DNA from: Syntrophales bacterium
GTDB taxonomy: Bacteria > Desulfobacterota > Syntrophia > Syntrophales > UBA2210
Direction of reading: 5' to 3'
Assembly (NCBI GenBank): GCA_028718565.1
Contig: JAQULO010000014.1
Location: forward strand, 1-35,888
DNA: 35,888 nt
Below are positions 1-35,888 of this stretch, piece by piece; positions within the stretch are counted from its first letter, which is position 1, and every line of letters begins with the position of its first letter. The position numbers were made by a program, and so were the translations under genes. The notes under the pieces were generated by a model. The model had not been told where the DNA came from and did not search any database. It saw nothing but the letters and a program-made list of their open reading frames with translations.

Positions 1-52
1 AAAACTATGGATAAAAAAATGAGGAAGATTTTCTCCATAAATAACAAACATG

Positions 53-123
53 GGTAACATTCTTTATGAGTCAACGTTACCTCCTATCGCTTCCCCTTCG
101 GTAACATTTTATTATGAGTCAAC
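53..123. repeat. Direct repeat pair of about 23 bp
   Basis: Two near-identical copies of GGTAACATT(C/TTA)TTATGAGTCAAC lie at 53-75 and 100-123, 47 bases apart and downstream of the minus-strand MinD-like gene. The first copy also forms an inverted repeat, ggtaac at 53-58 with gttacc at 76-81. No coding region was recognised in 1-194. The repeats could be binding sites for an unknown protein or the remains of a duplication. The function is unknown. Confidence 0.5.
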
Positions 124-194
124 TGGTGTGTTTGTTTCTCGCCATTCAACTGCACGGGAATGATACTATGGAAGAGAAGACTGTACGGGATAGC

Positions 195-1136
195 TTATTG
201 TTTCTGCAAAATATTTCTGGCGATATGGCGAAGCTCCTGTGAGAGTTTTCCCTGTGGATGTTTTACCATTACGGGGACGAGATCTCTGGCGCTTTCCTCT
301 ATTTCCTTCAGGTAGCCAAGGTTTCCCGCGTGTTTTACCTCTATCGATAGAGCCCTCTTTGACACTTCCTGTATCCTCTTGATAATCGGTTCGGCACCGT
401 GCTCGTCTCTCACCCGGTTGATAACAAGGTGGGGAGTAAAGGTGGATACAGCCCTGCTTATAATAGGCAGGTCGTGTGGATGGGTTTTCCGAATCCTCTC
501 CAACAGTTCACTGATCGTTTTTACCTGTGAACCATTCCTGGACAGGGTGGCTTCATGGACAAGTGTTTTTAAGTCACTGTTTTTGCTGATTTTGTCTGTG
601 GAGTTGCTCCCCAGTAGCAGGTTGAGCTTCCTGAATAGAGACACCTTGATGAAGTTATACGCGTCTAGGTATGATGCCGGATCGCAGGTTGTCAATACAA
701 TCCCGCAGTCCGATGCAAGAAAGAAATCGAGCATGTCATACGAGGTGTTGCCCCCCAGATCCAGTATTATGTAATCAGCATCAATTTGCTGTATGGCCTT
801 GAGTAGCTTTAGCTTCAGGGAAAAATTTATATTTGCGGAGCCCAGTTGGGAACTGTTGCCTCCTATCAGCTGCAAGCCGTACTTGCTTTGTACCAATGCT
901 TCTTGCAGCGTTGCTACTTTTCGGTTCAAGAAGTCATTGATACTCCACCGCAGGCGGGTCTCACCCAAATAGAGGTGGAGATTGGCACCTCCAAGGTCAA
1001 GATCGACAATGACTGTCCTCCCCACGGAGGAGAGCAATAGTGCCAAGTTGGTGGCGAAAATGCTCTTGCCTATCCCCCCCTTTGCACCTCCGACTGCAAC
1101 CACTTTCTTCCGGTTGGTTCGTTTTTCTGTAGGCAT
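195..1136 (-). CDS. MinD/ParA-family P-loop ATPase (second FlhG-like protein)
   Basis: This is a SIMIBI-class ATPase of the MinD/ParA/FlhG superfamily, about 313 residues. The deviant Walker A motif GGAKGGIGKS lies near residue 17. It is followed by a switch-like VDLDLGGANLH segment and a Walker B-like strand ILDLGGN. FlhG/YlxH proteins have the same order of motifs, but this protein is clearly distinct from the canonical flhG at 31615. The ORF track starts at a TTG (1142). I prefer the ATG two codons inside (1136), preceded on the minus strand by a GGGGG Shine-Dalgarno-like run. It follows the pilZ gene on the same strand after about 190 bases. Positioning of a polar structure or control of flagellar gene expression is plausible, but the role is inferred from family and neighbourhood only. 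Confidence 0.85.
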   Translation of the reverse strand: MPTEKRTNRKKVVAVGGAKGGIGKSIFATNLALLLSSVGRTVIVDLDLGGANLHLYLGETRLRWSINDFLNRKVATLQEALVQSKYGLQLIGGNSSQLGSANINFSLKLKLLKAIQQIDADYIILDLGGNTSYDMLDFFLASDCGIVLTTCDPASYLDAYNFIKVSLFRKLNLLLGSNSTDKISKNSDLKTLVHEATLSRNGSQVKTISELLERIRKTHPHDLPIISRAVSTFTPHLVINRVRDEHGAEPIIKRIQEVSKRALSIEVKHAGNLGYLKEIEESARDLVPVMVKHPQGKLSQELRHIARNILQKQ

Positions 1137-1319
1137 TGGCAAAGCACCCCCTTGTCTCGTGCGCCGACTTTTATGCTTCGGCAGCGCTTATGCATGCTTC
1201 GTAGAAGGATGGGCAACCGGTAGAGGACCCCGCCCATGCCATTTACGCTGAACAACTGAAGATCAAAAAAATAACGCCACAGTGCCAGCCGGGCAGGCCG
1301 ATGCTGTGCGCCGGAAGAC

Positions 1320-1346
1320 GTGCTGAGAGGTTTATTCTCTCAGCAC
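1320..1346 (-). terminator. Hairpin over the pilZ stop codon
   Basis: A perfect 10-bp inverted repeat, GTGCTGAGAG paired with CTCTCAGCAC around a 7-base loop, contains the stop codon of the PilZ gene in its loop. There is no downstream T tract on the minus strand, so it is at best an attenuator or an mRNA-stabilising stem rather than a classical intrinsic terminator. Confidence 0.35.
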
Positions 1347-2207
1347 ATCACGTTGTCGTTTAAAGACGTATTTTATAATCGCTTCTCTGTCGGTTTCCGG
1401 GATATCTACGAATCTGGCAGCGATATTGTACCTTCCTTCTGTTTCCGATTGCGCTGAGAACGTTACCTTCCCCAACACGTATACGCATACCTGGGAGGCT
1501 AGGGGTAAAAAAATTCTGAGAGCGATGGTGTCATTGAGGAGAAACTCCTGATCAGCGATGAAGCGAATACCGGACCCGCTGATATTGACCTTGTCTTCCA
1601 CCGTTTTATATTTTTTGACCTCCTGTTTTTTCAGTATATCCAGTACGCGGTTTACTTGGAGACTTGTCTGGTAGAGGAGTTCGTAGAGCAGCTGTAGGTT
1701 TTCATCTTCGATTTCCGGGACCTTAATGAATTCTCCAAAGATATCCCTAAAAATTTTCCGGGTATTTTCATGATCTATGTGAGGGATCTTGGCATAATCA
1801 ATTGTCAGCGTATCCTCTACCCTCGTATTAAACCTTTTATCTCCCTGCAGGGCCCTTATTTCTATTTCTGGAAAGTTCTCTGAGGTTGTTATGCTGTACG
1901 GCAGATTGCTTCCCAGCACATAGATGTGCCTGCCGAAGGGGAGTGTCATTTTTTTGTCGGTATCAAGGGTAATCACGATACGGGAATCAGAACAACTCTT
2001 CACACAGCCACTTGTTCTGATTGTCCTGTTATCGCAGGAAAACTTTACGTCCAGAGTATCTCCTCTCTGCATCCCATGATGTGTGTCTCTATCCATACTT
2101 AGCGACCGGACTCCCTTTTTGATGCTGTCAAATATGCAGTTATTATGCCAGATATCGTTCCCCTTGCAGGTGCATGATACCTCTGGAGGGGCGACTCTTC
2201 GTGGCAT
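1332..2207 (-). CDS. YcgR-like PilZ-domain c-di-GMP receptor with helical insertion
   Basis: The protein has 291 residues. Residues about 46-120 look like a YcgR-type N-terminal beta domain (MQRGDTLDVKF...). A PilZ domain follows, carrying both c-di-GMP-binding motifs: RFNTR (residues 125-129, RxxxR) and NISGSG (208-213, (D/N)xSxxG). In a canonical PilZ domain these motifs are a few dozen residues apart. Here about 65 mostly helical residues (LQLLYELLYQTSLQVNRVLD region) are inserted between them, as in oligomerising PilZ variants. The likely role is to sense c-di-GMP and modulate the flagellum. The start is uncertain: ATG 2207 gives a Cys-rich leader (CTCKGN..WHNNC), whereas ATG 2096 or 2072 would begin near the YcgR-N domain, and none has a strong Shine-Dalgarno. 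It is divergent from the regulator at 2488. Confidence 0.85.
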   Translation of the reverse strand: MPRRVAPPEVSCTCKGNDIWHNNCIFDSIKKGVRSLSMDRDTHHGMQRGDTLDVKFSCDNRTIRTSGCVKSCSDSRIVITLDTDKKMTLPFGRHIYVLGSNLPYSITTSENFPEIEIRALQGDKRFNTRVEDTLTIDYAKIPHIDHENTRKIFRDIFGEFIKVPEIEDENLQLLYELLYQTSLQVNRVLDILKKQEVKKYKTVEDKVNISGSGIRFIADQEFLLNDTIALRIFLPLASQVCVYVLGKVTFSAQSETEGRYNIAARFVDIPETDREAIIKYVFKRQRDVLRE

Positions 2208-2254
2208 GTATCAGCCCGTCTTGCCATTCGGCTATTGACTATAGGTCCTTTTTT

Positions 2255-2270
2255 GGGTAAGTGCATCGCA
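2255..2270 (+). promoter_or_regulatory. Weak sigma-54-like promoter candidate
   Basis: GGGTAAGTGCATCGCA has GG and GC at the correct 10-base separation and matches TGGCACG-N4-TTGCW at most other positions, with T-to-C in the -12 element. It lies in the 280-base divergent region about 217 bases upstream of the NtrC-type regulator. The long leader and imperfect -12 make it uncertain. Confidence 0.25.
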
Positions 2271-2487
2271 GATTCTTATGCGAATAGCTTCGGCATCTAT
2301 TTCCGGATTGCACGAGAAATGACGGCGGGTTTGTGAATTTCCCGGATGGGGGGTTGTGGTGCGCCATTCGCGTTTTCCGTTTTTATGGTGGCATGGGTTG
2401 TGTTGTGCCGACTCATGTTCCGGCATGTCCGCGTCTTGGGTCTGAAATTGAGACCGTACCATCTGATTTTCTACGAGACTATCAACC

Positions 2488-3873
2488 ATGACAAAGGGAA
2501 AGATATTAATCGCCGAAGATAACGATCTCAGCAGAGATAATCTGTCTGAGTTTTTGTCCATGGAAGGGTATGAGGTCAAGGCCGTCAACGATGGGCAGGA
2601 GGCCATGGATGTCTTCACCGGCGACCGGTATGATATAGTGATCACTGATTTGAAGATGCCGCGCGCTTCCGGCTTGGATATGCTTAAGTTTGTGAAGGAT
2701 ATTGATTCCAGAAACGTTGTTATTGTGATTACAGGGCATAGTACGGTGAAGAGCGCCGTCGAGGCGATGAAGCTGGGTGCTTTTGATTATATCGTGAAGC
2801 CTTTGAGGGAAGACCTCGTCAAGATTGTTGTTGAGAGGGCCCTATCGAATGAAAGGCTGAGAGAAGAAAATACGGTACTGCACGATCACCTGAAGGAAAA
2901 ATATGATTTTGGCAGGATGATAGGCTACAGTGACAGCATCGAAAAGGTCTTCGAGATGATTAAGAAAGTTGCCGCCTCCGACAGTACCGTTGTTATCTAC
3001 GGTGAAAGTGGAACAGGCAAGGAACTGGTGGCGAGAGCAATGCATTTCAACAGTGACCGGAGGGCCTTTCCCCTCGTTACCGTCAATTGCGGGGCAATAC
3101 CGGAAGAGTTGCTTGAAAGTGAGCTTTTTGGCCACGAGAAGGGTGCTTTTACGGGAGCCATACGCGGGAGAAAGGGACGGTTTGAACTGGCTCAGGGGGG
3201 TACCATTTTTCTGGATGAGATAGGAGACATGAGCCCTTCTCTCCAGGTGAAGGTCCTGCGAGTGATACAGGAAAAACAGTTTGAACGCGTAGGGGGCGTA
3301 AACACCATAGATGCGGATGTGAGAATTATTACCGCCACACACCAAGATCTTGAAAAGGCTGTTGCGGAAAAGAGATTCAGAGAAGATCTTTTCTATCGCA
3401 TCAACGTAATACCGATTACCCTCCCCCCCCTGAGGGAGAGGGCGGTGGATATACCGGTCCTGGCCAATCATTTCATAACCATGTTCAATAGATCGAAGAA
3501 AAAAAGCGTACAGGGAATAGCCCCGGAAGCCATGGATTGCCTGATGCGATATCGGTGGCCGGGAAACATCAGGGAACTACAGAACCTAATGGAAAGGCTT
3601 GTCGTTGTGAAGGCGAGCGAATTCATACAGGTAGAGGACCTGCCCGAGAAGGTGCGCTTGGGCAAAGGGACGGCCAACAACACCACGGATGAGATTGCGA
3701 TGTCGGCTGAAGGGGTATGTCTGAATGATATGCTCGCCAGATTTGAAAAGGATCTGCTCCAAAAAGCCCTGAAAAAATCCGGTGGAGTGAAGAGCAACGC
3801 AGCAAGATTGCTTGCCCTGAACAGGACAACCTTTGTTGAGAAATTAAAGAGATATCATATAATAACCGACTAA
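2488..3873 (+). CDS. Sigma-54-dependent response regulator (NtrC family, FgrM/FleQ-like role)
   Basis: This is a 461-residue three-domain activator. The N-terminal receiver (1-120) has the acidic pair E10-D11, phospho-acceptor D54 in ITDLKMP and K104. The AAA+ domain has Walker A GESGTGKE (172-179), a canonical GAFTGA sigma-54 loop (219-224) and FLDEIGDM as Walker B. A C-terminal Fis-type HTH ends in NRTTFVEKLKRYHI, which resembles the FleQ/FlrA C-terminus. It is the first plus-strand gene of the flagellar block, so a master-regulator role like Geobacter FgrM is plausible, but this is inferred from position and architecture. It has no adjacent kinase of its own, since FleS lies 3 kb downstream. 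A run of eight C (3423-3430) sits within the AAA+ coding sequence. The ATG at 2488 begins directly with the receiver. Confidence 0.93.
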   Translation: MTKGKILIAEDNDLSRDNLSEFLSMEGYEVKAVNDGQEAMDVFTGDRYDIVITDLKMPRASGLDMLKFVKDIDSRNVVIVITGHSTVKSAVEAMKLGAFDYIVKPLREDLVKIVVERALSNERLREENTVLHDHLKEKYDFGRMIGYSDSIEKVFEMIKKVAASDSTVVIYGESGTGKELVARAMHFNSDRRAFPLVTVNCGAIPEELLESELFGHEKGAFTGAIRGRKGRFELAQGGTIFLDEIGDMSPSLQVKVLRVIQEKQFERVGGVNTIDADVRIITATHQDLEKAVAEKRFREDLFYRINVIPITLPPLRERAVDIPVLANHFITMFNRSKKKSVQGIAPEAMDCLMRYRWPGNIRELQNLMERLVVVKASEFIQVEDLPEKVRLGKGTANNTTDEIAMSAEGVCLNDMLARFEKDLLQKALKKSGGVKSNAARLLALNRTTFVEKLKRYHIITD

Positions 3874-3877
3874 CCCC

Positions 3878-3907
3878 GTACCATGTTGCCCCTTTCAAGG
3901 TACTTTT
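3878..3907 (+). terminator. Weak terminator-like hairpin after the regulator gene
   Basis: GTACC at 3878-3882 can pair with GGTAC at 3899-3903 and is followed by TTTT. The stem is only 5 bp with a long loop, so this is a tentative terminator at the end of the NtrC-type regulator gene. Confidence 0.25.
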
Positions 3908-4307
3908 CCCTCGCCGTTTCAGGCCTAAAAACGCTACGAGGTACTGTCAATCCAGGCTGTGCCTTGTTTCCGTCCCCTTTTATCTGATCCCGGAGCGTCA
4001 TGTTGCATGACAGTCTTTGCGTGCAAGAATGCAGTTGGCAGACTGCTCCCGAGAGTGGCCTTCTCCAACACACACGTTACATCGTATTGACAATTCGTCA
4101 ATAATTTGTCGCCGACATTGTGATAGCGGCTGTCTTTTTTAAGTGCATGCCGCTCCGAAGGATGCATGGGGTTGTTGCAGGGCTCTGGGTGTACAATCAG
4201 GTCTTTTTTTGCGATATCTTTGGGAAAAGAACCTCAGAGACATTCCAAGCAGTGGTATATAAATTGCTTTGGATGCAGGTGTGGGTGTCCCTGAAAGGAC
4301 TGTGTGA
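3908..4307 (+). other. Long intergenic region with two short perfect palindromes
   Basis: This is about 400 bases without a convincing gene; the short ORFs here have no recognisable family and no supporting Shine-Dalgarno. It contains two perfect inverted repeats, GTCATG-ttg-CATGAC (3997-4011) and TATTGAC-aattc-GTCAATA (4085-4103), which look like possible operators. No convincing sigma-54 or sigma-28 promoter was found. The promoter of the SPOR-TPR gene should lie here. Confidence 0.4.
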
Positions 4308-6803
4308 GTGATGCTTTTCCCGAAGAGTAGGTTGCTGCTGATCGCCGTAACGGCTTTGCTCGTCCTCGTTCCCCGTTCGGAGAGTTGGGGGAATGAGAGC
4401 GGGTGTGTCCGGTATGGTATCCGTGTCGCTTCATCCAAAAATTTTGACGGTGCGATGGCCCTGGCGGATTCATTTAAGGTGCTGGGGCTGAAGTCTTTCT
4501 GCCGGAAGGTTGATATCCCGGGGAAGGGACAATGGTGTCGAGTTTTTATCGGAACGTACACGGAGAGGGAACAGGCATTTGAGGTCGGACGTCAACTGGA
4601 GAATCGGGGAACTATCAGGGAATTTATCGTACAGAAGATCAGCGATTGCCCTGAAGATGGGGATGGCAAACCACCCGTTTCTCCTCCCCTCGTACAGGAA
4701 GAAGGAGAAAAAGGCGAAGCCCCATCAGCCTTGGATATTGCTGGTACTCCCGTCCCTGCCGATCGGAAGAAAGATGCCCCCGTGGCGCCGTCGGTTGTCG
4801 TGGCTGTCAAGGGGAGGGGGGCAGTTTTTGATAAGGCACAGGAGGTGTCCGGCAGATCCCCCCTGTATAGGATGGCCATGGCCTATTTTGGTTCCGGAAG
4901 GCATCAGGAGGCGCTCACACACCTTGAAAAGATACGGGAGCAGGGTGATTCCTCCGGTGTCAATCTGGAATTTTTGTTGAGGCGTATAGCTGATTGTCAC
5001 TATTTTATCGGTGAAGAGGGGAGTCGCCCCGATTTCCTGAAGGCTATTACCCGGTACCGAAACATCATACGGGATTACCCCCGTTCACACGGGGAGAACG
5101 AAACTACGCTCTATAGGCTTGCAAAGAGTTACGAATATTCAAAGCTGTACTATGAAGCGCTGGGGGAATTTGAGAATTTTTCTTTCCAGTATCCACAGTC
5201 AGTATACATCTCTGAGGCCATATTCATGACGGCCCAAATGCGGTACTTCACGGAACAATACGCAGAAGCCACCAAGAAACTGAAAGAGTACCTGAGCAGG
5301 TTTCCCGGCGCGGAGCACGAAGGGGTTGCAACCTTCTACCTGGCGGAGTGTTATCTTCAGGTACGTCAATACGATGACGCCGGTGCCTGGTACGAGCGGA
5401 CGCTCAGAGAATGGTCGTCCCTGGAAAAGATTCCCCCCCCCATCCTTATGCGGGTGGGAGAGTATTATTTTCAAGTCGGCGAATACGGAAGAGCCTTAGA
5501 GATCTTTTCCCTGTGTGTGAATCTGTTTCCCGAGGAAAAAGATTGTAAGAAGGCCCTCATCATGCTTGCGCAGGCGCTGATGAAAGCGGACCGGTTGCCC
5601 CCCTCTTTGAAGGTGTTAGGTGTTCTTCTCGAGAGATATCCTGAGAGCGAGGAGGCTCAAAAGGGTGCGATTCTTATCGCTGATGCAGGGGTTGAGAAGC
5701 CGGAGCTCAAGGTCCCGTTATATATTTTATCGGGAATGGGTCATTACCGTGAACCCATACATACATACGATGAGATGATCGATAAAACGCGTGACCTTGA
5801 TGCACGAGAGGCCTTTATCTACCGGAAGGTGCATGCCTTGGCGGAGGAGGGAAGATATCAAGAAGCTTTTGCGTGTTGCGATCGTTTGCTTGCCGCTTCT
5901 CCTCAGGGAATGTACCGTGACGGGGCCGAAAAAGACCTGATCCGCAGCTCCGCTCATCTTGTCGACGACTACTACTCCAAACAGGATTACCTTGCGGTAT
6001 CGGAACTGTATTTCAAGACGTACGAAAACGGGTTGTTCGAAAACGGCGGTTTTGACCTGCTGTTCAAAATGGGTAGCAGTCTTGGGAAAATAGGTCTTGC
6101 TGATTCTGCGTCCGGCGTTTTTGAGAAAATGCTAGTACGTTTTTCGGATCACAAAGAGAGAGACAAAATCTCTCTGGCCGCAGCGAATGCCGACTACCAG
6201 AGGGGTTTGTACGAAAGAGCGGAAGATCGGCTGGAAGATTTATGTGCCGTGGGTGTCCATGTTGAAGAAGAGGTGATGGAGGGTGCCAGCAAACTGGCGG
6301 GAGATATCTACTGCCGGAGAAACCAGTTCAGTGAGGCCGTCTCTCTCTATTCTAAGGTGCCGGATGTAAACAGAGATGCCTCCAAACTAGCAGATATTTA
6401 TAAGGGGTATGGTGATTCATTGAAAGAAAAAGGAAAGTATGGCTCTGCTGTTAAGATGTATCAAGAGGCCCTGGCGCAGTGTCCCGGCGGAGGTGTGTGT
6501 CCCGGGCCTGTATTCGAGGAGTCTTGCCTCGAGATAGCCGATTGCTTCTATCGTGAGGGAGACTACGAACGGGCCAATACAATGTATGAAAAGGGGCTCA
6601 ATGGTACTGCCGAGAGCAAGGATGTGTGGGCTGTGCTGAACATGTGCCGTGGGTACCTGAATATGGGTGACAAGCTTGCCGCTGAAAAGAACTTTTCTGC
6701 GTTGAAAGAAAAGAGCGTGGACAAGTTCTGGAAAGATGTGGCGGATTATTATCTGAATAATGAGACCTGGTCAGAAAAGTATGGGGAATATATTCACAGA
6801 TAA
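4308..6803 (+). CDS. Secreted SPOR-domain and TPR-repeat protein
   Basis: The protein is about 831 residues. A signal peptide (RLLLIAVTALLVLVP, cleavage near residue 27) is followed by a SPOR-like domain at about 36-110 (YGIRVASSKNFDGAMALADS ... GQWCRVFIGTY), the fold that binds denuded peptidoglycan glycans. After a low-complexity Pro/Glu linker come many tetratricopeptide repeats from about 185 to the end (for example ALTHLEKIREQ, YRNIIRDYPRS, FSLCVNLFPEE). It is probably a periplasmic scaffold linking the cell wall to a protein complex. GTG 4308 is followed at once by ATG 4311, and either may start the protein after AAAGGAC. It lies between the two regulator loci and ends 81 bases before fleS. 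A C9 run (5433-5441) encodes Pro-Pro-Pro. No flagellar role is proven. Confidence 0.85.
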   Translation: MMLFPKSRLLLIAVTALLVLVPRSESWGNESGCVRYGIRVASSKNFDGAMALADSFKVLGLKSFCRKVDIPGKGQWCRVFIGTYTEREQAFEVGRQLENRGTIREFIVQKISDCPEDGDGKPPVSPPLVQEEGEKGEAPSALDIAGTPVPADRKKDAPVAPSVVVAVKGRGAVFDKAQEVSGRSPLYRMAMAYFGSGRHQEALTHLEKIREQGDSSGVNLEFLLRRIADCHYFIGEEGSRPDFLKAITRYRNIIRDYPRSHGENETTLYRLAKSYEYSKLYYEALGEFENFSFQYPQSVYISEAIFMTAQMRYFTEQYAEATKKLKEYLSRFPGAEHEGVATFYLAECYLQVRQYDDAGAWYERTLREWSSLEKIPPPILMRVGEYYFQVGEYGRALEIFSLCVNLFPEEKDCKKALIMLAQALMKADRLPPSLKVLGVLLERYPESEEAQKGAILIADAGVEKPELKVPLYILSGMGHYREPIHTYDEMIDKTRDLDAREAFIYRKVHALAEEGRYQEAFACCDRLLAASPQGMYRDGAEKDLIRSSAHLVDDYYSKQDYLAVSELYFKTYENGLFENGGFDLLFKMGSSLGKIGLADSASGVFEKMLVRFSDHKERDKISLAAANADYQRGLYERAEDRLEDLCAVGVHVEEEVMEGASKLAGDIYCRRNQFSEAVSLYSKVPDVNRDASKLADIYKGYGDSLKEKGKYGSAVKMYQEALAQCPGGGVCPGPVFEESCLEIADCFYREGDYERANTMYEKGLNGTAESKDVWAVLNMCRGYLNMGDKLAAEKNFSALKEKSVDKFWKDVADYYLNNETWSEKYGEYIHR

Positions 6804-6884
6804 CTTCCGCCGGGAGAAGGGTTTCCTCTCGCATCTTTCACAACATTCCAGTGTAGTACTGCCGGTTGATGGAGCAGGTGTCCC

Positions 6885-8180
6885 GTGTCAGTGAACGAAA
6901 CGAATACAGATAAGACAGACGAGACCGGTGCCCGCGTGTTTGGGACTGTCTTGGAAGATTTTACCCATTCCACGGCCAGACTGGAGGCAGCATTTGCCAC
7001 TCTGGGCGATAAGTTTGAGAAGATAAACAGAGAGCTGGAACGTAAGAACGAGGATCTGAAAAAGGCCCTGATCGAAAAGGAAGAGGCGCAAAGCTATCTT
7101 CGGAGTATCCTTGAAAATCTCACAACGGGTGTTGCTGTCGGAGATGCGGATGAAAATGTGACGATGATGAATGGAAGCGCAGAATCACTTACAGGGGTTT
7201 CACTGGAGGATGCGAGGGGAAAGCATATCGGACTCCTCTTTGAGAATTGCCGTCTGCGTGATTCGAATGACCGGGTAGACATCGGGCACCTTGCAAACAA
7301 TATGGGTGACAGGTTCAAACTGGGTGATGTGACGTTGGAAATTTTCGGATCTACGGTGAACAAAAAAAGCCGTGAGAAGATAGGAATAATCGTTGTCATC
7401 CGTGATGTTACAAGGCTTGATACCCTGGAGGAAATGGCTAAAAGAGAGGAAAAACTTGCCTCGATGGGAGAAATGGCGGCAAACATTGCACATGAGATAA
7501 GAAATCCCTTGGGAAGCATAGAGCTCTTTGCCTCTCTGCTGGCAAGGGATTCTGCGGACAAGAAAAGCAGAGACAGGGCGTCCCTCATCATACGTTCCGT
7601 AAAGGACATGGATATCAAGATATCGAATCTTCTTCTCTTTACAAAACGGCAAAGACCCGTGATCAAGAGGATCAATGTTCACGGCGTGTTGCAGGAGATA
7701 CTGACTTTTTCGAAACAGATAATTGATCAAGAGGAGATCATCCTGGTGGTCGACTATGATGACGCGGATCCGGTTATGGAAGCGGACGCGGAAATGCTCA
7801 AGCACTTGTTTTTGAATCTGATTCTGAATGCCATGCAGGCGATGCCTGACGGAGGGGAGCTGTCCATCCAGACGAGGATCTTCGCCGGTGACGGCATGGG
7901 AACACCTGCCGGTTCTCCCCATGTGGAGGTTACATTCGGGGACACCGGCGTGGGTATCCCCCATGAATATGTCAGGAAGATATTCGACCCATTTTTTACA
8001 ACAAAGAAACGGGGATCAGGGCTGGGACTTTCGATTGTCCACAATATTGTTGATGTCCACGGTGGTTCGATACAAGTGGGGGAGAACAAAAAAGGGGGGA
8101 GCCTCTTCACGGTTATGCTGCCCCTGGCTGAGGGTGCATGTCGAACGGTACCGTCGGAGAGAGGTTGCGGGGAGTCATGA
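6885..8180 (+). CDS. fleS: FleS/FlrB-like sensor histidine kinase
   Basis: This is a cytoplasmic histidine kinase of 431 residues with no membrane segment. Residues 30-70 are a coiled coil and about 72-180 form a PAS domain. The HisKA domain has MAANIAHEIRNPLGS with phospho-accepting H203. The HATPase_c domain has an N box NLILNAMQAM (N315), a G1 box GDTGVGIP and a G2 box GSGLGLSIV. Lack of a membrane anchor and pairing with a sigma-54 response regulator are typical of FleS/FlrB/AtoS-like flagellar kinases. It starts at GTG 6885 behind GGAGCAGG, and its stop overlaps the start of the regulator (ATGA), so the two are translationally coupled. Its product should phosphorylate D54 of the next protein. 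The signal for its PAS domain is unknown. Confidence 0.9.
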   Translation: MSVNETNTDKTDETGARVFGTVLEDFTHSTARLEAAFATLGDKFEKINRELERKNEDLKKALIEKEEAQSYLRSILENLTTGVAVGDADENVTMMNGSAESLTGVSLEDARGKHIGLLFENCRLRDSNDRVDIGHLANNMGDRFKLGDVTLEIFGSTVNKKSREKIGIIVVIRDVTRLDTLEEMAKREEKLASMGEMAANIAHEIRNPLGSIELFASLLARDSADKKSRDRASLIIRSVKDMDIKISNLLLFTKRQRPVIKRINVHGVLQEILTFSKQIIDQEEIILVVDYDDADPVMEADAEMLKHLFLNLILNAMQAMPDGGELSIQTRIFAGDGMGTPAGSPHVEVTFGDTGVGIPHEYVRKIFDPFFTTKKRGSGLGLSIVHNIVDVHGGSIQVGENKKGGSLFTVMLPLAEGACRTVPSERGCGES

Positions 8181-9604
8181 AAGAAAAATCAATCTTGATA
8201 GTTGACGACGAACTATCCATGAGAATGGCGCTTTCCGAATCGCTCATGAGTTGCGGATATGACGTCGAGACTGCAAGTAATGGTGAAGAGGCCTTGAGAA
8301 AGTTTGAGCAGGATACCTTTCGTGTCGTTATAACGGACATGAGAATGCCGAAGGTGGGAGGGATGGACGTGCTCCGGGGAATAAAAGAAAAGTCCCCCGA
8401 CACGGCGGTGATCGTCATAACCGCTTATGGTACGGTCAACACGGCGGTTGAGGCGATGAAAAAAGGGGCTTCGGATTTCATTATGAAGCCCTTCTCTCTG
8501 GACCATTTGGAGATGGTGGTAAAAGGTGTTGTTGCTCGGGATACCGGCCGTGAGGGCACAGGGATGCGGAGCAAAGAAGGATGTGGTGCGTCCTGTAAAA
8601 AGGAGATTGTTACAGAGGATAAAAGAATGAGGGCACTGCTGAAGGTGATGGGAACGATAGCGAAGAGCAAGTCCAGTGTTCTGATACAGGGAGAAAGCGG
8701 TACGGGAAAGGAGTTGCTGGCGCGCTACATACACAGGCATAGCGATAGGGCGACGATGCCGTTCATAGCGGTCAATTGTGCGGCTATTCCCGGCAACCTT
8801 CTTGAGAGCGAGATGTTTGGATATGAGAAGGGAGCGTTTAGCGGTGCGTCTCAGAAGAAACCGGGCAAATTTGAACTGGCCGATGGGGGAACTCTCCTAT
8901 TGGACGAGATAAGTGAAATGGACTTCCACCTTCAGGCGAAGCTTTTGAGAATCATTCAGGAGTCCGAGGTTGATAGATTGGGGGGGAAGAGCCCCGTGTC
9001 GGTGGATGTCAGGATCATTGCCACGACGAATACGAATCTGAAAGACCGTGTTGCTGAGAAAAAATTTCGTGACGATCTCTACTACAGGCTGAATGTCATC
9101 CCCGTCACGGTTCCTTCCCTCAGGGAGAGGAGAGGGGACATCACCCTCCTTGCCAAGGTCTTCCTCGAAAAATACTGTAGGCTCAACGGTGTAGACAAAG
9201 CCACCTTGTCGGACGAGGTTATCAACATATTGGAGCAGCACATATGGCCCGGTAACGTACGGGAACTGGAAAACATTATTGAGAGATCGGTCTTGTTGTC
9301 GGGAGGCTGTAGCATCGGTCCGGAGCATCTCTATCTGGAAGGTGAACATGGCGATGCCGGGAAGGAAAATGCAAAGCAGGCCGCATTGTGCCTGCCGATC
9401 TTGACCTCCCGAGAGGAGATCGCTTTGAAGGATATGACGCTAAGGGAAGTGGAAGAAAAACTCATATATGAAACGCTGGAGCGGGTAGGAGGAAACAGAA
9501 CGGAGGCATCAAAGATCCTGGGTGTCAGTGTGCGAACAATCCGCAATAAACTCAATGAATATAAAAGCGCTGGGAAGCAGGGACAAGAAAGCGTGGTGGT
9601 ATAG
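8177..9604 (+). CDS. fleR: FleR/FlrC-like sigma-54 response regulator
   Basis: The ATG at 8177 (after GGGGAG) gives 475 residues; the ORF track's earlier start at 8138 lies inside fleS. The receiver has D10-D11, phospho-site D54 (ITDMRMP) and K104. The AAA+ domain has GESGTGKE and a sigma-54-contact loop that reads GAFSGA rather than GAFTGA. The C-terminal Fis-type HTH ends VGGNRTEASKILGVSVRTIR, as in FleR/FlrC/FlgR. It forms a two-component pair with fleS and most likely activates the RpoN-type promoters seen before flgB, fliK and motA. Its stop codon lies within the flgB promoter. GAFSGA is a conservative change that should still allow sigma-54 contact, but it differs from the other activator in the window. 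Confidence 0.92.
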   Translation: MKEKSILIVDDELSMRMALSESLMSCGYDVETASNGEEALRKFEQDTFRVVITDMRMPKVGGMDVLRGIKEKSPDTAVIVITAYGTVNTAVEAMKKGASDFIMKPFSLDHLEMVVKGVVARDTGREGTGMRSKEGCGASCKKEIVTEDKRMRALLKVMGTIAKSKSSVLIQGESGTGKELLARYIHRHSDRATMPFIAVNCAAIPGNLLESEMFGYEKGAFSGASQKKPGKFELADGGTLLLDEISEMDFHLQAKLLRIIQESEVDRLGGKSPVSVDVRIIATTNTNLKDRVAEKKFRDDLYYRLNVIPVTVPSLRERRGDITLLAKVFLEKYCRLNGVDKATLSDEVINILEQHIWPGNVRELENIIERSVLLSGGCSIGPEHLYLEGEHGDAGKENAKQAALCLPILTSREEIALKDMTLREVEEKLIYETLERVGGNRTEASKILGVSVRTIRNKLNEYKSAGKQGQESVVV

Positions 9605-9612
9605 TTGTTGCT
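9597..9612 (+). promoter_or_regulatory. Sigma-54 promoter of the flgB-motE operon
   Basis: TGGTATAGTTGTTGCT matches TGGCAYR-N4-TTGCW, with GG (9598-9599) and GC (9610-9611) exactly 10 bases apart. It overlaps the fleR stop codon. The expected start of transcription is near 9624, about 19 bases before the flgB ATG and just ahead of its GGGGGG Shine-Dalgarno. Confidence 0.75.
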
Positions 9613-9642
9613 TGATTGATGGCAGGAAAAGGGGGGTAGAAG

Positions 9643-10017
9643 ATGGATGCGTTGTTTGGAAAGACCATAGATGTGTTGGCCGCCATGCTTGATTTTCGTT
9701 CGGAAAGACACAAGATCATATCCTCCAATATTGCCAACCTGGATACTCCGGACTACCTCCCGAGAGATCTGAGGTTCAGGGAGGCGCTACAGGGAGTTGT
9801 AGATAATGGAGGGGGAGCACCCATGTCCGTAACCGATGAGCGACACCTGTCCGAACGTTCTGCGGGGGAGGGTGAGGTGACTGTGTCGGGCGACAAGGTG
9901 GACATAGACGATCAGATGGCGAAGATGGCGGAAAATCAACTCATGTATAATTTCGCGGTGGATCTGATGGCGCGAAAGTTCCGGGGTTTGAATGCTGTTT
10001 TGAGGGAGGCGAAATGA
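9643..10017 (+). CDS. flgB: Flagellar proximal rod protein FlgB
   Basis: The protein has 124 residues, normal for FlgB. The N-terminal helix is followed by the flagellar rod/hook signature HKIISSNIANLDTPDY. The C-terminus ends in a helical segment (AENQLMYNFAVDLMARKF) that forms the coiled coil with other rod proteins. FlgB is part of the proximal rod crossing the periplasm and is exported by the type III apparatus. The ATG at 9643 has a GGGGGGTAG Shine-Dalgarno. It is the first gene of a long operon behind a sigma-54 promoter, and flgC begins two bases after its stop. Confidence 0.97.
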   Translation: MDALFGKTIDVLAAMLDFRSERHKIISSNIANLDTPDYLPRDLRFREALQGVVDNGGGAPMSVTDERHLSERSAGEGEVTVSGDKVDIDDQMAKMAENQLMYNFAVDLMARKFRGLNAVLREAK

Positions 10018-10018
10018 T

Positions 10019-10444
10019 ATGGAATTCATGACGGCCTTTAGGATTTGCGGGTCGGGGCTGGCCGCTCAGAGGGCGAAGATGGATGTTGTCGTATCGAATA
10101 TAGCCAACACGAACACAACCAAGACATCTGAAGGGGGACCGTACAAGAGGAAGGTGATGGTCCTTTCCTCCGCGCCTGTTGAGTCACAGTTTGACGATAA
10201 TCTGAACGATGCGCTGCGCATGGTGAAGGTGGAAGGAATCGTTGAAGACACGGGAGGGGTGAAGATGGTCTTTAATCCGGTACACCCGGATGCCAATGGC
10301 GACGGGTTTGTGGCCATGCCGGATATCAACACGGTTACCGAGATGGCGGATATGATCATGGTACACAGGGCCTATGAGGCGTGCGTTACCGCCTTTGATG
10401 CAACAAAGAGCATGGCTCTCAAGACATTGGAGATAGGAAAATAA
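10019..10444 (+). CDS. flgC: Flagellar proximal rod protein FlgC
   Basis: The protein has 141 residues. It carries the rod signature SGLAAQRAKMDVVVSNIANT near the N-terminus and the C-terminal motif DMIMVHRAYEACVTAFDATK found in FlgC/FlgG-type axial proteins. It assembles with FlgB and FlgF into the proximal rod. It starts two bases after flgB with GGGAGGCG upstream, so the two are likely co-translated. Confidence 0.97.
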   Translation: MEFMTAFRICGSGLAAQRAKMDVVVSNIANTNTTKTSEGGPYKRKVMVLSSAPVESQFDDNLNDALRMVKVEGIVEDTGGVKMVFNPVHPDANGDGFVAMPDINTVTEMADMIMVHRAYEACVTAFDATKSMALKTLEIGK

Positions 10445-10483
10445 CCGGGGACGGCTGCAATCTTGTGAGGAGGGCTTTTGATC

Positions 10484-10786
10484 ATGAGTACTCTATCGGT
10501 TGGGAATGATCTGACATACGGTATTGCCGATATCCAAAAGAAAGGCGGTTCTGTTACAAAGGGTACGGAATCGTTCGGGGAAATGTTGAAGGAATCGGTT
10601 CAGGAGATCAATAAGTTACAGACGGACGCGGATGTCGCCATCAGGAAGGTGGAGCTGGAGGGATCGGGGAGTATCCATGAGGCGATCATTGCGCTGGAAA
10701 AGGCGGATATCTCCTTTCGGGCGGTGATGCAGGTTCGAAACAAGATATTAGAGGCTTATCAAGAGGTTATGCGAATGCAGGTGTAG
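10484..10786 (+). CDS. fliE: Flagellar MS-ring/rod junction protein FliE
   Basis: The protein is about 100 residues from ATG 10484, which has GAGGAGGG at a good distance; the TTG at 10478 used by the ORF track is too close to it. The C-terminal half (VELEGSGSIHEAIIALEKAD then FRAVMQVRNKILEAYQEVMR) is the conserved FliE helical region joining the MS ring to the rod. It sits between flgC and fliF in the usual order. Confidence 0.96.
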   Translation: MSTLSVGNDLTYGIADIQKKGGSVTKGTESFGEMLKESVQEINKLQTDADVAIRKVELEGSGSIHEAIIALEKADISFRAVMQVRNKILEAYQEVMRMQV

Positions 10787-10854
10787 GGGGAAAACGCCTG
10801 CGTCAGAGGGCTTTTGTCTTTGTTGTATCTACCGTGAAAAGGTGAAAGGACGAT

Positions 10855-12414
10855 ATGGATTCGCTGCTTCAATCTTTTTCTCAACTATGGAAAGGGTTTG
10901 CATCGCTGCCGACATCGAGAAAGGCGTCGATCGTTGTTATAGCTGGCGCCGGGTTGGTATGTGTATGGATGCTTGTTTTCTTTGTGAATCAAGAAAGTTA
11001 CAGCGTGCTTTTTTCTAATCTTTCCACGGAAGATGCGGGAAAGATCGTCTCCGTGCTGGAAGGGGATGGGGTCTCATACAGGATCGCTCCCGCAGGGGAT
11101 TCCATATTGGTTCCCACGGAACGGGTCGCCGCGCTCAGGCTTAAACTGGCCTCCTCAGGGTTGCCGCAGGGGGGTGGCGTCGGGTTCGAGATATTTGACG
11201 ACAAGAATTTCGGCGCGACGGAGTTTGTTCAGCAACTCAACTATCAAAGGGCGCTCCAGGGAGAGTTGTCCCGTACCGTCAACAGCTTGGATGAGATTCA
11301 GAGCAGCAGGGTGCATATTGCCGTGCCTCAGAAATCCCTTTTCGTCAAGGATCAGGCCGAACCGACCGCTTCGGTTATTGTCAAGATGAAGCCGGGCAGA
11401 AAGTTGAAGGACTCTCAGGTTCAAGGGATCACCCATCTTGTGGCGAGCAGCATAGAAGGGCTGGATTCTAAGGATGTCATGGTTGTTGACAGTGGTGGCG
11501 ACATTTTGTCGCAGGTGGAGGAGAACTCGGGTGTGGCCGGGATGAGCGGGTCACAGGTCGAATACCGAAAAAACATGGAGAAAACTCTGGCAGACAGGGT
11601 CCAGTCCATGTTGGAACAAGTAGTGGGACGAGGGAAGGCCGCTGTCAGGGTATCGGCAGCGCTTGATTTTCAGGTCTCGGAAAAGACAGAGGAGTTGTAC
11701 GATGCCGAAGAACCGGTCATACGGAGTCTCAGGCGAAAGTCAGAAACCTCACATGCCCCTGCCCGGGGGGGAGAAAGTCCCGTAGCTGCAACCGGCCAGG
11801 GTGCACAGGACTATAAGCTCAATCACGATAAAACAGAAGAAACTATTAATTATGAGATAAACCGGGTTGTCAGCAAGACGGTGATGCCCGTAGGAGAAGT
11901 GGAAAGGTTGTCGGTAGCGGTGCTGGTAGATGGTTTGTACCCCAAAAACGATGCCGGTGTCGAAGAGTTCCAGCCGCGGTCAGAGGCTGAGCAAATGGTA
12001 TTTGAAGATATCGTCAAAAAAACAATAGGTTTTGATGAAAAACGGGGTGACCAGGTGGTGGTGACCAGCGTACCCTTCAAAAAGGTTGAGTCGGAAACCC
12101 AATTTGCTGAAGAGGGGTTTTTAAAATCGAATGCGCGGTCCCTCCTTCCGATTGTAAAATACTGTGTTCTGTTGGTCGGACTGGTGGTTGTGGTGTTTTT
12201 CATATTGCGTCCACTCATGAAGGCCCTCCTGGCAAGCGGAAGGGATCAGGGCGGAGGTGTGGCGCCGGGGGCATCTTCGGCGAACGCACGGATAGGTGAG
12301 ATATATCCCATGTTGAAAATTGGAGAGGGAGATTTTAGTGAGGCCCATGCCGCCCGGGAGCTGGCCAGTCAGGATGCACAAAAATTTGCGGAGTTGCTGA
12401 GAAACTGGCTGTAA
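10855..12414 (+). CDS. fliF: Flagellar MS-ring protein FliF
   Basis: The protein has 519 residues. The first membrane segment is at about 24-46 (IVVIAGAGLVCVWMLVFFVN). Two ring-building (RBM/YscJ-like) motifs follow in the periplasmic part (SLDEIQSSRVHIAVPQKSLF is the classic FliF/YscJ stretch). A variable loop rich in Pro/Gly/Ala lies at about 300-320. The second membrane segment is near 430-455 (LLVGLVVVVFFILRPL). The C-terminal tail (SQDAQKFAELLRNWL) is the FliG-binding helix. FliF forms the MS ring, the base on which the C-ring and export gate assemble. It is the first of the fliFGHIJ group. Confidence 0.97.
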   Translation: MDSLLQSFSQLWKGFASLPTSRKASIVVIAGAGLVCVWMLVFFVNQESYSVLFSNLSTEDAGKIVSVLEGDGVSYRIAPAGDSILVPTERVAALRLKLASSGLPQGGGVGFEIFDDKNFGATEFVQQLNYQRALQGELSRTVNSLDEIQSSRVHIAVPQKSLFVKDQAEPTASVIVKMKPGRKLKDSQVQGITHLVASSIEGLDSKDVMVVDSGGDILSQVEENSGVAGMSGSQVEYRKNMEKTLADRVQSMLEQVVGRGKAAVRVSAALDFQVSEKTEELYDAEEPVIRSLRRKSETSHAPARGGESPVAATGQGAQDYKLNHDKTEETINYEINRVVSKTVMPVGEVERLSVAVLVDGLYPKNDAGVEEFQPRSEAEQMVFEDIVKKTIGFDEKRGDQVVVTSVPFKKVESETQFAEEGFLKSNARSLLPIVKYCVLLVGLVVVVFFILRPLMKALLASGRDQGGGVAPGASSANARIGEIYPMLKIGEGDFSEAHAARELASQDAQKFAELLRNWL

Positions 12415-12474
12415 ACACAGGGAAAGACGGAGCACTGCCAAAGTGATTGAGAAAAGATGATGTAAGGTTAAGGT

Positions 12475-13482
12475 ATGACAAACGAAGAAAAAGCGGCCAT
12501 CATGCTGATATCGCTGGACGAAGAACTGGCGGCGAATGTAATGCGGAATCTCAATCCATCGGAGATTCGGCGGATAGGAACCTCAATGAACCGGCTCGCC
12601 AGTGTATCCGATGAAAAGATAAACTTGGTTGCCAAGGAGTTCTATGCGCTTGCCCAGGGTAGTGGAAAGCGGATCGTATCGATTAAAGATAACTTTACGG
12701 CAAAGCTTATCACAAAGGCCTTGGGGGCGGAAAAGGCCAGGGATGTGCTGGGGGTAATGGAAAAAGACAATTTTTGTCCCTCCACCAACCCGATTGTAGA
12801 TAAATTGAGGGACGTGGATCCCCGGACTCTTCTCGAATTCACAAAGATGGAACATCCCCAGACGATGGCGCTGATACTGGCCCACCTGCGGCCCGAACAG
12901 GCTGCGGAGCTCCTGGAAAACCTTCCCCCCGACAGGCAGGGGGAAATCGTGAACAGGATTGCCACGCTTAAAAGTGTTCCCCATGGTTTCATAGACGAAA
13001 TGGCCAAGGCGCTCGAAGCGGAGCTTGTCCTTGGTAGTGCGAATGAAGACCAGTTTGGTGGGATCGGTATGATGGCGGAGATACTCAACAAGATGAGTGC
13101 CTCGAGTGAAAACGAGATCCTCAGTTCCTTGGAGAAGACCAATCCTGACCTGGTGTTGGAAATTCGAAGTCTGATGTTCACCTTTGATGATATCTTTAAT
13201 CTGGACGGCAAAAGTATGCGGGAAGTGGTGCAGGCGGTCGGAGGGGAGGATTGGGCGCGTGCCCTGAAGATAGTCGACAAGGATATGAGGGAGATTGTCT
13301 TTCAAGCCATGTCGAAGCGCGGAGCCGAGATGCTGAGAGAAGACCTGGAACTGATGCCTCCCATCAGATTGTCAGAGGTGGAAGAGAGCCAGAAGAAGAT
13401 CATAGATGTGGTCAAAAAACTTGAGGTTGAAGGGAAGGTGGTGATCAGCAGAGGGGGTGATCAGGAAGATGCGCTTGTCTAA
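12475..13482 (+). CDS. fliG: Flagellar motor switch protein FliG
   Basis: The protein has 335 residues, as usual. The N-terminal domain (EKAAIMLISLDEELAANVM) binds FliF. The middle domain contains the EHPQTMALILAHLRPEQAAE segment that contacts FliM. The C-terminal domain has the charged torque helix around GGEDWARALKIVDKDMREIV, the surface facing MotA. FliG is the rotor component converting ion flow into rotation. Its stop lies inside the start of fliH, indicating coupled translation. Confidence 0.97.
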   Translation: MTNEEKAAIMLISLDEELAANVMRNLNPSEIRRIGTSMNRLASVSDEKINLVAKEFYALAQGSGKRIVSIKDNFTAKLITKALGAEKARDVLGVMEKDNFCPSTNPIVDKLRDVDPRTLLEFTKMEHPQTMALILAHLRPEQAAELLENLPPDRQGEIVNRIATLKSVPHGFIDEMAKALEAELVLGSANEDQFGGIGMMAEILNKMSASSENEILSSLEKTNPDLVLEIRSLMFTFDDIFNLDGKSMREVVQAVGGEDWARALKIVDKDMREIVFQAMSKRGAEMLREDLELMPPIRLSEVEESQKKIIDVVKKLEVEGKVVISRGGDQEDALV

Positions 13483-14098
13483 CAAAATTATCAAGGCTCG
13501 GGAGATCGAGTTGAAAGATGCCGTAGTGGAGAATTCTGTTAAATTTGTCAGGTCTGATTTCGGAATCAAGAATTTTGAGGACCAGGCCAGGGTGCTCCGT
13601 CGTGTTGAAGAGATGGGGGAGCGGAATCCTGGTGCTGGCGCCTTGGAACGCGCAAAGGACGAAATCAACCGTGAGCGGATGAGGCTATCCTCCGCCCTGC
13701 AATCCGCCGAAAAAATGATCGAGGGAGTGCAACTGCTGAAAGAGGAGATTGTGCGGAATTCCGAGAAATGGATTATAGATCTTATCTTCGCCATTACGGA
13801 GAAGGTCATACACAAGGAGGCGACGACAAACAGGGATGTCGTGGCCGCTGTCTTGAGAGATGCCGTGGTTAGTGTGCGGAACCAGGAAAATATCAAGGTC
13901 CGGATGAGTCCCTTGGATTACCGGTACCTGAGGGAGGTAAATCCTCAATTTTTGAATCAACTACATGGTGCGGAAGCCATGTCTATCGAAGAGGACGATG
14001 AGATTATGCAAGGGGGGGTTGTGATAGAAACGCGCTGTGGTGGAGTAGATGCCCGGTTGGATCATCAGTTGAATAAATTGAAAGAGGAGATTGTCTGA
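13469..14098 (+). CDS. fliH: Flagellar export ATPase regulator FliH
   Basis: The protein is about 209 residues from ATG 13469, which overlaps the end of fliG; the ORF track uses an upstream GTG (13457), also possible. The N-terminal half is charged and helical. The C-terminal half (SEKWIIDLIFAITEKVIHKE, then VSVRNQENIKVRMSPLDYRY) matches the FliH/SctL fold that binds the N-terminus of the FliI ATPase. It acts as a stator-like stalk and negative regulator of FliI at the export gate. Position between fliG and fliI supports the call. Confidence 0.9.
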   Translation: MRLSNKIIKAREIELKDAVVENSVKFVRSDFGIKNFEDQARVLRRVEEMGERNPGAGALERAKDEINRERMRLSSALQSAEKMIEGVQLLKEEIVRNSEKWIIDLIFAITEKVIHKEATTNRDVVAAVLRDAVVSVRNQENIKVRMSPLDYRYLREVNPQFLNQLHGAEAMSIEEDDEIMQGGVVIETRCGGVDARLDHQLNKLKEEIV

Positions 14099-14104
14099 AA
14101 ATTA

Positions 14105-15421
14105 ATGCATCAGGTTGCCTTGGATAGATATAATAAGATCGTGAGAGAAGTGGATCCGATCCGGGCCTATGGGAAGGTAACCGAAGTGACAGGCCTTTTA
14201 GTGAAAGGGTATAACCCGGGAACATCGATAGGGGATATGTGCCGGATTTGTGCGGATGGCCAGAACAGGCGCATTGCCGCAGAGGTCATGGGATTCAGAG
14301 ACGGCGAGGTTCTTCTGATGCCGCTTGATGGTCTTGAGGGCGTCGGCCCGGGCTGTAAGATATTTTCCTCCGGGAAGAGGGCACAGGTAAAGGTTGGAGA
14401 TAGTCTCCTGGGAAGAGTCATCGATGGCCTCGGTAATCCTGTTGATGACAAGGGGACGATAGAGGCGAGGGAAGAATATCCCATTTATGCCGATTCCATC
14501 AACCCCCTTAAGAGGGGCAGGATACGGGAGAGTATGGACCTTGGAATCAGGGTTATCAACGGGCTACTCAGCTGTGGGAAGGGACAGAGGATGGGAGTGT
14601 TTGCGGGCTCCGGGGTTGGTAAGAGCTTTCTACTCGGAATGATTGCCAAGAATACCCAGGCGGACATTAATGTGATCGGTCTCATAGGGGAACGGGGGCG
14701 GGAGGTGCGTGAGTTTATAGAGACCAACCTCGGCGAGGAGGGGTTGGCAAAATCCGTACTAGTTGTGGCGACCTCCGACAGCCATCCCCTGATACGGCTT
14801 CGGGCCGCATATGTGGCGACATCCATATCTGAATATTTCAGGGACCAGGGGATGGATGTGCTCCTCATGGTCGATTCTCTGACGCGGTTTGCCATGGCGC
14901 AAAGAGAGGTCGGCCTGTTCATCGGAGAACCCCCGACCACGAAGGGCTATCCACCATCGGTTTTCAGTATGCTGCCGAGATTGGCGGAAAGGGCGGGAAA
15001 AATAGAAAACAGCGGAAGCATAACGGGCCTTTATACGGTTCTTGTTGAGGGGGACGATTTTAATGAACCGATTGCGGATGCCGCTCGATCTATTCTGGAC
15101 GGCCATATTTCTCTTTCCCGTGAGTTGGCCTCTCAAAACCATTACCCGGCAGTGGATATCCTGAACAGTATAAGCAGGGTGATGTTTGATATCGTTGATG
15201 TAAAGCACAAAAAAATGGCCAATGAGATCCTCAATGTTATGGCCACCTACAAAAGGGCCGAGGATCTTATCAACATAGGCGCGTATGTAAAAGGAAGCAA
15301 TCCTGGGATAGACAGGGCCATACGGATGGTTGATAGGGTCAATGCGTTTCTGACGCAAGGTGTCGATGAGAAGATCAGTTTTCGGCAGAGTAGGGAAGAA
15401 CTGCTGAGTCTTTTTAACTGA
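14105..15421 (+). CDS. fliI: Flagellum-specific ATPase FliI
   Basis: The protein has 438 residues. It is an F1-beta-like type III export ATPase with Walker A GVFAGSGVGKS, Walker B VLLMVDSLTRFAMAQREV, and the typical GEPPTTKGYPPSVFSMLPRL and GSITGLYTVLVEGDD stretches of FliI/SctN. It energises unfolding and delivery of axial proteins to the export gate, with FliH and FliJ. It follows fliH by six bases. The Shine-Dalgarno is weak (GAGGAG about 14 bases upstream), so translation probably depends on coupling to fliH. Confidence 0.97.
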   Translation: MHQVALDRYNKIVREVDPIRAYGKVTEVTGLLVKGYNPGTSIGDMCRICADGQNRRIAAEVMGFRDGEVLLMPLDGLEGVGPGCKIFSSGKRAQVKVGDSLLGRVIDGLGNPVDDKGTIEAREEYPIYADSINPLKRGRIRESMDLGIRVINGLLSCGKGQRMGVFAGSGVGKSFLLGMIAKNTQADINVIGLIGERGREVREFIETNLGEEGLAKSVLVVATSDSHPLIRLRAAYVATSISEYFRDQGMDVLLMVDSLTRFAMAQREVGLFIGEPPTTKGYPPSVFSMLPRLAERAGKIENSGSITGLYTVLVEGDDFNEPIADAARSILDGHISLSRELASQNHYPAVDILNSISRVMFDIVDVKHKKMANEILNVMATYKRAEDLINIGAYVKGSNPGIDRAIRMVDRVNAFLTQGVDEKISFRQSREELLSLFN

Positions 15422-15431
15422 GGTTATAGGC

Positions 15432-15866
15432 ATGTTTAAATTCAGACTCCAGCCTGTGTTGGATTATCGGGAAAATATCGAAGAAGACCGCCGGGTAAAA
15501 CTTTCGGAGATAAAGAGATCCCTTGACGCACAGTGGGAAAAGGTGAACGTAGTAAGAAAAAAAAGACAGGAGCTTGTGTCAAGGCTGGAAAATTCAGCAA
15601 ATATTATGCAGGCCTCCGATGTTTCGACTTGTCTCTCCTATATCAGTTCTCTTGCGGACAAAGAGGCGTGTAACATGCAGTCGGTTCGTGCTCTTGAGCA
15701 GAAGCTGATGGATGCACGAGCCGATCTTGTTGAAGCGACGAAACAATGCAAAGTATTGGAGGCGGTTAAAGAAAAGAGACTGAAGGAATACAGGATGCAT
15801 GTATCCGGGAGGGACCGCAAGGAAATGGATGAAGTTGGCATGGCTAAATCTTCCGTGAGAGTATGA
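15432..15866 (+). CDS. fliJ: Flagellar export chaperone/stalk FliJ
   Basis: The protein has 144 residues and is almost entirely an antiparallel coiled coil with basic and acidic heptads. It begins MFKFRLQPVLDYRENIEEDR, the characteristic FliJ opening. FliJ is the gamma-subunit-like stalk of the FliI hexamer and an escort factor for export chaperones. Its stop overlaps the ATG of the next gene (ATGA). Confidence 0.93.
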   Translation: MFKFRLQPVLDYRENIEEDRRVKLSEIKRSLDAQWEKVNVVRKKRQELVSRLENSANIMQASDVSTCLSYISSLADKEACNMQSVRALEQKLMDARADLVEATKQCKVLEAVKEKRLKEYRMHVSGRDRKEMDEVGMAKSSVRV

Positions 15867-16504
15867 AATTAAAAAGACTCATAGTGGTTTGCGAGGTTTT
15901 CATACTGGCTATCATGTTGGTTAAGGTCGCCGCTGTTGGAGGTGTGATAAGAGATACGGCGGCTGCGGGCAATAATGGCCCGGAAGTGGCGGCCGCGGCA
16001 TCCCCGTCGGCCCGGACCGATGATGGTTCCTCCGTTAAGGACATTTGTGAAGACACCCTGGTGCGTGAGAGGAAGCTTTTTACGTTGCTCAAGGAAAAAC
16101 AGAAGGAGCTCGACGCCAGAGAGGATCTTCTGAATACTGAAGATAAGAGGTTGCAAGCCGAAGGGAAACAGTTGCAGGAGCTCAAAGAGGAAGTGCTTGC
16201 AAAGATTACGGAATTGCGAGGAGTACGCGAAAATCTGACAACACTTCTTGCGGCGGTTGAGGAATTCGACAACAAAAAATATATGGATCTGGCCAAGGTG
16301 TATGAGTCGACCCCCGCAGCGCAGGCGGGTGCCATGCTGAATAAGATGGATACAAAAACGGCGGCTGCAATCATAATGAATATGAGGAGTAAAAAGGCAG
16401 GAGTTGTATGGGGGTATATAGATCCCCAAAAAGCCGTAGAGATCACGAAAGAGATAACCAATGTCGGCCTTGCCCGAAAGGACGGCGACGGTGGTACTCG
16501 ATAG
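15863..16504 (+). CDS. MotE-like protein (MgtE N-terminal-type domain)
   Basis: The protein has 213 residues. A membrane anchor or signal sequence lies at about 5-25 (LIVVCEVFILAIMLVKVAAV). A long coiled coil spans about 60-125 (KLFTLLKEKQKELDAREDLL onward). It ends in an MgtE-N-like helical domain (MDLAKVYESTPAAQAGAMLN then MDTKTAAAIIMNMRSKKAG). This matches MotE-type proteins found after fliJ in many alpha- and deltaproteobacterial clusters; MotE is a periplasmic chaperone of MotC in Sinorhizobium. Here no MotC is visible, so the partner is unknown. It is translationally coupled to fliJ and closes the flgB operon. Confidence 0.85.
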   Translation: MKLKRLIVVCEVFILAIMLVKVAAVGGVIRDTAAAGNNGPEVAAAASPSARTDDGSSVKDICEDTLVRERKLFTLLKEKQKELDAREDLLNTEDKRLQAEGKQLQELKEEVLAKITELRGVRENLTTLLAAVEEFDNKKYMDLAKVYESTPAAQAGAMLNKMDTKTAAAIIMNMRSKKAGVVWGYIDPQKAVEITKEITNVGLARKDGDGGTR

Positions 16505-16610
16505 GAATTTTCTTTCATTTTTCGTTCCCCGGTAGGCAATATTTACCTGATTTTGTTGTCTTTCTGGCCATCGCATTTATAACTATTTAATATTATTTAG
16601 CCTTTACCGG

Positions 16611-16626
16611 TGGCATGCCTCTTGCT
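16611..16626 (+). promoter_or_regulatory. Sigma-54 promoter of the fliK-flgD-flgE operon
   Basis: TGGCATGCCTCTTGCT matches TGGCAYG-N4-TTGCW at every defined position, with GG at 16612-16613 and GC at 16624-16625. It follows a 110-base AT-rich gap after motE. Transcription is expected to begin near 16637, which falls after the ATG at 16615 that the ORF track uses for FliK. Confidence 0.85.
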
Positions 16627-16668
16627 GATCCACCTCTGCGGGATTATGCAGTGCGAGGGGGTGTCTTG

Positions 16669-18309
16669 TTGGCCGCAGGGGGGATAATAGCGATTCAGGA
16701 AGCGATCCTTCCCGTTGATATTGGCGGGGGTCTTTCCCGTCTGAACACGAGATTGCGGGGTGGTGAAAGGATTGGGGCTTCCGTTCAATTTTGCGATCTG
16801 ATGCGGGGAGAGTATCCGACAACCGGTGATGATGTGGTGGATTGTCAGGAACTGTGTGAAGAAGGGGATGGGAATACGGCGGAAAGTTTTCAGACTGTGA
16901 GAGAAGTTCGGCTGTCAGGGCCAGGGGTGAGGGGTGGAGCAAAAGAGGGCACTGTTTCGGACTCGGATAAAATCAACGAAAAAAGCAAGGTGGCGGTCTG
17001 GGATCTTTTTCAGGTTGAGGGGGAGTGCAGGGGTACGGGGAAAAGCATTCAGGTCGTGAAAGAAGATCAACTGTCAGGGGTGGGAGTGAGGGATGGAGCA
17101 AAGGAGGTCACTGCTGTAGCCTTGTCGGGCAAGGTAAATGAAAAAAGCGAGATGCGGGATCTTCTTCAGGTTGAGGGGGATTATAGAGGTACAGGGAAAA
17201 GCATCCAGATCGTGAAAGGAGGCTTGTTGTCGGAGATGGAGATGAAGGATAACACCCGAAAAGCTGCCGCACGATCTGAGAAAGAGAGTACAAGCACGGG
17301 TTCAGACTTAGGTAAGATCAAAGAGAAAAGCAAGGTGGCGGTCCGGGATCTTTTGCGGGTTGAGGGGGGGTATAGGGATACAGGAAAAAGCACTCAGGTC
17401 GTGAAAGAGGGCTTGCTGTCGGAGATGGCGATGAAGGATAACACCCGAAAAGCTGCCGTACGCCCTGAGAAAGACAGTACAAACACAGGGGAGATACCCC
17501 GTGATCCCCCGCTCGGTAGGTATGGAAAGGAAGGGAACCTCTCGACGGATTTGGCCTCCATGAGATCGAACTCGAAGAATGCTCAAAGATATCATATGGC
17601 GCAGGTCGAAGGCAATTCCGACGGCAATGCAAAAGGCCAGGTCCGGCAAGATACGATGATGAGTGGGGGGTACGTGAAAGAGGTCGTATCCCCCGATAGC
17701 AAGCCTGCTGCCGATACCCGTGGAGATATCGGGGAGCTCTCTCTGCTGTTGGTGCATGAGGGTGTACGTGGTCCTTTTTCCAAGGTGCGGAGTGCCACTG
17801 TGGACAGGATTTTCCCGGAAGGATTCCAGCATGTTGTCGTACAGGGCGAGGGGTGTGTTGTCATCGATAATGCCGGAGGCATCAAGTTGCGACCTCACGT
17901 CCTCATACGTCAGATTGCGGATACAGTGGGTGCAAGGCCGGCGAGTGAATCCGGAAGGATACGGATGGTGTTGAATCCTCCTCATCTCGGCACGGTGGAT
18001 ATGGATGTATCAATTAGAAACAATAAAGTTTTTGCGGTTCTGCACACCGACAGCAATGATGTGAAACACGCGCTGCAATCGAACATGGAACAGCTCAAGG
18101 TATCTTTTCATAATCAGGGACTCACCGTGGATAGTATCAGCGTATTTCTCCACGACAAATCCGACGGCGCGCAGTGCGGCTTTACAGGGGAATCACCGCA
18201 CAGAGAGGACAGCGGGGGGGATGAAGGTCAGTTGCCGGAAGACAGGGAAGAACCATTTCCGGTGAAGGGGCATCCGGGTATCGACGGGTGCGTCAATGTA
18301 TTTGCGTAA
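16669..18309 (+). CDS. fliK: Flagellar hook-length control protein FliK with N-terminal repeats
   Basis: The protein has about 546 residues. The C-terminal FliK/Flg_hook domain includes RIRMVLNPPHLGTVDMDVSI, the conserved L.P..LG.V.V motif, and ALQSNMEQLKVSFHNQGL. FliK is a secreted ruler that measures hook length and switches FlhB to late export. The N-terminal ruler part carries about three imperfect repeats (KxxEKS...DLLxVEG.YR.TGKS.QxVK). The ORF-track ATG 16615 lies inside the sigma-54 promoter, so the sigma-54 transcript cannot use it. TTG 16669, seven bases after GAGGGGG, is my preferred start, and GTG 16651 is an alternative. It is followed by flgD and flgE, its functional partners. 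Confidence 0.88.
   Translation: MAAGGIIAIQEAILPVDIGGGLSRLNTRLRGGERIGASVQFCDLMRGEYPTTGDDVVDCQELCEEGDGNTAESFQTVREVRLSGPGVRGGAKEGTVSDSDKINEKSKVAVWDLFQVEGECRGTGKSIQVVKEDQLSGVGVRDGAKEVTAVALSGKVNEKSEMRDLLQVEGDYRGTGKSIQIVKGGLLSEMEMKDNTRKAAARSEKESTSTGSDLGKIKEKSKVAVRDLLRVEGGYRDTGKSTQVVKEGLLSEMAMKDNTRKAAVRPEKDSTNTGEIPRDPPLGRYGKEGNLSTDLASMRSNSKNAQRYHMAQVEGNSDGNAKGQVRQDTMMSGGYVKEVVSPDSKPAADTRGDIGELSLLLVHEGVRGPFSKVRSATVDRIFPEGFQHVVVQGEGCVVIDNAGGIKLRPHVLIRQIADTVGARPASESGRIRMVLNPPHLGTVDMDVSIRNNKVFAVLHTDSNDVKHALQSNMEQLKVSFHNQGLTVDSISVFLHDKSDGAQCGFTGESPHREDSGGDEGQLPEDREEPFPVKGHPGIDGCVNVFA
16969..17487 (+). repeat. Tandem imperfect coding repeats in fliK
   Basis: Three consecutive units of 54-61 codons begin at about 16969, 17131 and 17314. 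A partial unit precedes them at about 16879. Each reads roughly K(I/V)xEKS..xxDL(L/F)xVEGxYRxTGKSxQxVK then a variable tail (MKDNTRKAA in units 2 and 3). Units 2 and 3 are the most alike, suggesting recent duplication. Confidence 0.8.
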
Positions 18310-18336
18310 ATCACGTTTTATTGAGGAGCGGACACA

Positions 18337-18996
18337 ATGGCGACCGTAGACAGTGTAACTGGAAACGCACATCAATATGGCAGCGAGGGCACGAGTGTTT
18401 TGGGGAAGAATGATTTTCTGAATATGCTGGTGGCGCAGCTCCAGAATCAGGATCCCCTCAATCCGATGAATGGGGAGGATTTCACGGCTCAACTGGCCCA
18501 GTTCTCGAGTCTTGAACAGTTGAGCAATGTTAATGACAATATGGAGTCTTTACTGCTGTATAACAATGTGTTGTGCAATTACGAGTCGGTGGGCCTTATA
18601 GGCAAGGAAATAACGGCCAAAGGGTCTCAGATTGTTGTTGATGGAGGGTCGGCGGATATAATCTACAATCTTCCGGAAGATGCTCGGGAGGTGACGATAG
18701 AAATATATGACATGGCCGGAGATCGTGTCGACACCCTTGAATATGAATCTCAGGCGAGCGGAGTAAACACGGTGTCGTGGGATTGCAGTGACAGAGAAAA
18801 GGGGGTGTATTCCTTCAGCGTATCCGCAAAAAACAGTGAGGAAGAATCTCTCGCTGTCGAGACGATGCTTGTAGGGATTGTTGATGGCGTGAATTTCAAG
18901 GGTTCTCAGACCTACCTTTCTGTTGATGGGCAAGACATCCTTATCGGAGACGTGATCTCCGTAAAGGGTATGGGCGTGACAGCTCTTAATCTATAG
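18337..18996 (+). CDS. flgD: Flagellar hook assembly protein FlgD
   Basis: The protein has 219 residues. The N-terminal segment has the classical NDFLNMLVAQLQNQDPLNPM and FTAQLAQFSSLEQL motifs of FlgD. The rest forms the Tudor-like and FN3-like region with the WDCSDREKGVYSFSV signature of the FlgD Ig-like domain. FlgD is the hook cap that guides FlgE polymerisation. ATG 18337 has a GAGGAG Shine-Dalgarno. It is preceded by fliK and followed by flgE. Confidence 0.95.
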   Translation: MATVDSVTGNAHQYGSEGTSVLGKNDFLNMLVAQLQNQDPLNPMNGEDFTAQLAQFSSLEQLSNVNDNMESLLLYNNVLCNYESVGLIGKEITAKGSQIVVDGGSADIIYNLPEDAREVTIEIYDMAGDRVDTLEYESQASGVNTVSWDCSDREKGVYSFSVSAKNSEEESLAVETMLVGIVDGVNFKGSQTYLSVDGQDILIGDVISVKGMGVTALNL

Positions 18997-19019
18997 ACGT
19001 AAGAAAAGGAGAGATAACG

Positions 19020-20258
19020 ATGGGGAATTCTTTGTATTCGGGGATATCGGGGCTCAATGCCTGCGAGCGGCAGATGGACATAATCGGCAATAATATCGCC
19101 AATACCAACACGATAGGCTTTAAATCGGGCAAGATGTACTTTTCCGATATTTTGAGTCAGAGCATGGCTGGCGGGATGCAGATAGGGCGTGGTGTCTCCG
19201 TGATTGATATAGAAACCCAATTTGCTCCCGGTTCCTTTGAAACGACATCGAACGCCACGGATCTTTCTATAAATGGTGATGGGTTCTTTATTGTAAAGGA
19301 TCAGGATAACGCCCAGTACTATACCAGGGCCGGTGCGTTTAATATAGATGCAGATGGGTATCTCGTCAATCTGAACGGGTACAGGGTTCAGGGATTGACG
19401 GGGACCGTTGGTGCCGAAACAATGGGAGATATTCCTCTGAGAGATGCCCAATCGGTCCCGGTAGCTACCACGGGGGTTTCCGCAGGGGTAAATCTGGATG
19501 CCGAAACGCCGGAGGATGGTACCTTCTATGTGTCTCAGACCATCTATGATTCCCTCGGTGCCAGACACACCCTGAACTTGGAGTTCATCAAAACGGCGAC
19601 TGCCGGTGAGTGGTCATACCACGCGTATATGGATGATGTGGAATCGGATACCACCGCTGCCGCTCCCGGAACGATCACCTTTGAATCGGATGGAACCCTT
19701 GATCCCGATCAACTGGATGTAATATTGAATTTTAATGACTTTCAGGCCAATTATCTTAACACCGGAGCAGAGATCGGCGATGCCAACGATATTGTATGGG
19801 TATTGGCGGGTGATCAGATCAGCACGGTAAAGCCCGAAGCGGTAACATCATACGCCAGCACCTCGGTTATGAGGACGTTGAGTCAGGATGGATACGCTTC
19901 GGGTGTTCTGACTAGTGTGAGTGTCGGGCAGCAGGGGGAAATTGTCGGTTATTTTACCAATGGGCAGACATCGAACCTGGGCTATCTTGCTTTGGCGGAG
20001 TTTTCAAATCCCTGGGGGTTGAGCCAGATGGGGGCGAACCTCTATTGCACGACAACGGAGTCTGGGGAAGGCATAATCAATCAGGCCGGAACGGGGGGGA
20101 TGGGCTCCATCATTTCGAATTCTCTCGAGATGTCGAATACCGATATAGCCACGGAATTTATCAATATGATTACCGCTCAGCGGGCCTATCAGGCAAATGC
20201 AAAGGTTGTTCAGACCGCGGATACGATGATGGGAGATCTTATGAGCATCAAACGGTAG
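19020..20258 (+). CDS. flgE: Flagellar hook protein FlgE
   Basis: The protein has 412 residues. The N-terminus MGNSLYSGISGLNACERQMD with IIGNNIANTNTIGFKSGK is the rod/hook family signature. The middle contains the hook D1 region (INGDGFFIVKDQDNAQYYTR). The C-terminal D0 helix ends ATEFINMITAQRAYQANAKV. It polymerises into the hook on top of the distal rod. ATG 19020 has AAAAGGAGAG. It is the last gene of the fliK operon and is followed by a strong GC hairpin. Confidence 0.97.
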   Translation: MGNSLYSGISGLNACERQMDIIGNNIANTNTIGFKSGKMYFSDILSQSMAGGMQIGRGVSVIDIETQFAPGSFETTSNATDLSINGDGFFIVKDQDNAQYYTRAGAFNIDADGYLVNLNGYRVQGLTGTVGAETMGDIPLRDAQSVPVATTGVSAGVNLDAETPEDGTFYVSQTIYDSLGARHTLNLEFIKTATAGEWSYHAYMDDVESDTTAAAPGTITFESDGTLDPDQLDVILNFNDFQANYLNTGAEIGDANDIVWVLAGDQISTVKPEAVTSYASTSVMRTLSQDGYASGVLTSVSVGQQGEIVGYFTNGQTSNLGYLALAEFSNPWGLSQMGANLYCTTTESGEGIINQAGTGGMGSIISNSLEMSNTDIATEFINMITAQRAYQANAKVVQTADTMMGDLMSIKR

Positions 20259-20359
20259 CGTCTTGACAGAGACCGGCAATTGGCAAAGACATCGGAGGTT
20301 GCCTCTCCGCACGGAGGCGTCAAATGAATGACGTCACGGCAAAAAATCTTTCCCCTCAC

Positions 20360-20387
20360 GGGGGGGGGCGTTCCGCCCCCCCCCTTT
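20360..20387 (+). terminator. Very GC-rich hairpin after flgE
   Basis: Nine G (20360-20368) followed by CG pair perfectly with CG plus nine C (20376-20384) around a 3-base loop TTC. This gives an 11-bp all-GC stem followed by only TTT. It separates the flgE operon from the motA promoter and probably ends transcription. A smaller hairpin, GCCTC with GAGGC, lies just upstream at 20301-20318. Confidence 0.65.
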
Positions 20388-20442
20388 CGGTTATATACCC
20401 GTATTGTTGACTAAATCGAGGTCTTCCTTTGCACATCCCTTC

Positions 20443-20458
20443 TGGTACGTTATTTGCT
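20443..20458 (+). promoter_or_regulatory. Sigma-54 promoter of the motA operon
   Basis: TGGTACGTTATTTGCT matches TGGYACG-N4-TTGCW at all defined positions, with GG at 20444-20445 and GC at 20456-20457. Transcription should start near 20470, about 67 bases before the preferred motA ATG. Confidence 0.85.
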
Positions 20459-20536
20459 CCCTCATCTGAAAGTACGTGAATATACCGGCTGCTGGTCGGT
20501 GTGGAGTTATCCTTCAAAGCATGGGTGGGGGTTGTA

Positions 20537-21301
20537 ATGGATCTTGGCACCATACTGGGAATGATCTGCGGTTTCGGCCTTGTCATCGTTGCCATGGGCA
20601 TGGGTGGGGGGCTTGCCTGGTTTGCGGACGGCCCCTCCGCACTAATCGTGATGGGGGGTACGCTTGGAGCGGTCCTCATTAACTATCCCCTCTCCGATAT
20701 ACTCGGTGTCATGAAGGTGGCGAAGAACGTTGTTTTTGCCCCGCCCCTGATGAAAACGGACAAGGCGATAGAGCTCCTGGTGGAGATGTCCAAGACTGCC
20801 CGGCGCGAAGGCATATTGGCCCTGGAAAACAAGGTGGACACGATCAGTGATCCTTTCTTGATAAAGGGGGTGGAACTGGTGGTAGACGGCGTGGAACCTA
20901 ATGTTCTCTCCAAGATCCTCTACACCGACCTCGAATTTGCTGAGGAGAGACACCGGCTGGGGGCAGAGATATTCACAACCATGGGGAATTTTGCGCCGGC
21001 CATGGGGATGGTGGGTACGCTGATAGGCCTGGTCAAGATGCTGATGCAGATGGATGATCCGAGTTCCATCGGGCCGGCTATGTCGGTGGCCCTTGTTACA
21101 ACCTTTTATGGTGTTATTCTGGCAAATCTTCTTTTCCTCCCTATTGCAGGCAAGTTGCGAACAAGAAGCAGTCAGGAGGTGATGGTCAAGCAACTGATCA
21201 TCAACGGGATACTGTCTGTCCAGTCGGGGGACAACCCGAGAATGGTGGAGCAAAAACTCCATTCCTTTCTGTCTCCGGACAAGCGGAACTCGATATTTTA
21301 A
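20537..21301 (+). CDS. motA: Flagellar motor stator protein MotA
   Basis: From ATG 20537 (MDLGTILGMICGF, with a GGGGG Shine-Dalgarno) the protein has 254 residues; the ORF-track GTG at 20501 would add an unlikely 12 residues. There are four membrane segments: two N-terminal and two around NFAPAMGMVGTLIGLVKMLM and ALVTTFYGVILANLLFLPIA. A cytoplasmic loop lies between the second and third. MotA forms the pentameric ring of the ion-driven stator that contacts FliG. It is followed directly by two motB-like genes. The ion used (proton or sodium) cannot be fixed from the sequence. Confidence 0.95.
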   Translation: MDLGTILGMICGFGLVIVAMGMGGGLAWFADGPSALIVMGGTLGAVLINYPLSDILGVMKVAKNVVFAPPLMKTDKAIELLVEMSKTARREGILALENKVDTISDPFLIKGVELVVDGVEPNVLSKILYTDLEFAEERHRLGAEIFTTMGNFAPAMGMVGTLIGLVKMLMQMDDPSSIGPAMSVALVTTFYGVILANLLFLPIAGKLRTRSSQEVMVKQLIINGILSVQSGDNPRMVEQKLHSFLSPDKRNSIF

Positions 21302-21303
21302 CG

Positions 21304-22065
21304 ATGGAACCTGAGCTTAGAAAAAAGAGTAAAGAGGGTCCCGCCGCTGTGGGGTGGGAGTCCATATACTGTTCCCTGGTACTGATTCTGGTGGCCCTTT
21401 TCGCGATGCTGGTTTCATATTCTACGGTCGAGGGTGAGCGGATGACCAACTTCATGCGGGGTTTTGACACAGAACAGCAGACCTCGGGGGAGTCATCTGT
21501 TCTGGAGCCAAGGGACACGCTGAATTTCGGTAAACCAGGCGGGGGACAAAGCAGGAATGCTCTGAGTTCATCGCAGGCCGGGACAGAAGATGATAAAAAA
21601 ATAATCACGGTTGCCATGCAAGCCCTGCAACTCTATTTTGAGAAGATGAATTCGGGAGATCTTATTGATATCAAGGAGACTGAAGCCGGATTCAGGGCCA
21701 CGCTCAACAGTAGTCTCTTGTTCCCCTCGGGAACAGCTGCCGTGGAAGAGGGGGCATATCCATATATCGATAAAATGATTGCGGTGCTGCTGGAGTTCCC
21801 CTTCTCGGTCAGGATAGAGGGGCATACGGACGATATCCCGATCCATACTCCCAGATTTTCTTCCAACTGGGAGCTGTCAACGACACGGGCGATCAATGTT
21901 ATGAGATCTTTTGTTGAAAGGGGGGAACTCTCTGCGGATAGATTGTGTGCTGTAGGGTTCGGTGAATATCATCCCATAGCATCGAATGAGACCCCCGATG
22001 GAAGACACAAAAACCGTCGGGTTGAAATCTTTTTTAATCTGGGGGGGGAAAAGTCCTCGGTTTGA
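21304..22065 (+). CDS. MotB-like OmpA-family protein lacking the channel aspartate (MotB1)
   Basis: The protein has 253 residues. A single membrane segment (SLVLILVALFAMLVSYS) is followed by a linker and an OmpA/MotB peptidoglycan-binding domain with VRIEGHTDDIPIHTPRFSSN and NRRVEIFF. When W18 is aligned with the W of the next protein, the position of the ion-binding aspartate is serine (S24 in WESIYCSL), and no other acidic residue lies in the membrane segment. It starts two bases after motA. It therefore probably does not form a conducting channel itself; it may be an accessory stator or cell-wall anchor. A run of eight G (22041-22048) lies six codons before the stop. Confidence 0.85.
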   Translation: MEPELRKKSKEGPAAVGWESIYCSLVLILVALFAMLVSYSTVEGERMTNFMRGFDTEQQTSGESSVLEPRDTLNFGKPGGGQSRNALSSSQAGTEDDKKIITVAMQALQLYFEKMNSGDLIDIKETEAGFRATLNSSLLFPSGTAAVEEGAYPYIDKMIAVLLEFPFSVRIEGHTDDIPIHTPRFSSNWELSTTRAINVMRSFVERGELSADRLCAVGFGEYHPIASNETPDGRHKNRRVEIFFNLGGEKSSV

Positions 22066-22078
22066 CGGTGGTGTCAGT

Positions 22079-22819
22079 ATGGGAAAAAAGCGTAAGAATT
22101 CGGAAGAGCAGGGGGGAAAATGGCTGGGGACCTTTAATGATATGGTTACCCTTCTCCTGACATTTTTTGTCCTGATCTTGTCAATGTCATCCCTTGATGT
22201 TGCCCGCGTCAAAGAGGCTTCTTATTCTTTCAGTAGCGCGTTTGGGATGATGGACCGGGGGAGCGTGTCGGGTGTTAGTATCTTTGAACCCTTTATTATG
22301 CCCATGGGGGACAAGCCCCTGACGGCGGAAATGAAGAAAAAGAGGGTGTTCGATCAGATTCAGGGGATACAAGCCGTCGCCTCTGAAATGACGGAGGAGG
22401 GGATAACGGTCCTGGTGGATGAGGAGTTGTTGTTTAGGACAGGTATGGCCGACATCGAAGAAAACAGCCCCTCCTTGGATTCCCTGGGTGCAATTATCAA
22501 AAACGCTGATTGCACCATAAGGGTAGAGGGACATACCGACGATGTTCCGATACAAAACGAACAATTTACGTCCAACTGGGAACTTTCAATAGCGCGTGCC
22601 GTGAATGTTGTCAACCATCTTGTCGCCAGGGGGGGTATTTCTCCTGAGAGACTCTCTGCTTCGGGCTACGCTGATTTAAAGAGCCGGTTCCCAAAAACAA
22701 CAGAGGCTGACAGGGCGCATAACAGACGGGTCGATATTGTATTAACGTTCAGGGAAAAGGATGCGTACCCCCATGCAGCGGGCGATGCGCAAATGTCGGG
22801 ACAGACTGAGGAGGGATAG
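22079..22819 (+). CDS. motB: Flagellar motor stator protein MotB (channel-competent copy)
   Basis: The preferred start is ATG 22079, giving 246 residues; the ORF-track start at 21986 lies inside the previous gene in another frame. The N-terminal WLGTFNDMVTLLLTFFVLIL is the MotB membrane segment with its conserved aspartate (D21) that carries protons or sodium ions. The C-terminal OmpA/MotB domain has IRVEGHTDDVPIQNEQFTSN and a YADLKSRFP segment. It should pair with the MotA upstream and anchor the stator to peptidoglycan. It begins 13 bases after the first MotB-like gene, with only a weak Shine-Dalgarno. Confidence 0.9.
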   Translation: MGKKRKNSEEQGGKWLGTFNDMVTLLLTFFVLILSMSSLDVARVKEASYSFSSAFGMMDRGSVSGVSIFEPFIMPMGDKPLTAEMKKKRVFDQIQGIQAVASEMTEEGITVLVDEELLFRTGMADIEENSPSLDSLGAIIKNADCTIRVEGHTDDVPIQNEQFTSNWELSIARAVNVVNHLVARGGISPERLSASGYADLKSRFPKTTEADRAHNRRVDIVLTFREKDAYPHAAGDAQMSGQTEEG

Positions 22820-22824
22820 GAGTA

Positions 22825-23328
22825 ATGGCAAAAGAGAAGGATGAAGAACAGGATAAAGAGATCAAAGAGGCACCTCCAAAGGGCAAGGGCCCAACAATCA
22901 AATGGATTGTAATCCTGGTTGTTGTCGTGGTCCTCGGTGTTACCGGTTTTGTGGGATGGAACTATTATGCGAACCGGACGCCCCACGGCAAGGAGGCCGT
23001 CAAGGAACAGGTGCAGGTACAACCGATCGGGTCGGTATGGTCGATGGGCGCCATGGTAGTCAATCTTATGGACAATAATGGTGATAGATATCTCAAGACG
23101 GTTGTTAATGTCGAATTGACCAGTCCGGATTGTATCGGGGAACTTGAACTCCTGAAACCGAAAATTGTCGATACCATTTTGGACCTCCTCTCGTCAAAAA
23201 GATATCAGGATATCATGGGCTTTGCCGGGAAGCAACGGCTCAGGGATGAAATTGCCATACGGATGAACAATTATCTGAGCAAGGGGCAGGTTCAGATGGT
23301 TTACTTCACGGAGTTTATTGTCCAGTAA
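22825..23328 (+). CDS. fliL: Flagellar basal body-associated protein FliL
   Basis: The protein has 167 residues. It has a charged cytoplasmic N-terminus, one membrane segment at about 27-48 (WIVILVVVVVLGVTGFVGW) and a periplasmic FliL domain ending GQVQMVYFTEFIVQ. FliL surrounds the stator and supports torque and stator activation. ATG 22825 has GGAGGGATAGGAG upstream. It follows motB by five bases and precedes fliM, the usual order. Confidence 0.95.
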   Translation: MAKEKDEEQDKEIKEAPPKGKGPTIKWIVILVVVVVLGVTGFVGWNYYANRTPHGKEAVKEQVQVQPIGSVWSMGAMVVNLMDNNGDRYLKTVVNVELTSPDCIGELELLKPKIVDTILDLLSSKRYQDIMGFAGKQRLRDEIAIRMNNYLSKGQVQMVYFTEFIVQ

Positions 23329-23351
23329 CCGGAGCATCGTGAGGAGACAAG

Positions 23352-24329
23352 ATGTCTAATATACTGTCACAGGAAGAGGTTGATGCCCTTCTCGGAGGGA
23401 TCGCCGATGGTGAAGTTGTAAGGCAACCAAAGAAAGTGAGTGATAGTGACACCTCGGAGGCGCGCCCGTATGATCTTACCAGCCATGACAGAACTGTCAA
23501 TGTCAAGCTGCCGGGTCTGAATATGTCGAGTGAGCGATTTGTCAAGAGGTTTCAGGCTACCTTGTCGTCATTGCTCAAGAGGGTGGTAAGTCTGAATATC
23601 CTCTCGATCAGCATGCTGAAATACAAAGACTTTCTTAAAACGCTCCCTATCCCTACCAGTTTGCATGTCTTCAAGATGAATCCACTCAATGGGGAGGCGC
23701 TTTTTGTCGTTGAATCGCGGGTCATATTCACCCTTGTTGACATACTCTTTGGAGGAACGGGACGAGAGAGCTTTAAGGTTGAAGGAAGGGACTTTACATC
23801 GATAGAGATCAATCTGATTAAACGGGTTGTTCTAAGCGCCCTTTCCGATCTTGAGAAGTCATGGAGTTCGCTTGTGGATATCAAGGTTGTCTACGGCAGG
23901 TCGGAGATCAATCCCCAGTTCGCTCAGATCGTTGCGCCCATCGATTCCGTGTTCATTGTGAAGTTTGAAATGGAGATGGAGTATTCATCGGGAAACATGA
24001 CGTTATGTATGCCGTATTCGATGTTTGAGCCCATCAAGGAAAAACTGGAGATGGGATATACCGGGGGTGTGTCGAAAGTGGATAAAGGGGGGTGGGCACC
24101 GCGACTTAAGGAAAGCCTGAAATCACACGAGGTTGATGTCGTTGTTGAGCTGGGCAGAACGGAGCTGTGTGGCAGGGAGATCATCAATCTGAAAGAAGGG
24201 GATGTCATCTATCTGGAGCGTCATTTCATGGACGGGCTCGATATCTATGTGGAGGGTGTCCAAAAATTCAAAGGGTATCCGGGGATATATAAGGGCAACC
24301 AGGCGGTACAGGTGTCTAAAATACTATAA
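23352..24329 (+). CDS. fliM: Flagellar motor switch protein FliM
   Basis: The protein has 325 residues. The N-terminal SNILSQEEVDALLGGIADGE is the conserved CheY-P-binding peptide. The middle CheC-like domain (LKTLPIPTSLHVFKMNPLNG and FTLVDILFGGTGRES) contacts FliG. The C-terminal SpoA domain contacts FliN. FliM receives the chemotaxis signal and turns the rotor. The presence of the CheY peptide means a chemotaxis system should exist elsewhere in the genome. Confidence 0.97.
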   Translation: MSNILSQEEVDALLGGIADGEVVRQPKKVSDSDTSEARPYDLTSHDRTVNVKLPGLNMSSERFVKRFQATLSSLLKRVVSLNILSISMLKYKDFLKTLPIPTSLHVFKMNPLNGEALFVVESRVIFTLVDILFGGTGRESFKVEGRDFTSIEINLIKRVVLSALSDLEKSWSSLVDIKVVYGRSEINPQFAQIVAPIDSVFIVKFEMEMEYSSGNMTLCMPYSMFEPIKEKLEMGYTGGVSKVDKGGWAPRLKESLKSHEVDVVVELGRTELCGREIINLKEGDVIYLERHFMDGLDIYVEGVQKFKGYPGIYKGNQAVQVSKIL

Positions 24330-24347
24330 AACTAGGGTGAACGTATT

Positions 24348-24902
24348 ATGGAAGAAACCGAACTGAAAGAGGGGATATCGGCACAGGAAGCTGCTGGACC
24401 GGGGGGCGTCCCAGAAGGAACGGCGGAAGGCCTGGACGCTGAAGAAGCACAATCCGATGACGAACTTGGGTGGGACGATGTTCAGGAGGAGATGAGGGCT
24501 TCAGCCGGGAAGCCCCATGAGGAGGTACTTGGATGGGATGACATTCAGGAGGAGATGGAGGCGTCGGGCAAACCCGTTCGTAAGGAGGAGGTTGGAACAG
24601 TTCGGTTCAAAGAAATTAAAAAGGGTGACACCAAAAAGGGCACGCTTGACCTGGATTGCATCCTGGATATACCCCTCACCCTGACGGTTGAATTGGGAAG
24701 AAACCGGATATTGATCAGTGATCTCCTTGAATTGAGCCAGGGTTCCGTCATAGAACTGACCAAGCTCGCGGGTGAGCCCATGGATGTTTTTGCCAACAAC
24801 AAGTTGATCGCCATGGGTGAAGTAGTCGTAGTGAATGAGAAGTTTGGGGTCAGATTGATTGATATCGCTTCTCGTGCCGAGAGGCTCAATAAACTCAAGT
24901 AA
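24348..24902 (+). CDS. fliN: Flagellar motor switch protein FliN with duplicated acidic N-terminal motif
   Basis: The protein has 184 residues, longer than the usual 100-140. The C-terminal SpoA domain (LDIPLTLTVELGRNRILISD and LIAMGEVVVVNEKFGVRL) is standard FliN. The N-terminal extension is acidic and contains two consecutive copies of a 21-residue unit, LGWDDVQEEM (40-49) and LGWDDIQEEM (61-70), each followed by a similar tail (GKP..EEV). FliN forms the bottom of the C-ring and binds FliH and CheY-P. The repeated Trp-containing motif may be a protein-docking element; this is inference. It lies between fliM and fliO. Confidence 0.95.
   Translation: MEETELKEGISAQEAAGPGGVPEGTAEGLDAEEAQSDDELGWDDVQEEMRASAGKPHEEVLGWDDIQEEMEASGKPVRKEEVGTVRFKEIKKGDTKKGTLDLDCILDIPLTLTVELGRNRILISDLLELSQGSVIELTKLAGEPMDVFANNKLIAMGEVVVVNEKFGVRLIDIASRAERLNKLK
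24465..24593 (+). repeat. Tandem 21-codon repeat in fliN
   Basis: The DNA reads CTTGGGTGGGACGATGTTCA at 24465 and CTTGGATGGGATGACATTCA at 24528, about 80 percent alike over the first part of the unit. Differences are mostly at third codon positions, suggesting the repeat is kept by selection on the protein. Confidence 0.8.
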
Positions 24903-24930
24903 CGTTGACTTGCGAGCAGGGTGTGTTGCT

Positions 24931-25338
24931 ATGGATTCGTTGGGCGTGGTCCCCTCCCTCTTGAAAATACTATCGGCCCTTGCCGTTACCCTCGGGATAA
25001 TGCTTGTGGTGGTGTATCTGGTGAAGAAAATCATGAAGAGGGCGAGGCCTGAAATAGATGACGGAGAGTTGATAAAGATCCTGTCCGTAAAGTATCTGAG
25101 CCCCAAAAACAGTATTATGCTGGTTGATATCGCGGGGAATACGGTGGCACTGGGGGTTTCAAATAACGGAGTATCGTTCTTGACACGGATCATGGATTCG
25201 GGGTCGCTTGAGAGGATCGAGGATATGAATAAATCAAGAGGAGGGAAAATGCCCCTTTCGGACTATCTGGTATCTTCGAGTGTGAAGCTGCATGCCCTCC
25301 TTGGCCTCCGGGGAAAGAATGGGGCCCGTGATGCTTAA
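24931..25338 (+). CDS. fliO: Flagellar export gate assembly protein FliO
   Basis: From ATG 24931 the protein is 135 residues; the ORF-track TTG start at 24859 overlaps fliN and is unlikely. It has one membrane segment (LKILSALAVTLGIMLVVVYLV) then a basic stretch and a small cytoplasmic domain with LIKILSVKYLSPKNSIMLVD, the FliO core. FliO is a transient scaffold that helps assemble FliP into the export gate. Its last codons overlap the fliP start. Confidence 0.9.
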   Translation: MDSLGVVPSLLKILSALAVTLGIMLVVVYLVKKIMKRARPEIDDGELIKILSVKYLSPKNSIMLVDIAGNTVALGVSNNGVSFLTRIMDSGSLERIEDMNKSRGGKMPLSDYLVSSSVKLHALLGLRGKNGARDA

Positions 25339-26110
25339 ACGGCTGTGGAACAGGCGGAAGCTTTGTGCGTGCCTGCTGATTGTCCTTGGGATGGTGTTCC
25401 TCCTGTCAAGCCCCCTGTGGGGAAAGCCGTTTACAGTTCCCACGGTAAGCCTCAGCGTAGGGGACGGCACGGATGACCCGGGCAATGTCGCAATAGTCAT
25501 ACAGCTGTTGTTCATCCTTACCGTCCTGTCCCTTGCCCCCGCCATACTGGTCATGCTGACCTCATTCACGCGGATTGTGGTCGTGCTTTCTCTCCTCAGG
25601 CACGCTCTGGGCACCCAGCAGATTCCCTCGAATCAGATTATCGTAGGGTTATCCCTCTTTTTGACCTTTTTCATTATGACCCCTGTCTGGGAAAAGGTCA
25701 ACACCCAGGCTCTACAGCCGTATGTGAATGAAGAGATATCGGCTGAAAGTGCCCTGGCGGTGACGTCGGGGGCACTCAAAGGGTTTATGATGAAGCAGGT
25801 ACGGCAGAAAGATCTTGCGTTGTTTGTTAAGATTTCAGGGAATGAGAAACCCGATACGGCGGACAATATAACCTTGCCGGTCTTGATCCCCGCTTTTGTG
25901 ATCAGCGAATTGAAGACCGCCTTTCAGATAGGGTTTATGATTTATCTTCCGTTTCTCGTCTTGGATATGGTTGTTGCCAGCGTACTTCTGTCGATGGGGA
26001 TGATGATGCTTCCTCCCATCATGATAAGTCTGCCATTCAAACTGTTGCTCTTTGTTCTTGTTGACGGGTGGTATCTGATAGTCGGGTCACTGGTCCAGAG
26101 TTTTTCCTAA
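25331..26110 (+). CDS. fliP: Flagellar type III export gate protein FliP
   Basis: From ATG 25331 (overlapping the fliO stop) the protein is 259 residues; the earlier ORF-track start at 25292 is inside fliO. A cleavable signal peptide (RKLCACLLIVLGMVFLLSSP) is typical of FliP. Four membrane helices follow, with the conserved LTSFTRIVVVLSLLRHALGT, FLTFFIMTPVWEK and PFKLLLFVLVDGWYLIVGSL. FliP forms the pentameric core of the export pore with FliQ and FliR. Confidence 0.97.
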   Translation: MLKRLWNRRKLCACLLIVLGMVFLLSSPLWGKPFTVPTVSLSVGDGTDDPGNVAIVIQLLFILTVLSLAPAILVMLTSFTRIVVVLSLLRHALGTQQIPSNQIIVGLSLFLTFFIMTPVWEKVNTQALQPYVNEEISAESALAVTSGALKGFMMKQVRQKDLALFVKISGNEKPDTADNITLPVLIPAFVISELKTAFQIGFMIYLPFLVLDMVVASVLLSMGMMMLPPIMISLPFKLLLFVLVDGWYLIVGSLVQSFS

Positions 26111-26127
26111 TGAAAGGAGTGAGGGGT

Positions 26128-26397
26128 ATGAGCACCGATCTGGTTATTGGTATGGCGAGTGAGGCCGTGAAATTGATTTTACTGCTTTCGGCTCCCATGC
26201 TTATTGTGGGCCTTGTCGTCGGGCTTGTCATCAGCATCTTTCAGGCCGTCACGCAAATACAGGAAATGACGTTGACCTTTGTTCCCAAGATAATTGCCGT
26301 CCTGCTTACGCTGATTATTGCGCTTCCGTGGATGCTGAATCTTATGGTCACGTATACGCACAACCTGTTTTCCTCGATACCGATGCACATACGATAG
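26128..26397 (+). CDS. fliQ: Flagellar type III export gate protein FliQ
   Basis: ATG 26128 (MSTDLVIGMASEA, with AAAGGAGTGAGGGG) gives the normal 89 residues; the ORF-track start is in the end of fliP. Two membrane hairpins flank the conserved SIFQAVTQIQEMTLTFVPKI. FliQ packs around the FliP-FliR pore in the MS ring. Confidence 0.97.
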   Translation: MSTDLVIGMASEAVKLILLLSAPMLIVGLVVGLVISIFQAVTQIQEMTLTFVPKIIAVLLTLIIALPWMLNLMVTYTHNLFSSIPMHIR

Positions 26398-26427
26398 CCG
26401 TCAGAGGCGCTTTTCTGGGTGGTTTAG

Positions 26428-27198
26428 ATGAACATACCGCAGATAACGGCGCAGCAGGTAGAAGCGTTTATCCTTATTCTGTTGCGCGTCAGTGCTGTGA
26501 TAGCGATGATTCCGGTCCTGGGAAACGCGACCACCCCCGTACGGGTGAAGGGGGGGCTGTCACTGATGATAGCGTTTCTTCTTTTTCCCGTTGTCGGGAT
26601 GCAGGTTCCCCCTCTTGATCTCCTCCCCATGATATGGAGAATGGCGGGGGAGGTCATGATAGGAGTCCTTATCGGGTTCATGGGAAGGATGATCCTTTCC
26701 GCGCTTCAACTGTCGGGGCAGTTGATCGGTTTTCAGATGGGCTTTGCTATCGTGAACGTGGTTGACCCTGTGACCAGCACGCAGGTTTCGATAACCGCGC
26801 AGTTTCAATACATCGTTGCGATGCTTGTGTTTCTTGCCGTCGATGGTCACCACATATTCCTGTACGCCATTGCGGAGAGCTATGCGATCATCCCTCCGCT
26901 CGACTTTACCTTTTCGAGTGATCTCGCGAGGTTTGTTATCGAATTTTCACGGGGCATCTTTGTTGTTGCAGTCAAGGTAGGCGCCCCCGTTATCGCCGTG
27001 TTATTGATGACCACTGTGGGGGTGGGGATTGTTGCCCGAACCGTTCCGCAGATCAATGTGTTTATCGTAGGGTTTCCCTTACAGATAGCCATGGGGCTGA
27101 TCTGCATAGGCATTACCCTCCCCCTTTTCGTGAAAATGGTGGGAAACATCTTCCTAGGCTTTGAAAAGGAACTGAGCGTGCTCCTGCATCTGATGTAG
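26428..27198 (+). CDS. fliR: Flagellar type III export gate protein FliR
   Basis: The protein has 256 residues with several membrane helices. Characteristic stretches are LILLRVSAVIAMIPVLGNAT, SGQLIGFQMGFAIVNVVDP and the C-terminal INVFIVGFPLQIAMGL. One copy of FliR closes the FliP/FliQ helix of the export gate. It follows fliQ by 30 bases and precedes flhB after a 74-base gap. Confidence 0.97.
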   Translation: MNIPQITAQQVEAFILILLRVSAVIAMIPVLGNATTPVRVKGGLSLMIAFLLFPVVGMQVPPLDLLPMIWRMAGEVMIGVLIGFMGRMILSALQLSGQLIGFQMGFAIVNVVDPVTSTQVSITAQFQYIVAMLVFLAVDGHHIFLYAIAESYAIIPPLDFTFSSDLARFVIEFSRGIFVVAVKVGAPVIAVLLMTTVGVGIVARTVPQINVFIVGFPLQIAMGLICIGITLPLFVKMVGNIFLGFEKELSVLLHLM

Positions 27199-27234
27199 GG
27201 GGATGCGCACAACAGACTTCCGGCGTATGGTTTT

Positions 27235-27250
27235 TTGACGCAGCCGTCAA
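27235..27250 (+). promoter_or_regulatory. Stem-loop in the flhB leader
   Basis: TTGACG-cagc-CGTCAA is a perfect 6-bp stem with a 4-base loop, preceded by a T run, in the 74-base gap before flhB. flhB itself has no evident Shine-Dalgarno. The stem may affect translation, or it may be a remnant terminator in the other orientation. Confidence 0.3.
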
Positions 27251-27272
27251 TACATGGTCACCGATTATACAT

Positions 27273-28349
27273 ATGGCAGATCAAAACAAGGACCAGGAAA
27301 AAACCGAACAGGCAACTCCCAAACGAAGGGAGGAAGCGCGCAAGAAGGGACAGGTCGCAAAGAGCCAGGAGGTTGCCTCCGTGGTGGTTTTGATGTCCGG
27401 GCTGGTCTTCTTTTATTTTGCGTCCACCGGCATGGTCGACGGTTTGATGAGGCTTATGAGGTGGTTGTTTTCGCAATCCGGTCAGTTTGATATTGATTCC
27501 GGCAGCATTCAGCTCCTTGCCTCTGTCGTAGTCACCAAGGTGTTTTATGTATTCTTTCCCCTCTTTCTGGTCGTGCTGTCCGTGGCCCTTGTTGCCAACT
27601 ATCTACAGGTGGGGTTTGTTGTTTCCGGCGCACCGATAACACCGAAATTTTCAAAGATCAGCCCTATCAAAGGGTTCCAAAGGCTTTTTTCCATGAGATC
27701 TTTTGTGGATCTTATGAAAAACCTGCTCAAGATATCGATTATCGCCTTTGTTGTGTATATCACCATCAAGGGAGAGTTGGAGTCAATCTTTCCCCTGATG
27801 GATCAGAATGCGGGAGGAATACTCCTGTACATCGGCAGGGTTTCGCTGAAGATTATATTCAGGGCATGTCTGGCCCTTATCATTATTGCGGTCCTGGATT
27901 ATGCGTATCAGAAATGGGAGTTCGAAAAGAATCTGAAGATGTCAAAGCAGGAAGTAAAGGACGAAAACAAACAGTCGGAGGGTGATCCCCTCATCAAAGC
28001 GAGGGTGAGACGCCTCCAGAGAGCGATGGCCAGAAGTCGGATGATGGCAAACGTTCCCAAAGCGGATGTGGTCATAACCAACCCCACCCATCTCGCCGTT
28101 GCACTTCGGTATGAACAGACAAAGATGTCCGCCCCGAAGGTTATAGCCAAGGGAAGGGGCCTGGTTGCCGAAAAGATAAAGGAAATTGCCATGGCAAATG
28201 GAATAACCATTGTTGAGAACAAACCTCTGGCACGGGTATTGTATAAGGCAGTTGGTGTTGAACAGGTGATCCCTGAAAACCTGTACCGGGCGGTTGCTGA
28301 AGTGTTGGCGTATGTTTACAATCTAAAAGCGAAGAAGGGTCATGGATAA
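27273..28349 (+). CDS. flhB: Flagellar export switch protein FlhB
   Basis: The protein has 358 residues. The N-terminus is highly charged (EKTEQATPKRREEARKKGQV), and four membrane segments follow. The cytoplasmic domain begins with the linker KMSKQEVKDENKQSEGDP and contains the autocleavage motif NPTH (270-273), so it should self-cleave between Asn and Pro and switch export specificity from hook to filament when signalled by FliK. The ATG has no clear Shine-Dalgarno. Its last codons overlap the flhA start (ATGGATAA). Confidence 0.97.
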   Translation: MADQNKDQEKTEQATPKRREEARKKGQVAKSQEVASVVVLMSGLVFFYFASTGMVDGLMRLMRWLFSQSGQFDIDSGSIQLLASVVVTKVFYVFFPLFLVVLSVALVANYLQVGFVVSGAPITPKFSKISPIKGFQRLFSMRSFVDLMKNLLKISIIAFVVYITIKGELESIFPLMDQNAGGILLYIGRVSLKIIFRACLALIIIAVLDYAYQKWEFEKNLKMSKQEVKDENKQSEGDPLIKARVRRLQRAMARSRMMANVPKADVVITNPTHLAVALRYEQTKMSAPKVIAKGRGLVAEKIKEIAMANGITIVENKPLARVLYKAVGVEQVIPENLYRAVAEVLAYVYNLKAKKGHG

Positions 28350-30438
28350 AACAAGCAAAGCAAGTTCCCATGCTTCGAGTGGGGCGGCCGGGTTGTCAAA
28401 CGGCGCCACCGTGATGGCGATCGGGATAGTGGGAATCCTTCTGATTATGATGATTCCCCTGAAGCCCTTTATCCTCGATATGCTCCTTTCGGTCAATATC
28501 ACCTTTTCCCTGATCATACTGCTGGTTGCCGTATATGTGCTCAGGCCGCTAGACTTTTCGGTATTTCCTTCCATTCTCCTTATCGCAACGCTGCTGAGGC
28601 TTTCCCTGAATGTGGCCTCCACACGCTTGATACTCCTCCATGGGAATGAGGGACCCTCGGCAGCGGGGAATGTCATAGGGGCCTTCGGAAGCTTTGTAGT
28701 GGGCGGCAACTTTGTGGTCGGCCTTATCGTCTTTCTGGTGCTGGTGCTGATTAATTTTATAGTCATCACCAAGGGGGCAACGAGGGTAGCGGAAGTGGCC
28801 GCACGGTTTACCCTGGATGCCATGCCGGGTAAGCAGATGAGTATCGACGCCGATCTCAATGCCGGTCTGATTAACGATGCGGAAGCAAGAAAACGGCGGA
28901 GTGATATTGAAAAAGAAGCAAATTTTTACGGAGCGATGGACGGTGCGAGTAAGTTTGTCAGGGGGGACGCGATAGCGGGTATCGTTATTACCCTGATCAA
29001 TATCCTGGGGGGGCTGATCGTGGGCGTCCTGCAGCAGGGTATGCCTATGGCGGACGCCGCGCACACCTACACCCTCCTGACGGTCGGGGATGGTTTGGTC
29101 ACTCAGATTCCGGCCCTGATTGTGTCAACCGGCGCCGGTTTGCTGGTGACCAGGTCAACCGCTTCGTACGACCTTGGCCAGGAATTTAAAGAACAAATCT
29201 TCTTGCAGCCGAAGGTGATTTCGACCGTCTCTGTCATGCTGGTGATATTCGCTCTGGTTCCCGGCATGCCCAAGACGCCCTTCTTTATTCTGGCGTTCCT
29301 GATGGCCTTTCTCGCGTACAACTTGTCTCATTTGGTTCCTGAGGATAGGATGGTGGAAGAAGGTCCCTCCCTCCGGGATGCGGAACCGGGGCCCGTGGAA
29401 TCCCTTCTTCCCCTTGATCCACTCGAACTTGAGGTGGGGTACGGTTTGATATCGCTCGTTGACACCGATCAGGGGGGAGAACTCCTTCAGAGGATCAAGG
29501 CCTTGAGGCGACAGATGGCCACTGAAATGGGATTCATCATGCCGGTTGTGCATATAAGGGATAATCTCCAACTGAAACCCAACGAATACGTATTCAAGCT
29601 GAAGGGGATTAATATAGCCGGCGGAGAGCTGATGATCGGCAGGCATCTCGCGATAACGTCAGGCGATAGGAGTATCAAGATACGGGGTATAGAAACAAAG
29701 GAACCGGCGTTCGGCCTCCCCGCTTTCTGGGTTGAAAAGGGCGAAAAGGAAAAGCTACAGGCCAAAGGGCTGGTGGTGGTTGATCCCGCCACGGTTGTCA
29801 CCACTCATTTGACGGAGATTGCAAAAACCTACGCGGACGAACTGCTCGGCAGGCAAGATGTCCAATCACTTCTGGATAATCTTTCACTCAGCCATTCCAC
29901 CATCGTCAGGGAACTTGTTCCAAATGTGATACCCCTTGGAACCCTCCAAAAGGTATTACAGCGCCTTCTTAAAGAGAAGGTCCCCATCCGGGATCTTTTG
30001 ACGATACTGGAGACACTGGCGGATTACGTTCCCGTGACAAAGAACGTAGAGGTGTTGACCGGGTATGTGAGGCAGTCCCTGTCCAGAACGATAACAAGTC
30101 AGTACCTGGACGGAGAGGGGAATATGACGGTCGTTATGGTTTCTCCCGATGTTGAGGACGGTATCAACAAATCTGTCCAGCGCACGGAGAATGAGTCCTT
30201 TATTGCCGCAGACCCCAATTTTATACAAAAGATGGTTATAGGTTTTCAGGAGTTTGTCAAGATCTTCGCTGACAGGGGGCTGCAACCGGTGATTCTGTGT
30301 TCTCCTAATACGCGGGTATATATGAGGAGAATTCTGGAGCGGTTTTTCCCGCATGTCGCGGTACTTTCCCATAACGAGATTACTCACGACATTACGATAA
30401 AATCACTGGGTATGCTGAGGGTTGAACATGCAGATTAA
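28342..30438 (+). CDS. flhA: Flagellar type III export protein FlhA
   Basis: The protein has 698 residues. Its N-terminal half has about eight membrane helices and the conserved FHIPEP-family stretch (LRLSLNVASTRLILL, FVVGLIVFLVLVLINFIVIT, KGATRVAEVAARFTLDAMPG). The C-terminal cytoplasmic domain forms the nonameric ring that docks export substrates and chaperones (MTVVMVSPDVEDGINKSVQ, VAVLSHNEI). FlhA converts the proton gradient into export. It overlaps flhB at its start, and flhF begins within its last codons. Confidence 0.98.
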   Translation: MDKTSKASSHASSGAAGLSNGATVMAIGIVGILLIMMIPLKPFILDMLLSVNITFSLIILLVAVYVLRPLDFSVFPSILLIATLLRLSLNVASTRLILLHGNEGPSAAGNVIGAFGSFVVGGNFVVGLIVFLVLVLINFIVITKGATRVAEVAARFTLDAMPGKQMSIDADLNAGLINDAEARKRRSDIEKEANFYGAMDGASKFVRGDAIAGIVITLINILGGLIVGVLQQGMPMADAAHTYTLLTVGDGLVTQIPALIVSTGAGLLVTRSTASYDLGQEFKEQIFLQPKVISTVSVMLVIFALVPGMPKTPFFILAFLMAFLAYNLSHLVPEDRMVEEGPSLRDAEPGPVESLLPLDPLELEVGYGLISLVDTDQGGELLQRIKALRRQMATEMGFIMPVVHIRDNLQLKPNEYVFKLKGINIAGGELMIGRHLAITSGDRSIKIRGIETKEPAFGLPAFWVEKGEKEKLQAKGLVVVDPATVVTTHLTEIAKTYADELLGRQDVQSLLDNLSLSHSTIVRELVPNVIPLGTLQKVLQRLLKEKVPIRDLLTILETLADYVPVTKNVEVLTGYVRQSLSRTITSQYLDGEGNMTVVMVSPDVEDGINKSVQRTENESFIAADPNFIQKMVIGFQEFVKIFADRGLQPVILCSPNTRVYMRRILERFFPHVAVLSHNEITHDITIKSLGMLRVEHAD

Positions 30439-31537
30439 ACGGTATGAAGTGGCCAGCATAAGCCAGGCAATGGCAAAGATACGGGACGATCTTGGACCTG
30501 ATGCGATAGTCCTCTCCTCCACGAGACTTGAGGGGGGCTGCGGCATCGAGGTGGTGGCTGCCAGGGATGATGTTGGTGATGCCGTCCCCCGTCAAGGGAG
30601 GATCGGTTCTCCGGATATCTTCTCTATGTTTGTGTCGGAGTTGGACCAGTTAAAGGCCCTTATCAGCAATAGGGATATATCTGCACAGCTGAAAGAAGTC
30701 AGAGAGGCCATGGATACCGTTTCCGATATCCTCGGAATTGGGGGCACACGGGGTGTTTCTCCAGCCCTCTCAAGGGTGTATCGCAGGCTTGTCTCGAACG
30801 GCATATCGAAACAGCGGGCCGCCGGTCTGGTGAAAGAGGCGAAGAAACGCCTACCGGAACAGCCGGGTGATTACGACAGCGCTCTCACGGTTGTCCGGGA
30901 CATTATCAGTCAGTCAATAGCCCCTTCGTACCGAAAACCCGGGAAGAAGAGAATAGTCGCATTTGTCGGTCCCGCCGGCTCGGGAAAGACGACAACCCTT
31001 GCAAAACTTGCGGCGGGGTACCGGTTCGAAGAGGGCCTCAATGTCGGTATTGTAACCATGGATACGTACAAGGTAGGTGCTGTGGCTCAGTTGAGAAAGT
31101 ATTCGGACATCCTCGATATCCCTATTGAGATCGCCCCCGGCCTGACGGATCTGCGCAGGGTCATGAAAAAATTCTCCGACAGGGATATGGTGCTCATCGA
31201 TACGCCCGGGAAAAGCCGCAGGGATGGCGAGCATCTGCTGAGATTGAAAGAATCCCTCGCTGCAGAATTTCCCATCGAAACCAATCTTGTTTTAAGCACG
31301 ACGGCCAGTCAGGAGTATCTGATCGATACGGCGCAGAGATTTGGCGTGACGGGATATGACAGTATTATCTTTACAAAATTAGATGAGTCTGACAGCTTCG
31401 GCTCTATCTATAATGTGATCGATCAAGCGTCAAAACCGGTATCCTATGTGACGGATGGACAGAATGTTCCTCGGGATATCAGCAGGATAACCCCCGAGAA
31501 GCTGGCTGAGATGGTAGTAGACGGACTTGTGCAATAG
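30428..31537 (+). CDS. flhF: Flagellar positioning GTPase FlhF
   Basis: From ATG 30428 (overlapping the flhA stop; the ORF-track TTG is two codons upstream) the protein is 369 residues. The N-terminal B domain (MQIKRYEVASISQAMAKIRD) is followed by the helical N domain and the SRP-type G domain, with P-loop GPAGSGKTTTLAKLA (about 181-195), DTYKVGAVAQLRKYSDIL, DTPGKSRRD in place of DTAG, and TKLDES as G4. FlhF marks the cell pole for flagellum assembly. It is followed by its regulator flhG. Confidence 0.96.
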   Translation: MQIKRYEVASISQAMAKIRDDLGPDAIVLSSTRLEGGCGIEVVAARDDVGDAVPRQGRIGSPDIFSMFVSELDQLKALISNRDISAQLKEVREAMDTVSDILGIGGTRGVSPALSRVYRRLVSNGISKQRAAGLVKEAKKRLPEQPGDYDSALTVVRDIISQSIAPSYRKPGKKRIVAFVGPAGSGKTTTLAKLAAGYRFEEGLNVGIVTMDTYKVGAVAQLRKYSDILDIPIEIAPGLTDLRRVMKKFSDRDMVLIDTPGKSRRDGEHLLRLKESLAAEFPIETNLVLSTTASQEYLIDTAQRFGVTGYDSIIFTKLDESDSFGSIYNVIDQASKPVSYVTDGQNVPRDISRITPEKLAEMVVDGLVQ

Positions 31538-31568
31538 CCGCCTCGTGAAACGTTTGGAAGAACCTTTC

Positions 31569-31584
31569 GGGTTTCATGGTTGCG
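31569..31584 (+). promoter_or_regulatory. Possible sigma-54 promoter before flhG
   Basis: GGGTTTCATGGTTGCG has GG (31570-31571) and TTGC (GC at 31582-31583) with the correct 10-base separation, but the rest of the -24 element does not match well and the base after GC is G. It lies 31 bases before the flhG GTG, in the only gap of more than 60 bases in this part of the cluster. Confidence 0.35.
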
Positions 31585-31614
31585 TAACCGGGTCCATACC
31601 ATAGAGGTTGTAAG

Positions 31615-32496
31615 GTGGAGCAAGCTGTGGTGCCAAGAGAAATCAAGAAGGCAGATAAACGACCGGTGAAGAACGGCGGGAAGCGGAACCGTGCAGTCAG
31701 GGTTATTTCCATTACCAGCGGGAAGGGGGGAGTTGGTAAGACAAACATAGCGGCAAATATGTCGTATATACTGTCAAAAATGGGGAAAAAGGTGTTGCTG
31801 GTCGATGCGGATGCGGGCCTGGCCAATGTGGATGTGGTTCTGGGCATTACATCGGAGTACAACCTGCACCACGTACTCAACGGAGAGAAGCGGTTGCCTG
31901 ATGTTATCGTTGAGGGCCCGGGGGGATTCAAGATACTGCCGGCGGCTTCCGGTATTCAGTCAATGGCCGAACTCTCCAAGGGGCAGAAACTGACACTGCT
32001 GGAAGAGCTGAATGATCTCGATGAAGATTTGGATTTCGTGCTTATTGATACAGCTGCGGGGATAGCTGGAAATGTTATGTATTTTAATATGGCTGCCAAA
32101 GAGATTATCGTGGTTGTCACCCCCGATCCTACGTCTCTGACCGATGCCTACGCCTTGATCAAGGTGATGTATCAGAATTATGCCGTAAAACGGTTTATGA
32201 TACTTGCCAATATGGTTGAAGGCTCTCAGGAAGCAGAAAAAATTTATATAAGATTAAGCAACGCGGCAGACCATTTTCTGAATATTTCTGTCGATTATCT
32301 GGGACATATATGCAGCGATCGTAAAGTCCGGGCGGCCGTCAGAAAGCAGAGCCTGCTGGTGGAAATGTACCCTGATTCCAAGGCAAGCGAAGGCCTTTTT
32401 GAGGTTACGCAGGGACTGTATCAGAGACATCCGGAAGACGCCGCATCCGGAACCATACGATTCTTTGGCGGGGCTACTGTTGACAACAACGATTAA
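31615..32496 (+). CDS. flhG: Flagellar number regulator FlhG (FleN/YlxH)
   Basis: The protein has 293 residues and is a MinD-family ATPase. The deviant Walker A is ITSGKGGVGKTNIAANMS, switch I-like VDADAGLANVDVVLG, and Walker B VLIDTAAGIAGNVMYF. FlhG stimulates FlhF GTPase activity and limits flagellar number; in FleN-type systems it also inhibits the sigma-54 activator. It starts at GTG 31615 after GAGGTTGTAAG. It follows flhF and precedes fliA, the usual order in Deltaproteobacteria. A second, diverged member of the family is at 195-1136. Confidence 0.95.
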   Translation: MEQAVVPREIKKADKRPVKNGGKRNRAVRVISITSGKGGVGKTNIAANMSYILSKMGKKVLLVDADAGLANVDVVLGITSEYNLHHVLNGEKRLPDVIVEGPGGFKILPAASGIQSMAELSKGQKLTLLEELNDLDEDLDFVLIDTAAGIAGNVMYFNMAAKEIIVVVTPDPTSLTDAYALIKVMYQNYAVKRFMILANMVEGSQEAEKIYIRLSNAADHFLNISVDYLGHICSDRKVRAAVRKQSLLVEMYPDSKASEGLFEVTQGLYQRHPEDAASGTIRFFGGATVDNND

Positions 32497-33208
32497 CAAG
32501 ATCGAACGAGATAAACGCATCATGCAGTACGCGCCTCTCGTCAAGAATATTGTCGAGAGAATCGCAATGAGATTGCCTGTGGATGTGAGCAGGGACGATC
32601 TGATTAATGTTGGTATCATAGGGCTGATAGACGCCCTCGAAAAGTTTAATGAGGAGAGGAATGTACGATTTGAAACCTATGCCAAATTCAGGATTCGGGG
32701 AGCGATACTCGATGAATTGAGATCAAGAGACAAGATGCCCCGGTCGGCCAGGAACAAGAGCGCACGCCTGGAAGAGGCATTTAATGTGCTGCGTGAGAGA
32801 CTAGGCGTACCTCCGACGGGTGAGGATGTGGCTGATTACCTCGGAATATCCCTGGACGAATATTACCGGCTTCTGGATGATGCAAAAGCCGTATCAGTGT
32901 TGAGTAGTGACGACCTTCCGGAGGATTACTGTGAAGGACATGCGGAGAGTGATCTGCTGGAAAAAATAGACAAGTACAATCCGTTCCTTCTCCTTGAGGA
33001 TCTTGAACTCAAGCGGTTGTTGACAGACACCATACAGTCACTCCCCAGAAGCGAGAGGCTAGTCCTATCTCTCTACTATTACGAGGAGTTGACACTAAAG
33101 GAAATAGGGGCGATCATGGATTTGACTGAGTCAAGGGTATGCCAGATACACTCACAGTCGATCATTAGATTGAGGGGCAGGTTGCAGGAATTGAAGCCCT
33201 CAACGTAG
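32480..33208 (+). CDS. fliA: RNA polymerase sigma-28 factor FliA
   Basis: The preferred start is TTG 32480 (six bases after GGCGGGG, overlapping the flhG end), giving about 243 residues; ATG 32522 would cut into the conserved region IMQYAPLVKNIVERIAMRLP. Region 2 is LIDALEKFNEERNVRFETYA with FRIRGAILDELRSRD, the FliA/WhiG signature. Regions 3 and 4 follow (VADYLGISLDEYYRLLDDAK; LTLKEIGAIMDLTESRVCQI as the -35-binding HTH). It directs transcription of late flagellar genes. The anti-sigma factor FlgM is not in the window. Confidence 0.95.
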   Translation: MTTTINKIERDKRIMQYAPLVKNIVERIAMRLPVDVSRDDLINVGIIGLIDALEKFNEERNVRFETYAKFRIRGAILDELRSRDKMPRSARNKSARLEEAFNVLRERLGVPPTGEDVADYLGISLDEYYRLLDDAKAVSVLSSDDLPEDYCEGHAESDLLEKIDKYNPFLLLEDLELKRLLTDTIQSLPRSERLVLSLYYYEELTLKEIGAIMDLTESRVCQIHSQSIIRLRGRLQELKPST

Positions 33209-33241
33209 CGGGGTGTGGGGCATGATAGGAGGTGCAATCTC

Positions 33242-33742
33242 TTGAGGAGTCTCAACAAAAGTGTGCGTGCCGTGGGCTGGAGTTCTGTCGCGATGATGTG
33301 TATTGCGGCGGGATGCCTGTTCCCGGCATTGACGGTGCAATATTCATGGTCTGCCCCCCCTGAATCCCGGGGGGTAGAAGATAAAAGATCGGCCTCCGAG
33401 CTCGGATATTCCGTTATAACAGAAGAGCGGAAGGCACGCGATACAGCAGAGGGGGATGTCACCGGATGCAGGTTTTTGTATTTCAAAGGTTTTGTCGTGT
33501 GCCCGGAGAAGTGCAACGACAAGATACTTGTGTGTGACATGGTCTTGGAATTATGTCATGATACGAGCCCTACTAAAGACAGTGCCGACCTGCGGAAGGC
33601 CATATACGACATATGCCTTAAAATATCGAATATTCCCGAGGCCCGCCGGTTCTTGAAGATGGAGATAAAAACATGCCTGAATGAGCTTATGGGGGGGGAT
33701 ATCATACAACAGGTATACTTTACTAAATTTGTTCTATTATGA
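33242..33742 (+). CDS. Secreted Cys-rich FliL-like protein
   Basis: The start is TTG 33242, with a strong AGGAGGTG seven bases upstream; the ORF track uses an upstream GTG. The protein has about 166 residues. A basic N-terminus and hydrophobic stretch (VGWSSVAMMCIAAGCLFPAL) form a signal sequence with a possible lipobox (IAAGC). The rest aligns by eye with the periplasmic FliL domain at 22825: FKGFVVCPEKCNDKILV against the corresponding beta-strand region, and an identical-style end, IIQQVYFTKFVLL versus QMVYFTEFIVQ. It has seven cysteines after the signal region, unusual for FliL. It may be a second FliL acting at the stator or basal body. The family assignment is my inference. Confidence 0.75.
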   Translation: MRSLNKSVRAVGWSSVAMMCIAAGCLFPALTVQYSWSAPPESRGVEDKRSASELGYSVITEERKARDTAEGDVTGCRFLYFKGFVVCPEKCNDKILVCDMVLELCHDTSPTKDSADLRKAIYDICLKISNIPEARRFLKMEIKTCLNELMGGDIIQQVYFTKFVLL

Positions 33743-33746
33743 ACGG

Positions 33747-33792
33747 CCTGCCCGGTTTTACGATTCCACGGCAGTGACTGGCGGCGGGCAGG
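33747..33792 (+). repeat. Inverted repeat after the FliL-like gene
   Basis: CCTGCCCG (33747-33754) and CGGGCAGG (33785-33792) are perfect complements separated by 30 bases. There is no T tract. It could be a terminator-like or mRNA-protecting hairpin between the FliL-like and kinase-like genes. Confidence 0.35.
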
Positions 33793-33893
33793 ATGAAAAC
33801 GCAGTAACACACGTGTTTTTTGAAAATCACATTGTTACGAGGATCTTTACAGCAATCGTATTGCACTATACCTGAGACAGGAGGGACAATGTC

Positions 33894-34748
33894 GTGACTA
33901 AGAATGATCAACGTAGCCGCATATCTGCAGAGATAGAGAAGGATTTCGAATCAACCGTGTTACAGGGATTTATGCCCGGGCTTCTTCATACTTTTGCGAA
34001 TCCCTTGAACGGCATTCTGGGCCGGTCCCATCTCTTGCGGGAGAGAGTTAAAGAGACGATTGAAGCGGTAAACGGTCATAACGGTATGAGCGACACGATC
34101 CTTGAGCGGTGTAATAAAATAGCCCGTGACGCCGATCTCATTGCCAGGGAATCAGAAACATTTTTCGATCTGTTCAATAAGCTTTCCGGGAAATTTTACC
34201 GATTGAATGACACTACTGTTCAGAAGGTTAATCTTTCCGATTTTATAGAAAAGGAAGTTGCCTTCCTGGAGTTTTACCTGGATTTCAGGCATAACGTCGA
34301 TAAAAAATTGCTCTTGAATTGGGACGTCCCCGATGTGCGGGGTACATACTCCTGCTACTCATTGTCTTTATTTGCACTTATCAGGCGATCAATTGATGCC
34401 ATGAGGGGGAACGATGCGAGAGAACTGGTTATAGTAACTGATTGCGATGAGTCATATGTCAGTATAGATATCAAGGATACGGGAACGCCTCTGCCGAAGA
34501 CCCGGACAAAGAGACTATTCGAAGCCCTGGAGAAGGAAGACCCTGCCCCCTGCGGCCTGGGACAAGACAAGGGCCTCTTCAATGCCCTCTTTCTTCTGAA
34601 GGGGTGCGGAGGGGTGTTTAAGGTTGGGCGTGAAGGGAGCTTTAATGTTGTAACAGTTTGTATACCCTATAAAAACAACCGGATTGCATCGACAAAGCGC
34701 CAGGGCGCAAAGCAAAGACATTTCCCTGAGGTCATGACGCTTCTCTAG
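33894..34748 (+). CDS. Degenerate histidine kinase-like protein
   Basis: The protein has 284 residues from GTG 33894 (AGGAGGG upstream); an ATG at 33889 in another frame stops at once. The dimerisation/phosphotransfer helix has LLHTFANPLNGILGRSHLL, with H32 at the position of the phospho-accepting histidine. The C-terminal part resembles a HATPase_c domain but is eroded: the N box reads ALIRRSIDAM without the essential Asn, the G1 box is IDIKDTGTPL, and the G2-like segment GLGQDKGLFNALFLLKG lacks the usual GLGL. No receiver, PAS or membrane segment is seen. It may be a phosphotransfer or regulatory protein like ChpT rather than a kinase. It lies downstream of fliA among flagellar genes. The role is unknown. 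Confidence 0.75.
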   Translation: MTKNDQRSRISAEIEKDFESTVLQGFMPGLLHTFANPLNGILGRSHLLRERVKETIEAVNGHNGMSDTILERCNKIARDADLIARESETFFDLFNKLSGKFYRLNDTTVQKVNLSDFIEKEVAFLEFYLDFRHNVDKKLLLNWDVPDVRGTYSCYSLSLFALIRRSIDAMRGNDARELVIVTDCDESYVSIDIKDTGTPLPKTRTKRLFEALEKEDPAPCGLGQDKGLFNALFLLKGCGGVFKVGREGSFNVVTVCIPYKNNRIASTKRQGAKQRHFPEVMTLL

Positions 34749-34766
34749 GGGTTTTGTTAGTTGTAT

Positions 34767-34794
34767 TAAAGATTTTGGTGAGTCATGACGATAC
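34767..34794 (+). promoter_or_regulatory. Sigma-28 (FliA)-like promoter
   Basis: TAAAGATT (34767-34774) matches the sigma-28 -35 element TAAAGTTT at seven of eight positions. GACGATAC (34787-34794) matches the -10 element GCCGATAA at six of eight. The spacing is 12 bases against the usual 11. It lies 63 bases upstream of the small charged gene and downstream of fliA itself. Confidence 0.5.
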
Positions 34795-34856
34795 CAGTGT
34801 AAAAAGGGAGGTCAACGTCTTCCCCACGGCCTCTGCTTGGAAGGGAAGTTGAAAAA

Positions 34857-35153
34857 ATGGTAAGGTCGATCGATGTTCAACAGGTTTTGTTGCAAACGAA
34901 TTCAATTGAGCGTGTTCAACAGACCCAGCAGCAACATCCCGATGTCCAGCAACGGTACTTCGAAGATCAGTTGAGCAAAGAAAGGAAAAACCTGAAAAAG
35001 AAGGTGTCGGGCTCCGACAGCCTCCAGGAATTAAGAATCATGGAAGAAGAGGGGCGTGACAGTGGGGATCGACGCAAGCAGGGAAGGAAGAAAAAAGAAG
35101 AACATGACGCCGGTGCCGGTGAAATAGGAGAGACAGTGGACATAAGGGTATGA
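34857..35153 (+). CDS. Small charged protein of flagellar clusters (unknown function)
   Basis: The protein has 98 residues. The N-terminal half (VQQVLLQTNSIERVQQTQQQ, HPDVQQRYFEDQLSKERK) is Gln/Glu-rich and helical; the C-terminal half is very charged (RRKQGRKKKEEH). Small proteins of this type occur after fliA in deltaproteobacterial flagellar clusters, but I do not recognise a named family. It has no signal peptide and no cysteines. It is followed by a DUF2802-like gene with a 4-base overlap, so the two are likely one operon, possibly under the sigma-28-like promoter. Confidence 0.65.
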   Translation: MVRSIDVQQVLLQTNSIERVQQTQQQHPDVQQRYFEDQLSKERKNLKKKVSGSDSLQELRIMEEEGRDSGDRRKQGRKKKEEHDAGAGEIGETVDIRV

Positions 35154-35596
35154 GTACGGAGTTGATGCTGGGCATACAGATTTTTGCAGACGTGGTGCTG
35201 TGTGCCATTATTGCATTTTTGCTCTGGGTATTGAACACGGAAAGCAGGAAGAGGAGATGCGGGGTTGATGCAGATTCTCTTACCGAACTCAGAGGATTGA
35301 TCGAGTCATCAAAGGCGTCGGCTGATTATCTGGTTCGGGCCCTGGATGATGGGAAGAAGTCTCTTGAGGAAGTCGCCCATTCTCTTGACGAAAGAGAAAC
35401 GCGCCTGAGGACGCTTATGGAAGGGCTGGACCGTAGTTCCGGCGATATGCAGAAGGACCCGCGGTACGGGCAGGCTATGGAGATGGCAAGGCAGGGTGTG
35501 CCGGGAACTGAAATAGCCAATGCGCTGGACCTTACGGAAGGCGAGGTAGACCTCATAGTGAGTCTTGATCTCAGAAAGAATAAAGATGCCGGTTAA
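35150..35596 (+). CDS. DUF2802-like membrane protein
   Basis: The protein has 148 residues. One N-terminal membrane segment (LGIQIFADVVLCAIIAFLLWVL) is followed by a coiled coil (about 45-105) and a small C-terminal helix-turn-helix-like domain (YGQAMEMARQGVPGTEIANA and LTEGEVDLIVSL), the layout of DUF2802 proteins found beside flagellar and chemotaxis genes. The function is unknown. It overlaps the previous gene and the next one (TAATG), indicating tight coupling. Confidence 0.75.
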   Translation: MSTELMLGIQIFADVVLCAIIAFLLWVLNTESRKRRCGVDADSLTELRGLIESSKASADYLVRALDDGKKSLEEVAHSLDERETRLRTLMEGLDRSSGDMQKDPRYGQAMEMARQGVPGTEIANALDLTEGEVDLIVSLDLRKNKDAG

Positions 35597-35888
35597 TGTC
35601 GTTATCTAACCTGCCTGCTACCCTATCACCTCATAGTGTCAGACATCTGTTACACATTCAAAACAGAGTGAATTCTCTGCCCCCGCTTTCCGTCGGTGAG
35701 GTCGTACAAGCAACCGTGGTCGGGAAGGGGGTGGGTAGGGGAGTAGTCATAGATGTAAAAGGTGTTCGAGCCTTAGCCGAGTCGGACCTGCCACTGAAGG
35801 GGGGCACGAAGGGTTTTGTGAGAGTGGAACAGTTGCGTCCCCGAGTCATCCTTCGTATCCTGCAGTCGGTGGGGGAGACGCATCCCCG
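35596..35888 (+). CDS. Second FliK-like protein, N-terminal part (truncated by window end)
   Basis: The reading frame is open from ATG 35596 (overlapping the previous stop as TAATG) to the window end, about 97 codons, and is missing from the ORF track. It translates MSLSNLPATLSPHSVRHLL then LSVGEVVQATVVGKGVGRGV, VIDVKGVRALAESDLPLKGG and GFVRVEQLRPRVILRIL. This is an OB-like beta domain of the type that precedes FliK/Flg_hook C-terminal domains in hypothetical flagellar proteins. The next genes would often be a short FlhB-like (FlhX) gene. The C-terminal FliK domain itself is outside the window, so the call is inferred. Confidence 0.6.
   Translation, partial: MSLSNLPATLSPHSVRHLLHIQNRVNSLPPLSVGEVVQATVVGKGVGRGVVIDVKGVRALAESDLPLKGGTKGFVRVEQLRPRVILRILQSVGETHP

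Follow-up and report, generated by a model that had tools for sequence, protein, structure and literature searches.

The window, a stretch of 35,888 nucleotides from a Syntrophales bacterium (GenBank assembly GCA_028718565.1, contig JAQULO010000014.1), encodes within a flagellar locus a kinase-dead protein, here called HKL, that we tentatively read as a HisKA-derived phosphotransfer protein, dimeric and cytoplasmic, which works without ATP and links motility regulators, a reading to which we give a probability of about 0.45. The more general claim of a preliminary description of this DNA, that HKL is a kinase-derived protein predicted to be unable to use ATP and has kept its phospho-histidine, is well supported by the family alignment.

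To our knowledge, few kinase-derived phosphotransferases are known and these were discovered one by one. Since the HKL family was found together with ATP-intact relatives, the order of losses (the acid following the phospho-acceptor histidine, H+1, first and the ATP-binding boxes next) is traceable, and the change from a kinase to a carrier or phosphatase becomes testable in this family. HKL is an uncharacterised conserved gene of the flhF-flhG-fliA-FipA region and implies an extra layer of flagellar control in this deltaproteobacterial group.

The HKL protein and its conservation across the order

The HKL gene (Table 1) is preceded by a putative ribosome-binding site, GGAGG, at about positions 33880-33884. 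Comparison with Pfam gave sub-threshold matches to HisKA (E 0.018) and HATPase_c (E 0.025) and detected no sensor or receiver domain, in agreement with the preliminary description, and no NCBIfam model scored above its own cut-off for the window protein. The AlphaFold2 model, built with 54 orthologues as input, is confident (pLDDT 88.1, pTM 0.82) and has a DHp-CA architecture, with a long helical hairpin (residues 3-60 and 66-105) and, after it, an alpha/beta domain of the Bergerat type; its top PDB fold matches are histidine kinase cores, including those of HK853, DivL, ZraS and RetS, and the closest family models and PDB sequence relatives are HisKA kinases of the NtrB/AtoS/ZraS/NifL type.

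Table 1. Features of the window that bear on HKL, with positions, strand and basis of assignment.
Feature	Position	Strand	Basis
NtrC-type response regulator, receiver intact, without adjacent kinase, candidate partner	2488..3873	+	
FleS-like PAS-HisKA-HATPase kinase, all boxes intact	6885..8180	+	
FleR-like NtrC-type regulator, paired with 6885	8138..9604	+	
fliA (sigma-28)	32399..33208	+	translation, conserved synteny
FliL-like membrane protein between fliA and HKL	33215..33742	+	PF03748 E 2e-4; syntenic across order
HKL, kinase-dead DHp-CA protein, 284 aa, GTG start	33894..34748	+	ORF translation, Pfam, AlphaFold2 model, family alignment
H-box segment MPGLLHTFANPLNGILGRSHL, residues 27-47	33972..34034	+	sequence; conserved over 72 members
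Linker motif DFRHNVDK, family-specific, consensus D-F-K-H-x-V-K-K	34281..34304	+	alignment
Degenerate N box FALIRRSIDAM, R165 at Asn position	34371..34403	+	alignment of order and phylum relatives
G1 remnant DTG, F-box/lid and lost G2 region	34476..34608	+	alignment, entropy
Small conserved ORF after HKL	34857..35153	+	synteny
DUF2802 protein, FipA-type candidate	35150..35596	+	PF10975 E 3e-11

Regarding the kinase motifs, the phospho-acceptor H32 (codon 33987-33989) lies within LLHTFANPLNG and is followed by T33 at H+1 and N36 at H+4, the segment ALIRRSIDAM has substitutions at both canonical Asn positions of the N box, and DTG is present at G1 while GxGLG is absent at G2. Among the features of an active HisKA kinase, HKL therefore has the H-box histidine and lacks the acidic H+1 residue, the N-box Asn and GxGLG.

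Of the 155 genomes of the order, 77 have a homologue of HKL, and residues were counted over 72 aligned full-length members. The histidine corresponding to H32 is present in all 72, so that the earlier proposal, which loss of this residue in orthologues would have undermined, stands on this point; P28, G29, P37, L38, G43, R44 and E121 are likewise each found in 72/72, Asn at H+4 in 70/72, Lys or Arg at linker residue 132 in 72/72 and H133 in 71/72. Neither the N-box Asn, whose position is mostly occupied by Tyr, Phe, His or Arg, nor GxGLG was found in any member (0/72 each), and the G1 Asp (D195) is kept in 36/72. The intact H box, the N box without Asn and the abnormal G2 region had been pointed out in a single gene, and as these lesions are common to the 72 members the description holds as a property of the family. 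A further lesion, which had been overlooked, is the loss of the H+1 acid (Asn in 69 members; Thr, in the window protein, Ser and Asp in one each), which argues against an autokinase.

Pairwise dN/dS values of both HKL domains were mostly 0.10-0.45, the sole exception being the pair L072/L080 (about 0.7), two very similar sequences separated by few changes. Purifying selection on the C-terminal domain indicates that this domain still has a function.

Ancestry and comparison with known systems

A profile search of the phylum revealed relatives of HKL outside the order (E 1e-47 to 1e-16), and motifs were compared in 40 of these phylum relatives (L119-L158), of which 36 have the N-box Asn and 35 the G1 Asp; their H box is mostly HN, and they have the linker motif FKHxVxK in common with the order members. 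They form a wider HisKA family characterised by HNxNxPL, in which Asn replaces the acid at H+1, a FFKHxVxK linker and mostly intact N and G1 boxes, and these kinases may function without the usual general base. Because such ATP-intact relatives are already without the H+1 acid, the kinase-dead clade is not alone in having lost it. In a quick tree a fully supported branch separates all 72 order members from the phylum relatives, which, together with the N-box Asn kept in the latter, is consistent with a single ancestral loss of the N box; judged from these sequences, the order probably lost its ATP site in one event, at its base. Conservation of the H-box helix is stronger in the order (entropy 1.00 bit) than in the phylum relatives (2.02), whereas the lid is more variable (3.19 versus 2.17 bits).

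Four proteins of other orders encoded after fliA (L120, L123, L124 and L125) have kept the N box and G1 and have no GxGLG G2 box; since they cluster with the phylum relatives in the tree, they may represent a parallel case. In two HKL-like proteins adjoining response regulators (L134 and L138) Asn replaces the phospho-acceptor His, and L134 has PilZ and PAS domains.

Regarding known systems, ChpT is a precedent for phosphotransfer by a kinase-derived protein (PMC3433190). Similarly to HKL, this alphaproteobacterial protein (PF10090) combines a DHp and a CA-like domain, keeps the phospho-His, has no usable ATP site, as is predicted for HKL, and is standalone and sensorless, but it belongs to a different phylum and HKL is found at a flagellar locus. 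Spo0B of Bacillus resembles HKL by analogy, as a dimeric DHp-type phosphotransferase with a vestigial C-terminal domain, although it works in the sporulation relay. The likeness to ChpT and Spo0B noted in the preliminary description is confined to architecture and presumed function, the model of HKL predicting a DHp hairpin and a Bergerat-like domain that has lost ATP-site motifs and may be unable to bind ATP, and fails for sequence and fold ranking: PF10090 and SPOB gave no match at E<=0.01 in 54 HKL members, and neither ChpT nor Spo0B appeared in a PDB profile search, with E<=10 as the limit, or in the top 50 fold matches of the model.

PhyT, a kinase with a degenerate ATPase, shuttles phosphate between two regulators and has a negative effect in vivo (PMC5898713). 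PhyT/PhyP share with HKL the kinase-type protein with degenerate ATPase; however, PhyT is membrane-anchored and of the HisKA_2 type with HRxxN, whereas HKL is sensorless and HisKA/NtrB-like, its motif being H-N/T-x-x-N-P and its Pfam and NCBIfam matches being of the HisKA type. NtrB, AtoS and ZraS differ from HKL as active kinases with every box intact. The PAS plus GHKL architecture of NifL was not found, HKL having no PAS domain and only a partial NifL match, confined to the CA part and far below cut-off. Membership in ChpT, Spo0B, PhyT or NifL was rejected for want of sequence support, and HKL apparently constitutes a separate, undescribed kinase-derived family. No description of HKL or of a degenerate flagellar histidine kinase was found in the open-access literature searched.

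Genomic context and candidate partners

The gene order flhA-flhF-flhG-fliA-[FliL-like]-HKL-[small ORF]-DUF2802-FliK-like-FlhB-like-flgF/flgG-like is usual across the order and was found for most members. HKL had been placed beside fliA; it is near fliA and not directly adjacent, as the FliL-like gene intervenes. In syntenic homologues of this gene PF03748 was matched with E values of 2e-7 and 2e-8, while Pfam gave no convincing match for the small ORF downstream of HKL. In gammaproteobacteria DUF2802 characterises FipA, the polar FlhF partner (PMC11620751), and the DUF2802 protein of this FlhF-FlhG locus is a FipA candidate outside that group.

Among the 155 genomes, 53 have both HKL and FlhA, 24 HKL only, 9 FlhA only and 69 neither (p 9e-14). 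A strictly flagellar role was rejected, as 24 of the 77 carriers are without FlhA, some of them incomplete genomes and others apparently truly non-flagellar. For several non-flagellar members no receiver gene was found within the neighbourhood examined, as at L034, L035 and L224-L227, where HKL is kept in FlhA-less genomes of one family; in L034 it adjoins a GidA/TrmFO-like gene. At L053 (genome G030) fliG-fliM-fliN-flhG adjoin HKL and a REC-GAF-HD-GYP gene while FlhA was undetected in the genome, and these genes could be a remnant of the flagellar switch or switch proteins put to another use.

Most flagellar HKL loci, including that of the window, have no receiver gene adjoining HKL. The regulator that most often adjoins HKL in the order is REC-GAF-HD-GYP, found at eight loci (L039, L045, where it is frameshifted, L053, L072, L080, L220, L222 and L237), FlhA-negative genomes included. 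ATP-intact relatives adjoin REC-HD-GYP at three loci of the phylum (L145, L149 and L156), which suggests that a regulator of this kind was the ancestral partner. At five further loci (L044, L050, L051, L074 and L078) a CheY-like REC-TPR gene and a sensorless intact kinase lie directly upstream of HKL, after fliA, and at L086 HKL overlaps cheY, following cheD-HDOD-cheX.

Co-occurrence was compared within flagellated and non-flagellated genomes; since the genomes are related and partly incomplete, the p values are indicative only. HKL is associated with REC-GAF-HD-GYP among FlhA-negative genomes (p 0.0025) and with the regulator at 2488 among FlhA-positive ones (p 0.006). REC-GAF-HD-GYP was rejected as a universal partner, being missing in the window genome (best match E 3e-48, HD part only) and in four other flagellated carriers, with p=0.27 among flagellated genomes. 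FleR (8138) was rejected as a specific partner, with p=1 among flagellated genomes and with the residues following the H box of HKL unlike those of FleS when compared by eye. Of the two regulators that the preliminary description had proposed for comparison, that at 2488 is the one associated with HKL by co-occurrence; its choice as the partner is possible, yet the neighbour recurring elsewhere is REC-GAF-HD-GYP, which is absent here. The window genome encodes 50 receivers and 32 HATPase_c domains, too many for a single donor to be picked out. Regulator 2488 is a fair candidate in this organism, and most likely either it or a receiver from another part of the genome is the partner.

The orthologue of regulator 2488 has REC-GAF-HD-GYP as its divergently transcribed neighbour in 18 genomes. 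A PilZ-domain gene (1332-2207, minus strand) occupies in the window the site where many relatives carry REC-GAF-HD-GYP, and this gene and one for a ParA/MinD-like ATPase (195-1142, minus strand) are divergent from regulator 2488.

Proposed phosphotransfer and its alternatives

HisKA kinases autophosphorylate with the H+1 acid as general base, which acts with the N-box Asn, and use the H+4 residue to dephosphorylate the regulator (PMC8292422). The loss of both kinase determinants with retention of the His and of H+4 is thus a strong argument against an autokinase and leaves phosphotransfer, phosphatase activity or both. Transfer is favoured by the invariance of the His together with the recurrent receiver neighbours, although conservation of the His is by itself no proof of transfer, as the phosphatase-only HisKA phytochrome DrBphP also retains it (PMC8292422).

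If phosphotransfer is the activity, HKL would not autophosphorylate; H32 would be phosphorylated by the receiver Asp of a first response regulator (or by the receiver of a hybrid kinase), and the phosphoryl group would be passed to, or drawn back from, a second receiver, the regulators linked in this way being the REC-GAF-HD-GYP c-di-GMP phosphodiesterase where present, CheY-like or REC-TPR proteins and NtrC-type flagellar activators. HKL probably relays the phosphate of motility regulators, or strips it from them, rather than originating a signal; we infer its dimerisation, the phosphorylation of H32, the identity of the partners and a main activity of transfer, not of hydrolysis only. A more far-reaching version, doubtful at present, would make HKL a phosphorelay hub throughout the order, with an origin separate from those of ChpT and Spo0B, which exchanges phosphate among the c-di-GMP phosphodiesterase regulator, the CheY-like/REC-TPR protein and the sigma-54 flagellar activator, with a receiver inherited from an ancestral pair of kinase and REC-GAF-HD-GYP. 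Such a hub would let the assembly of flagella and their placement at the pole draw on the same phosphoryl pool as c-di-GMP turnover.

Alternatively, HKL could be a dedicated response-regulator phosphatase, in which the H+4 Asn would position water to hydrolyse the phospho-Asp of a receiver and so keep a flagellar or CheY-like regulator off. This role, possible though not the one we prefer, was not weighed in the preliminary description, and it fits the pattern of a lost H+1 and a kept H+4 about as well as phosphotransfer does. The family has, like the kinase-dead DrBphP (PMC8292422), a non-acidic H+1 and no N-box Asn with a polar residue kept at H+4, and the location of HKL downstream of fliA, or in L086 of cheX-cheY, is reminiscent of CheZ and CheX. 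The likeness to DrBphP, which carries a photosensory module, is tempered by the ATP requirement of its phosphatase, as the HKL family is without a recognisable ATP site, and by its Glu at H+4, replacement of which by Asn abolished activity; moreover, a His kept in every member would be less expected were hydrolysis the sole task.

It is rather unlikely that HKL is a non-catalytic adaptor that forms heterodimers with a true kinase or sequesters a regulator in the manner of RetS, DivL or NifL. The fold matches to DivL and RetS, NifL, AtoS and NtrB as the nearest NCBIfam models, the sensorless true kinase directly upstream in five genomes and the purifying selection on the CA domain are consistent with an adaptor, but H32 and the phosphotransfer surface around it are invariant, and in DivL a Tyr replaces the phospho-acceptor His that HKL keeps. 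Persisting kinase activity, through an unusual nucleotide site or by phosphorylation in trans from the ATPase domain of another kinase, is improbable: half of the members retain the G1 Asp and a neighbouring kinase could conceivably act in trans in the same five genomes, but the N-box Asn and GxGLG are lost throughout, an acid occurs at H+1 in one member of 72 and the lid is hypervariable. A decaying pseudogene or a sequencing artefact, suggested by the missing motifs only, is ruled out by an open reading frame in nearly all genomes, by selection and conserved synteny, and by the histidine present in 72/72.
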